Part shown: piece after piece, positions 1 to 42,673 of the stretch
Position numbering within the stretch: the stretch's first letter is position 1
How the letters are laid out: the number at the start of each line of letters is the position of its first letter
Origin: Patescibacteria group bacterium
GTDB lineage: Bacteria > Patescibacteriota > Minisyncoccia > Phycocordibacterales > JACZSL01
Direction: 5' to 3'
DNA: 42,673 nucleotides
Assembly: GCA_022574205.1 (NCBI GenBank)
Contig: JACZSL010000007.1
Span: 1 to 42,673 of the forward strand
Program-made: the position numbers and the translations under genes
Notes under the pieces: model-generated
The model's database searches: none
The model's input: only the letters and a program-made list of their open reading frames with translations
Told to the model about the DNA's origin: nothing

Positions 1-239
1 TTATTGCGCTCGCGCCAAGTGTACGTGAAAAAACGTGATACGTATTTCAGGCGTGGTGCTCCACTTTCTTTACCAAGCGAAAGAACTTTTACATTCTCCG
101 GCAAATTGTGCTTGCCTTCAAACAGAGTTATTACCGTCACTTTTTCACATTGTTTTGCAAATTCCTCTATCCAACGGTGAAAGAAACCCAAAATAGGGTC
201 ATCTATATCAACTTTTTGTGTGACAAGAAGTAGTTTCAT
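1..239 (-). CDS. Glycosyltransferase, N-terminal part (cut by window edge)
   Basis: An open frame runs from ATG at 239 to the left edge without a stop, giving 79 residues that begin MKLLLVTQKVDIDDPILGFF and continue with an amphipathic helix and a VTVITLF strand. This resembles the first Rossmann strand and helix of GT4/GT-B glycosyltransferases, which transfer a sugar from a nucleotide-sugar donor. The C-terminal donor-binding half lies outside the window, so the family call rests on the N-terminus and on the neighbouring glycosyltransferase genes. A TATATA box lies six bases before the ATG, which would suit a leaderless transcript. No Shine-Dalgarno sequence is visible. Confidence 0.7.
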   Translation of the reverse strand, partial: MKLLLVTQKVDIDDPILGFFHRWIEEFAKQCEKVTVITLFEGKHNLPENVKVLSLGKESGAPRLKYVSRFFTYTWRERN

Positions 240-245
240 TATCAC

Positions 246-251
246 TATATA
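246..251 (-). promoter_or_regulatory. -10-like box of the partial glycosyltransferase gene
   Basis: TATATA on the minus strand ends six bases before the ATG at 239, which would place the transcript start at or next to the start codon. An overlapping TATAGT at 244-249 is four bases away. No clear -35 box was found. Confidence 0.35.
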
Positions 252-273
252 CTACTTTGCGAGAACTTTAATG

Positions 274-1611
274 TTACGAGCCTGGGATTATGACAATGTC
301 GGTTGGCATATCTCCTATGGAGATTGTTTTTACCACTTTATCTTCGTTTAGATCAAATATCCTTATCTCATCATTTTGGTATTCTGTCACATACAGTTTT
401 GAATTATCTGTAGTTAATGAAATACCGCGTGGAGCTTTGAAACCAGACAACTGCCGCGCTAGTTGTTCAGTTTGAACGTTAATTATATATATTTTTGATT
501 CTAGGATAGTATTTATTAGATCTGTGGCTGATACAACATAAACCATTGATCCATCACTGGAAACTATCATTTGATCAACATTTGTCATTCCTTGTATCGT
601 ACGAATAAGTTTTTCTAAGGATGTGTTTATGACCCCAACAACATTAGAGCCTTGTATAGAAACAAAAGCTTTTGTTCCATCTGGAGTAAATACTGTAACT
701 CGAGAACGGCTCGGAGCGAGAAGGTCTATATTTTCTGTTATAGTATCGTCTCCAACATTAATAATTAGTATTCGTTTCTTATTTGCGATTCCTAGCTCAT
801 CCCTGTGAGTTACATATATTTTTGTTCCATCTGGCGAAGCAGTCACATCACTAGGCTTACGATCCACTCCAATCGTACTCGCGACTGTATTAGTTTCTGT
901 ATCTATAACGGAAACCGTATTTGAATCGAAATTCGCGACATAGAGTTTATGTCCACTTGGTGTTGTAGTAAGTCCATGCGGTGTATTTCCTACATTGATT
1001 TCTGTTACAACACTCAAATCACTAACTTTAACCACGATAACCTTATTTGTTCTCCGGTCTGTCACATAAAGGTGTTCTTTATTCGGCGAAACTATAATCG
1101 AATCAAGAGCTGAAGTACCAACACCTCCTGTAACGATCTTTACAGTTTCCGTCACAATCTCTGTGGCTACATCAATAACTGAAATAGTTCCGTCAAACTC
1201 GTTTATAACGTATGCGGTCTCAGCTCGGGATTCTGGCGCAACCACTACCACTTCCTCAACTTCTTCTGTGGGTGGAGTTGCACTAACTTCAGGCAATTCC
1301 ACAGAATCGTCCTGAGTCGCGTTGAAGGGCTCTTCCACAACCTCATCTGTCATCGCTTCTCCTTCGGATTCCATGACGTCGGTTGAAACAGTGGGAGGGG
1401 GCGTTGAAGTGACTTCACTTTTAACGTCATCACCGTCCTCCATTGAGCCCGACTCTGTTGTCTCTTCGGATGTTGGAATTATCTCTACCGTAGGCTCACT
1501 ATCTACTTCCTCTCTAATATCGCCATTTCTTTGCGACACAAAAATACCACCGCCTACAATCACGATTACGGCTATTATTATAGCGATTACTGATGAAAAT
1601 CCCCTATTCAT
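274..1611 (-). CDS. Membrane-anchored YVTN beta-propeller protein
   Basis: A 445-residue protein. Residues 7-25 (SVIAIIIAVIVIVGGGIFV) form one membrane anchor. Residues about 30-130 are a Pro/Thr/Glu/Val-rich linker. From about 130 to the end there are repeated blades of the YVTN type, for example YVANFDSNTVSVIDTETNTV, YVTHR, YVVSA and YVTEYQNDEIRIFDLN. Such propellers are usually extracytoplasmic and bind proteins or glycans; no catalytic residues are recognisable. The gene has its own promoter-like box seven bases upstream of the ATG, separate from the glycan genes on both sides. It may display a propeller at the cell surface. The exact ligand cannot be told. Confidence 0.85.
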   Translation of the reverse strand: MNRGFSSVIAIIIAVIVIVGGGIFVSQRNGDIREEVDSEPTVEIIPTSEETTESGSMEDGDDVKSEVTSTPPPTVSTDVMESEGEAMTDEVVEEPFNATQDDSVELPEVSATPPTEEVEEVVVVAPESRAETAYVINEFDGTISVIDVATEIVTETVKIVTGGVGTSALDSIIVSPNKEHLYVTDRRTNKVIVVKVSDLSVVTEINVGNTPHGLTTTPSGHKLYVANFDSNTVSVIDTETNTVASTIGVDRKPSDVTASPDGTKIYVTHRDELGIANKKRILIINVGDDTITENIDLLAPSRSRVTVFTPDGTKAFVSIQGSNVVGVINTSLEKLIRTIQGMTNVDQMIVSSDGSMVYVVSATDLINTILESKIYIINVQTEQLARQLSGFKAPRGISLTTDNSKLYVTEYQNDEIRIFDLNEDKVVKTISIGDMPTDIVIIPGS

Positions 1612-1618
1612 GTTTTAT

Positions 1619-1624
1619 ATTGTA
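1619..1624 (-). promoter_or_regulatory. -10 box abutting the YVTN protein start
   Basis: TACAAT (minus strand) is followed by seven bases and then ATG at 1611. A TTGCGC 19 bases further upstream is a weak -35 candidate. This spacing would put the first transcribed base on the start codon. Confidence 0.5.
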
Positions 1625-1727
1625 GCAAAGAATCGAGCTCCATGCGCAACGCAAGCTAAAAACTCTAGATGGCTTTGCCGTACAACCCCCCAAGTGTATA
1701 CAAATTCTAATTTGCAATAAATGTCTA

Positions 1728-2093
1728 TTAATCACCTCTGGTAACTCGATACGAGTCCTCTTCAAAGTGTTGGGTGGAGAATTCAAAAAGTTCTGAGTCT
1801 TCTAGCGCCTCCATTTGATGAATTAATGTTGTTGGCACATAAAAACAATCTCCTGTGGATAGAATAACTTCATTGCATTTGGTGATGTCTTTATCATAAC
1901 CACTTCTAACAATCAACTTTCCAGACTGCAAATAAAATGTTTCGTCCTTTATTTTGTGGAAATGCCAGCTACATTTTTTACCTTTTTTAAAAAGTAATAA
2001 TTTCCCGCAATACTTTGCGTTATTAGAAATCCAGTCTTCATACCCCCATCCTTTTTGATGTCGTTCTGCTTTATATGGATTTTTCTTTTCCAT
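1728..2093 (-). CDS. Cupin-domain protein, sugar-isomerase-like
   Basis: About 121 residues from ATG at 2093. Residues 25-110 form a single cupin barrel: KGWGYEDWI, the metal-binding motif HFHKIKDETFYLQSGKL (His-x-His and Glu) and the second motif GDCFYVPTTLIHQ with another His. The family includes the C-terminal domain of mannose-6-phosphate isomerase/GDP-mannose pyrophosphorylase and dTDP-sugar epimerases. A 14-residue upstream extension to 2135 is open but would overlap the preceding dehydrogenase gene, so the inner ATG is preferred. The gene directly follows the nucleotide-sugar dehydrogenase and is probably co-transcribed with it, so a role in activated-sugar metabolism is inferred. The substrate is unknown. 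Confidence 0.8.
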   Translation of the reverse strand: MEKKNPYKAERHQKGWGYEDWISNNAKYCGKLLLFKKGKKCSWHFHKIKDETFYLQSGKLIVRSGYDKDITKCNEVILSTGDCFYVPTTLIHQMEALEDSELFEFSTQHFEEDSYRVTRGD

Positions 2094-2112
2094 ACTATTT
2101 ACATTCCCCTGC

Positions 2113-3018
2113 TTATACGTCTTTACCATAGACACCCTCTAGGATGTCGAGGTCTTTGCCTGTAGATTTTAGTAGGTCGTTGTTTTTCTTGCGAAGGGCT
2201 TCTAGCACAGATTGTCCTAGTTCATCGTCACCGACATACTTTTTATACATTTCTTCAAAAGCGGCAAAGTCTTTAATAAAACAATGTCCTCCTGCTCCGC
2301 GACCACCTTTGTGTCTAGGCTCAAGATGAAAGTCATTAAAACCTAGATCGTCTTCTCTAGCTTTCTTGCCTGACGAATGAAGTATTTGTAGATGACTTGA
2401 TCCAATACGTGGGTCTGCTGCCATGCCATTTTTGATCACTTCCCAGTCTATTCCATGCTTCTGCGCAAGATCAAAGAGCATGTTTACAAAAACAACCTTA
2501 AAATAGAACCAATTGTTCCCTGCATACTTTATAAACTCGGCTTCTTTTGCTGTAACAATGGTCTCATATGGAGCTTTTGGTAAGATGTCCAATACTTCTT
2601 GTGCTTTCTTTTTATACTCTTTCGTATCTTTTGGAATGCCTATAATATTCCTGTTTGGCGCCGCGGCGTCCTGGGGAGCCCTAGCTTCTGTAAGAAACTC
2701 GGGTGAATGCATGACAAATACGTCTGGATTTTCTTTTTGTATCGATTCTGTGGTACCAACAACCATGGTTGATTTTATAACCGCAGTCTTACCTTTACCT
2801 ACAAGCTTTACCGCACTTCGTACTATCGAATCATCGAAACCTTTTGGGGTTGATGGTGTTGGTACTGCAATAAAGACAACATCACAATCTTTGATACCAT
2901 TCTTGTTGTTTTTATGTTCCTCCTCAAGTGAATATCGTAAAACATCGTACCCACGATCTTCAAAATCGTTAGCATAGTTCTTTCCAATGTATCCTTGTCC
3001 GATAAAACCTACTGTCAT
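2113..3018 (-). CDS. UDP-glucose/GDP-mannose dehydrogenase family protein, short form
   Basis: A 301-residue NAD-dependent nucleotide-sugar dehydrogenase. The N-terminal Rossmann motif GFIGQGYIG (residues 4-12) binds NAD. VPTPSTP and HSPEFL match conserved strands of the N-terminal domain, and GGHCFIKD (about 244-251) keeps the catalytic cysteine. Family members are about 390-450 residues; this one ends soon after the cysteine motif and lacks most of the C-terminal UDP-sugar-binding domain. It may act on a different substrate or depend on a partner. A TATTAT/TATATT-like promoter lies about 30 bases before the ATG, and no strong ribosome binding site is seen. It heads a pair with the cupin gene. 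Confidence 0.88.
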   Translation of the reverse strand: MTVGFIGQGYIGKNYANDFEDRGYDVLRYSLEEEHKNNKNGIKDCDVVFIAVPTPSTPKGFDDSIVRSAVKLVGKGKTAVIKSTMVVGTTESIQKENPDVFVMHSPEFLTEARAPQDAAAPNRNIIGIPKDTKEYKKKAQEVLDILPKAPYETIVTAKEAEFIKYAGNNWFYFKVVFVNMLFDLAQKHGIDWEVIKNGMAADPRIGSSHLQILHSSGKKAREDDLGFNDFHLEPRHKGGRGAGGHCFIKDFAAFEEMYKKYVGDDELGQSVLEALRKKNNDLLKSTGKDLDILEGVYGKDV

Positions 3019-3111
3019 ATTTATTACTCTTGATTTTAAACTAAATATAATACACTGAAGTTTCGCATATTATCAGCACTTTTCAAAGACTAACCATTGA
3101 AGAATTAGGTT

Positions 3112-4245
3112 CTATCCTTTAGAGCACTCTCTCCAAAGTGTGCCATATTCTTCCAGATATGTTTCCTTATCTTTTGGAAGATGCTCACGAGCTGCTTTTT
3201 CAGCCTGCTCGGCATTATTTTTTTGTGTTTCGGGATGTTCGTAAGCACGTATTATTTGATCTCCAAAACACTTGGGATCCTCCTGTGCGCAAGTTAGTAC
3301 GTAATTTGTGTCTAGCACGTCTCCAATAATACCAATTTGCGTAGAAAGAATGGGGCAATGCTCTAGTGCCGCCTCAATAAACGTAAGTCCGTATCCTTCA
3401 TACCTGCCTGTGTGTAGGTATAGATCAGCGCTTTTATAAAGCGAAGCAACATTTTCCTGCCAACCGATAAACACAACATTGTCCCGTAGTCCAAGCTCCA
3501 TAACCCGCTTTTTTAAAGACTCTTTTTCTCTACCACTGCCGGCTATGATAAGTCCGATCTTAGAGTTTTTCTCGAGTGCAATTTTCAAGGAAGAGAAGGC
3601 TAGTGGAATGTTTTTCTCGCGCTCAAGGCGTGAGTTCATAAGAACAATAAAATCAAACATTGGGTATTCTTTCTTCAAGTCCATTCCACCTCCAACTTTC
3701 TTTTTCTCTTCGTATATGGGGAGTATTTTTGGTGTTGATTTCAATGTATACCGTTTATTGACGGAAGTTGCGATACGCTTTGAAACAACACGTACACAAT
3801 TAGCGTGTGGTAATACCATTTCTGCGATAAGGACACGAATCTTATTTAAAAGTGATCCGCGAGTAAAATAAGGATTTAAAAAATCAGTATGAATTTGAAT
3901 TTGGAATGGTACACGCCATTGCTGCGACAACCTCACTGCTACAAGACCCGATTCAAATGGATCTTGAGATGTTATTAATGTGTCTTTCTCGTTTAGTGCG
4001 CCGATATTAAACAATCTTTTACCAACACGGATTGCGCTTCCAATATATAAAAAGCGTGATAAAGAATTTGTTGGGTAAAGCCAGACATTTTTACTTATTT
4101 GCTCTTCACGGAGTTTAAGTATCTTTAATGTAAACACAACGACGTGAAGTTCCTCCACGCATTTACCATACTCGATTATACGGCTCCGTACCGCGCTTCC
4201 TCTTGAAAACAGCTTCCCGTCGGAACCTATGCTTAAAACTTTCAT
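3112..4245 (-). CDS. GT4-family glycosyltransferase
   Basis: A 377-residue GT-B fold protein from ATG at 4245; an upstream TTG would add four residues inside the leader element and is not preferred. The N-terminal half carries a start such as KVLSIGSDGKLF and an acceptor-binding region. The C-terminal half has MNSRLEREKNI, a GSGREKESL loop, VVFIGW, and the E-x7-E-type motif in EGYGLTFIEAALE, which in this family holds the nucleotide-sugar donor. It sits among other glycosyltransferases and is likely cytoplasmic or membrane-associated in glycan assembly. Its start codon directly abuts a 108-bp structured leader that has a second copy near 38.8 kb. The sugar and linkage cannot be predicted. Confidence 0.88.
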   Translation of the reverse strand: MKVLSIGSDGKLFSRGSAVRSRIIEYGKCVEELHVVVFTLKILKLREEQISKNVWLYPTNSLSRFLYIGSAIRVGKRLFNIGALNEKDTLITSQDPFESGLVAVRLSQQWRVPFQIQIHTDFLNPYFTRGSLLNKIRVLIAEMVLPHANCVRVVSKRIATSVNKRYTLKSTPKILPIYEEKKKVGGGMDLKKEYPMFDFIVLMNSRLEREKNIPLAFSSLKIALEKNSKIGLIIAGSGREKESLKKRVMELGLRDNVVFIGWQENVASLYKSADLYLHTGRYEGYGLTFIEAALEHCPILSTQIGIIGDVLDTNYVLTCAQEDPKCFGDQIIRAYEHPETQKNNAEQAEKAAREHLPKDKETYLEEYGTLWRECSKG

Positions 4246-4353
4246 CCCATTAGACAATTATTCTTTTAAAATATTTCATTAAATTGTGTTTGTGTCGTCT
4301 ATTCACATTTCTTTGTTTTACAGAGTAATCGTAATTACTAACGGGACAGGTCT
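4241..4353 (-). promoter_or_regulatory. Structured leader element, copy A
   Basis: This 113-bp block fills the gap between two glycosyltransferase genes and aligns without gaps to 38722-38834 with about 17 differences counted by eye. On the minus strand, UCCCGUUAGUAAUUA (4346-4332) pairs with UAAUUGUCUAAUGGGA (4260-4245) through a 15-bp stem with one bulged U. The final A of that stem is the A of the start codon. A nine-codon reading frame, MKYFKRIIV, ends at the UAA inside the stem. Two base pairs differ from copy B with changes on both strands, which supports a conserved RNA structure. The function is unknown; control of translation is inferred from the position. Confidence 0.7.
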
Positions 4354-4354
4354 C

Positions 4355-5467
4355 TTAAGTATTTTTTAGTATTTTTATTGTTTTTTCAATCAGTTTTTTC
4401 TCTGTAAAGTGAGAGATCCTTTCTTTACCACCACTCGCTAGTCGTGCACTCAAAGATCTTGTTGTAAGAACTTCTATTATTGTTTTTCGTAATTTCTCCA
4501 CGTCGCCAACTGGAACCAGAAGGCCATTTTTCTTATTCTCAATAATCTCTGGAATACCGCCAGTCATGGTAGCAACGACTGGAGTACCAGCTGCCATAGC
4601 TTCAAGAATTACATGTGGAAATGTTTCATGTATGGAATTTAATACAAATAGATCGGACGCACGCATGTACTGAAATAGCACGTCTTGAGCAAGTGCTCCG
4701 GTAAGAGTGATGTAGTCGTCTGCTTTTTCTTTCCTAATACACTCTTCTATGTTTTTCTGCTCCGGACCCTCTCCAATTATCACAAGTTTAATTTGAGGGA
4801 GTTTTTTTCTTGCAGCTGAAATTGCGCTAATCAAAGCTGGGTAATTTTTTATAGGAATTAAACGTCCTGCGCTTATCACAAGTTCTCCATGACATTGCAA
4901 CAATTCCCTCAAGGCTTCTTTGCTACCACTGCCGCAATTTGGATTTACGCCATTGTAAATAACGTATATATTTTTATTGTTAATTCCCCAATTGCTAATT
5001 ATCCCTCTAAAATATTTACTTGGTACGATAATCTTTTCTGCGTGATTTGCGACAAAAATCTGAATTTTCTTAAGAATCTGTACAAAAAAAGGATACTTGG
5101 AACGTTCTTTGGAAAATACATCGAGCGACTCTGTGACACCAAATCTAGTGGTCCCTTGCTCCCACGCATAGTCTCCTACAATACGAACTATAAATCGTCT
5201 TCTGGAAATAAGCGAAGCAACGTAAGCCGGCAGGCCAACACTCACTGGATCGAGCGCGTATACAACATCTACTTTAAAACTTTTAGCCAAAACTTGAAAA
5301 AAGTAGACGATGTGACTTACGCCCTTGTGTAAATGCAGCACATTACCAAAACTTACGACATTTACCTCTATGTCGTGCTTTGGGAGCTCAGCCTCAAGTA
5401 GCTTTGTATATGTCGCGGGTCCGCCTATCTGGGGCGGATAAATCCCAGTCGCAATCAATACTTTCAT
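4355..5467 (-). CDS. GT4-family glycosyltransferase
   Basis: About 370 residues from ATG at 5467; a TTG two codons earlier is open but less likely. The N-terminus ATGIYPPQIGGPATYTKLLEAEL is the typical acceptor-domain loop of GT4 enzymes. The C-terminal domain carries VISAGRLIPIKNYP, IIGEGPEQ, ITLTGAL and HETFPHVILEAMAAGTPVV with the E-x7-E donor-binding motif. The start lies 14 bases after the stop of the upstream glycosyltransferase, so the two are probably one transcript. No ribosome binding site is evident. It is expected to extend a lipid-linked or secreted glycan in the cytoplasm; donor and acceptor are unknown. Confidence 0.9.
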   Translation of the reverse strand: MKVLIATGIYPPQIGGPATYTKLLEAELPKHDIEVNVVSFGNVLHLHKGVSHIVYFFQVLAKSFKVDVVYALDPVSVGLPAYVASLISRRRFIVRIVGDYAWEQGTTRFGVTESLDVFSKERSKYPFFVQILKKIQIFVANHAEKIIVPSKYFRGIISNWGINNKNIYVIYNGVNPNCGSGSKEALRELLQCHGELVISAGRLIPIKNYPALISAISAARKKLPQIKLVIIGEGPEQKNIEECIRKEKADDYITLTGALAQDVLFQYMRASDLFVLNSIHETFPHVILEAMAAGTPVVATMTGGIPEIIENKKNGLLVPVGDVEKLRKTIIEVLTTRSLSARLASGGKERISHFTEKKLIEKTIKILKNT

Positions 5468-5481
5468 GGTCAAATGGTACT

Positions 5482-6690
5482 CTATTTAAACACTTTATTA
5501 AACACCTTGGTTTTCATGTCTTTCGCAATTATGTTCCAGTCATATTTTGAAAATGCGAGTTCTTTTGCGTTTTTTATAACTTTAGCAACATTTTCTGGAT
5601 GATCAATTATGTCTTGCACCGCATCTCTAATCTGTTCTGGTGAATCTTTGTCGACCGCCCAACCTGTAGCCTCCTTATCTGGATTTCTTTTTTCGTCAAA
5701 CAAGAAGTCGCTGATACCTCCCTCCTGCGTTGCAATAACCGGAAGCTCCGCGGCAAACGCTTCAACAAATGAAATTCCCATCCCCTCTGAGCGCGAGGGT
5801 CGTATAAAAATATCACAGGCCTTTAAATATTTTGGCATAACATTACGATCGATTTGTCCGTAAAAGATCACGCGCTTTTCCACTTCTTCTTTTTTTGCTA
5901 GAGCGCGTAGCGTTTTTTCATCCGGTCCCGTTCCAAAAATAAGAAACTTTACATTTTTTGGAAGCTTTGGCAACGCAGAAATAACATCGTCCACGGCATT
6001 TTTATGCACGAGTCGTGAAGTTGTAACAATGTATACATCTTTTTCTTTTTTTCCAATCTCGCTCTTTACGGTTTTTATGTCCTCCTCACTATAATTCTGC
6101 GAAAAGTGTGATGTGTTGACTGCGTTTGGAATTATTTCAATGGGACCGTTAAATTCCATGTCACGCGCCCACTTTGAGAGAAAGGTAGATATGGTTTGTA
6201 TTATGTCCGCTTTTGTGAATCCGCGTCTGAAAAGAGGCTTTATTAGAGCCATTTTTCGCTCTATATACTCTGGTGGGTCACCTTCTTGTAACGTCAAAAT
6301 ATATGGAATGTTTGTGTTAAATGTTTTAAAAATCCCTGCGGGGACACCGCATGAGTGAGCCATCATCGCCCAGACCGCATCATACTTATACTTTTTATGT
6401 AATCTTGATGCTTTCCATGCTGCCAAAAATTGAAATAATATTTTGTTTAGGTGAAGTGGAAAGGATCTCAAGTCTGCCATTTGCGGGTTTTTTGTGGTGA
6501 ACCCAATGCGGTGCACCAGAACATTCCCTACTTTTTCTACTTTCGGTAGTGTCGAATCAAACCTAAGCGTCACCATGTGAAACTCTATGTCTCTTTCATC
6601 GATACGATCTGTAATTTCTTTTATCGCAACTTCTGCGCCACCGACGTGTTTTGGATAATATGCGAGTGAAAATATTAGAACTTTTTTCAT
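5482..6690 (-). CDS. GT4-family glycosyltransferase
   Basis: A 402-residue GT-B protein. The N-terminal AYYPKHVGGAEVAIKEITDRI loop is typical of GT4 enzymes. The C-terminal half has TTSRLVHKNAVDDVI, IFGTGPDEKTL, VIFYGQI and EGMGISFVEAFAAELPVIA with the E-x7-E pair. A Lys/Arg-rich middle region (about 90-170) could contact membrane lipids. The ATG overlaps the stop of the upstream epimerase by one base (TAATG), so translation is probably coupled. Together with the epimerase and the downstream glycosyltransferases it forms a glycan-assembly operon. The sugar specificity cannot be read from the sequence. Confidence 0.9.
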   Translation of the reverse strand: MKKVLIFSLAYYPKHVGGAEVAIKEITDRIDERDIEFHMVTLRFDSTLPKVEKVGNVLVHRIGFTTKNPQMADLRSFPLHLNKILFQFLAAWKASRLHKKYKYDAVWAMMAHSCGVPAGIFKTFNTNIPYILTLQEGDPPEYIERKMALIKPLFRRGFTKADIIQTISTFLSKWARDMEFNGPIEIIPNAVNTSHFSQNYSEEDIKTVKSEIGKKEKDVYIVTTSRLVHKNAVDDVISALPKLPKNVKFLIFGTGPDEKTLRALAKKEEVEKRVIFYGQIDRNVMPKYLKACDIFIRPSRSEGMGISFVEAFAAELPVIATQEGGISDFLFDEKRNPDKEATGWAVDKDSPEQIRDAVQDIIDHPENVAKVIKNAKELAFSKYDWNIIAKDMKTKVFNKVFK

Positions 6691-7553
6691 TAAGAACTTA
6701 TGTTTTTAATATAGTCTACAACACTATGTTCGATACTCCACCCAAGTGCCTCGACTTTAGAAGTATCTATTCCGGATTCTCTACGATTGCCTTCTCTTTC
6801 AGGTAGCATATTAATTTCACCACCAAACATTTTTGCTATTTCGAGGATGCTATAACTACGTTTGTCCCCCAAACCAAACTCATCACCATCCCCTTTTTCT
6901 CCTACCAACAGAAGGCCGTTGATGATGTCTTTTACATGCGTAAAGTTTCTTTTTTGTGTACCTGGAGATACTACTGTGATCGATTTACCGTCTAGATATT
7001 GTTGACGGAAAATTTCTATAACAGTGCCGTATGCCCCTGATCTCTCTCTTGGACCATACACGTTATAAAAATAAGTAATGGCATATGGCATTGCAAACCA
7101 TTTTCCATAGTTTTTTATAAGCTCTGTGTTAGCAGCTTTGGCCCATGAATATGGGCTTTGACTGATTCCAAGACCTTTGTCTCCAAATTTTGTTGAACTT
7201 CCAGCATATACAAGTTTACAACCTCTCTTTCGGCAAAATTCAAGAACCCCAAACGTTCCAGCTGTATTTAAATCCCACACAGTGTCGGGTTCTTCGAAGC
7301 TCTTCTCAACTCGTGAGTACTCACCTAAGTGATATATGATGTCAGGATTTTCTTTAATATATTTTTCTATATCTTTTGTGTGTCCTTCTCGATATTCAAC
7401 TCCCTTTATATGATTATCCTTTGAGCCTGTAAAGTAATTATCTAGAGAGATCACTGTATTTTCGGGATCCTTAACTAGGGCTTCACATAGGTGTGAGCCT
7501 ATAAAGCCAGCCCCGCCGGTTACAATAATAATTTTCTTATTATTTTTAGTCAT
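6690..7553 (-). CDS. NAD-dependent sugar epimerase/dehydratase (extended SDR)
   Basis: A 287-residue extended short-chain dehydrogenase/reductase. TGGAGFIGSHLCEAL (residues 12-26) is the NAD-binding glycine motif. AGSSTKFG with YSWAK supplies the catalytic Ser and Tyr-x3-Lys. NVYGPRER and RNFTHVKDI are typical of the UDP-glucose 4-epimerase and GDP-mannose dehydratase branches. Family enzymes are usually 310-340 residues, so this is slightly short. The gene lies 27 bases after the lamin-tail protein gene and is coupled to the following glycosyltransferase through a TAATG overlap. It probably provides an epimerised or dehydrated nucleotide sugar to that cluster. The exact product is uncertain. 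Confidence 0.88.
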   Translation of the reverse strand: MTKNNKKIIIVTGGAGFIGSHLCEALVKDPENTVISLDNYFTGSKDNHIKGVEYREGHTKDIEKYIKENPDIIYHLGEYSRVEKSFEEPDTVWDLNTAGTFGVLEFCRKRGCKLVYAGSSTKFGDKGLGISQSPYSWAKAANTELIKNYGKWFAMPYAITYFYNVYGPRERSGAYGTVIEIFRQQYLDGKSITVVSPGTQKRNFTHVKDIINGLLLVGEKGDGDEFGLGDKRSYSILEIAKMFGGEINMLPEREGNRRESGIDTSKVEALGWSIEHSVVDYIKNISS

Positions 7554-7580
7554 GAACGAATGATATGTTTTTGTGCCAAT

Positions 7581-8999
7581 TTAATCAAGAATCTCTATAT
7601 CGTCTGCGGCATTCTTGTCCCGCCCAAGAACTACGCCAGCTATAGCAACTCCTATTAGAACAACAAGTCCGAGGAGCCATACGAAGAGTTCTCCCTTGCT
7701 TGATTCGCTGTTTTGTAGGCTCTCTAAAACAGACGCTTCCAAGTTATTTACCACTTCCCTATTTTCTTCTTGAGGTGCAAGGGGTGCTACTGTAACGGAT
7801 TTTATAACGATTGAACTTGCTTTCAGGTTTCTGTTAGGAACGCTTGAAACTTGTGGAATAAATGGATTGTCATCGCCATACGTGTGCGCAACGATTCCGT
7901 TTGGGTACAGCAGACTAACGTCACTTTTACTATTTGTCATAAGATTCGTCACAGACTTTGCAAATATAAGTTTCTTTCCGGAAAGTATGATAGTGTCACG
8001 CGGTAACATAAAAATGTCCTCTCCAAACTTCAATTGCCACCATGAAAGATTAAGTTCAACATTCTCTCTGTTTTGTAGTTCAATAATTCCTTCACCTACG
8101 CGAGAAATTAAAATGTCTCCTTCTACGACAGTTATGAGTGCTCTGTCGGAAGAGCTGAGCTTATCAGACGATACGTTTAAGATCAGTACGTATTCACCAG
8201 GGTGGCTGTAAGTATGAAGTACTGACTGACCCTCTTTTGTTACACCGTTCCCAAAATTCCATACGTATCTGGCGTTTGCGAGTGGTTTGTTCTTTGTTCC
8301 AAAAGCGGTAGCTCTATACTCACTTGCTGCCCCAGAAATTACCGTTCTGTCATTCGGCGCTATTGCAGTAATTTTTGGGGTAGTAATTGGTGCAACACTT
8401 CCACTTGATGTTTGTGTTGATGAGTTGCTTTCTTCTACGCTTTCTTCCTCTTCCATGCCACCTAAAGACAAACTACCACTTCCCACAGTCGGTATGCTGG
8501 CTATCCACACACCTCCCACTAACTGAAGTGAGTTGCCGTCTCCGGTTGCACCTACTCCGCTAGTGTATGTAACGCTTACGACTTCAAAGCCTGTCTCGTC
8601 TATTAGTGAAAGGGTGTCGGTGGTGTTATTTAAGCTCATTACTGTATCGATCACCGTACCAGAAAACGAATTGTGCTCACTTAAGAATATGGTTGCATCG
8701 CTGGCGAAAATCGCATAAATACCTCCATTAATTGTCAGAGAACCTTGCCCGCCATTTTCTGGAGGAGCATTAAATTTGTGATTAGCCCCATCATTGAAAC
8801 GCCAATCGGCTATGTTTATGCTAGATCCTCCGTCGTTGTATACCTCAATCCACTCACGTTTTGTATCACTACCTTCAAGGTCATACATGATTTCTGTAAT
8901 AACCAAATTTGCATATGCGGTTCCAGCAGAGAAAAATAAAACCGTCGCAACAATGAGTTGTATGTAAATGTTATTGGTGCGGCGCGGTCTACTTATCAT
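7581..8999 (-). CDS. Surface protein with lamin-tail and PKD-like domains
   Basis: A 472-residue secreted, membrane-anchored protein. Residues 11-31 (YIQLIVATVLFFSAGTAYA) are a signal peptide. A lamin-tail domain follows, with NLVITEIMYDLEGSD, REWIEVYNDGGSSINIADW and strands up to about 165. Residues about 205-300 resemble a PKD domain (YVWNFGNGVTKEGQSVLHTY, HPGEYVLILNV). A second lamin-tail-like strand set (IIELQNRENVELNLSWWQL) follows. The C-terminus has one membrane helix (FVWLLGLVVLIGVAIAGVVLG) and a short charged tail, so the bulk is extracellular. The start overlaps the preceding ATPase gene by 11 bases. Such proteins are common on CPR cells; the ligand is unknown. Confidence 0.85.
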   Translation of the reverse strand: MISRPRRTNNIYIQLIVATVLFFSAGTAYANLVITEIMYDLEGSDTKREWIEVYNDGGSSINIADWRFNDGANHKFNAPPENGGQGSLTINGGIYAIFASDATIFLSEHNSFSGTVIDTVMSLNNTTDTLSLIDETGFEVVSVTYTSGVGATGDGNSLQLVGGVWIASIPTVGSGSLSLGGMEEEESVEESNSSTQTSSGSVAPITTPKITAIAPNDRTVISGAASEYRATAFGTKNKPLANARYVWNFGNGVTKEGQSVLHTYSHPGEYVLILNVSSDKLSSSDRALITVVEGDILISRVGEGIIELQNRENVELNLSWWQLKFGEDIFMLPRDTIILSGKKLIFAKSVTNLMTNSKSDVSLLYPNGIVAHTYGDDNPFIPQVSSVPNRNLKASSIVIKSVTVAPLAPQEENREVVNNLEASVLESLQNSESSKGELFVWLLGLVVLIGVAIAGVVLGRDKNAADDIEILD

Positions 9000-10743
9000 T
9001 TTTTACATCAAGCATGTCGCGAAGCACTGATTCCGGTACTTCGCCTACTTTTGTATTCTTGTCCGCCACAGCACCTGCTTCGGCGGATTCTTTTTTGGAT
9101 TCTGAAGAACTAACTGATTCTTTGGTGGACTTCTCTTCTTCCCGAGGTTTTGGTTTTGCGTCTCCGCTTGCCTCCGGTGCACTTTTAAGCGCGTATGCCA
9201 GAGCATTCTTTAGCGCGGAAGGATCCTTACGTACATGGTTTTCAGTCTCATGTCGTTTTGTCTTTATTCCTTTTGCTATCTGGTGTAGTTGTTCCTTATG
9301 TCTAGAAATTTCCATTTGTGGCCTATGTTGATCTCTTGAACGCTCACCACTTCCCGGTCGATTGTCTTTACGGTGATCTGTCGTGTGCGGAGCACCTCCT
9401 TGGTGTTGTTGGTGTCTTTCACCACCATGAGCCTCTTTCTTTTTTGGCGCTGGTTTTTCTATAACATGAAGCTTACTTATTTCTGCTTCAACGCCAGCGC
9501 GCGGATGAGAATATTTTCTCCGAGATGAGAGGATTACTTTATCCTTATTAGAGATTGGTGGCGGCTCTATTGGCGGTAATGTAGTTGCAGAAAATGGTCT
9601 TGAAGCAACACCGTCGATCATTAATTTAAGATAGATCTGCGTAAAGCCAAGGTTCACGAGATCTTCTGCATAAAATGTTGGTGAAAACTCTTTCTCCAGT
9701 ACTTCTGCGTCGTACGCACCGACGCGAAACGTCACTATGGTACCAACGTTGCCGAACACTGCCGCACGTACCTCATCTGACATTTGCTCTATGTACTGGT
9801 GCGCAATGGTTAGATTAAGCTTGTATTTTCTGCTCTCAGAAAGAATGTCCGCAAATGATTCATTGGCAAATGATTGAAATTCATCTACGTAGAAATAAAA
9901 GTTTGGAAGTTTATTCATTTCCGCTTCGGAAACATCGGCTCTACTCATTGCCGCAAGGTAGATCTTGGTTATGATCATACTACCGAGTAGGTTTGCATTG
10001 ACTTCACCAACTCGCCCTTTCGAGAGATTTATAATGATGATTTTTCGCTCATCTATCATCTTACGAAAATCAAATGTGGATTTTGGTTGGCCAATAATAT
10101 TTCTAATCAATGGGTTCCCAGTGAATTGTCCTATTTTATTTTGGATTGCTGGCGTAGCTTCTTGCGTATAGCGGTCTGTATACATCGCAAATTCCCCTTC
10201 CCAAAAAGCTTTTACGAGTGGGTCTTTGACATTTTCTACAACTTTTTTTCTGAATACTTTATCGACATACATTTTGTTTACTCCGAGCATTGTTGCGTCA
10301 GGATATTCAAGGAGTGCAAGAAGTGTATTCGTGAGAATATATTCCATTCTGGCACTCCACGCATCCACCCACACCTTGCGGAATGCGCTCATAAGCCCGC
10401 TTACAACTAAATGTCTCTTGTCATATCCAACATCTTCCATCACGTTGAAGGAGATGGGGTGTTCTAGATCAAATGGGGCAAAGTACAAAACATCTTCTAT
10501 GCGTTCATCTGGAATATAGTCGAGAATCTTTTCTGCGCTTGCACCGTGAGGGTCGATAAGAGCAAGCCCTTCACCGTTTTTGATATCTTGAACAAGCATA
10601 TTTTCTATAAGAGTACTCTTACCCATGCCTGTCTTTCCGATTATATAGACGTGCTTTGCACGATCCGGTGCTTTAATACCAAACTTTCTCTTTTTATTCC
10701 GCGCGTCAGTCTCTGCAAAATATGTGATTTGCTCTGGATTCAT
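8989..10743 (-). CDS. Type IV secretion-type ATPase (VirD4/TraG/DUF87-like)
   Basis: A 584-residue soluble P-loop ATPase. GKTGMGKSTLIENML (about 36-50) is Walker A, and NFYFYVDEFQSF (about 285) is Walker B. LIDPHGASAEKIL and QYIEQMSDEVRAAVFGNVGTIVTFRVG match the conserved core of type IV coupling ATPases. Residues about 405-584 are a hydrophilic, probably disordered tail rich in Lys, Glu, His and Ser. No transmembrane segment and no other secretion gene lie nearby. Related proteins recur in CPR genomes and are thought to pump DNA or drive surface filaments, but the role is inferred. A TATACT box lies ten bases before the ATG and a terminator lies just upstream. Confidence 0.88.
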   Translation of the reverse strand: MNPEQITYFAETDARNKKRKFGIKAPDRAKHVYIIGKTGMGKSTLIENMLVQDIKNGEGLALIDPHGASAEKILDYIPDERIEDVLYFAPFDLEHPISFNVMEDVGYDKRHLVVSGLMSAFRKVWVDAWSARMEYILTNTLLALLEYPDATMLGVNKMYVDKVFRKKVVENVKDPLVKAFWEGEFAMYTDRYTQEATPAIQNKIGQFTGNPLIRNIIGQPKSTFDFRKMIDERKIIIINLSKGRVGEVNANLLGSMIITKIYLAAMSRADVSEAEMNKLPNFYFYVDEFQSFANESFADILSESRKYKLNLTIAHQYIEQMSDEVRAAVFGNVGTIVTFRVGAYDAEVLEKEFSPTFYAEDLVNLGFTQIYLKLMIDGVASRPFSATTLPPIEPPPISNKDKVILSSRRKYSHPRAGVEAEISKLHVIEKPAPKKKEAHGGERHQQHQGGAPHTTDHRKDNRPGSGERSRDQHRPQMEISRHKEQLHQIAKGIKTKRHETENHVRKDPSALKNALAYALKSAPEASGDAKPKPREEEKSTKESVSSSESKKESAEAGAVADKNTKVGEVPESVLRDMLDVKNDK

Positions 10744-10753
10744 ATATGTACTT

Positions 10754-10759
10754 AGTATA
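10754..10759 (-). promoter_or_regulatory. -10 box of the VirD4-like ATPase gene
   Basis: TATACT (minus strand) ends ten bases before the ATG at 10743, implying a leader of only a few bases. It lies immediately after the upstream terminator, so the gene has its own promoter. Confidence 0.5.
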
Positions 10760-10770
10760 TCGTAAATATG

Positions 10771-10802
10771 AAAAAAAGGGCTCGCGTGCTAAGTGCGAGC
10801 CC
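10771..10802 (-). terminator. Rho-independent terminator
   Basis: On the minus strand GGGCTCGC and GCGAGCCC form an eight-bp stem with a nine-base loop, followed by seven T. It ends the transcript that includes the small-ORF region upstream of the ATPase gene. Only a short run of T follows on the plus strand. Confidence 0.85.
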
Positions 10803-10806
10803 TTTC

Positions 10807-11062
10807 TCCAAGTGAAAGTTAAAAGAAGAGTAAAGAAATGCGGTTTAAATCCTCCCAGCATCTAAAATAGCTTTGTCTGAGTACCGTTCAGACTGCGGAC
10901 GACTAGGTTTGATCACCTCCTTTTGATTGTTATGATGAGCTTTCTCTTCATACGCCTCTCCTCTCAAATACAAACTTTGCAATAGCAAAGTCCTGCTTAG
11001 TACGCAATACTCGTAATTCACATGTTTTGCGTTTATTTAAATGTTACTGTCGAGAAAAATTC
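10807..11062 (-). other. Leader-like region upstream of the ATPase gene
   Basis: Between the glycoside-hydrolase stop and the terminator the minus strand carries a seven-bp hairpin (ACTTTGC/GCAAAGT, 10973-10990) and a GTCTGA/TCAGAC hairpin (about 10875-10893). It also holds the micro-ORFs and an AAAAGGAGGTGATC stretch complementary to a canonical 16S tail. No known riboswitch, SRP RNA, RNase P or tmRNA core was recognised. Confidence 0.4.
10845..10951 (-). CDS. Possible coupled micro-ORFs (12 and 23 codons)
   Basis: Neither frame is recognised. An ATG at 10951, preceded at good distance by AGGAGAGG, encodes MKRKLIITIKRR and ends at TGA (10915-10913). This TGA overlaps a GTG (10916) that opens a second frame encoding VIKPSRPQSERYSDKAILDA and three more residues, with its stop at 10845. 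The overlap lies inside AAAAGGAGGTGATC. The second frame stays open further upstream to about 11015, so a longer single peptide or a minus-one frameshift is also possible. A terminator follows 43 bases later, consistent with a small transcription unit. The peptides are too short to exclude chance. Confidence 0.35.
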
Positions 11063-12391
11063 TTATTCATAAGTGGAGTCAGAAGTTGTGGCAGCCTCCT
11101 CTAGTGCCCCAACAGTATAGATATTTGAAGGATCCCAAAGCATCCATGAGTTTAGCCCCACGTCATAGATCGCCTGAATCTGCGCTCGTACCTCTTCTTC
11201 GCCATAATTTCCGCCATAATCAAAGTCTTGAAGCCATGGACGAAACTTTGTTGCTGGATATGCTTTTTTCTCATAAAGAAGCGGTGAGGTGGTTGTTGAG
11301 AGTGGTTCACTGTTTTTATGAGTCTTTACAGTAGTACTTGTAGAAGTAACGCGCTCAATACCTCTTGCCATGGTGAAGGCAATAACATCATAAATATGCT
11401 CGTTTGGATTTGCCCAACCATTGAAACCGCTCGGATAGTGTGACGGGTAAATCATAGGGGCGATATAGTCAAAGTAAGGAAGCGCACGCTCAAGCTGTTG
11501 GCCAATATTCAAATCATCACTGTTTGTCGTCACCATGCCAAAAAGATCTGCGGAAGTCACAACGCCGAGGTCCTTGAGCCCGTCATTTAGATATGCAAAA
11601 AATTCTTCTAGTATCTCTGCCTTCCCAGTATCAGGGTTACTTGTAATGCGCTCTTCACTAAATGGAAAATAAATGTCACGCATAGGGCCATCTGATGGGA
11701 AGCGGATATAATCGTAGTTTAACTCGTCAAACCCAATCTCATACGCTTCACGGCTAATGGCTATAATATAATCCCATGCCTCTTTTGCACCAACATCAAT
11801 AAAGCTTAAGCCCTTATAATCCTTCCAAGTACTTTTGTCGCTTTCTTTCTGGACTGCAAGCTCAGGATGTTTGGATGTGTATGTTGGGTCCTGGAAGACG
11901 GTAATGCGCGCGATTGCATAAATCCCTTTCTCATTAATATACTTGATAAACTCTTTCATGTCGGGAGCATAACAATTCTCTGACAGTGCGTCTCTTAACT
12001 CTGGATTCTCCGAAACAAATCCAAGTCTTCCTGTGTAGTCTTTAATATCAATGACTATTGAATTAATTTCTGTTTCCTCCGCAATGCGCACGAGTTTCTC
12101 CCTAAATGTAGGGGTTCCAACAACACACTGTGTCATGTATATAGCCTTCACACTATTTGGTGTCGCTAGACGAATTGGCTCGAAGCCAACCACTGTTTCG
12201 TCTTGAACCGAGGCTTCTTCAGCAATATTTGAAATATTAGCTTGATTGTATTTAATAGGAAAAACGTCGGGTAATCCGACGTATGTAAAGTATATTCCTA
12301 CTAGACCAAAGAGGGCGAGCAACACTCCCTTAAGGGCAGTTAATCTATTCTTTTTTGGTGCCGGTGGCGTTGTTGTCTTGGATTTCTTCAT
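11063..12391 (-). CDS. Putative glycoside hydrolase, DUF4015/GHL13-like
   Basis: A 442-residue protein. Residues 1-16 are basic and Pro-rich, then ALKGVLLALFGLVGIYFTYVG is a signal anchor. From about residue 80 a TIM-barrel-like domain carries KAIYMTQCVVGTPTF, INSIVIDIKDYTGRLGF, GIYAIARITVFQDP, FDELNYDYIRFPSDG and GVVTSADLFGM, the usual motifs of the GHL13/DUF4015 hydrolases. The acidic residues in IDIKDY and ELNYDYIRFP could be catalytic. The C-terminal segment RPWLQDFDYGG and SWMLWDPSNIY closes the barrel. The anchor places the domain outside the membrane, where it would cut or remodel surface glycans. Its start overlaps the upstream small membrane gene by 47 bases. Confidence 0.85.
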   Translation of the reverse strand: MKKSKTTTPPAPKKNRLTALKGVLLALFGLVGIYFTYVGLPDVFPIKYNQANISNIAEEASVQDETVVGFEPIRLATPNSVKAIYMTQCVVGTPTFREKLVRIAEETEINSIVIDIKDYTGRLGFVSENPELRDALSENCYAPDMKEFIKYINEKGIYAIARITVFQDPTYTSKHPELAVQKESDKSTWKDYKGLSFIDVGAKEAWDYIIAISREAYEIGFDELNYDYIRFPSDGPMRDIYFPFSEERITSNPDTGKAEILEEFFAYLNDGLKDLGVVTSADLFGMVTTNSDDLNIGQQLERALPYFDYIAPMIYPSHYPSGFNGWANPNEHIYDVIAFTMARGIERVTSTSTTVKTHKNSEPLSTTTSPLLYEKKAYPATKFRPWLQDFDYGGNYGEEEVRAQIQAIYDVGLNSWMLWDPSNIYTVGALEEAATTSDSTYE

Positions 12392-12629
12392 CTTCTGTTT
12401 TCACGAAGCCATTACTCTTACGAACATCATTTTCAACAAATATCTCCGTTCTCTTTTCTGCTCTAGCGTACCCGCCATTGTTCATATCTTTCTGCAAAAG
12501 ATATGCAAATACCGAAATAGTGAGTCCTATTACCACAAACACTACATTCTTCCATGAAGTAGGAATACCTAGAAATGGAGTAATAACAACGACGAGTCCT
12601 AAAATGATGATACTAAGATCCTTTTTCAT
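12345..12629 (-). CDS. Small two-helix membrane protein
   Basis: A 94-residue protein of unknown function. Residues 5-22 (LSIIILGLVVVITPFLGI) and 27-45 (NVVFVVIGLTISVFAYLL) are two membrane helices. The remaining 45 residues are charged and probably cytoplasmic (RAEKRTEIFVENDVRKS). The gene overlaps the downstream glycoside-hydrolase gene by 47 bases, so the two are likely translated from one mRNA. Its own promoter lies over the end of rsmI, with TATACT six bases before the ATG, so the message should be leaderless. No homologous family is recognised. Confidence 0.75.
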   Translation of the reverse strand: MKKDLSIIILGLVVVITPFLGIPTSWKNVVFVVIGLTISVFAYLLQKDMNNGGYARAEKRTEIFVENDVRKSNGFVKTEDEEIQDNNATGTKKE

Positions 12630-12635
12630 TCCGAT

Positions 12636-12664
12636 AGTATAGCTAATTTAACAAGCTCCAACAA
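12636..12664 (-). promoter_or_regulatory. Promoter giving a leaderless transcript
   Basis: TTGTTG (12664-12659), a 17-bp spacer and TATACT (12641-12636) lie on the minus strand. Six bases later comes ATG at 12629. This is the best-formed case in the window of a promoter that places the transcript start on the start codon. Confidence 0.65.
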
Positions 12665-13337
12665 TAACAACAAATTCTCCTTTAATTTTGTCTTGATTTT
12701 GAGTGAAATACTCATTTACCTCGCTTATGGACCCTCGCACTATCTCCTCAAATAGTTTGGTTAATTCTCGAGCAACAACGATCTCTCGGGAATCGTCTAA
12801 GGCGCTTTTTAGTGAATTGAGCGTTTTCAAAATTCTATGAGGTGATTCATAAAATACAATTGTTCGATTAGATTCACTAATTTCTTTAATAAGTGTTTCT
12901 CTTCCTTTCTTGTGTGGTAGAAAACCTAAAAAAACAAACTGCGCGGAGGATATGCCACCTACTGATAGAGCAGTTATGAGTGCACTTGCTCCAGGAATTG
13001 GAGTAATGGTGACTTCGCTTCCGAATTTCTCACGAATTTGTTTTAACAATAACATTCCAGGGTCAGAAATAGTTGGTGTGCCGGCGTCTGACACAAGAGC
13101 TAAGTCACGTCCATCTTCGAGTAGTCCGAAAATCTTTTCCACTTTTGCAATACCACTCTTGGCGTGATACGAAAGTGTTGGCGTCTTAATGTCGTACTTT
13201 TGTAGCAGTCGACTAGTTACACGCGTGTCTTCACACAAAATAACATCTACTTCTTTTAATATTCGTACACCACGATACGTGATATCTTCCAGATTCCCAA
13301 TTGGCGTCGCAACTATGTATAATTTCGTATTTTCCAT
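12648..13337 (-). CDS. rsmI: 16S rRNA 2'-O-ribose C1402 methyltransferase RsmI
   Basis: A 229-residue SAM-dependent tetrapyrrole-methylase-fold enzyme that 2'-O-methylates C1402 in helix 44 of 16S rRNA, in the decoding centre. Family motifs are intact: VATPIGNLEDITYRG (9-23), CEDTRVTSRLL (35-45), LVSDAGTPTISDPGMLL (80-96), PIPGASALITAL and FYESPHRILKTL. The length is a little below the 270-290 residues of E. coli RsmI because the small C-terminal domain is absent, which is common in reduced genomes. It follows murC by seven bases and probably belongs to the same operon. No ribosome binding site is visible. Confidence 0.95.
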   Translation of the reverse strand: MENTKLYIVATPIGNLEDITYRGVRILKEVDVILCEDTRVTSRLLQKYDIKTPTLSYHAKSGIAKVEKIFGLLEDGRDLALVSDAGTPTISDPGMLLLKQIREKFGSEVTITPIPGASALITALSVGGISSAQFVFLGFLPHKKGRETLIKEISESNRTIVFYESPHRILKTLNSLKSALDDSREIVVARELTKLFEEIVRGSISEVNEYFTQNQDKIKGEFVVIVGAC

Positions 13338-13344
13338 ATCGAAA

Positions 13345-14670
13345 CTATTGTTTAATTACCAAATCAGCAATTTTATAAATGTCGCCAGCGCCCATAAAGA
13401 GAAGGACCGATCCTTTTTTCACATTGGAGAGAAAGGTTGGAATTTCTTTTAGTGTTTTTGTCCAACTAACATCACTATGATGCTTGCCTATCTCCGCAGA
13501 CAAACTTTCTGCACTCGTCACACCGTCGCTGTCCTCCCTGGCGGCGTAAATAGGAGCAATGATAACTTTGTCTGCATCCGCAAATGCTGTCGCAAAACCG
13601 CTCAACAGAGCCTTCGTTCGGCTATACATGTGAGGCTCGAAAATAGCTATGATCTCTGAATCTTTATGTTTGTCACGTATTGCTTTTATGCTCGCTTTTA
13701 TCTCAGTCGGATGGTGTGCATAGTCATCGTATACATGCACACCCCCATTTGTTTCCTTTGTTTCCCCTTTATACTCAAGACGTCTCCATGTTCCACTAAA
13801 ACTCTTCAACGCTTCCTGCGCTTGCTTTATTTGGACTTTTAAAATGTCGGCAACCGCTAATACAAGAGCTGCGTTTTCTTTATTGTGTTCGCCTATCACT
13901 TTAAGTTCTGGAACTGACTTTCTATAAGCAGCTACATCTATTACTTTTGCTTCTGCATCTTTAATCACGGGTGCGACTGTTTCGTCTTCCGCGTCACACA
14001 CAATCATGTGTGAGTTCGCTACAACTGTTTTAAATGCGTCTTGTACGTCGGGCAAGTCTTTGTAATAATCGACATGGTCTAGTTCGATGTTTGTAATAAC
14101 AAAAATATGCGGCTTGAAATATTGAAAATGTCGTTTGTACTCACACGCTTCTACAACCAGATACTCATCTCCTCCCGGAAGAAAATTGGTGCGCTTCCCA
14201 TCTCCAAAATTCACAAGGCTTCCAACAACTGCTGTTGGGTTAACGCTTGTTTCTTTAAGAACGTATGCGAGCATTGCAGTGGTCGTTGTCTTACCATGTG
14301 TTCCAGAGATTGCAATCGTTTTATATGTGCGAGAGAGTTCGCCAAGTGCTTCAAAATAATTGAGAACCGGTTTCCCCGTCGAGCGCGCAGCTTCAAGCAT
14401 CTTAGGCCCGCGATCCTCCCACGCGACGCTATAAATGAAAAAGTCTGTGTCTCTGGGCATAACTGGCAAAGAATCATGATTATCACAATCGTATAAATCT
14501 ATCTTAACCCCGATGTTTCTAAGTTCGTTCAAGGTTTCCGGACTCTCACTGTCGTTAACCCCCTGCACTTCTACCCCGTTATGTAAAAGCATTCGAGCCA
14601 ATGAAGAAATGCCTATTCCACCAATACCTATTAGATATACTTTTTTCGCTGTTTTTAAACTATCCATCAT
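13345..14670 (-). CDS. murC: UDP-N-acetylmuramate--L-alanine ligase MurC
   Basis: A 441-residue cytoplasmic ATP-dependent ligase that adds L-alanine to UDP-MurNAc, the first peptide step of peptidoglycan synthesis. The N-terminal Rossmann motif GIGGIGISSLARML (15-28) is the UDP-binding site. The P-loop SGTHGKTTTTAML (about 121-133) binds ATP, and NIELDHVDYYKDL is a central-domain motif with a conserved His. DDYAHHPTEIKASI and FEPHMYSRTKAL are C-terminal domain motifs. The ATG overlaps the murD stop by four bases (ATGA), indicating coupled translation. Length and motifs are normal, so the protein looks functional. Confidence 0.96.
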   Translation of the reverse strand: MMDSLKTAKKVYLIGIGGIGISSLARMLLHNGVEVQGVNDSESPETLNELRNIGVKIDLYDCDNHDSLPVMPRDTDFFIYSVAWEDRGPKMLEAARSTGKPVLNYFEALGELSRTYKTIAISGTHGKTTTTAMLAYVLKETSVNPTAVVGSLVNFGDGKRTNFLPGGDEYLVVEACEYKRHFQYFKPHIFVITNIELDHVDYYKDLPDVQDAFKTVVANSHMIVCDAEDETVAPVIKDAEAKVIDVAAYRKSVPELKVIGEHNKENAALVLAVADILKVQIKQAQEALKSFSGTWRRLEYKGETKETNGGVHVYDDYAHHPTEIKASIKAIRDKHKDSEIIAIFEPHMYSRTKALLSGFATAFADADKVIIAPIYAAREDSDGVTSAESLSAEIGKHHSDVSWTKTLKEIPTFLSNVKKGSVLLFMGAGDIYKIADLVIKQ

Positions 14671-15986
14671 AATTTCTTCACTAGAGCCATAAACTGATCA
14701 TTTCTGTCATACTCATTTTTAAAATACTTTCCAAAAGAAGCAAAAGCAGGGCTATATAAAAGGGTGTCTCCGAGCTCCGTAATACTTATCGCTTTCTTTA
14801 CGCAATTTACAAGACTCTCCTCTTCGTAGACATCTACTCCATTTAACTTCTTTACGTCCCCTAAAATCCTGTCAGTCCCGTTTTCTTTAAATAAAACAAC
14901 TGCTTTACAGTGTTTTGGAATCTCTGATATTAGACTTTTCATATCGAGCCCTTTGTCAAATCCCCCCATAATCAATACGATATCATCTCCGAGCGCCAAA
15001 AGTGCCGCAATAGTTGCCTCCGGAGTTGTCGCACTGTTGTCGTTGTAAATTTTTACGCCTTTCACTTCTTTAACAAATTGTAGTCTCCCGGGGACCCCAT
15101 CGAAACCTTCTACTGCTTCTTTAATGATATTTTCGTCGATGTTTAGTATGCGCACAACTTCTATGGCCAAGGACACATTATCACGGTTGTGTTCTCCGAG
15201 AATCTTAAGATTCCAATCTTTTGGTAGTTTTTTACTTGATGTTACTGTTACAGAACTTTTAGGTTTTTCTTTGTTTATTCTCTTCGCAACATTTTTTCCA
15301 ATAATAAGTTGTTGTTCCTTTGTTTGCCATTTAAAAATATTTACTTTGTCGTTCCAATAATCTTCCATTGAGTTCTTGTAGTAAACCATGTGATCGGGTA
15401 GAAAAGTTGTAAAAACAGCGATGTCGGGGCTTATATGTACAGTGCCAAATCCCTGTAGTTGCCACGAGTCTAGTTCCATCACAATGACGCTTCCTTTTCC
15501 GGTTTTGTTTAAAAGTTCTAATGTTCCTATACCACGCACATTGCCTCCAAGGCACACATCTTTCTTAGCTGCCCGTAATATGTGGTGAATGAGGTGCGTA
15601 ACCGTTGACTTACCACGAGTTCCTGTAACACCGACAATGATTGCCTCTGAAAATTGTGTGACTAAACTTGCGCTCATTTCAACTGGAATGTTGTTCTTTA
15701 GGGCTTCTGCCACATATGGGGAATCCAGTGGAACTCCTGCGGCCTTTAAGATCATGTCTCTATCTCGAAAATCTTCAAGACGGTGTTCGCCCAAAACATA
15801 TTTAATATCAGGATAGGCCTCTAAATCTTTTAGAGAATCCTTGAGTTCATCTTTGGTTTTGAGGTCAGTAACGATAATATCAGCAGCGTACTTAGCCAGA
15901 AACGCAGTGTCGCCTATACCTCTACCAAGAACACCAAGCCCCATAACAGTGATTTTTTTGCCTTTAAAATAGTCCAGAATATCCAT
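14667..15986 (-). CDS. murD: UDP-N-acetylmuramoylalanine--D-glutamate ligase MurD
   Basis: A 439-residue ATP-dependent ligase that adds D-glutamate to UDP-MurNAc-L-alanine in the cytoplasm. The N-terminal MGLGVLGRGIGDTAFL motif binds the UDP moiety. The P-loop GVTGTRGKSTVTHLI (about 119-133) binds ATP, and YNDNSATTPEATIAAL with IMGGFDKGLDM are C-terminal domain motifs with the conserved Asn-Ser-x-Ala-Thr. It is followed by murC with a four-base overlap. TATAGT lies seven bases before its ATG, suggesting its own leaderless promoter after the CARDB gene. The length is normal for the family. Confidence 0.95.
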   Translation of the reverse strand: MDILDYFKGKKITVMGLGVLGRGIGDTAFLAKYAADIIVTDLKTKDELKDSLKDLEAYPDIKYVLGEHRLEDFRDRDMILKAAGVPLDSPYVAEALKNNIPVEMSASLVTQFSEAIIVGVTGTRGKSTVTHLIHHILRAAKKDVCLGGNVRGIGTLELLNKTGKGSVIVMELDSWQLQGFGTVHISPDIAVFTTFLPDHMVYYKNSMEDYWNDKVNIFKWQTKEQQLIIGKNVAKRINKEKPKSSVTVTSSKKLPKDWNLKILGEHNRDNVSLAIEVVRILNIDENIIKEAVEGFDGVPGRLQFVKEVKGVKIYNDNSATTPEATIAALLALGDDIVLIMGGFDKGLDMKSLISEIPKHCKAVVLFKENGTDRILGDVKKLNGVDVYEEESLVNCVKKAISITELGDTLLYSPAFASFGKYFKNEYDRNDQFMALVKKL

Positions 15987-15993
15987 AACTATA

Positions 15994-15999
15994 ACTATA
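15994..15999 (-). promoter_or_regulatory. -10-like box of murD
   Basis: TATAGT (minus strand) ends seven bases before the murD ATG at 15986, in the 20-base gap after the CARDB gene. No convincing -35 box was found. Confidence 0.4.
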
Positions 16000-16006
16000 C
16001 AGCTTC

Positions 16007-17350
16007 TTACTCAACCACCACAGTTCCTTCTAACTCGATTCCATATAGAGTGTAAAACGTGTACACGCCAGTGTAGAGAGGTGCTATAGCACTTGTTTCT
16101 GTTTCCGGCTCTATGTAAATAGAGCCTAAGTCGCCAGTTATTGCATAAGATTCAAAGTCTCGGTTTGCAAAAATAACGACCCCACCTGGAATGACAGATA
16201 GTGTACTTGGTGATACTGTACCGTCTTCAATTGTAAATTGGACTGACTCTAAACCGGTATATATGCCGGCCTTCACATTAAATATCGAGGACCTACAGTT
16301 ATTTTGTGAATCTGCTTCTATGAGTTCGTTATTAGTATCCGTACACACTTCTAGTCGATTAAAACCTTTCACAGTACGCCATACACTCGTCCATTCAAGT
16401 GTTGTAGTTTCCCCGCCATTTAGATTGTTGAGTTCCAGTTCACTTGCCACAATGTCCCATGAGCCATTATTCTGCGCATCAATGCGCAAACTTGTAACTG
16501 CGTGTGCTGCATTACCTTTCCCTTTGTTTTTTACAACAGCACTTACTGTAACGAACTCTCCTGCAATTGGATTTTCTGGAAGTATAGAAATGCTTCTAAC
16601 AACAAGATCAGATTCCTGCGGTATTACAGTGAATATTAAGGTCTCGCATGATACTGCTTCATAATATCCATCGACATAAAGACATACGCTGGCCTTGTGT
16701 GTACCTGGTGTAGGCAACAACGCATTTTTCCAAAATATTACCTCCTTTTCATTTGGTATTAAGGGATAAACTATGCGCTCTGCAAGTGGAGAACTCTCTG
16801 TGCCATCATTGTTTTTATCAAACGTAAACAACAAAGTGCCTGTTGCACTATGACCTTCTATAATATTAGCGATATTGGCCGCGAAACTTATAGGATCTGT
16901 TTCGACAAGCGTTGAGTTGTAATAATAAAACTTCTCAAGTCTAAGCTCTACTGGTGGTTGAGGTGGTGGTGGTTCAACGGTTTTTTTAGGTATGATCTTT
17001 TCTATAACACGTTGAACTATGTTTGGTTTAGTTTCCTCTTCAACGACTTTTTCTGATTCCGCAGACGTTCGTCCCGAGGACTCAGTCCCGAGGGAATCAT
17101 TCCGAATCGTATCGAGGGATACTTCCTTTTCTGTTGTGGAAGCTTTTTTCGAAACAAAATCAAACGACGGCAAAATAGACATAAGAAATCCTCTAGTGTC
17201 TGCAATGCTAAAATTGGTTGTTGTAGCTTCACCAGAGTCTGGTAAACTTTCGTATTCAACTGGAGGAGAATTATTAAGTATTGCAAAAACGGTTGTCAGA
17301 GCAACAACTGTAAGAAGAATGACAATACGAGATATTTTTGAAGATTCCAC
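16007..17350 (-). CDS. Membrane-anchored CARDB protein with cupredoxin-like end
   Basis: A 447-residue protein of unknown role. Residues 7-25 (SRIVILLTVVALTTVFAIL) form one membrane helix. Residues 30-135 are a Ser/Thr/Glu-rich stalk with a Pro-rich end (VEPPPPQPPVEL). A first beta domain spans about 135-240. Residues about 247-360 match a CARDB fold (DLVVRSISILPENPIAGEFV, NKGKGNAAHAVTSLRI, LEVCTDTNNELIEADSQNNC). The last 80 residues look like a cupredoxin sandwich (VSPSTLSVIPGGVVIFANRD) but lack the usual His/Cys copper ligands. The start is GTG. The first codons overlap a tRNA-Ile-like fragment, so the gene's 5' end may be a recent junction. Confidence 0.82.
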   Translation of the reverse strand: MESSKISRIVILLTVVALTTVFAILNNSPPVEYESLPDSGEATTTNFSIADTRGFLMSILPSFDFVSKKASTTEKEVSLDTIRNDSLGTESSGRTSAESEKVVEEETKPNIVQRVIEKIIPKKTVEPPPPQPPVELRLEKFYYYNSTLVETDPISFAANIANIIEGHSATGTLLFTFDKNNDGTESSPLAERIVYPLIPNEKEVIFWKNALLPTPGTHKASVCLYVDGYYEAVSCETLIFTVIPQESDLVVRSISILPENPIAGEFVTVSAVVKNKGKGNAAHAVTSLRIDAQNNGSWDIVASELELNNLNGGETTTLEWTSVWRTVKGFNRLEVCTDTNNELIEADSQNNCRSSIFNVKAGIYTGLESVQFTIEDGTVSPSTLSVIPGGVVIFANRDFESYAITGDLGSIYIEPETETSAIAPLYTGVYTFYTLYGIELEGTVVVE

Positions 17351-17351
17351 T

Positions 17352-17381
17352 GTGCGTAGCTTTTACTCGAACCAAAGACCT
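17352..17381 (-). pseudogene. tRNA-Ile 3'-half remnant
   Basis: The minus strand reads AGGTCTTTGGTTCGAGTAAA then AGCTACGCAC, which matches the variable loop, T arm and acceptor of the intact tRNA-Ile nearby at about 26 of 33 positions by eye. The D arm and anticodon arm are absent here. It could be an attachment-site relic or the 3' piece of a split outer tRNA copy. Confidence 0.5.
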
Positions 17382-17388
17382 GACAAAG

Positions 17389-17475
17389 AGTGTCTAAACA
17401 CTCTTTGTCGAATAGAGAAATAGTGTCTAAACACTCTTTGTCGAATAGAGAAATAGTGTCTATACACTATTTCTC
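17389..17475. repeat. 33-bp tandem repeat of hairpins
   Basis: Two identical 33-base units (17389-17421 and 17422-17454) plus a diverged third begin AGTGTCT. The array starts with the hairpin GACAAAGAGTGT/ACACTCTTTGTC and ends with GAGAAATAGTGT/ACACTATTTCTC (17448-17475). The middle units combine one arm from each. The last hairpin could act as a terminator. The units directly abut without spacers, so this is not a CRISPR array. Confidence 0.75.
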
Positions 17476-17492
17476 CGCTCTATCGTTTTTAT

Positions 17493-17626
<134 letters not shown>

Positions 17627-17642
17627 TTCAAAACGAGCCCAG

Positions 17643-17660
17643 CCTTGGCTACACGCGCAT
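17643..17660 (-). pseudogene. tRNA-Ile 5'-end remnant
   Basis: The minus strand reads TGCGCGTGTAGCCAAGG, matching the acceptor and D-arm start of the intact tRNA-Ile at about 15 of 17 positions. The similarity stops after the D arm. Together with the 3' remnant on the other side it brackets the intact tRNA. Confidence 0.45.
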
Positions 17661-17706
17661 GAGTAAGTGAAATGGTAGCAGAAAACCTGTATATAATCAA
17701 AATAGG

Positions 17707-17934
17707 TTGGTATTGTTTGTTAAATTGGCCCTTACTTGTTATAGTGAAAAATGGAAGGTTTATGTAACTCAAAAGCAAAAGGAGAAGGATTCCACACGAC
17801 AAAAACACTGTTATTGCTCAGGAATTTGGACTTTAGTCGCAGCAAGCGATCTCAGCCTGTCTGCAACAGAACGTGTTCTAATAGAGCGACACGCGACAGA
17901 AATAAACGGAAACGTGCTTCGAGAAAAAATATGA
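17707..17934 (+). CDS. Possible small plus-strand protein
   Basis: A 75-codon frame starting with TTG and ending with TGA. It encodes MVLFVKLALTCYSEKW at the N-terminus and ATERVLIERHATEINGNVLR near the C-terminus, and resembles no family I recognise. TATAAT at 17692-17697 lies nine bases upstream and a terminator-like hairpin follows at 17975-17999. A transcript in this direction is therefore plausible. A second open frame (from ATG 17751) overlaps it, so the true frame, or whether it codes at all, is uncertain. It is one of only two plus-strand gene candidates in the window. Confidence 0.3.
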   Translation: MVLFVKLALTCYSEKWKVYVTQKQKEKDSTRQKHCYCSGIWTLVAASDLSLSATERVLIERHATEINGNVLREKI

Positions 17935-17974
17935 GCTAGTACAGTTCTTGTTGTGCTATAAATTTGGAGAAAAA

Positions 17975-17999
17975 GCGGCATTTATGATGTCGTTTTTTT
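17975..17999 (+). terminator. Terminator-like hairpin on plus strand
   Basis: GCGGCAT and ATGTCGT pair with two G-U pairs around a five-base loop and are followed by seven T. It would end a plus-strand transcript of the 17.7-17.9 kb region. Confidence 0.55.
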
Positions 18000-18000
18000 A

Positions 18001-18029
18001 AATAAAAGAAACCCCGAACTTGCCGGGGT
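18001..18029 (-). terminator. Terminator of the small membrane gene
   Basis: On the minus strand ACCCCG and CGGGGT form a stem around a short loop, followed by a T-rich run (TTCTTTTATT). It lies 23 bases after the stop of the small membrane protein gene. Confidence 0.75.
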
Positions 18030-18051
18030 ATAAATAGTCAGAGATTATTTG

Positions 18052-18288
18052 TCAGAAGATTTTTTTTGCATCTTTCCCGATGCCACGATATGTGAATTTT
18101 GGCTCACGTTTTTTTGCTTCATCGAGCTCAAATAAAATCCACGCGGTGATGATGCAACCTGCACCGGCAAGAACAAGAAAAATTGCGAAACTGACATATA
18201 TAACTTTCTCATAAATACCAGCCAATCCGAAAGCAAAGAGCAAAAGACCAGCGAACATAAGGACTGGCATCCAAAATATTTGATTCAT
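18052..18288 (-). CDS. Small two-helix membrane protein
   Basis: Seventy-eight residues beginning MNQIFWMPVLMFAGLLLFAF. Two membrane helices span about 7-27 and 33-53, with a short cytoplasmic tail ending REPKFTYRGIGKDAKKIF. The ATG at 18288 is preceded at six bases by GGAG, one of the few Shine-Dalgarno-like sites in the window. A longer frame reaching 18420 was rejected because it runs through the 16S terminator. The gene has its own promoter and terminator, so it is a monocistronic unit between 16S and tRNA-Ile. The function is unknown. Confidence 0.7.
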   Translation of the reverse strand: MNQIFWMPVLMFAGLLLFAFGLAGIYEKVIYVSFAIFLVLAGAGCIITAWILFELDEAKKREPKFTYRGIGKDAKKIF

Positions 18289-18341
18289 TGTTTTCTCCAA
18301 AGCAAGAAAGATGCTGAAAGCATAATTACATACCCGTCGCC

Positions 18342-18369
18342 ACAATAGCATGATTATAATATATGTCAA
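18342..18369 (-). promoter_or_regulatory. Promoter of the small membrane gene
   Basis: TTGACA (18369-18364) and TATTGT (18347-18342) lie on the minus strand with a 16-bp spacer, giving a leader of about 45 bases that contains GGAG before the ATG at 18288. Confidence 0.55.
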
Positions 18370-18379
18370 GATGTATTGG

Positions 18380-18407
18380 AAAACAAAAACCACCTTTCTG
18401 GGTGGTT
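18380..18407 (-). terminator. Terminator downstream of 16S rRNA
   Basis: On the minus strand AACCACC and GGTGGTT flank CAGAAA and are followed by TTTGTTTT. It lies about 165 bases after the apparent 16S 3' end and separates that transcript from the small membrane gene. Confidence 0.75.
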
Positions 18408-18570
18408 GTTTGTGTGACATGTACCACTCTTTCTTTTGTTCCGTTTGCCAGCCTAGGTACGCACTTCCTAGGATAACGAGTGTAGAGAAAGGATCAACAC
18501 TATTGCCCCGCTCGCTTACGCGAACTATCGCCTTTTAAGTCGTTTCATCCGTAGACAAAACAACAAGTCC

Positions 18571-20098
18571 ATTTTGGAAAAATTCCACGAACAGCTTCCG
18601 CTACCCGTGCCTTGTTACGACTTAGTCCTTGTTACCGAATTTACCTTAGGCCCACTCTAGGTGAGATTTCGGGTACCCCCGGCTTCCCTGACTTGACGGG
18701 CGGTGAGTACAAGACTCGAGAACATATTCACCGCAGTGTTGCTGACCTGCGATTACTAGCGATTCCGACTTCATGAGGTCGAGTTGCAGACCTCAATCCG
18801 AACTGGGGCCGCTTTTATAAGGATTTGCTCCACGTCTCCGCTTAGCGTCCCGTTGTAGCGACCATTGTATCACGTGTGCAGCCCAGGATATCAAGGGACA
18901 TGCTGACCTGGCGTCATCCTCACCTTCCTCTCTCGTGAGAGAGCAGTCTCGCCTGACACATATAACAGACAACGAGGGTTGCGTTCGTTTCCCCACTTAA
19001 GGGAACAGCTCAAGCCACGAACTGACGACGGCCATGCATCACCTGCCTATCCGTCCGAAGAAAGTCTCGGTTTCCCGAGATTGTCGTATAGGTTTCTAAC
19101 CCTGGTAAGGTTCTTCGCTTATCGTCGAATTAAGCCACATGATCCACCGCTTGTGCGAGTCCCCGTCTATTCCTTTGAGTTTTAAGCTTGCGCTCGTACT
19201 ACCCAGGCGCCAAACTTAACGCGTTAGCTTCGCCTCTCAGAGGGTCGATACTCCAAAAAGCTAGTTTGGATCGTTTACGGCGTGGACTACCGGGGTATCT
19301 AATCCCGTTCGCTACCCACGCTTTCGTATTTCAGCGTCAGGAATGTGCCAGCATACTGCCTTCGCTTTTGGTGTTCCCCATGATATCAACGCATTTCACC
19401 GCTACACCATGAGTTCCGTATACCTCTCACACCCTCAAGTCATGCCGTATCTTTCGCAATTCTTGGGTTGGGCCCAAGGCTTTCACAAAAGACTAACAAA
19501 ACCGCCTACATACCCTTTACGCCCAGTAAATCCGGGTAACGCTTGGGGCACTCGTATTACCGCGCCTGCTGGCACGAGTTTAGGCACCCCTTATTCCTCA
19601 AGTACCGTCAATAAACTTCTTCCTTGAGAAAAGATCTTTACGCACCGAAGTGCTTCATCAACCACGCGGCGTCGCTCCGTCAGGCTTTCGCCCATTGCGG
19701 AAGATTCTCGACTGCGGCCTCCCGTAGGAGTATGGGCCGTGTCTCAGTCCCATCGGTGGGGGCCAGGCTCTCACCTCCCCTAAGCGTCATAGCCTTGGTA
19801 GTCCGTTACACTACCAACAAGCTGATACTTCGCAGGCCGTTCCCAAAGCGATAAATCTTTACCCTTTCGGGACCATCAGGTATTAGTACGTCTTTCGACG
19901 CATTATTCCTGACTTTGGGGTACGTACCTACGTGTTACTACCTCGTCTGCCACTCCCCCTCGTTAGGGCCAACAAATAAAATCACAGAACTAAATCCACG
20001 AGACATTTGCAGGACCCGAATGAAGGGGCGTTCGACTTGCATGCCTTATCCACGCCGCCAGCGTTCACCCTGAGCTAGGATCAAACTCTAAAAATGAA
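18571..20098 (-). rRNA. 16S ribosomal RNA
   Basis: About 1.53 kb of continuous 16S sequence without an intron. It runs from AGAGTTTGATCCTAGCTCAG near the 5' end, through GTGCCAGCAGGCGCGGTAA at the 530 loop, to AAGTCGTAACAAGG and a helix-45 hairpin with a GGAA loop. After helix 45 it reads GTGGAATTTTTCC, where bacteria usually have TTGGATCACCTCC, so the anti-Shine-Dalgarno core is missing or changed. There are mismatches to common primers at the 27F, 338, 515F and 1492R sites. The gene has its own promoter and is not linked to 23S. The ends are estimated by comparison with E. coli. Confidence 0.95.
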
Positions 20099-20133
20099 TC
20101 TAGAAATAAATTTCTAGGACTCTAACTGGAAAA

Positions 20134-20166
20134 CGAAACAAAAGAAAAAATAGTACTTTTGTTTCG
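20134..20166 (-). other. Hairpin in the 16S leader
   Basis: CGAAACAAAAG and CTTTTGTTTCG form a perfect 11-bp stem in the 16S precursor. A second small hairpin, TAGAAAT/ATTTCTA, follows just before the mature 5' end. These may be processing or antitermination structures. Confidence 0.5.
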
Positions 20167-20220
20167 GATCTAAAAAATTGGTTGTACATAGTCTTATATT
20201 GAACTTTCAATGAACTATAC

Positions 20221-20240
20221 AAAAAACCGCTCTTCTGCGG
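20221..20240 (-). terminator. Terminator-like hairpin after the 16S promoter
   Basis: On the minus strand CCGC-AGAAGA-GCGG is followed by six T. It lies within a few bases of the predicted 16S transcript start and 60 bases after the secF stop. It is either the secF terminator or a promoter-proximal pause element. Confidence 0.5.
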
Positions 20241-20248
20241 ATGTGTAC

Positions 20249-20276
20249 AGTATAGCTAATACTCGAAAAAGGTCAA
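20249..20276 (-). promoter_or_regulatory. 16S rRNA promoter
   Basis: TTGACC (20276-20271), a 16-bp spacer and TATACT (20254-20249) lie on the minus strand, about 150 bases upstream of the mature 16S 5' end. It is one of the strongest promoter matches in the window. Confidence 0.75.
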
Positions 20277-20300
20277 GAAACCGTTTTGAGGTGTTTTACC

Positions 20301-21200
20301 TTATCTCCTCTTAAACCCGCTAACTGCAACCAGTAGTGGCGTGGCAAGGAATATCGACGAGTACGTACCAGCGATGATTCCAACTAGAAGCGTGAGGGCA
20401 AAGAACTGTGTCGCCGGAGCGCCTATTACAAAAAGTGTAATGAGCACAAGTGCTGTTGTGATTGAGGTGTTTATGGACCTAGCGAAAGTTTGTTCGAGGC
20501 TTCTTCCAACTGTGATCTCAAAATCTTCACGTATGTTTCTTTCCTCGTTGTTGCGAAGATTTTCTCGCACACGGTCAAAAACAACGATCGTGTCGTTAAC
20601 CGAATATCCTAAAATTGCAAGAAGGGCCATAACAAACAATACATCTACCTCAGCGCCAATAAATTTCCCCAAGACTGCAAACATACCGACTGGAATGATA
20701 ATGTCATGTAGAAGTGCAACAATGGCGATAAGCCCATACTTCCATGACTTGACACCCTTTGAAACTTTCCTAAATGCAAAAGCAATGAAAAGTATTATGG
20801 CGAACATCACTGTTCCAATCGCAAAGAGAGCTTTATTGCGCAACTCCTCGCCGATAACAGGGCCAATGGAGTTAAAGCGTTCTTGTTCCATGGCCACTGT
20901 GCCACCAAGTGAAAGTATAGTAAACACAGCAACACGCTCCTCTTCAATAAGGTCACGAGTACGAAGAATATAATTATTTTCTCCGCTGGCTCGTAGGGAA
21001 AAACCACCAATTGGTAGTGTCGACAATCGCTTTTCAAGTTCCTCCTTGTCTGGTCTGTCTGTATATGAGACTTCGGTTATACTACCTCCTGTAAAATCAA
21101 TGCCAAAATTAAGTCCCCATGCGGTGACTGCGCTCAAGGATATTACGACAAGAATTATCGATAGTATGAAAAATATTTTTCTGTTTCTGATAATAAACAT
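20301..21200 (-). CDS. secF: Protein-export membrane protein SecF
   Basis: A 299-residue inner-membrane subunit of the SecDF complex, which uses proton motive force to help pull proteins through SecYEG. The first membrane helix spans about 9-30, followed by the family motif GLNFGIDFTGGSITEVSY. A periplasmic domain follows, then five helices with ALLHDIIIPVGMFAVLG, MALLAILGYSVNDTIVVFDRVREN (the conserved Asp-Arg segment) and FARSINTSITTAL. The length is normal. The ATG overlaps the stop of a 61-aa gene by one base (TAATG), and secD is upstream of that, so the three genes form an operon. Confidence 0.95.
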   Translation of the reverse strand: MFIIRNRKIFFILSIILVVISLSAVTAWGLNFGIDFTGGSITEVSYTDRPDKEELEKRLSTLPIGGFSLRASGENNYILRTRDLIEEERVAVFTILSLGGTVAMEQERFNSIGPVIGEELRNKALFAIGTVMFAIILFIAFAFRKVSKGVKSWKYGLIAIVALLHDIIIPVGMFAVLGKFIGAEVDVLFVMALLAILGYSVNDTIVVFDRVRENLRNNEERNIREDFEITVGRSLEQTFARSINTSITTALVLITLFVIGAPATQFFALTLLVGIIAGTYSSIFLATPLLVAVSGFKRR

Positions 21201-21385
21201 TATTCAAACTTTTTTAGTACTTCCAAAATGTCATCTGCTAATTCCTTATCATTAGAGTTTTCTGCATACATCCTCAGTGCCTTTCGTGCTATTGGATCCT
21301 TAAATGACAACAGAAACTTGTTTTCGGGAAGCTTCGGATACTTATCGCTCTGGAAATTTCCTGATTTATTTATATGATGTCCCAT
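21200..21385 (-). CDS. Small conserved-looking protein between SecD and SecF
   Basis: Sixty-one residues from ATG at 21385, two bases after the secD stop, and ending in a TAATG overlap with secF. A longer frame starting inside secD was not chosen. The sequence begins MGHHINKSGNFQSDKYP and contains FLLSFKDPIARKALRMYAEN then ELADDILEVLKKF. It is hydrophilic with a C-terminal amphipathic helix and has no signal or membrane segment. No family is recognised. The tight coupling on both sides shows that it is translated with SecD and SecF. A role with the export complex is only suggested by position. Confidence 0.75.
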   Translation of the reverse strand: MGHHINKSGNFQSDKYPKLPENKFLLSFKDPIARKALRMYAENSNDKELADDILEVLKKFE

Positions 21386-21386
21386 G

Positions 21387-22697
21387 TTATTTGCTGAACC
21401 CTCTACCAAATAAGGCTTTAACAAAGCCCTTATTTTCATACTTGCCTAACGCGTAGAGAAATGTGCGTGTTACCGTAATCGCAGTAAGCATTGAAGCGAT
21501 AATGCCGATGCCAAAAACGAGAGCAAACCCCTTAACAAGAGAAGTTCCAAACCAAAAGAGAATGATTGCCGTTATGATACTCGAAATGTTGCCATCGCGA
21601 ATAGCAAGCCATGCTCTCGCAAAGCCATCCTTCACTGCTTCTTGAGTGTCTTTCCCTATTTTCAATTCCTCCTTCATACGTTCAAATATGAGAATATTAG
21701 CATCTACTGCCATCCCGATCGTGAGAATAAAGCCAGCGATGCCAGCCGCAGTGAGTGTCACAGGAATTATTTTGAAAATCGAAAGCATAATCGCAATGTA
21801 AATGCCGAGCGCTACTACAGCGACGAGTCCGGGGAGTCGGTACCAGAGTAGCAAAAATAGCGCAACGAAAAGCAAACCATACATACCAGCTGTAACACCC
21901 CTTTGAAGTGCTACCTCACCAATGGATGCACCAATCGTTTGTGTGCTAATAAGCTCTATAGGGAGCGGTAGTGCACCAAAGTTAAGATCACGAACGAGAA
22001 GACGTGCCTCGTCTGGCGTAAATCCTCCCGATATAGTCGCCGTTCCTCCTGCAATTGGTTCTCGGATTACAGGGGCAGAGATAACCTCTCCATCGAGAAA
22101 AATGCCGAGTATTCCGCCGACATTATCAGTTGTTAATTGTTTAAACAGATCACTTCCTTCCTTATTAAAACTAAGAATAACTACGGGTTCGTTAGCCAAA
22201 CCTCCACCGCCACTACCAAATTCTAACTGAGCGCGTCGAACTAAGCTCCCAGTCAAGCCTGTGTCTATATAAATAGCAGACTGCTCTCCTGTGGGATCTC
22301 CGCTTAAAAGTAATTTAAACTCAAGAAGTGGAGTCTGACCAATGAGCGCTACTGCCTCTGCGACATCGGTGACACCGGGAAGCTCAACGATAAGACGCTC
22401 TTCTATTACTCCAGCGAAACGCCCGCCCTGTTCGACTTGTACAATAGGTTCTGCGACACCAAAAAGGTTGACGCGACGTTCAATAACATCTCTAAGGGCA
22501 CCCATAGCTGTTTTTACTTCTAGCGGATCAATGCTTGAAGTGTCTGCTCTGTATATAAGGTGTGTTCCTCCAGAGAGGTCCAACCCAAATTTAAAAGGAA
22601 AACGAGCCCCCTCTTTGGTTTCGGAATTATAGACAAAAGAGCCGACTAAAATGCCGACTATAAGGATAAGAGTGGCTACGAGCCTAATCTTCAACAT
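21387..22697 (-). CDS. secD: Protein-export membrane protein SecD
   Basis: A 436-residue inner-membrane subunit of the SecDF complex. The N-terminal helix spans about 4-24 and is followed by FKFGLDLSGGTHLIYRAD. The periplasmic P1 domain includes VIERRVNLFGVAEPIVQVEQ and the segment PGVTDVAEAVALIGQTPLLEF. The C-terminal helices contain GLLFVALFLLLWYRLPGL, ILTIGMAVDANILIFERMKEEL (the conserved Asp-Ala-Asn segment) and a final helix. The length is at the short end of the family, consistent with a compact P1 domain. A TATACT box lies eight bases before the ATG, so the operon is probably transcribed from a leaderless start. Confidence 0.95.
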   Translation of the reverse strand: MLKIRLVATLILIVGILVGSFVYNSETKEGARFPFKFGLDLSGGTHLIYRADTSSIDPLEVKTAMGALRDVIERRVNLFGVAEPIVQVEQGGRFAGVIEERLIVELPGVTDVAEAVALIGQTPLLEFKLLLSGDPTGEQSAIYIDTGLTGSLVRRAQLEFGSGGGGLANEPVVILSFNKEGSDLFKQLTTDNVGGILGIFLDGEVISAPVIREPIAGGTATISGGFTPDEARLLVRDLNFGALPLPIELISTQTIGASIGEVALQRGVTAGMYGLLFVALFLLLWYRLPGLVAVVALGIYIAIMLSIFKIIPVTLTAAGIAGFILTIGMAVDANILIFERMKEELKIGKDTQEAVKDGFARAWLAIRDGNISSIITAIILFWFGTSLVKGFALVFGIGIIASMLTAITVTRTFLYALGKYENKGFVKALFGRGFSK

Positions 22698-22705
22698 ATG
22701 AAGAT

Positions 22706-22711
22706 AGTATA
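22706..22711 (-). promoter_or_regulatory. -10 box of the secD operon
   Basis: TATACT on the minus strand ends eight bases before the secD ATG. No strong -35 match was found. Confidence 0.5.
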
Positions 22712-22736
22712 GCCATTTTCTAAGAAATGACTAGCT

Positions 22737-23645
22737 CTATACCCCAAACTCCTTTTTGAGCTCTTTTATTCCTTTTTCGAGGGATATTTTAGGACTCCAA
22801 CCAAAACACTTTAGGGCTTTTTTGTTGTCTGCCTCCGTGTCGTGGGGTTCCAATCTTGGTTCAATGGTTGTTGTCTTTCCTCCAATAAGTTTTGCGAGTT
22901 CGTTTACACTTGTTCGTTTTCCAAATCCAATATTAAACACTTTACCACCTGAAGCCTTAACGCATTCTGCCGCCAACAAATTTGCCGCAACCACATCAGA
23001 TATGTGTGTAAAGTCTCGCGTCTGCGTACCGTCCCCTGCGATTGTAAGCGCTTCTCCATTTTTTTTCTGTTTCAAAAACTTTCCGATAACGAGTGCATAC
23101 GCCCCGTCCGGATCGAATCGTGGACCATATACATTGAAATAACGAAGTGACACCGTCGTAAGGTTATATACTTCACTCCAAACTTTCATATAGAGCTCTC
23201 CTATATATTTGTGCAGCCCATATGGACTCTTTGGATTAGCGCTCATATTTTCTTTCAATGGTAATTTGACAGAGTCACCGTATGCAGAGCTCGATGCCGA
23301 GTAAATGACTTTACCTACATTTCCTTCACTTGCGGCAATCAGTAGATTTACTGTACCTCCCACATTAACCCAGTTAGTTTCTTGTGGATTTAGAATAGAA
23401 TACTGCACACGCGGCAATGCTGCAGTGTGAAAAACATATTTCGCACCCTTGAGTATTGGTTTAATATCATCTAGATTCCTAATATCCAGTTTGTGGAACT
23501 TTGCTTTAGGATTGATATGCTCTTTTTTACCTCCCGAAAGATTGTCGATAATATGAACGTCAAACCCTCTATCGATGCATGCATCGACTATGTGCGAACC
23601 TATAAACCCAGCTCCACCAGTCACTACTACTTTTTCCTTTCCCAT
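22737..23645 (-). CDS. NAD-dependent epimerase, UDP-glucose 4-epimerase-like
   Basis: A 302-residue extended SDR. TGGAGFIGSHIVDACI (9-24) binds NAD, and DIRNLDDI and HTAALPRVQYSI are conserved N-domain motifs. SASSSAYG plus YGLHK give the catalytic Ser/Tyr/Lys. RYFNVYGPRFDPDGAYA and TRDFTHISDVV are typical of UDP-glucose and UDP-GlcNAc 4-epimerases. The length is close to normal. A TATAAG-like box and GGAAAAAG precede the ATG. The gene follows the sugar transferase gene and probably supplies the epimerised nucleotide sugar for that glycan. Substrate preference cannot be read from these motifs. Confidence 0.9.
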   Translation of the reverse strand: MGKEKVVVTGGAGFIGSHIVDACIDRGFDVHIIDNLSGGKKEHINPKAKFHKLDIRNLDDIKPILKGAKYVFHTAALPRVQYSILNPQETNWVNVGGTVNLLIAASEGNVGKVIYSASSSAYGDSVKLPLKENMSANPKSPYGLHKYIGELYMKVWSEVYNLTTVSLRYFNVYGPRFDPDGAYALVIGKFLKQKKNGEALTIAGDGTQTRDFTHISDVVAANLLAAECVKASGGKVFNIGFGKRTSVNELAKLIGGKTTTIEPRLEPHDTEADNKKALKCFGWSPKISLEKGIKELKKEFGV

Positions 23646-23673
23646 ATACTTCTACTTTTTCCTTATACCTAGT

Positions 23674-25002
23674 TTACAACCCGGTTCTGGATAATAAAGT
23701 TTTAATTGTCTTAAGCGCTATTTGAAGATCCACCAATGGAGACCTATTCTTAACGTAATAGAGATCATACGAAAGTTTTGTCTCCGTCTTTTCAACCTCT
23801 AACTGAGCCCTCTTTGGAGCGTTGTAGTCATTAATTTGCGCCCAACCCGATAAACCAGGCTTAATAAGATGCCTGATATTATAGTACGGAATCTGCTCTT
23901 CATAGAGGGATGCAAGTTCCGGTATTTCTGGCCGGGGACCAACAAGAGAAAGGTCGCCACGTAGTACAGACCATAGCTGCGGTAATTCGTCGAGGCGGGT
24001 CTTGCGCAAAAACTCACCAACACGTGTGACATGCTCTTCTTCGTTCTCGCTCATAGAACGAAATTTATATATGTTGATGTGTTTTCCATTCTTCCCAATT
24101 CTTTCTGAAATGTAGAATACGCTTCCGCGGTCATCAAGTTTTATTAAAATATAAACAACCGGATAAACTATAAGTGAAATAAGTCCTCCGACAAGCGAAA
24201 TGATGATATCAAACAAACGCTTTAGTACATCGTATATAAGTTTACTGGAAAGGGGTACATTATCGATAAGCCAGTTCTCTTTTACAAAGGTTATAGGTAT
24301 ACGATCGAAGATGTCTTCATACACTCGGCTCATCTCGAAAAACCGTACGTTCTGAAATATAAGCGTGTAGAGTGCTGGTAAAATGGGAACGATGCGGCCA
24401 TCTTTTGCGTCGAGCACAATAACTGATACGTTATTTCCTCGAACTGATTCTTTAATACGATTGACAAGATCTGTTGCGGGTTCAACACTTAGCTCTATTG
24501 TGTCGACAAATTTAAGGCCATAGCGAGTATTGTTATTGACCTCATACTCGAGGTCTTTCATTTCGTTGCCACTTCCAACAATGAGTGCTCGTGCACGTTT
24601 TCGTATGCTAACTCTAGGGGCTAGTACAAGTCTCCATAGTGCGATAAGTCCAAATGAGATGAATAGATAAATAAAGAGGTTTGTTTTTGGTGCAATATCA
24701 AATATAGGAACAAGAAAGAAAAAAGTTGCAGCTAAAATAATATTGACAATTTGTGCATTTAAAATGATGTTTGGTAATTTCCCCTTGAAAAGAATTGTGT
24801 GCTTATTATATAGACCAGCTATAAAGAAGACGAGTACCCATACTACAAAAAGAAACGAAAACGGCACCAGGTGGTTGTAGAAAAGAGCTGAGCTTGGGAC
24901 CTCAAAATAGCGCACTAGTAGCGTTATCCAGAGCGCTAAGATAAAGAAAACGATATCTCCTACAAATAGGATCAGGGGTTCTTTTTTATTCGCAATTACC
25001 AT
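23674..25002 (-). CDS. Polyprenyl-phosphate sugar-1-phosphate transferase
   Basis: A 442-residue membrane enzyme of the bacterial sugar transferase family, which loads a sugar-phosphate from UDP-sugar onto undecaprenyl-phosphate and so starts a surface glycan. Four or five membrane helices occupy residues 8-125, and a Rossmann-like domain spans about 130-255. The catalytic C-terminal domain has a helix at about 265-290, then SERIGKNGKHINIYKFRSM, RKTRLDELPQLWSVLRGDLS, LVGPRPE and KPGLSGWAQIN. These are the standard motifs of WbaP/EpsE/TuaA-type proteins. It is divergent from the plus-strand glycosyltransferase and next to the epimerase, so these three likely cooperate. Confidence 0.93.
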   Translation of the reverse strand: MVIANKKEPLILFVGDIVFFILALWITLLVRYFEVPSSALFYNHLVPFSFLFVVWVLVFFIAGLYNKHTILFKGKLPNIILNAQIVNIILAATFFFLVPIFDIAPKTNLFIYLFISFGLIALWRLVLAPRVSIRKRARALIVGSGNEMKDLEYEVNNNTRYGLKFVDTIELSVEPATDLVNRIKESVRGNNVSVIVLDAKDGRIVPILPALYTLIFQNVRFFEMSRVYEDIFDRIPITFVKENWLIDNVPLSSKLIYDVLKRLFDIIISLVGGLISLIVYPVVYILIKLDDRGSVFYISERIGKNGKHINIYKFRSMSENEEEHVTRVGEFLRKTRLDELPQLWSVLRGDLSLVGPRPEIPELASLYEEQIPYYNIRHLIKPGLSGWAQINDYNAPKRAQLEVEKTETKLSYDLYYVKNRSPLVDLQIALKTIKTLLSRTGL

Positions 25003-25100
25003 TATTTAAAGCCATTTATTGAGGCCTTCGTAGCACAATAGTACAACAAATTTACTATGCAGCAAGTTACCGCACAAACACTCAGTATCGTCTCGAATGT

Positions 25101-25106
25101 TATAAT
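25101..25106 (+). promoter_or_regulatory. Extended -10 promoter of the plus-strand glycosyltransferase
   Basis: TGTTATAAT is an extended -10 match. TATAAT ends 12 bases before the ATG at 25119, which leaves a leader of about five bases and no room for a ribosome binding site. Confidence 0.55.
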
Positions 25107-25118
25107 AAGCACTATTAT

Positions 25119-26273
25119 ATGAATGAAAGAAAGAAAAAAATACTCTTTGTGATAACTAAATCAAATTGGGGGGGTGCGCAGAAATATGTATATGATCTTG
25201 CTACCAACATACCAAGTATTCATTATGACGTAGCTGTTATATGTGGTGGTGAAGGTGTGTTGGTTGATAAGCTTAAAAAAGAAAATATACGTGTTATTAG
25301 CACCAACTCTCTTAAGCGTGACGTGGGGTTTTTTCAAGAGTTCGAAGCCACACGCGAGCTATTCGATATCTTTAAAAAAGAGCGACCAGACATTGTTCAT
25401 CTAAATAGTTCGAAAGCGGGAGGGCTTGGTGCACTAGCGGCTAGAATTACAAAAGTTAAGAAAATTATTTTCACTGCGCATGGTTGGGCATTCAATGAAG
25501 ACAGAAATGTTGTTTGGAAAACAGTAGTATATATTGTCTCAATTGCAACGTCTCTCTTGTCACATATTGTTATAACTATTTCCCACAGAGAACGTGTACA
25601 AACTATAATGTTTCCGTTTGTGAGTGAGAAGAAAGTTTCTATGATACATATAGCCACCCGCTCCCCCTCCTTTAAAGAAAAAGCACTCGCGCGTGCATAT
25701 ATAATAGAGAAATCTAAAACAAAACCTAAGAAAGATGCCCTCTGGTTTGGAAGCATTGGTGAACTCCACAAGAACAAGGGGTATATTCACGCGCTTAGAG
25801 CTTGCGTCATCTTAAAAAATGTTGGAGTTAATTTTTTCTACACAATTATTGGTGAAGGAGAAGAGCATGCGAGACTTCTTGAATTTATACATAAAAACGA
25901 CCTTAAAGACCGCATTCTACTTGCCGGTAACATTCCCACTCAACATGAAGGAGCAACATTATTACGTGCTTTTGATATCTTTCTACTTCCCTCGCTGAAA
26001 GAAGGGTTACCTTATGTACTACTTGAAGCGGGGTGTGCGGGGCTACCTGTTATTGCTTCTAGCGTCGGCGGAGTTGGAGAGATAATTTCTGACCAAAAAT
26101 CAGGAATACTTATAAAGCCCAAAGACAGTAAAGCGCTAGTTGTGGCGATTAGGCTTCTAGTTAGTGATGACTCTCTTCGTGCAAAGTTTGGTACAAAACT
26201 AAAAGAAAAGATTGTTACGGAGTTTTCATTTGAACATATGTTGGAGAAAACAGTCGAAGTATACAAACAATGA
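25119..26273 (+). CDS. GT4-family glycosyltransferase
   Basis: A 384-residue GT-B protein and the only long plus-strand gene in the window. The N-terminus ILFVITKSNWGGAQKYVYDL is the typical acceptor-domain loop, and HLNSSKAGGLGALAAR with FTAHGWAF continue that domain. The C-terminal domain has GSIGELHKNKGYIHALRA, IIGEGEEHARL, ILLAGNI and EGLPYVLLEAGCAGLPVIAS with the E-x7-E donor motif. It is divergent from the polyprenyl-phosphate sugar transferase gene and probably acts in the same glycan pathway. Its stop codon is the first base triplet of a strong terminator stem. The sugar is unknown. Confidence 0.92.
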   Translation: MNERKKKILFVITKSNWGGAQKYVYDLATNIPSIHYDVAVICGGEGVLVDKLKKENIRVISTNSLKRDVGFFQEFEATRELFDIFKKERPDIVHLNSSKAGGLGALAARITKVKKIIFTAHGWAFNEDRNVVWKTVVYIVSIATSLLSHIVITISHRERVQTIMFPFVSEKKVSMIHIATRSPSFKEKALARAYIIEKSKTKPKKDALWFGSIGELHKNKGYIHALRACVILKNVGVNFFYTIIGEGEEHARLLEFIHKNDLKDRILLAGNIPTQHEGATLLRAFDIFLLPSLKEGLPYVLLEAGCAGLPVIASSVGGVGEIISDQKSGILIKPKDSKALVVAIRLLVSDDSLRAKFGTKLKEKIVTEFSFEHMLEKTVEVYKQ

Positions 26274-26310
26274 ATATACCTCGAAGCTTGCTTCGAGGTA
26301 TATTCATTTT
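26271..26310 (+). terminator. Strong terminator hairpin
   Basis: A 17-bp perfect stem starts TGAATATACC and ends GGTATATTCA, with a two-base loop and TTTT after it. The stem begins with the stop codon of the glycosyltransferase. It separates convergent genes and may work in both directions, since A-rich sequence precedes it. Confidence 0.85.
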
Positions 26311-26311
26311 A

Positions 26312-26442
26312 AGAACCCACGGTTCTCAACGCTCCCACGCCAGCCGGCGAGTCGCTGCTCTCCTCCACGGGAAACCGCAGGTTTCACTTTCCTGTATCCC
26401 TACAGAATTTCACGAAGCAAAGTTGGGTGGAATTCTGCGGGT
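26312..26442. other. Palindrome-rich noncoding insert
   Basis: A GC-rich stretch between convergent genes. It contains GGGAAACC near GGTTTCAC, CCAGCCGGCG and an imperfect hairpin CAGAATTTCAC/GTGGAATTCTG (about 26403-26437). It does not look coding and resembles REP-type or miniature-element debris. Only one copy is seen in this window. Confidence 0.35.
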
Positions 26443-26445
26443 ATA

Positions 26446-27594
26446 CTAAACCACCCCTTGTATCTCATATCTGATTTCGTCCCTATGTACAGCCCTTTTA
26501 TAGCGAAGCATTCCCATCAAAATGCCGAGCCCGACAAATTCAGTTATTAGATGACTTCCGCCATAGCTCATAAATGGTAGCGTAGTGCCCGTCACGGGTA
26601 AGAGCCCGACGTTGATTCCAACGTGCACGATAAAACTACTCATAAAAAGTATGGCAAGGCCCGCTCCGTATAACATTTCAAAGTTTGAAGCGCCTTTCGC
26701 CGCGTTTTCAAGAATTCGCCAAATTACAACAGCAAAAAGCAATGAAAGGATCAATACCCCGACAAATCCCCATTCTTCGGCAAACGCGGCGAAAATAAAA
26801 TCTGTCTCATATTCAGGAAGAAATTCTAGACGTGATTGCGTACCAAACCCAACCCCTTTCCCAAAGAGTCCACCACTTCCTACTGCAACAGTTGATTGAT
26901 ACGCGTTATATCCAGCTCCCTGTAGATCCGTCAATGGGTGGATGAACGTAAGTATTCGTTGTTTTTGGTAATCTTCGAACACTCCAGTCCATAGTCCTCC
27001 AAAAGCTAAAAGGGCGATAACGCCAATGGCGGCAAGGTGTTTTTTTGAAACTCCAGATATTAGAATAATTCCAATCCATAGCATGAAGATGATGAGTGCT
27101 GATCCAAAATCCGGTTGTAATAGGACGAGTACGAAAATGATGAGCGTATAGGCCCCAGAGACCAAAATGTGTCGAACGTGGGCGATTTCAACGTGCCGTC
27201 TAGAAAAATACTTCGCTAAAAGAAGGAGGACAACGAGTTTCGCCGGGTCAGACGGTTGGAACGAGAAAAAGCCGAAATCAAAACGACTTTGCGCTCCTTT
27301 TACAATTTCGCCGAGCGTAAATACGAGAAGCAAAATAGCGCTTGTTACGATAAATAGCGTCACAATAACCCACGTGCGGCGCAAGAAACGAAAGTCGACA
27401 AAGCTTAAAGCCCAAAATAGAGCAATCCCTGCCAGGGACCATAAAAGTTGTCGCTCGAAAAAGTAGTTTTCTCCTGAAAAGGAGTTCATTGTGACAAGCC
27501 CTGCCGCCACAAGTAAGAGCGATGCGCCAAAAAGTATCCAGTCGATCGGAGAAGTTTGTAAACGTTCGATAAATTGTGTGAGAGAGCGTATCAC
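26446..27594 (-). CDS. rodA: Peptidoglycan glycosyltransferase RodA (SEDS family)
   Basis: A 382-residue SEDS protein with about ten membrane helices. RodA polymerises lipid II into glycan strands during cell elongation with a class B penicillin-binding protein. Visible motifs are ALSFVDFRFLRR, GAQSRFDFGFFSFQPSDPAKL, LLQPDFGSALIIFMLW, QRILTFIHPLTDLQGAGYNA, GKGVGFGTQSRLEFLPEYETDFIFAAFAEEWGF (with the conserved Asp) and LPFMSYGGSHL. The LPE-x2-TDFIFA pattern favours RodA over FtsW, though the two are close. The start is GTG at 27594. The stop lies 170 bases from the convergent glycosyltransferase gene. Confidence 0.92.
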   Translation of the reverse strand: MIRSLTQFIERLQTSPIDWILFGASLLLVAAGLVTMNSFSGENYFFERQLLWSLAGIALFWALSFVDFRFLRRTWVIVTLFIVTSAILLLVFTLGEIVKGAQSRFDFGFFSFQPSDPAKLVVLLLLAKYFSRRHVEIAHVRHILVSGAYTLIIFVLVLLQPDFGSALIIFMLWIGIILISGVSKKHLAAIGVIALLAFGGLWTGVFEDYQKQRILTFIHPLTDLQGAGYNAYQSTVAVGSGGLFGKGVGFGTQSRLEFLPEYETDFIFAAFAEEWGFVGVLILSLLFAVVIWRILENAAKGASNFEMLYGAGLAILFMSSFIVHVGINVGLLPVTGTTLPFMSYGGSHLITEFVGLGILMGMLRYKRAVHRDEIRYEIQGVV

Positions 27595-27629
27595 AATGTC
27601 CGAACTATATCAGTCCAGACTACAAAAAT

Positions 27630-29003
27630 CTAGCGTGGAATAAATGTAGAGTTTGTGCGCGGAATAACATCGAGCACAGCTGGACTCCTCTCACAGATTG
27701 CGTCTGAGATGTTTCTATAAATGCCATCGAGATCACGGCTGTCAGCCGCTTGATAATAATGCTCTCCTGAATCAGCGAGTGACCTTAAAAATGTTTCGTT
27801 AACATTATCTCCGAGTCCTATCGTATAGAGAATAATACCTTCATTTTTTGCTTTGATTGCGTGATCAATTGCATACTCCTCTCCACCAGGATCATCAGGT
27901 GCATTGGCTTTACCATCCGTGAGAAGAATGGCGATTTTTCGCTCCGTTTTAACACTTGCACGTGCTGCAAATTCTTGCCTTACGAGACGTAGTCCTTCTC
28001 CTGTGTTTGTCGAGCCAGTTTCTTCCTCAGGTTTAATAATGAGAGAACGAACGGCTTCTTTAGTGAAAGTGTGTATAAAGGTTAAAGATTGATTTATTTT
28101 AGCTGTAGTTCCAAACGATATAAGACCTACTTTATCAAGTTCCGAAAGTCTAGTAACAAAATCTGTTGCGGCGCTTTTTGCATCAGTTAGTGGTTGCGGT
28201 GGGTCTAGTGAGTCGTCATTCATGCTACCTGAAACGTCGATGAGGAGCATCGTCTGCACAGGCACCACACACGCTTCAAGTTCAATTTTGAATGGTTGCG
28301 GCCATGTAAATACAAGATTCGTTTCCGACCGCTCCGGAACAATATCAATAAATGTTCTACTCGTTGCGACTGCGTTTCCGAGTGCGTTGAATATAACAGA
28401 GATTATCTCGACATCATGTATTTCAAAAACAGAATCATTTTTTAATACAGCATCAAGTCGTGGTGTTGTGTCGGTATTTTTTAGAATCCTATTTTCAATT
28501 GATAAGTTTTTCTCTTCCCCTGCTATGACTTTAATCCATTCAAGTGTTTCTTGGAATTCGAAAAAGGTTCTTGTTGGAATATTTCCATTAGTTTTAATTG
28601 CACTTTCAAAAATTGGTGAAATATTTCCAGGTGTAATAAATGTACTTCCCTCCCGCTCTGCAATTAAGTTGCTTTCTTTGTCTAATAATCGGAATTTATA
28701 AGAAACATTCCTTACTCCAGCTTCAAAGTTTGGATTTTCAATGTAGGCAATTGCATTATACGTTCCAGGAACCACTTCAAAGGAGCGACTAAATAAAAGT
28801 GTTGGTTCTAATACTTGAGACTTGCACAAAAATTGGCACGATCCTCCACAGTCAATTCCCAATTCATCCTGATTTCTCGCGCCGTCAAAGCATGTTGGGC
28901 CATCATACAGTTTAATGTATGAATAAGTTCCAATAATTATTGCAGGAACGACAACGAGTCCTACTATGTAAACCATACGTCTTTTGCCAGACCACGATAA
29001 CAT
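27630..29003 (-). CDS. Membrane-anchored von Willebrand factor A protein
   Basis: A 457-residue protein. Residues 9-29 (MVYIVGLVVVPAIIIGTYSYI) form one membrane helix, then CFDGARNQDELGIDCGGSCQ is a cysteine-rich motif often seen in CPR surface proteins. Residues about 60-245 are a beta-rich domain. The von Willebrand A domain begins at MLLIDVSGSMNDDS, where Asp-x-Ser-x-Ser is the metal-ion site, and continues with LDKVGLISFGTTAKI, TGSTNTGEGLRLV and KIAILLTDGKANAPDDPGGE. Such domains bind proteins in a metal-dependent way, so adhesion or host contact is an inference. TACAAT lies seven bases before the ATG, suggesting a leaderless message. Confidence 0.88.
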   Translation of the reverse strand: MLSWSGKRRMVYIVGLVVVPAIIIGTYSYIKLYDGPTCFDGARNQDELGIDCGGSCQFLCKSQVLEPTLLFSRSFEVVPGTYNAIAYIENPNFEAGVRNVSYKFRLLDKESNLIAEREGSTFITPGNISPIFESAIKTNGNIPTRTFFEFQETLEWIKVIAGEEKNLSIENRILKNTDTTPRLDAVLKNDSVFEIHDVEIISVIFNALGNAVATSRTFIDIVPERSETNLVFTWPQPFKIELEACVVPVQTMLLIDVSGSMNDDSLDPPQPLTDAKSAATDFVTRLSELDKVGLISFGTTAKINQSLTFIHTFTKEAVRSLIIKPEEETGSTNTGEGLRLVRQEFAARASVKTERKIAILLTDGKANAPDDPGGEEYAIDHAIKAKNEGIILYTIGLGDNVNETFLRSLADSGEHYYQAADSRDLDGIYRNISDAICERSPAVLDVIPRTNSTFIPR

Positions 29004-29010
29004 TATCTAA

Positions 29011-29016
29011 ATTGTA
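29011..29016 (-). promoter_or_regulatory. -10 box abutting the von Willebrand A gene start
   Basis: TACAAT (minus strand) ends seven bases before the ATG at 29003. The box lies between that gene and the 5S terminator, so it serves this gene alone. Confidence 0.5.
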
Positions 29017-29060
29017 GCAGATTTTTGGTGTAAAGTAGCTAATTTGTTATAAATTTAAAT

Positions 29061-29083
29061 AAAAAAAACCGTGCAAAACACGG
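29061..29083 (-). terminator. Terminator of the 23S-5S locus
   Basis: On the minus strand CCGTG-TTTTG-CACGG is followed by eight T. It lies just after the 3' end of the outer 5S copy. Confidence 0.85.
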
Positions 29084-29126
29084 CTCTTTTTTATTGAGTG
29101 CTCTAAACTGGCGACTAGCTACTTTT

Positions 29127-29302
29127 CTTACAGAAACTGTAAATCTTACAGATTCAGTACAGGTTGTATGGTATTTTTTCAAAATACCGACAACCTTCTG
29201 GAACAGTACTAGGTACTATTCCAGCCTTGTCGATATTTTACCTCGGCATTCGCCTCATAAAATATCAGTCAAAGCCTTGCGACAGTCCCCCAGACTGTCT
29301 CA
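29127..29302 (-). other. Insertion in outer 5S, chain of hairpins
   Basis: Five consecutive hairpins fill this 176-base block: TTACAG/CTGTAA (29128-29142), GGTTGT-GGTATTTT/AAAATACC-ACAACC (29162-29195), CTGGAA-AGTAC/GTACT-TTCCAG (29198-29224), GATATTTTA/TAAAATATC (29232-29266) and ACAGTC/GACTGT (29282-29298). No reading frame or known ribozyme core was seen. Confidence 0.7.
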
Positions 29303-29320
29303 CCCCCGAAGAGTATCACC

Positions 29321-29435
29321 CGCCTGCCATCGCAAATGCTTAGTATGTGGTCTACACAATGTGTGAGACATTCTTATCATAATTTGCTTTAACTATATTT
29401 GTTGCTCTGGCATTGGCGGGCAGGTCACCACTACT
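29321..29435 (-). other. Insertion in outer 5S closed by a GC-rich stem
   Basis: The minus strand reads CCCGCC-AA-TGCC at the start and GGCA-GGCGGG at the end, which pair except for the AA bulge. The block is also bordered by a 13-base tandem duplication (29423-29435 and 29436-29448). Confidence 0.6.
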
Positions 29436-29494
29436 GGTCACCACTACTGTGCTTAACTTCTGTGTTCCCGATGCAAAATTTGTATCAAATACTC

Positions 29495-29605
29495 TGTGTT
29501 GGCGATTAGCTACTTTCCCCCGAAGAGTATCATCGCCACTACTGTGCTTAACTTCTGTGTTCGGAATGAGAACAGGTGGTTCCACAGCGTCGAATCACCA
29601 ACACA
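29495..29605 (-). rRNA. 5S ribosomal RNA (intact inner copy)
   Basis: A complete 111-base 5S gene. Helix I is TGTGTTGG/CCAACACA extended by UGAU/AUCG pairs. The sequence then shows CGACGCTGTGGAACCACCTG, TTCCGAACACAGAAGTTAAG and ATACTCTTCGGGGGAAAGTA, all in the normal order. A short inverted repeat, CAAAATTTGTA at 29474-29484 and TACAAATTTTG at about 29623-29633, flanks it like a processing stalk. The gene lies downstream of 23S on the same strand but inside the largest insertion of the outer 5S copy. Confidence 0.95.
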
Positions 29606-29691
29606 GAATATTTGATAAAAAGTACAAATTTTGCCACGGAACAGGTCAGAATGCTCCTCATCGAGCCTGAGGCTCTCAGAGCCGAATGGCC

Positions 29692-29795
29692 TGTTTACCC
29701 AAGAACGAAGTGATTGGTTGCAAACAGCAGTCCGCCTTTGGTGGGTTCCCGATTTGTCCACGAGCGTAGCTTGTGGTTACAAATCGCAATCCGCC
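29692..29795. repeat. Pair of 45-bp hairpin repeats with compensatory changes
   Basis: Two 45-base units (29692-29736 and 29751-29795) align without gaps. The arms are TGTTT/AAACA in one and GATTT/AAATC in the other. The inner pairs are CCAA/TTGG versus CCAC/GTGG, and the apical pair is A-T versus G-C. Both units end CCGCC. The matched changes on both arms support a conserved fold. The units may be REP-like or derived from a mobile element. Confidence 0.7.
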
Positions 29796-30280
29796 AACCT
29801 GTCTGCGTACGGACACGCACAGGCAGAAGCTTTGCGGCGGCGGAAGAACAGGTGGTTCCACAACAGCGTCGAATCACCAGATCACAGCACTCAATGCTGG
29901 AGCATGTCCTAAACTTGGGTTCCCAAGTTTTGGATATGCTCCAATATATCTAGAAATATATTCACACTCTGAAAAGTGATTTCCACATTTCCCAACAAGA
30001 TCGACGAATTAGTACCCTTTGGCTAAACACATCACTGTGCGTACACCTTGGGCCTATCAACCTAGTCATCTCCTAGGGGTCTCAAACGATTCCTAATCTT
30101 GAAGTTGGCTTCCCGCTTATATGCTTTCAGCAGTTATCCATTCCCGACATAGCTACCGAGCAATGCCCTTGGCAGGACAGCTCGTACACCAGAGGTCAGT
30201 TCCTTCGGGTCCTCTCGTACTACGAAGAAATCTCCTCAAGAATCAACGCCTACAGCAGATAGAGACCAACCTGTCTCACG

Positions 30281-30609
30281 CTCCTTTTCACACATTACTG
30301 TGTGGGACGGACTATATCTTACAAGCTCTAACTTTAGTTGGGGCTCGTGCTAACGTGTAGTCTCTACGGGTCTAAAAAGCGGAGTTTATAGCCGTCTTCC
30401 AGTTCCCTCGGTATTGTCCTGAGCTTATTTCTCAATAAGCGAAGGATTTCACCGATATAGTTAGCTTCTTACTTCGACTTTTTCGTTACAAAAAATCTCA
30501 GCACCGCCGTGATTGGTTGGTATATCTTTTTCATAGACGAAAAGACCTTGATTTTTGTCGTTATGTTGGACTCAGACGGTCCTGAAGCGAAACTGTGTTT
30601 CGCTGAAGG
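30281..30609 (-). mobile_element. Group I intron 1 in 23S (about E. coli 2593)
   Basis: A 329-base insert between GACCGU and CGUGAGACAG, close to the I-CreI insertion site of algal chloroplast 23S. The core elements are AGAGACTACACG and AAGATATAGTCC, followed by a P9 hairpin CACACA-GTAA-TGTGTG with a GNRA loop and a terminal G. A long near-perfect hairpin (about 21 bp, two mismatches) spans the 5' splice site (30572-30616). There is no endonuclease gene. The core motifs match the other two introns, but splice sites are inferred from exon continuity only. Confidence 0.85.
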
Positions 30610-30702
30610 ACGGTCTGAACCCAGCTCGCGTACCTTTTTAATTGGCGAACAGCCAAACCCTTGGGACCTTCTCCAGCCCCAGGATAAGGTGAGCCGACAT
30701 CG

Positions 30703-31048
30703 CTAATGGCTCATTAACTACTGTTACCAGTAGGATCGGACTATATCTTCACCCAGCTCCAGTTTTGTGATTAGAAATTTCTATTTCCAAAACTGGGGCT
30801 GGGGATTGGCGTGTAGTCTCTGAGGGTTCTTCGTATTTTTGAATATTATTTCAAAAACGTAGAAGTCTTCCCTGCTGATTATCCCGAACAAACAAATTTT
30901 CAAACCACTCAGCTCAATCTTTCGATTCACTGTTTGGGTTTTGTTTGCTTTTAGTCGGCTAAACTTGGGAGTTCCAGCATATAGCCAATTTGTTTTTGTA
31001 GCACATTTCTGCGCTAGGCACCCCGATTTGTTTGTAACAAACACGTTA
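30703..31048 (-). mobile_element. Group I intron 2 in 23S (about E. coli 2500)
   Basis: A 346-base insert between GGCACCU and CGAUGUCGGC. The core contains GCTATATGCTGGAACTCCC, CAGAGACTACACG and AAGATATAGTCCGATC. The P9 hairpin is CTACTG-GTAA-CAGTAG with a GNRA loop, and the last base before the exon is G. No endonuclease reading frame is present. Its P-element and core are very like those of intron 3, so the two may be related by transposition. Confidence 0.88.
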
Positions 31049-31090
31049 AGGTGCCGAACACCGCCGTCGATATGAACTCTTGGGCGGTAC

Positions 31091-31126
<36 letters not shown>

Positions 31127-31277
31127 GCTCTGGCCGCATCTAAAGCGAACCATCGGATCACTATGTTCTGCTTTCGCACTTGCTCGACATGTACGTCTTA
31201 CAATCAAGCCAGTTTATGCCATTACACTATCGGCACGGTTTCCATTCGCGCCTAACTGACCTTAATAAACTCCTCCG

Positions 31278-31919
31278 TTACCTTTTAGGCATTGTGTTAC
31301 TCAACTTGTGCTTCATCGAAGGAACGTTTTTAACATATGGTTTTATCACCTCACGAAATCTATTTGCAGATTCCGATAAAATGTATAATCTCCAGTATCT
31401 TCCTTTTTGCGCGTGAAGCTTTGTTTTAAGTCCAAACTTTTCCAATAGTACGTCACAGATTCTTTTTAACTCTGGTTTGGCATATCCAAGTGTGTGGATA
31501 ATGTATGTTTTATGTAGTGAAGACTTTCTCGAGCCATCATCCATAAACCATACTGCAAGTCCAATTGGGTTAAGTAACTTGTGAATCAACTTTGGAATAA
31601 CTTTCACTTTACCTTTATAGAATTGCTGACCATAGAAACGAAATGTTCCATGGGAGTACGTCGTAAAACCAACACTTTCCTGACCATTCTTACGCTTTTT
31701 GTAGAATAAACCAGAAGGTGCCCACTCCTTAAAATAGTTATAGAGCCACATTACATAATCTTCCTGCTCTAAAGAGTGTTCGACTTTTAGACGGTAGGTT
31801 TTACCGTTGTTTTGTGTTTCTAAGTGACCATCTCCAAGAAGTAAACCAGTTAGTATTGATCGTTGGATTTCTTTAAGTTTGAGCTTTTCTTTGTACTTTT
31901 GAATTTCTTTCGAATTCAT
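31278..31919 (-). CDS. LAGLIDADG homing endonuclease
   Basis: A 213-residue single-chain endonuclease carried by intron 3. Two LAGLIDADG-like helices are visible: ILTGLLLGDGHLE (about 22-34) and LAVWFMDDGSR (about 119-129), each with an acidic metal ligand. They are separated by beta-strand segments such as GVTFTTY-like and YIIHTLGY. It would cut an intronless 23S allele at the insertion site and so spread the intron; some members also act as maturases. The C-terminus TMPKR and the stop are encoded by the downstream exon, beyond the splice site. The reading frame is intact, so the element may still be mobile. Confidence 0.9.
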   Translation of the reverse strand: MNSKEIQKYKEKLKLKEIQRSILTGLLLGDGHLETQNNGKTYRLKVEHSLEQEDYVMWLYNYFKEWAPSGLFYKKRKNGQESVGFTTYSHGTFRFYGQQFYKGKVKVIPKLIHKLLNPIGLAVWFMDDGSRKSSLHKTYIIHTLGYAKPELKRICDVLLEKFGLKTKLHAQKGRYWRLYILSESANRFREVIKPYVKNVPSMKHKLSNTMPKR

Positions 31920-32275
31920 AGTTTGAGTTTTCTCTCGCTTTTGAGAGAACTTTATGTCGCCATAAAGATCGGACTATATCTTCTCGCCTCGTGCCTAACG
32001 GCAGATGAGCCTTTGGCTCAAAGAGGTGAGTTCCGCGTGTAGTCTCTGAGGGGTCAACCCGTCAGTTGACGGACGACTTCCCTGCTGATTGTCTGCACTC
32101 ATACATTTTTACCCATTCGACCTGTCTGCCGACAGATAGGCATGTGGTAGCATGAGATACTACAGGCTTTTAGCCACAGATGTTCCAGCATATAGCGGAA
32201 TGTTTGCCTCGATGTCACCATCGAGGATCCCCATTTATAATTTTGGTCCCGGATATGACCGTGGGCGCAAGGTTA
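31290..32275 (-). mobile_element. Group I intron 3 in 23S with endonuclease gene
   Basis: A 986-base insert in the peptidyl-transferase P-loop region, between GGGGCGCUAUCCU and CCUAAAAGGUAACGG. By counting this is about E. coli 2262. The core has GCTATATGCTGGAACATC, CAGAGACTACACG and AAGATATAGTCCGATC with a P9 hairpin CTTTATG-GCGA-CATAAAG. The LAGLIDADG gene lies after P9 and runs to the 3' splice site. Joining the flanks gives an exon that matches bacterial 23S without a gap. Splice sites are inferred from that fit. Confidence 0.9.
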
Positions 32276-32600
32276 AGGATAGCGCCCCACTAAAACTACC
32301 TGCCAGATACTGTTCCTATGTGGTTTTGCCACGCAGGTTAGAACACACATCATAAAAGGATGGTATTTCACTGACGACTCCACTTCAACCAAAATTGAAG
32401 CTTCAAAGTCTCCCATCTATACTACGCAGTTAAAACATGCGCTCAATACCAAGCTGTAGTAAAGCTCCCGGGGTCTTTTCGTCTAGCTGCAGGTAACCGG
32501 CATCTTTACCGGTATTGCATTTTCACCAGGCTGCTCCTCGAGACAGTTCCCCAGTCGTTACGCCATTCGTGCACGTCTGAAATTACCAGACAAGGAATTA

Positions 32601-32639
<39 letters not shown>

Positions 32640-34734
32640 CAGGGCTTACACAGCCCAGCCATATTTCCGAAGAAAAATGACCCTCCGTGTTTAACCTTCT
32701 GGCATTGGTCAGGCGTCACCCCCTATACATCCTCTTATGAGTTCGCAGGGAGCTGTGTTTTTGATAAACAGTCGCCAGGGATTCTTTAGCTGCGGCCGAG
32801 CCCTACAAGTAGGGTTCGGCAGATCTTATTCCGAAGTTACGATCGCTGTTTTGCCGAGTTCCTTGAGGAGCAATCACCTGTTCGCCTTGGTCTTCTCGAC
32901 CCTACCACCTGTGTCGGTTTGCGGTACGGATTTTAGAGTATTAGAGCTTAGAGACTTTTCTTGGAAGCGTGCTCCCTCGAATTTCCGAATCCCGAAGGAA
33001 ACAGATTTTCGCTCCGCTTGAACTTGTGCTGCCCGGATTTTCCTGAAGCAACATTCTCACGGTACGAACGTAAATCCAATAATACGCTCGAGGTACAACT
33101 CTCCGTCCTCCCATCGCATACTCTAAAAGTTACGGAATATTAACCGTATGTCCATCGCCTCCAACTTTCGTCATCGGCTTAGGTCCGACTAACCCTTGGC
33201 TGATCATCGTCGCCAAGGAAACCTCGGTATTTCGGCGTGCGGGGGTCTCACCCGCATTGCGGTTACTCGTGCCAACATTCTCACTTCCATACGCTCCACC
33301 GTGGCTTACGCCTTCGGCTTCATAGCAGAATGGAACGCTCTCCTACCGCCGAGCACATAACGAATTATGTGTTCGACCCTCATTTTCGGTACCATACTTA
33401 GCCCCGATTATCTGCGGCGCAAAGACTCTCGATGAGTGAGCTGTTACGCTTTCGTTAAAGGATGGCTGCTTCTAAGCCAACCTCCTCATTGTCAACGAAT
33501 CTTCACCTCCTTAAGTGCACTTAGTATGAATTTAGGGACCTTAAATTGAGATCTGGGCTGTTTCCCTTTCGACCGACGGAGCTTAGCCCCCATGGTCTAA
33601 CTGCCAAGTTTATAACTTCTGGTATTCGGAGTTTGATAGGTGGGACGAGGTTTCCCCCTATTCCCACCTTCCAGTGCTCTACCCCCAGAAGGATCACTCG
33701 ACGCCAACCCTAAAGCTGTTTCGGAGAGAACCAGCTATTACAAGGTTCGATTAGCTTTTCACTCCTTACCACAGGTCATCCGATGGAGTTGAACGACCAA
33801 CCGGTTCGGGCCTCCGCCTTTCTTTCGAAAGACTTCACCCTGCCCATGGTAAGCTCACCTTGTTTCGGGTCTTATCCATACTACTAAGTTCGCGCTATTA
33901 ACACTCGGTTTCCCTAAAGCTCCGGGGGAAGACCCCTTAGCTTGGCAGTATAGATAAACTCGTTGGCTCATTCTTCAATAGGCACGCCATGACGGACGCA
34001 AGCGCCCGCTCTGACTCCTTGTAGGCATATGGTTTCAGATCTATTTCACTGTCCTCCCGGACTGTTTTTCACCTTTCCCTCACGGTACTGGTTCACTATC
34101 GATCTCTAAAAGTATTTAGCCTTACCGGTTAGTGCCGGTAGATTCACCCAAGCTATTCGTGTCTTGGGCTACTCAAGAATAAAAGCAAGAGAGGTGTATT
34201 ATTTTTCATTACGGGGCTATTACCCTCTGGGGCCGCGCTTCCCAGCACGTTCACATAACAATACACTTTGTAACTCTCCTTGTGTAAACACAAAGCTTTT
34301 ACCTTACAACCCCCCTTTATAAATAAAGAGGTTTGGGCTTCTCCCGTTTCGCTCGCCGCTACTCAGGGAATACCTGAACTTTTTAGTTTACGGAAAATGG
34401 AATTTCCGCAAGCTAAAAAGCTCGTTATTGGTCTCTATTCCTACGGGTACTGAGATGTTTCACTTCCCCGCGTGCGCCTCCTGCTTAAAAGCAGGATGAC
34501 CGACAAAATCGGTCGGGTTCCCCCATTGGGATACCTCCGGATCAAAGGTTGCTAGGCACCTCCCCGAAGATTATCGCAGCCAAGCCACGTCCTTCATCGC
34601 CTTTTAGAGTCTAGGCATCCACCATACGCCCTTACATTTCCTGTTGGGAAATGTAAAAACCGCCTTTTCTATTTTCCTGCGCACCTTGGCGCAAGAAAAA
34701 ATGTGTGATTGCACATTGTAAAAAATACAATGTT

Positions 34735-34765
34735 ATTTTACCTACAATATTTCTAGAATTGTCAA
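34735..34765 (-). promoter_or_regulatory. Proximal promoter of 23S
   Basis: TTGACA (34765-34760) and TAAAAT (34740-34735) lie on the minus strand with a 19-bp spacer. The 23S leader that follows contains hairpins ACATTGT/ACAATGT and TGCGCC/GGTGCGCA before the precursor stem. Confidence 0.45.
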
Positions 34766-34785
34766 AGTTCTCACGAGTTGAAACT

Positions 34786-34806
34786 AAAAAAACCGCCTTT
34801 GGGCGG
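34786..34806 (-). terminator. Terminator between two promoters upstream of 23S
   Basis: On the minus strand CCGCC-CAAA-GGCGG is followed by seven T. It lies downstream of one strong promoter and upstream of the 23S-proximal promoter. Confidence 0.8.
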
Positions 34807-34881
34807 CCACACACAACAAAAATATGCTGGTTGTAGCAATCGCCTATAATTCTTTGGTTTTTTTATTCATAAACACGTGCG
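34786..34881 (-). ncRNA. Candidate small RNA upstream of 23S
   Basis: A near-consensus promoter (TTGACA, 16-bp spacer, TATACT) and a strong terminator define a transcript of about 95 bases on the minus strand. It has no long reading frame; only an eight-codon MNKKTKEL is present. It matches no RNA family I recognise (not tRNA, SRP or 6S-like). It may be an independent small RNA or a terminated rRNA leader. Confidence 0.5.
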
Positions 34882-34886
34882 TAACT

Positions 34887-34914
34887 AGTATACGCGTATG
34901 TGAGTATGTGTCAA
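34887..34914 (-). promoter_or_regulatory. Strong distal promoter upstream of 23S
   Basis: TTGACA (34914-34909), a 16-bp spacer and TATACT (34892-34887) on the minus strand form the closest match to consensus in the window. Confidence 0.75.
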
Positions 34915-35019
34915 ATGTGTCGAGAAATGGCTTTGTTAGACCCTTTTTTGGACAGACTTATTCGCTATCTATCGTCTTGAACAAAAACTGTCGCACAATT
35001 TATGCAGTAATACAACACA

Positions 35020-35057
35020 AAGATAAGACCGCGCAGTAAGCTACGCGACCTTATCTT
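35020..35057. terminator. 14-bp hairpin after the TM-helix-repeat gene
   Basis: AAGATAAG-GT-CGCG and CGCG-GT-CTTATCTT (minus strand) pair fully, with two G-U pairs, around a ten-base loop. It begins 16 bases after the stop of the upstream gene. The following T run is short, so it may be a transcript-stabilising end rather than an efficient terminator. Confidence 0.6.
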
Positions 35058-35072
35058 ATATTTCTATATGTT

Positions 35073-35762
35073 TTAGTCTCTGCCTAAGACTTCCTTTTTA
35101 ACCTTGTCGATGTAGCTCTTTGCCGCATCCTGACCACCCAAACCAAATGAGAGACCTATTGCTAGCGAAAAAGCGACTACAATGCCGGTAAAGAGTGTCT
35201 GAACAAATGCTGAAGCAACGTTTAATTGACTCATAGCTGCAAGCAACGCGAAGATCCATATTGACCACTTGGCAACACTTCCAAGGAAGTGTGCAGAACC
35301 TAGCTCTGCCGCTTTTGCTGACCCAACCACAACATTCTGTACAACTTCTGCAATGACTGCGGCAACAAGAAGAATAAGTACTGCAGCAATGACATTTGGA
35401 AGATAAAGAAGAACAACTTCCTGTAGAAAGAGTGTAACTTGGGTTAGTTCAAGCACCTCAAGAGAGGCTACCAAGAATACGATTATGACGAACCACTTTA
35501 TAAGCCCGCCTAAGAATCTTCCTGAATCCAATGCAAAGCCGGCACGGTTGAGTACATCTTCAACACCGATACCTCGTAGTGCATTATCAACTTTGATCGA
35601 TTTAATTATCTGTGAGACAACACGACCAAGAACCGCGCCAATAACCCAACCAAAAACAAAAATGACGAGTGCGGCAAAGACGTTGGGAATAAATGCTAAA
35701 AATCCAGAGCTAACATCCTGAAGTGATTGTGTAAACACTTGGGCCCACGTTTGTAGTAACAT
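35073..35762 (-). CDS. Conserved TM-helix-repeat membrane protein
   Basis: A 229-residue integral membrane protein with about five helices, matching the conserved TM-helix family (PF05552) related to small mechanosensitive channels. Helices lie near 17-43 (FLAFIPNVFAALVIFVFGWVIGAVL), 85-105, 113-138 (LYLPNVIAAVLILLVAAVI), 165-180 and 190-213. The tandem repeat is seen in FIPNVFAALVIFVF and YLPNVIAAVLILLV and in the Gly-rich end GLSFGLGGQDAAKSYIDKV, which resembles MscS pore-lining segments. It is probably a channel or scaffold in the cytoplasmic membrane. GAGGAAATTTT lies about 12 bases before the ATG. Confidence 0.82.
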   Translation of the reverse strand: MLLQTWAQVFTQSLQDVSSGFLAFIPNVFAALVIFVFGWVIGAVLGRVVSQIIKSIKVDNALRGIGVEDVLNRAGFALDSGRFLGGLIKWFVIIVFLVASLEVLELTQVTLFLQEVVLLYLPNVIAAVLILLVAAVIAEVVQNVVVGSAKAAELGSAHFLGSVAKWSIWIFALLAAMSQLNVASAFVQTLFTGIVVAFSLAIGLSFGLGGQDAAKSYIDKVKKEVLGRD

Positions 35763-35950
35763 AGTTTAAAATTTCCTCAGTTTGCCTTAGATAAGGAACA
35801 TGAGGGATGTATACGTGTGTAACAACTGCTACCTAAACGTATTTGACTGCTAATGTACAAGTCTAATAAAGACTCAACGACCTTTATATGCTAATGATAC
35901 TACGTGAGAGGCTTTTTTGTTTAATGACTCATGTGGATTAGAAAAAGGCT

Positions 35951-36574
35951 CTATGGGGTCAAATTTAGGCTATCAAGGAGTACTATATGCGGATAATCGA
36001 AAACATCGCGGATAAGCCTGTCGCGAATGTCGAATCTATAGCGAAAGTCAGCTGTTGAAAACACTGCACATTTGAGTTCTTTGCCCATTTCTGCTTCGAT
36101 GTTCCTGATAACTGTATCAAGTGTCGATCGTTTCAATGCGTCTCCAGCAATTAAAATGTCGACTCTATTTTCTAGTTCATTAAGGAAAAACCCGGAGATT
36201 ATGACGAGTTTTAATTTTCCACCACGGCGGAGTTTACGTAGTAGGTCTCCTTGATCGATTGGAGCTGTTTCAATAAAAAAGTTCTGAAGTGGTTTAAGAT
36301 ATACAAATGTTTCGTCGAGCACAAAACCGCGTACTTTTTTCTTGGTGATAATCTTTCTCTTGCCCTTCTTTTTTTCGACTTCGACATAAAAAGATTTCTT
36401 TTTAACAAGGCCAATGCGTTCCATCATTCCAATTTCAATACGCACTACGCCACTTGCAACCCTTGTTCTTTTTACGATGTCATGCGTCTGAAAGATTTCA
36501 CCTGGGTTAAATAGAAACAGTCGCAATATCCTTATGATTGCATTGCTCCCAAATAGTTTCCCTAGAATTTCCAT
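35951..36574 (-). CDS. Winged-helix protein with nucleotidyltransferase-like domain
   Basis: A 207-residue soluble protein. Residues 1-65 look like a winged helix-turn-helix (FGSNAIIRILRLFLFNP, THDIVKRTRVASGVVRIEIG), followed by a Lys-rich wing (KKKGKRKIITKKK). Residues about 115-190 resemble a minimal nucleotidyltransferase fold: LKLVIISGFFL, VDILIAGDALKRSTLDTVI and a conserved-looking ELKCAVFSTADFRYR. A DNA-binding regulator or a toxin-antitoxin-like protein is possible, and no partner gene is adjacent. It has a long leader with a perfect 14-bp stem ending at the start codon, which suggests post-transcriptional control. Confidence 0.7.
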   Translation of the reverse strand: MEILGKLFGSNAIIRILRLFLFNPGEIFQTHDIVKRTRVASGVVRIEIGMMERIGLVKKKSFYVEVEKKKGKRKIITKKKVRGFVLDETFVYLKPLQNFFIETAPIDQGDLLRKLRRGGKLKLVIISGFFLNELENRVDILIAGDALKRSTLDTVIRNIEAEMGKELKCAVFSTADFRYRFDIRDRLIRDVFDYPHIVLLDSLNLTP

Positions 36575-36706
36575 CCCGATAGTTATAGGGCGCGGATTGG
36601 TGTTATCTTCGCCTATATATTAACCCATTATAATTTTTCGACTTTCTAACATAGTTTGGATTCTGCGTCCGCCCTGCCTGCCGGCAGGCAGGGATAACTA
36701 TCGGGA
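36573..36706 (-). promoter_or_regulatory. Leader with 14-bp stem ending at the start codon
   Basis: AUCCCGAUAGUUAU (36706-36693) and AUAACUAUCGGGAU (36586-36573) on the minus strand are perfectly complementary. The last AU of the stem is the start of the AUG at 36574. The loop includes the palindrome CCCTGCCTGCCGGCAGGCAG with GG after it (36671-36694). TATAAC (36587-36582) also ends seven bases before the ATG, so a second, leaderless transcript could start inside the stem. Confidence 0.6.
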
Positions 36707-36719
36707 TCCATATATACGG

Positions 36720-36747
36720 ATTTTAGCATATGTACGCGAGCTGTCTA
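36720..36747 (-). promoter_or_regulatory. Distal promoter of the winged-helix gene
   Basis: TAGACA (36747-36742), a 16-bp spacer and an extended -10, TGCTAAAAT, lie on the minus strand. The start would fall just before the 5' arm of the 14-bp stem. Confidence 0.5.
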
Positions 36748-36784
36748 AATTGACAAAAAACTGGAAAAAATGCATGGTCCACAA

Positions 36785-36808
36785 CAAAAAATCCCTTCAT
36801 AAAGGGAT
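36785..36808 (-). terminator. Terminator of the rplJ-rplL operon
   Basis: On the minus strand ATCCCTT and AAGGGAT form a seven-bp stem with a short loop, followed by six T. It lies 26 bases after the rplL stop. Confidence 0.88.
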
Positions 36809-36833
36809 CTTTTGTTAAACTCTTATATACAAT

Positions 36834-37409
36834 TTATTTGAGCTCTGCTTTCCCGCCGGCTGCTTCGATCTTTGCTTTCATCTCTTCAGCTTCTGCTTTC
36901 TTTACACCTTCCTTTAGTAAGGATGGAGCGTCGTCTGTAAGGTCTTTTGCCTCTTTAAGGCCAAGACCAAGCATTTCTTTTAGAGCTTTGATAACTTGAA
37001 TCTTTTGACCACCAACGTCTGTAAGATGAACGGTAAATGAATCCTGCTCCTCTACAGCGTCATCTCCGCCCCCTCCCTCTGGAGCGGCTACGGCAACAGC
37101 CTGTGCGCTGACACCAAACTTCTCCTCCATAACTTTTACAAGCTTGTGAAGTTCAAGAACTGTCATCTTTTCAATCTGGTCAATGAGCTTCTTCTGATCA
37201 GCTGTCATTTTTACCTCGGCTTTTGCCTCGGCATCTTCGGCTGTGGCCTCGACTTCTTTCTTTTCTTCTGCTGGTGGATTAGTGGTAGTAGTAGCGCTTT
37301 GGTCACCAGTAGCTGGCTCACTTGTAGTTGATGTTGATTCGGAGGTCGACGTAGAGCTCTTGCTAGTTTTAGTCTCTGTTGCTTCCTCTTTTTTTTCTTC
37401 GTCTGCCAT
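36834..37409 (-). CDS. rplL: Ribosomal protein bL12 (L7/L12) with long N-terminal extension
   Basis: A 191-residue stalk protein; the usual length is about 120-130. Residues 1-66 are a low-complexity, Glu/Lys/Ser/Thr-rich extension ([19 protein letters not shown]) without homology to the family. The dimerisation domain follows ([20 protein letters not shown]), then the hinge ([17 protein letters not shown]) and the C-terminal factor-binding domain ([34 protein letters not shown]). It recruits translational GTPases to the ribosome. An internal ATG at residue about 68 would give a normal-size protein, but there is no clear ribosome binding site for either. It follows rplJ by 23 bases. Confidence 0.93.
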
Positions 37410-37432
37410 GTTGCTAATTGTTACTTTAATGA

Positions 37433-37924
37433 TTAATCTTCTTTTTTATCCGCGATAGCGCCTAGTGCCATCACAAATCCTTGTATTGGTGAGTTGATGA
37501 GGTTGACCACTTGTCCATACAATACCTCTAGTTTCGGAATCATCGCGATCTCGCTCATTTCGGCTGCATTTTGATAACGCCCTTCAAACACACCACCCAT
37601 TATTGAAAGGTTCTCCTTGTGCTTCTTCACGAATTCGTAAATGCTACTAGCTGGGAGAACAGAGTCCTCTCCGGAGACTATCGCAAGCTCTCCCTCAAAT
37701 ACTGGCATGTCTCCGTCATACTTTTTTGCCTCGAGCGCCCTTTTTATAAGCGTTTTTTTTGCCACATAATACGAAATCTGCTTTCCTTTAAGTGTTTTAC
37801 GAACAGTCGCTTCGTCTGCCACTGCAAGCCCGTGAAAGTTCACGAAAACAAGTGAACCTGCTTTATCTAGAATTGCTTCTAGTTTTTCGGAAATACTTTT
37901 CTTTTTCTCTTTTGTAATTGCCAT
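37433..37924 (-). CDS. rplJ: Ribosomal protein uL10
   Basis: A 163-residue protein from ATG at 37924 ([20 protein letters not shown]). A longer frame to 37966 runs through the leader terminator hairpin and is rejected. [37 protein letters not shown] and [18 protein letters not shown] match the family's RNA-binding N-terminal domain. The C-terminal helix ([20 protein letters not shown]) binds the L7/L12 dimers. uL10 anchors the stalk at the GTPase centre of 23S rRNA. It is preceded by an L10-type leader and followed by rplL. Confidence 0.95.
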
Positions 37925-38036
37925 ATAAATTAAAAAACGGCCATTAATGGCCTGGAGTCTAAACACAAAAGTGCTTTCGACGACCTAAGTAGGCGTTACT
38001 CTGTATTCAGATTCCTACTGTCTCCAGTCCTGTAAA
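37925..38036 (-). promoter_or_regulatory. L10-type leader with intrinsic attenuator
   Basis: The minus-strand leader has CTGGAG (38026-38021) pairing with CTCCAG (37957-37952), with GTAGG/CCTAC inside. This is followed directly by the hairpin GGCCATTAATGGCC (37952-37939) and six T. The two stems share one base. This fits the known autoregulation of rplJL by L10-L12 binding to the leader, acting here by premature termination. Confidence 0.75.
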
Positions 38037-38040
38037 AGCT

Positions 38041-38068
38041 ATACTACTAAAACCTCTTAGAATGTCAA
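38041..38068 (-). promoter_or_regulatory. rplJL promoter
   Basis: TTGACA (38068-38063), a 16-bp spacer and TAGTAT (38046-38041) lie on the minus strand. The -35 box overlaps the stop region of the upstream gene. Confidence 0.55.
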
Positions 38069-38565
38069 TCTCTGCTTTTGACTTTTTGTTTCAGCTGCTC
38101 AGCCTTCCATCCAATCATGTTTGAAAGAAGCTGTAGAAATGTCGCAACACCGGCTATTGCGAGGAAGAGAATAATGAACCACGCGAAGGTCGTATAAAAG
38201 TAAAAGAACGTGACGAAGGGCGCCATCCACACGCCGATGCACCATGGACACGAAAGGAGCTCTGAAATAGTCCGACGAGGCCCAGAAACGGGGTTTTGTC
38301 GTATGATAACCAGCTCGTCATTTTCGCCTAGGAACACCGTCTTTACTAAAAACCAATCACGAAAGAACTGTGTAATTTTGTCGTAGACGAAAAGTCGCGT
38401 CAGACGAAATGTTGCAAGCATAATTAGAACGAGGTCATATGGCGGTATTTCTCTCGGGAGACTCCCATTCTCTAACAAAAGTAAACGCATACTAAGTACC
38501 ACAAGTGCGATAAACAATAGTGAGAACACTACATTCCAAAACCCCTGATCATCTCTGGTTACCAT
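38065..38565 (-). CDS. DUF1360-like membrane protein
   Basis: A 166-residue membrane protein. Helices lie at about 9-28 (FWNVVFSLLFIALVVLSMRLL) and 110-150 (VWMAPFVTFFYFYTTFAWFIILFLAIAG). The family signature is seen in PPYDLVLIMLATFRLTRLFVYDKI and LLSCPWCIGVWMA, where the Cys-x2-Cys lies at the membrane. DUF1360 proteins are small, poorly studied membrane proteins found in several bacterial phyla. The gene starts five bases after the stop of the upstream 51-aa membrane peptide, so the two are probably one transcript. The function is unknown. Confidence 0.82.
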   Translation of the reverse strand: MVTRDDQGFWNVVFSLLFIALVVLSMRLLLLENGSLPREIPPYDLVLIMLATFRLTRLFVYDKITQFFRDWFLVKTVFLGENDELVIIRQNPVSGPRRTISELLSCPWCIGVWMAPFVTFFYFYTTFAWFIILFLAIAGVATFLQLLSNMIGWKAEQLKQKVKSRD

Positions 38566-38570
38566 ATGTT

Positions 38571-38726
38571 CTAAAGATTATTTATGTTAATGGGAGCATC
38601 ACTTGTCTTTTCCTCAAGCTCTGCCTCGTATACGGAGGTTAAGAACATGATGAAAAAGCTCACCGCCAGAATGACAACAAACAACAAAACAAAGCGGAAG
38701 AATGTGCGGTTAAAGAGTTTCTTCAT
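38571..38726 (-). CDS. 51-residue single-helix membrane peptide
   Basis: The frame runs from ATG at 38726 to TAG at 38571. The N-terminus MKKLFNRTFFRF is basic and aromatic. Residues 12-30 (FVLLFVVILAVSFFIMFLT) form one membrane helix, and the tail SVYEAELEEKTSDAPININ is acidic. The charge pattern suggests N-in, C-out topology. The ATG directly abuts structured leader copy B, and the next gene starts five bases after the stop. No family is recognised. The unusual leader and the position before the DUF1360-like gene support a real gene. Confidence 0.65.
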   Translation of the reverse strand: MKKLFNRTFFRFVLLFVVILAVSFFIMFLTSVYEAELEEKTSDAPININNL

Positions 38727-38834
38727 CCCATTAGAAAGTTATTCCTTTAAAATATTTCATTGAATTGTGTTTGTACCATTTAGTCACATTTATTTGTTCT
38801 AGAGAGTAATCGTAACTTCTAACGGGACAAGTCC
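38722..38834 (-). promoter_or_regulatory. Structured leader element, copy B
   Basis: The second copy of the 113-bp block seen at 4241-4353. UCCCGUUAGAAGUUA (38827-38813) pairs with UAACUUUCUAAUGGGA (38741-38726) in a 15-bp stem with one bulged U that ends at the start codon of the 51-aa gene. A nine-codon frame, MKYFKGITF, ends inside the stem. ACGGGAC/GTCCCGT, just 5', can form a competing hairpin, a possible switch. TATAAT at 38902-38907 provides a promoter about 70 bases further upstream. Confidence 0.7.
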
Positions 38835-38901
38835 CGTATACTTACCTGACGGCAGGAGGGTACTTTCTCCTTACACATCGCCCCATCGGTACGATAAAGT
38901 A

Positions 38902-38907
38902 ATTATA
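38902..38907 (-). promoter_or_regulatory. -10 box upstream of leader copy B
   Basis: TATAAT on the minus strand would start a leader of about 170 bases before the 51-aa gene. This leader also contains a 14-codon frame MGRCVRRKYPPAVR and small GC-rich hairpins. Confidence 0.5.
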
Positions 38908-38925
38908 CCGCACAAATTATAAAAA

Positions 38926-39753
38926 CTAGAGATTGTCTATTTCCTCTTGGAGTAAATCGGCAAATGATTGCTTGCCATCTTTTAGCGCCCTATCTCTCGC
39001 AGCTTCGTACCAACTACGCGCATTCTCTTTATCTCCATTCTCTTTACAGTAAGACGCAAGCATAACCATCAAATCAGGGTTGTTGTCTGTGTTTTCTAGC
39101 CCTTCTAGCAATATGTCTACAGCAGAAGATGTATCAGTTTTGTATACATTTTTATAAAGCGTGTGTAGCTCTATATATGCATTTTCGCTACTGACATCTT
39201 TTGTTATCGAGAGTAAGTAATTTGTCTCTGCTTTTTCAAAATCTTGCAAATTATAGTGGTATATATTCCCCACATTAGTGTAGCCAATATTATTTTCTGG
39301 AGACAGTATGTTTATGTACTCATACACCTCAAGTGCTCCTTCATAGTCTTGTATTTGGTTATATAAATTTCCAAGTGTAAGCCAATTATCAAATGATCTT
39401 TTACTATTCTTAACATTCAAAATAGCGTCAGCTATTTTTGTACGCATTATTTCTGAGGCATTGCTGTCAAAATAATCTGGAATACTTATTTCACGATCGA
39501 GACGTGGAGCTTGTACTGTTGTATCTTGAGGTTGTGTATCTATTTGAATTGCGCCACCTTGTATGGTCGCATTTCCGTCTACATCAATAGTCACGTCGGT
39601 AGTGGTTACTGCTTCTTCGTTTAACGTAATTACCTCAACATTTTTATCACTATTTTGCTCATTTGTTTTACTTGGTAAGACAATAAAAATGACGATAAGT
39701 ATTGCAATAACGAGTCCTGCTATAACGAGATTATTTTTCTGTTCTTTTAACAT
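38926..39753 (-). CDS. Membrane-anchored TPR protein
   Basis: About 275 residues from ATG at 39753. A longer frame to 39849 is rejected because it reads through the upstream terminator. Residues 9-28 (LVIAGLVIAILIVIFIVLPS) form one membrane helix. A Thr/Asp/Gln-rich linker follows to about residue 95. The C-terminal part has three to four tetratricopeptide repeats, seen in NWLTLGNLYNQIQDYEGALE, NNIGYTNVGNIYHYNLQDFE and LMVMLASYCKENGDKENARS. TPRs bind partner proteins; the helix suggests an extracytoplasmic scaffold near the neighbouring surface protein. TACAAT lies seven bases before the ATG. Confidence 0.82.
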   Translation of the reverse strand: MLKEQKNNLVIAGLVIAILIVIFIVLPSKTNEQNSDKNVEVITLNEEAVTTTDVTIDVDGNATIQGGAIQIDTQPQDTTVQAPRLDREISIPDYFDSNASEIMRTKIADAILNVKNSKRSFDNWLTLGNLYNQIQDYEGALEVYEYINILSPENNIGYTNVGNIYHYNLQDFEKAETNYLLSITKDVSSENAYIELHTLYKNVYKTDTSSAVDILLEGLENTDNNPDLMVMLASYCKENGDKENARSWYEAARDRALKDGKQSFADLLQEEIDNL

Positions 39754-39760
39754 ACAGGCT

Positions 39761-39766
39761 ATTGTA
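39761..39766 (-). promoter_or_regulatory. -10 box abutting the TPR gene start
   Basis: TACAAT (minus strand) is seven bases from the ATG, and TTGCGG lies 16 bases further upstream as a -35 candidate. The start of transcription would coincide with the start codon. Confidence 0.55.
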
Positions 39767-39816
39767 CTTAAATATAGAACAACCGCAACTAGAAAACATA
39801 TAAAACATAGTGCAAA

Positions 39817-39846
39817 CAAAAAACCCGCCATACGGCGGGTTTTTTG
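39817..39846 (-). terminator. Terminator of the large surface-protein gene
   Basis: On the minus strand ACCCGCC and GGCGGGT flank a four-base loop, with T-rich sequence after. It lies about 55 bases downstream of the stop of the large surface-protein gene. Confidence 0.9.
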
Positions 39847-39899
39847 CATCTTACGATAGAGTCTTAAACGTACCTTACGTTACAGAAACTAGAATGAGA

Positions 39900-42673
39900 T
39901 TACTGATTAGATACTGTCTGTGAGAATCCATCAGCTGAAAGTCCTGAGACACGATACCCATTTGTCCAATCGACATTGCTTGTCGTAATGGTCGTGGTCG
40001 CCTCTGGTGACCAAATGAAGTCATCGTTAGTGTCAGCTTCAATTGAGGCTGCTGTTCCCATAAGCGTTGAAAGGCTTGGGTAACTTGCATCTCCTAGAAG
40101 AGTCACTTTAACAGAACCGGTTGTGTTTGTAATTGAATCAACGTCACCCTTTACAATGAAGTATCGGGTTGCTCCGGCAGGTACGGTAATGTATCCAACA
40201 GAGTTTTGATCTACTACAAAGTCATAATCGGTAGCTGGAAGATCTGGATCAATGTCAGTTATGACGATTTCTCCATCAGTTCCAAGCCCAGATACAACAC
40301 CACTGTCATAACCGTTTTGGTATACGTGGATGTTGAAGTTACTTATAGTTGCTGTAGTTGTTGCAAATTGCAACGTGAACTTGTTGATTAACAAGTCACC
40401 CGCAGCGTCCGCAGTAACCATGAACCTAAGTAGGTCTGCATTTGATTCTGCAGTTTGGTTACTTTCAGTAAACGTTGTCTGCGTAAAAGTAGGGACTGTT
40501 CGGAAGAGTCGCACACCTGCTGTAGTAGTATCTGTTGCAGATGAGTGATCGATTGTCGAACCTGAATCAAATCCTCTTCCTCGTGTGCCTGTTGGGTCAT
40601 CGCCGTCAAAGTCAACTTGTACAAGGGCGCCTTGTGTTCCCGGTTGACTTGTGCCGACAGTAGACAGCGTACCCTTAATAGTAAGGATTACTGTGCCATC
40701 TTTAGGAACCTCCACTTCAGTGGTAAGCGTCGTTGTTGCATACCGTGATGTTCCTGAGAACACTGCAGTACCAACTTGATCTGAACCATTGTAGATTCCT
40801 ACGATGAGGAGATCTCCTGGTGAACTTGACGCTGCGTCATTAGACAACTGTAGTGCAATTCGATTAAGGAAAATGATTTCATTAATCGCCGTAAGCTTAA
40901 GAGTCGAAAGTATTACGTCTGAAGTTCCTGCTGATACAAGTGCATATGATGGACTTGATGAGTCAAGCTCAACAGTAAGTGAACCTTCGCCAACAACAGT
41001 CATTGTTGGTCCTGCAAGTGTTGCATTAGTTGCATCAACTATTGAAGAAGAACCTATCCCTGTACCAGAGATAGAGTCAGTAGCATCAATGCCCCATGAG
41101 AATGTTGAAGCTACAGCTACTGAACCAGTAACATCACACTTCACTGCAAGAGTTTTAATAGTACCCTTTACAACAATTATACTCTCATCAAGTGAGAATG
41201 AGTATGCTGTTCCGTTCGTAGTTGGATCTACACCACTATCGGTAAGTTGTGTATTGCCATCCCATAGACGACAATTCGTTGGATTACCTGATGAATTACT
41301 TGTGTAGCGAAGTTGAATAGAAGTAAATCGTACGTCTTCACCTGACTGTGTTCCGTCAAGTTGAAGATTTGAAATAATCATTCCTGTAACTCCACCAACG
41401 ATATTTTGCGCTGCTGGTGTTGTTGAAATCTTCGCTGAAACACTCGCTGCTTTCACCGTCATGGTGTTACCAGTAGTCACACCAACAGTAAGTGTAATGG
41501 TGTCTCCTGTGGTATCACCCTTTACTCCTGTCCAGTCAGATGATGGAGTTGTTGAAGCAACAATAGTGTCGTCGTTTGCAAATGCAGTTGAAAGCTTACC
41601 CTTCAAAGTAAGGATGCTTTTACCAACAGCAAGAGTCACCGTGTCTGAGAAGGTTACCTTTCCTACGTTGTTTACAACAGCAACACTGTCAGATGGACCT
41701 GCGACAACTGAACCATTTGCATCAACAAGTGTAATGTTGGTTAGGTCAGTTCCCGCAATACCTCCTACCATTTGGAAGTGGAATACCATTTTTTGAATGG
41801 TAAGCGCTTCCCCCTTAATGTCTGCCTCAAATGCACCAAGTGGTTGGCTTGGAACGTTGATTGCGACATTTTGTGCAGGGACAGCATTTGACTTAGAGAA
41901 TGAAGTGATAGAACCAGCGCTGATATCAAACAGAGAACCATCAAAGAACGGTGTTCCTGAGGTCATTTCTGCACCATCGCCAGCAGTATCATCGTCAATT
42001 TGTGTTGGTCCTATGCCGAATCCAAAAGTCTCTCCAGTGACATAAATGTCAGTGTTTTCGTCAATGTCGAATTGAACAGTACGTCCTGATCCGCTAACAA
42101 TGTCACCACGAAGGGTAAATTCTTTGTTGAATCCTTCAGCGATAAGAATACCTGAACCAAGTTGTGCAGTATACCAATCACCACTTACAGTGGTTGGGTA
42201 TGATACGCCGTCGACGATAGTTACTATATTAGCTATATCATTAGGTGACGCTGAACCAGTTTGTTGCCATCGAATTGAACGTACGCGAACATCTTCCTCT
42301 GAAGAGTTGTTGGTAATTCGAATCGCTGCAAATAGCTCATTAATAGTACCAACTTCTTCTGTTTGTTTCGAATCCTGATCTGATGAACCAACAGCAACCT
42401 CAGCTGAACCAATGTCAAGTGATTCGTTAATCACGTGTAATGCACCAGTTATTGGAAGTGCGCCTGAAACGGTTGCGCTCGTGTTTACAGCAATAAGTGA
42501 AAATGAAGCTAATTGTCCATCATTGTTATTGTTTGCGGTATCACGATTTCCTGCAATGGTGAATGTACGTGTCTCACCTGCCGGAATGGTGTATTTCTCT
42601 CCAACCTTTGCTTGGTTGTTTGAGTTAAGCGTTTTTGCGTCGCCGATTTGTGCCATGTTTGAATCAAGTAGAA
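39900..42673 (-). CDS. Large secreted beta-rich surface protein (cut by window edge)
   Basis: The frame is open to the right edge, so at least 923 residues are present and the N-terminus is missing. The sequence is almost free of Cys, Trp and Lys-rich segments and is rich in Thr, Ser, Gly, Val and Asp. It consists of consecutive beta-sandwich-like modules of roughly 120-150 residues that repeat patterns such as ILTLKGKLSTAF, VVKGTIKTLAVKCDVTG, VILTIKGTLSTVG and YFIVKGDVDSITN. This suggests tandem immunoglobulin-like domains. A shell-forming (S-layer-like) protein or a giant adhesin is possible. Its own terminator follows. The identification is by composition and repeats only. Confidence 0.7.
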   Translation of the reverse strand, partial: LLDSNMAQIGDAKTLNSNNQAKVGEKYTIPAGETRTFTIAGNRDTANNNNDGQLASFSLIAVNTSATVSGALPITGALHVINESLDIGSAEVAVGSSDQDSKQTEEVGTINELFAAIRITNNSSEEDVRVRSIRWQQTGSASPNDIANIVTIVDGVSYPTTVSGDWYTAQLGSGILIAEGFNKEFTLRGDIVSGSGRTVQFDIDENTDIYVTGETFGFGIGPTQIDDDTAGDGAEMTSGTPFFDGSLFDISAGSITSFSKSNAVPAQNVAINVPSQPLGAFEADIKGEALTIQKMVFHFQMVGGIAGTDLTNITLVDANGSVVAGPSDSVAVVNNVGKVTFSDTVTLAVGKSILTLKGKLSTAFANDDTIVASTTPSSDWTGVKGDTTGDTITLTVGVTTGNTMTVKAASVSAKISTTPAAQNIVGGVTGMIISNLQLDGTQSGEDVRFTSIQLRYTSNSSGNPTNCRLWDGNTQLTDSGVDPTTNGTAYSFSLDESIIVVKGTIKTLAVKCDVTGSVAVASTFSWGIDATDSISGTGIGSSSIVDATNATLAGPTMTVVGEGSLTVELDSSSPSYALVSAGTSDVILSTLKLTAINEIIFLNRIALQLSNDAASSSPGDLLIVGIYNGSDQVGTAVFSGTSRYATTTLTTEVEVPKDGTVILTIKGTLSTVGTSQPGTQGALVQVDFDGDDPTGTRGRGFDSGSTIDHSSATDTTTAGVRLFRTVPTFTQTTFTESNQTAESNADLLRFMVTADAAGDLLINKFTLQFATTTATISNFNIHVYQNGYDSGVVSGLGTDGEIVITDIDPDLPATDYDFVVDQNSVGYITVPAGATRYFIVKGDVDSITNTTGSVKVTLLGDASYPSLSTLMGTAASIEADTNDDFIWSPEATTTITTSNVDWTNGYRVSGLSADGFSQTVSNQ

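Follow-up and report, generated by a model that had tools for sequence, protein, structure and literature searches.

Start-codon elements in the window

The window, that is, the whole 42,673-nucleotide stretch of Patescibacteria DNA analysed here, carries on its minus strand two copies of a short element, each of which runs directly into the start codon of a gene. Copy A (4245..4346) reaches the ATG (4243..4245) of a 377-aa glycosyltransferase-like ORF, the A being the last base of the element, and copy B (38726..38827) reaches the ATG (38724..38726) of a 51-aa peptide in the same manner. Both copies were delimited by alignment, BLAST and fold, and both read CYTG-TCCCGTTAG...CTAATGGGA-TGA on the minus strand. 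A sequence-only reading had described 4241-4353 and 38722-38834 as a duplicated structured leader abutting these two genes, and its account of the locus is borne out in its particulars: the copies align without gaps over the element (BLAST 87% over 112 nt, E 2e-33), the host genes are as claimed, and both copies fold on the minus strand into a long stem closing on AUG. In this fold GUCCCGUUAG pairs with CUAAUGGGAU, complemented by an inner helix, with the full stem present in the 38-kb copy; the last stem pairs of both copies take in the AU of the start codon. Two pairs are changed on both sides, U-G in the 4-kb copy corresponding to A-U and A-U to G-C. Folding energy (z of -1.5 to -2.9 relative to dinucleotide shuffles) is in itself modest evidence for the stem. 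The nine-codon frames were likewise recovered: MKYFKRIIV* (4250..4279, minus strand) stops at a UAA within the 3' arm, 5 nt ahead of the AUG, and MKYFKGITF* (38731..38760, minus strand) also ends in the 3' arm.

A third element (36574..36706, minus strand; TCCCGATAGTTAT...ATAACTATCGGGA) belongs to a different subfamily, referred to as subfamily 2, and is located at the start of a 207-aa ORF (35951-36574). It is flanked by a duplicated TGGA, the right copy (36570..36573) lying within the host start ATGGA and the matching left copy at 36707..36710. The first two elements, assigned to subfamily 1, have no such 4-bp target duplication and show CYTG instead: CCTG (4347..4350) stands where the duplication of copy A would be, and CTTG (38828..38831) precedes copy B, adjoined by GGGA (palindrome GGGACTTGTCCC). 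A tandem pair of subfamily 1 elements joined by CCTG was observed elsewhere in the genome, upstream of dnaX (G000 C15:50192-50405). CYTG also stands ahead of single copies, which points to dimers or to the junctions of circles. A possible degenerate 3' end, CTATCGGAATG (12627..12637, minus strand), at the start of a 94-aa ORF (12345-12629) is a weak candidate with one mismatch and no partner arm. The window furthermore contains two group I introns (30717-31049 and 31950-32249, minus strand) adjoining 23S rRNA segments, and its 23S gene matches Rfam in separate pieces.

Insertion sites and paired ends across genomes

Searching the window's own genome (G000; 650 kb in 23 contigs, with ~69 kb masked as N in the stretches taken) with the window copies yielded 30 full or partial matches. 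Exact instances of the 3' end CTAWYGGGATGR number 35, whereas the reversed pattern has none. In the stretches taken, 34 of 37 instances of CTAWYGGGATG coincide with gene starts (31 automatic calls, an AbrB-like gene, rpmJ and the 51-aa peptide of the window), and the other three start frames that are 11, 14 and 22 codons long, one of the three being nested in another element; a random ATG would be a gene start in ~4% of cases (~700 genes, ~17,700 ATG on both strands). The sequence-only reading had regarded random placement relative to genes as evidence against its proposal, and the opposite was found. The hosts, named by inspection of the encoded proteins, include dnaX, dnaG, dnaJ, recR, frr, pgk, rplI, rplU, rpmJ, ftsW, murG, msrA and ppa.

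The elements fall into subfamilies that have ends and position in common and differ in their interiors: subfamily 1, to which the window pair belongs, measures ~102-132 nt, subfamily 2 ~113-133 nt, subfamily 3 203-206 nt and subfamily 4 136 nt and longer. In counts over genomes that are mostly drafts, 51 of the 98 from the order and 48 of the 112 from the class possess the 3' end, with controls near zero, and the copies fetched from other genomes are again located at gene starts. Viral contigs contained no relatives at the sensitivity used, and a 16-mer scan of genome contigs returned chance matches only, mostly in Bacteroidetes, and no start-codon elements. Two further repeat types were encountered on the way. 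One has the ends TCCCG(T/A)ACGAAAT...ATTTCGTACGGGA and occurs at gene starts of the same genome (C14, minus, ~41581; C21, minus, ~31968), in one case with TGGA duplicated; the other is a palindrome (CCTGTCTGCGTG...CACGCACAGGCAGAC, or CCTGCCTGCCGGCAGGCAGG) inserted within L004, L005, L007, L013, L017, L100, L106 and the window element at 36574-36706.

The elements are mobile. Their distribution is patchy, with 28 copies in G092 and two in G009, a member of the same genus, and the G009 orthologues of G092 hosts, including operon-internal ribosomal-protein and pil genes, are devoid of the element. Orthologues of the hosts in the window's genome also lack it in two genomes of the same family (G001 and G002), among them the G002 orthologue of the window glycosyltransferase; the exception is recR of G001, which bears a different copy, and the 51-aa peptide has no orthologue in these two genomes. 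At ftsW, the empty site GGCTAAGTATGAGA can be compared directly with the filled one, GGCTAATATGAG[TCCCG...CGGGA]TGAGG. Some elements are nested in others (L016, L017, L096).

As expected of MITEs, inverted ends of 13-15 bp are found, in 74 distinct arm pairs, and a target duplication accompanies most copies outside subfamily 1, including 36574-36706, although not the subfamily 1 pair of the window. The duplication has the form TGNN (TGAA, TGGA, TGTA, TGAG), as in A-TGAA-[TCCCGTTAG...CTAACGGGA]-TGAA. The left and right 4 bp match exactly in 22 of 36 and 15 of 23 copies; in either register the matches number 28 and 17, versus means of 10.4 and 9.7 and maxima of 21 and 15 in shuffled controls, all counted over family members that are not independent observations. 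The terminal pair of the element is T-A where the host starts with ATG and C-G where it starts with GTG (L378, L385, L399 and recR of G001), which indicates that base 1 of the host start codon comes from the element.

The sequence-only reading had looked to further homologues for pair-preserving changes, and these are abundant. Counted directly in the 74 arm pairs, positions 6-13 of the arms vary with pairing kept; position 11, for instance, is G-C in 35 cases, A-T in 25 and T-A in nine. Position 13, which lies outside the twelve pairs by which the arms were selected, is paired in 63 of 74; after shuffling, the mean is 49 and the highest value 55. This pattern argues for the arms pairing within one strand, RNA or single-stranded DNA, beyond the recognition of two ends by a protein. 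Orientation relative to the host gene is identical in all 261 interior matches (92 elements). As the ends are symmetrical, the fixed orientation implies that insertion is directional or that the opposite orientation is not tolerated.

Short elements commonly have a small frame that extends through the 3' arm. With its stop at the UAA in CTAACGGG, this frame averages 15.9 codons, versus 5.4 in shuffled interiors, and frames of at least 20 codons are found in 49% of short copies versus 18% after shuffling (better of two frames), statistics that are weakened by the shared descent of the copies. Coding constraint on these frames was rejected: differences at the three codon positions number 48/41/37 and the peptides are not conserved (seven pairs). 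Translation through the 3' arm, opening the stem, is plausible.

The nuclease-bearing form and its movement

Full-length members of the family are 276-284 bp long, with inverted ends of 13-15 bp, (T/C)CCCGTTAG.../...CTAACGGG(A/G), and a GIY-YIG ORF as their sole gene; no recognised transposase lies within these units. The ftsW insert (282 bp) encodes an intact nuclease, MYYVYLLKNKKDKKMYTGSTNNLRKRL...KRFLSLTG*, the stop codon TGA of which overlaps the ftsW start as ATGA. The nuclease comprises 86 residues in a single domain and can be assigned to the GIY-YIG fold by a decisive Pfam match (PF01541, E 3e-18), with the signature residues kept; its nearest solved relative is the UPF0213 protein BH0048, and relatives that align over the full query are spread across the class. 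Approximately 22 of 29 nuclease copies adjoin a start codon; they share these ends and have unrelated host genes. Since these 29 were picked by protein similarity alone, the selection carries no bias towards start codons. Copies off start codons include L375, L376, L393, L398 (TTGA), L399 and L401 (TATG). In L381, it is the duplicated start codon of the host that opens the nuclease frame (MNPVRDSKFFYTYILE...). Differences between nuclease copies number 839/619/1733 at codon positions 1/2/3, a pattern that points to purifying selection.

Short copies are linked to this form by subfamily 3, which keeps pieces of the nuclease gene (CGGAAACGC, AGGTCGA, GCGTTTCCTATCTCTAACGGG) and is thus an internally deleted version. 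Near-identical deleted copies at three unrelated start codons indicate that short copies moved as short copies. The subfamily 1 elements of the window contain no recognisable nuclease sequence; on balance, they seem to descend from a nuclease-bearing element as well. The window leaders are probably non-autonomous copies, or MITEs, of a start-codon transposon encoding a GIY-YIG nuclease. The element would enter between bases 1 and 2 of the start codon in the orientation of the host gene and duplicate the next 4 bp (TGNN); the new start codon would then begin with the last base of the element, leaving the host protein unchanged.

The nuclease is the leading candidate for the mover, as it is the sole gene of the element, is under selection, and tracks copy number by its presence. 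All 18 of the 112 class genomes with a near-full-length nuclease (E < 1e-28) have the end motif, with ~8 copies each, each nuclease copy itself adding one to the motif count, whereas only about one-third of the genomes lacking such a nuclease have the motif, with less than one copy each. It is likely that the nuclease drives movement, and a partner transposase encoded elsewhere in the genome may have a share in it. An ordinary transposon with an unrelated transposase elsewhere, the nuclease as passenger and start-codon confinement as survivorship in a compact genome is an unlikely alternative that has several points to its credit: 4-bp duplications and inverted ends are typical transposase products, some copies (L398, L401) lie off start codons, and G092, for all its 28 copies, has no intact nuclease of the element type among its nuclease matches. 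It leaves unexplained why the only gene of the element is selected and why its presence tracks the end motif. Y1 transposases, considered as movers in a genome-wide search, fit poorly and were rejected: no Y1 match was obtained in G014, where the ends occur 16 times. Survivorship, for its part, predicts many intergenic copies in both orientations, and hardly any are seen.

Short copies need no expression of their own and are nevertheless confined to start codons, all in a single orientation. This speaks for targeting rather than mere tolerance; active preference for start codons appears somewhat the better-founded reading, and the confinement could in part be survivorship. If start codons are targeted, they might be recognised through the promoters of leaderless genes, through ribosomes or through mRNA. 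At 8 of 13 insertion sites in the window's genome, a small sample, a -10-like box is found, versus 33% of all starts. Insertions inside operons demonstrate that no promoter is needed at the site.

Expression of the host genes and comparison with known systems

How host genes stay expressed has to be seen against the initiation signals of this genome. The 3' end of its 16S rRNA (18573-18620, minus strand) reads ...GUUCGUGGAAUUUUUCC versus ...GGAUCACCUCCUU in the Rfam consensus, a departure by which the canonical anti-Shine-Dalgarno core is lost, and Shine-Dalgarno motifs show no excess at the gene starts of this genome (5.4% versus 7.0% in a control interval). Instead, a -10-like box lies 3-10 nt upstream of one-third of ATG starts, compared with 10.6% of any ATG, a pattern like that of leaderless genes. 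In a genome of this type, a structured leader of ~100 nt ahead of the start codon calls for another route of expression. Autonomous copies and their hosts form co-directed frames with an ATGA stop/start overlap, a recognised arrangement for termination-reinitiation (PMC6728339).

The best-fitting scheme, for and against which the odds appear evenly balanced, is a stop-restart relay of ribosomes. In autonomous copies, a short frame (MNPVRD-, MSPVRD-) begins at the upstream duplicate of the start codon and is in some cases fused to the nuclease. Ribosomes reaching the old start would translate the nuclease, stop at ATGA and restart on the host gene. In short copies, the covarying stem together with the frame running to the UAA (C-UAA-CGGG-AUG) may represent a reduced relay. 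Alternatively, RNase III or the nuclease might cut the stem at its base and leave a nearly leaderless host mRNA. Such RNA cutting is rather improbable, even though the long stem closes at the AUG and an mRNA cut there could be used, given leaderless-type promoters and no Shine-Dalgarno excess; non-intron GIY-YIG inserts are moreover known in CPR rRNA genes (PMC11270868). Precise splicing would render insertions within coding sequences harmless, and none are seen, an argument that bears on splicing and not on cutting without ligation.

A cis-regulatory RNA family, in which a leader spread by duplication governs how a regulon is translated, by way of a leader peptide or a ligand, is very improbable. 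It would account for the covarying stem at the start codon, the fixed orientation and position, and 3'-arm frames longer than in shuffled sequence; target duplications, empty sites, nesting and nuclease-encoding relatives speak against it, as do hosts sharing no function, peptides without conservation and the lack of an Rfam match. Of the structured start-codon leader first proposed, the paired structure with compensatory change therefore stands, whereas its role as a dedicated regulatory leader gives way to a patchy, mobile family with nuclease-bearing relatives. The remaining candidates can be dismissed briefly: a riboswitch, known leader or intron family by the absence of Rfam matches at the window elements, a plain intergenic repeat by the start-codon position, and a spliced intron by the absence of the insertions expected inside coding sequences.

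No known family matches all features of these elements, which behave as a transposon with MITEs without a recognised transposase. A search of the open-access literature, a weak test because most subscription journals lie outside it, returned no description of such elements. Bacterial MITEs are likewise short and multicopy, with inverted ends, target duplication and a longer autonomous source, the last of these shared at least by subfamily 3, but are distinguished by the GIY-YIG autonomous partner, the confinement to start codons in one orientation and the covarying stem found here. IS200/IS605 and HEARO/IscB elements resemble the family in being small, with oriented insertion, structured ends and an endonuclease gene; however, they rely on HNH or TnpB plus Y1, genes absent from the elements described here, and produce no target duplication. 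The HEARO target is ATGA-type. The intervening sequences of 23S rRNA likewise have a long stem that closes the insert, and some of them contain a small gene. They reside in rRNA, where RNase III cuts them out and no ligation follows, whereas the present elements occupy the start codons of protein genes. GIY-YIG homing endonuclease genes (PMC1564403) have the fold and the selfish lifestyle in common with them, yet copy themselves into the cognate allele of a single site without target duplication, in contrast to the many unrelated genes and the 4-bp duplication seen here.

The nearest published observation found is that, according to the accessible text of PMC11270868, GIY-YIG genes in CPR rRNA genes sit in non-intron inserts, seemingly outside homing spread. 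Two loci from the present search are cases alike: L353 (16S, G011) and L362 (23S, G075) are GIY-YIG ORFs within rRNA genes, bounded by other long inverted repeats, and are possibly relatives with a different target. The published inserts differ in lying in rRNA genes, and that accessible text mentions neither a position at start codons nor a duplicated target, inverted ends or shortened derivatives.

Taken at its fullest, the reading is that an 86-residue single-domain nuclease may act as the transposase of a ~280-bp start-codon-directed element, with a hand-over of ribosomes to the host, a tentative proposal that falls somewhat short of being probable. If true, the element would be among the smallest autonomous mobile elements known, its insertion into essential genes would be nearly harmless, and tiny hairpin derivatives would have colonised dozens of housekeeping start codons in streamlined genomes. 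The element would cope with a gene-dense genome by entering and rebuilding the start codon and passing translation on to the host. An explanation would be at hand for part of the numerous small GIY-YIG genes in such genomes and for predicted frames beginning with MNPVR-, and structured "leaders" or repeats at start codons may have to be regarded, with due caution, as mobile elements rather than regulons.

Follow-up and report, generated by a model that had tools for sequence, protein, structure and literature searches.

A complete 5S rRNA gene nested inside a split 5S rRNA gene, and the recurrence of this arrangement in related Patescibacteria

The nested 5S locus

The window analysed here is the whole stretch of 42,673 nucleotides of contig JACZSL010000007.1, from the 650-kb draft genome of a Patescibacteria group bacterium of the Candidatus Paceibacteria type (assembly GCA_022574205.1; G000 below). 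On its minus strand the 23S gene (34631 to about 29990) is followed by the 5' part of an outer, split 5S gene, then by a complete inner 5S gene, the 3' part of the outer gene and a terminator. The inner 5S is 106 nt long (29602-29497) and matches the Rfam model RF00001 over model positions 1-120 at 72.7 bits, the gathering threshold being 38. It is the only Rfam 5S match across the draft genome and is probably its working 5S gene. Given this intact gene, the outer copy is therefore not the sole 5S of the genome. Read from the 23S side, the features are as follows.

29886..29895, minus strand: 5' strand of the outer stem (10 bp, outside helix I); inverted repeat I3
29845..29880, minus strand: outer 5S block A, the 5' strands of helices I, II (with 3 extra nt) and III
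29654..29844, minus strand: gap A/A', several short repeats, pieces of which match contigs C2, C5, C17 and C21 of G000 as well as relatives
29646..29653, minus strand: outer 5S block A' (CATTCTGA), the first part of loop C
29603..29645, minus strand: left arm of the cassette stem, CCTGTTCCGTGGCAAAATTTGTA...TATTCTGT, starting directly behind CATTCTGA and pairing with the right arm
29497..29602, minus strand: complete inner 5S rRNA gene, probably the one in use
29466..29496, minus strand: right arm of the cassette stem, CAGAGTATTTGATACAAATTTTGCATCGGGA; inverted repeats I1 and I5, ending directly before ACACAG
29438..29465, minus strand: outer 5S block B (ACACAGAAGTTAAGCACAGTAGTGGTGA); direct repeat D1, 97%, also placed by the spliced alignment
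29319..29437, minus strand: gap B/C, a 13-nt tandem duplication (after block B) and a dispersed repeat
29303..29318, minus strand: outer 5S block C (TGATACTCTTCGGGGG); direct repeat D6, 100%
29127..29302, minus strand: gap C/D, dispersed repeats; 29306-29227 and 29197-29142 match elsewhere in G000 or in relatives
29108..29126, minus strand: outer 5S block D (AAAAGTAGCTAGTCGCCAG), with the 3' strand of helix I; direct repeat D2, pairing with block A
29093..29102, minus strand: 3' strand of the outer stem (10 bp, outside helix I), from the predicted fold
29061..29091, minus strand: intrinsic terminator directly 3' of the outer 5S, a 14-pair stem and a T run

The outer 5S is thus made of five ordered blocks and four gaps. 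A preliminary description of this DNA counted four ordered blocks with three insertions, having missed block A'; its lengths for the outer and inner copies (about 109 and 111 bases) are here replaced by about 107 and 106 nt. The 3-nt insertion in helix II and the 13-nt tandem duplication are likewise absent from it. Block A corresponds to the direct repeats D4 and D5 and is 100% identical to the inner 5S except for its 3-nt insertion in helix II, and block A' lies where CATTCCGA lies in the other nested loci described below. When the inner 5S was aligned in spliced form to its masked flanks the score was 136. Against 336 controls made by reversal or shuffling (mean 37.8, standard deviation 6.6, maximum 61.8) this is an excess of about 15 standard deviations. 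The central claim of a whole 5S nested in a split one holds. A covariance model had been proposed as a check on the blocks. As it stands the outer copy is not matched by RF00001 even at E-values up to 1, which is expected because the inserts that interrupt it exceed 100 nt, while the joined blocks do contain the helices: compared with the inner copy, 27 of the 5S consensus pairs are unchanged, 2 become G-U, none is broken and 2 are missing.

Several finer points of the preliminary description were confirmed. The cuts fall in loops or junctions, and the first pair of helix I is U-A in one copy and C-G in the other, a change on both sides. The ten flanking bases that had been said to pair across about 800 bp (29886-29895 with 29093-29102) do so in the predicted fold at probabilities of 0.75-1.0, and helix I and this stem pair across 760 nt. 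Most pairs of both are near probability 1 in an unconstrained fold of 29060-29910. In its sequence the outer 5S of the window is well preserved, though it carries the 3 extra nt in helix II. The arms of the cassette that holds the inner 5S form a stem of -16.4 kcal/mol in the window and of -16 to -26 in relatives. No terminator-like site was found 3' of the inner 5S.

The gaps are filled with repeats. The stretch 29426-29316 in gap B/C matches G000:C7:2046-2155 at 75% and also matches relatives; the dispersed nature of the repeats in G000 was judged from searches alone. In relatives the inserts within 5S genes are short palindromic repeats in either orientation. An intron reading was considered and rejected, as the Rfam group I and group II intron models do not match within 29000-30000. 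An orientation-specific RNA intron was also rejected: the insert of G047 is the reverse complement of that of G302, and it therefore behaves as a DNA repeat.

The surroundings of the locus have features of their own. A 22-bp hairpin with 91% complementarity (29898-29943) separates the outer 5S from the end of the 23S gene. The 23S gene contains two group I introns (31950-32249 and 30717-31049, minus strand), and a 213-aa ORF between them (31278-31919) is a LAGLIDADG_2 endonuclease; a further 132-aa ORF in the 23S (30781-31179) has no Pfam match. The order of the rRNA genes is unusual, with 23S-5S (23S at 29990-34631) about 9 kb upstream of 16S (18573-20096), both on the minus strand and with protein genes between them, and a tRNA-Ile is positioned behind 16S. 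Directly behind the 5S terminator is a gene for a VWA-domain protein (27630-29003, minus strand). In many relatives the 5S is followed by a gene that, by eye, has a similar N-terminal region.

Nesting in related genomes

The arrangement, first described as unlike anything known, is no one-off: it is recurrent in the order and present in at least one genome of another class. We sampled 168 5S loci of the order, in which the named relatives found are MAGs of Candidatus Taylorbacteria / Paceibacterota. At 31 of the 168 there is a further 5S, split or partial, with a spliced score above every null; the sample combines loci spread across taxa, those of one enriched family and those with top scores, and this fraction is accordingly not an unbiased rate. 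The same layout in related genomes, which the preliminary description had suggested looking for, is therefore there. Extra 5S fragments on the same strand within 900 nt occur at 38 of the 168 loci, and in total 70 same-strand matches compare with 6 on the opposite strand. Reading by hand identified nested loci that include those of G050, G302, G391, G263, G233, G412, G322, G372, G178, G301, G039 and G048, with three layers indicated in G412, G050 and G233. A strict pattern scan of GTDB species returned 12 loci, among them G050, G039, G302 and G233. Beyond the order, in sets of 30 and 19 loci, only G549 and, weakly, G469 rose above the null. G549 (L233) belongs to a different class of the phylum and has a nested 5S in loop C with CCCCG...CGGGG arms.

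Incomplete and tandem forms also occur. In G042 and G047 the outer copy is represented by its 5' half alone, whereas G118, G389 and G342 have just the 3' half; tandem 5S copies occur in G295, G014 and G165. In G165 (L158) the second copy downstream is seemingly permuted and lacks the 5' strand of helix I, the 3' stem running directly into about position 12 of the next 5S copy. In G178 (L203) the stretch that separates the inner 5S from the outer 3' part contains a small ORF and a hairpin resembling a terminator. Separately, expanded 5S genes of 133-162 nt are present in G180 (L210), G081 (L220), G455 (L270) and G494 (L271), and in the first two the region of helix IV bears a long hairpin; Patescibacteria with such expansions are missing from the groups named in the abstract of PMC7812874. 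The idea that relatives lacking a 5S match depend on a split 5S was rejected, since none of 8 such genomes gave a 23S 3' end, and the rRNA operon is therefore probably absent from these drafts.

In eight genomes (G000, G302, G391, G050, G412, G263, G233 and G039) eight cassettes cut the outer 5S at exactly the bond between CATTCCGA and ACA in loop C, and the outer parts fit together at one bond without overlap or loss. This claim is confined to cases checked by hand because automated spliced alignments misplace short blocks in some relatives (e.g. G256 and G012). The cassettes at this bond have similar ends, about TGCCCCGT...ACGGGG or roughly TG(C/T)CCCGT ... CGGGG, and both the ends and the identical bond span different families; the ends in the window, TTCCGTGG...CATCGGGA, have diverged from this consensus. 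A second cut site, between GAAG and TTAAG, is used in G412 and G322, and its left side also in G407 and G048.

The cassette ends also bear on dispersed repeats. Palindromes of the form CCCGTAGT...ACTACTGG, whose ends nearly equal those of the G322 cassette, have 8 strict copies in G263, 4 in G056 and 1 in G000. They are absent from G302, G372 and G178, and the same holds for 5 genomes of the order that have a single 5S and for 6 from other classes. By these matching ends the cassette appears to resemble the dispersed palindromes. Searches of G000 revealed no 5S cassette beyond the 5S locus itself. That genome has one Y1 (RAYT-like) transposase, a type present in 14 of 18 genomes and absent from G302, G372 and G165, which have extra 5S copies; a link of the cassette to Y1/RAYT transposases is a possibility.

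Origin and fate of the nested copies

Comparisons between related genomes indicate which gene came first. Genus-mate G286 of G263 has one 5S, which is intact, and the joined outer 5S of G263 agrees with it at 72 of 73 positions, the flanking stems of the two being similar; the inner 5S of G263 has a changed helix I. Likewise, sequence and flanks identify the outer 5S of G050 as orthologous to the 5S that is intact in G190, whose own older outer remnant corresponds to the third layer of G050. Single-5S genus-mates score only 34-48 in the split-5S test, which is the null level (G286, G308, G239, G364 and G130; G312, paired with G178; G305, G260, G057 and G125, with G391; G279 and G201, with G301). 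For these cases it follows that the intact gene was there first and the cassette was put in afterwards. For the locus of the window itself, a close relative whose site is empty was not found. Judging by genus labels rather than a tree, the nesting seems to have arisen several times independently.

Our preferred reading is that of a nested ('matryoshka') 5S, in which the inner copy is the working gene and the outer copy is a former 5S, at its normal place behind the 23S, that was interrupted by the cassette. We give this a probability of roughly two in three. It builds on what can be directly observed, which is how the locus is laid out, its recurrence, a cut at one and the same bond, the similar cassette ends and the sister genomes with an uninterrupted gene, and in it the 5S gene seems to be repeatedly replaced by its own copy inserted into itself. 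A long-stem hairpin cassette carrying a 5S, with ends like TGCCCCGT...ACGGGG, would enter loop C between CATTCCGA and ACA, and other dispersed palindromic repeats would enter further loops of the outer gene. The cassette-borne 5S could then take over, leaving the old gene as a shell that gathers more repeats and usually decays. A single transcript may come from the side of the 23S and extend as far as the terminator that follows the outer copy. The cassette is a loop insert with self-complementary ends, as in an rRNA intervening sequence removed by RNase III, and G000 has an RNase III gene (254.7 bits); RNase III-like cleavage of the long double-stranded stem could free an inner pre-5S that keeps the extended helix known from single-5S relatives. 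The outer 5S would be left as nicked pieces held together by base pairing through helices I-III. It may stay like the inner copy for a time through gene conversion or recent origin, or else decay, and the cycle could repeat as a new copy nests in the current 5S.

The fate of the shells varies between lineages. Over 72-74 nt the outer 3' parts of G372 and G178 show no difference from the inner copy, which points to gene conversion or a recent origin. Judged by flanking sequence and cut site, a single nesting is common to G301 and G256, and what is left of the outer 5S in either genome is similar to the inner copy of that genome; G256 has lost the outer 5' half that its genus-mate G301 retains. 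In several relatives the outer copies have 5-9 broken pairs. With the loss in G256, this means that the shell is dispensable in some lineages, and in many relatives the outer copy is, by its sequence, clearly decaying.

How the cassette moves is a more tentative matter. It may be mobile, or be copied as a palindromic-repeat (REP/MITE-like) unit. Counting against this are the lack of a 5S cassette elsewhere in G000, the single strict palindrome of that genome, the diverged cassette ends of the window and the absence of Y1 transposase genes from some genomes with extra 5S copies. In the fuller form of the preferred reading, which we hold to be possible at clearly less than even odds, a mobile, self-targeting palindromic 5S cassette would aim at one bond of loop C, disable and replace the resident gene and drive a serial turnover by self-nesting, and fresh shells may serve as a fragmented 5S. 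If the unit is mobile, an essential RNA gene present as a single copy could in this way be replaced while its function is kept, and the process might help to account for how quickly helices I and II of the 5S change within genera. The nested loci could instead come, with no mobile unit at all, from local tandem duplication or from template switching whose breakpoints lay in loop C, followed by loss of parts to leave half, whole and half copies. The half-nested and tandem states described above fit this, and no free cassette is known. Against it stand the outer halves that join at one bond in eight genomes with neither overlap nor loss, and the similar ends of cassettes in different families, which resemble dispersed palindromes; we regard this account as doubtful.

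A different question is whether the outer 5S still works, as a fragmented 5S (cleaved and not joined) or an expanded one that enters some ribosomes. The window gives some encouragement, as no pair of its outer copy is broken by substitution, helix I has changed on both sides, the ends are predicted to fold together and the terminator is located behind the outer copy. Automatic calls also give compensatory changes against the own inner copy, 4 in G050 and 3 in G302. As proof of present function these changes are weakened, since the same 5S is the intact gene in G190, and those of G050 and G263 date from when the outer copy was the only gene. Moreover, an intact 5S is present in every case, and the half lost from G256 and kept in G301, the 5-9 broken pairs elsewhere and the extra nucleotides in helix II of the window all speak against function. 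We think it unlikely that the outer copy still works in this way. A mis-joining of two ordinary 5S copies, which the preliminary description had named as the way its claim could fall, might be feared in a draft metagenome-type genome with repeats, and is rejected as extremely improbable because the same nesting, often with the same cut bond, recurs in many separate assemblies and inside contigs of up to tens of kb.

Comparison with known systems

A 2024 survey of 645 CPR 5S genes used the same Rfam model and reported none with an insertion reaching 100 bp (PMC11270868). A nested 5S would escape such a survey, as a search of this type sees only the intact copy. The 5S, in that survey the sole rRNA gene free of large insertions (PMC11270868), is here struck repeatedly and often at one bond, and the inserted unit brings its own replacement. 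As annotation tools detect only the intact copy, a class of nested rRNA genes is overlooked. The locus could also provide a testable system for fragmented 5S rRNA. We found no published report of a 5S nested in a 5S within the open-access literature searched.

Palindromic units tolerated inside genes are known from the Rickettsia palindromic elements, which do not carry the gene that they interrupt. Other small mobile repeats are likewise tolerated inside genes and differ from our case in that the interrupted gene is not carried by the repeat (PMC2229807). Closer in host are the intervening sequences that CPR 16S and 23S genes contain along with group I introns (PMC11270868). They occur in the same bacteria and are non-intron inserts, short and placed at known IVS sites, thought to be cut by RNase III, whereas the insert here holds a complete 5S and lies inside a 5S gene. 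In other groups, expanded 5S rRNAs have 1-3 helical insertions in the 5S core (Stepanov and Fox, PMC7812874; Halococcus morrhuae, PMC7530397). There too, pseudogenes in the form of 5S remnants with insertions are found beside normal copies; unlike here, the expansion segments are 13-109 nt long, and there is no report of one in CPR nor a description of one with a second 5S inside it. The REP/REPIN elements and their RAYT transposases (PMC3116915, PMC3733652, PMC2817692) resemble the present case in having dispersed short imperfect palindromes with fixed ends and a variable middle, and Y1 transposase genes are found in most of the genomes examined here. What sets our elements apart, besides a link to the transposase that is putative, is their low copy number, their place within an rRNA gene and the existence of one type that has a 5S as its middle.
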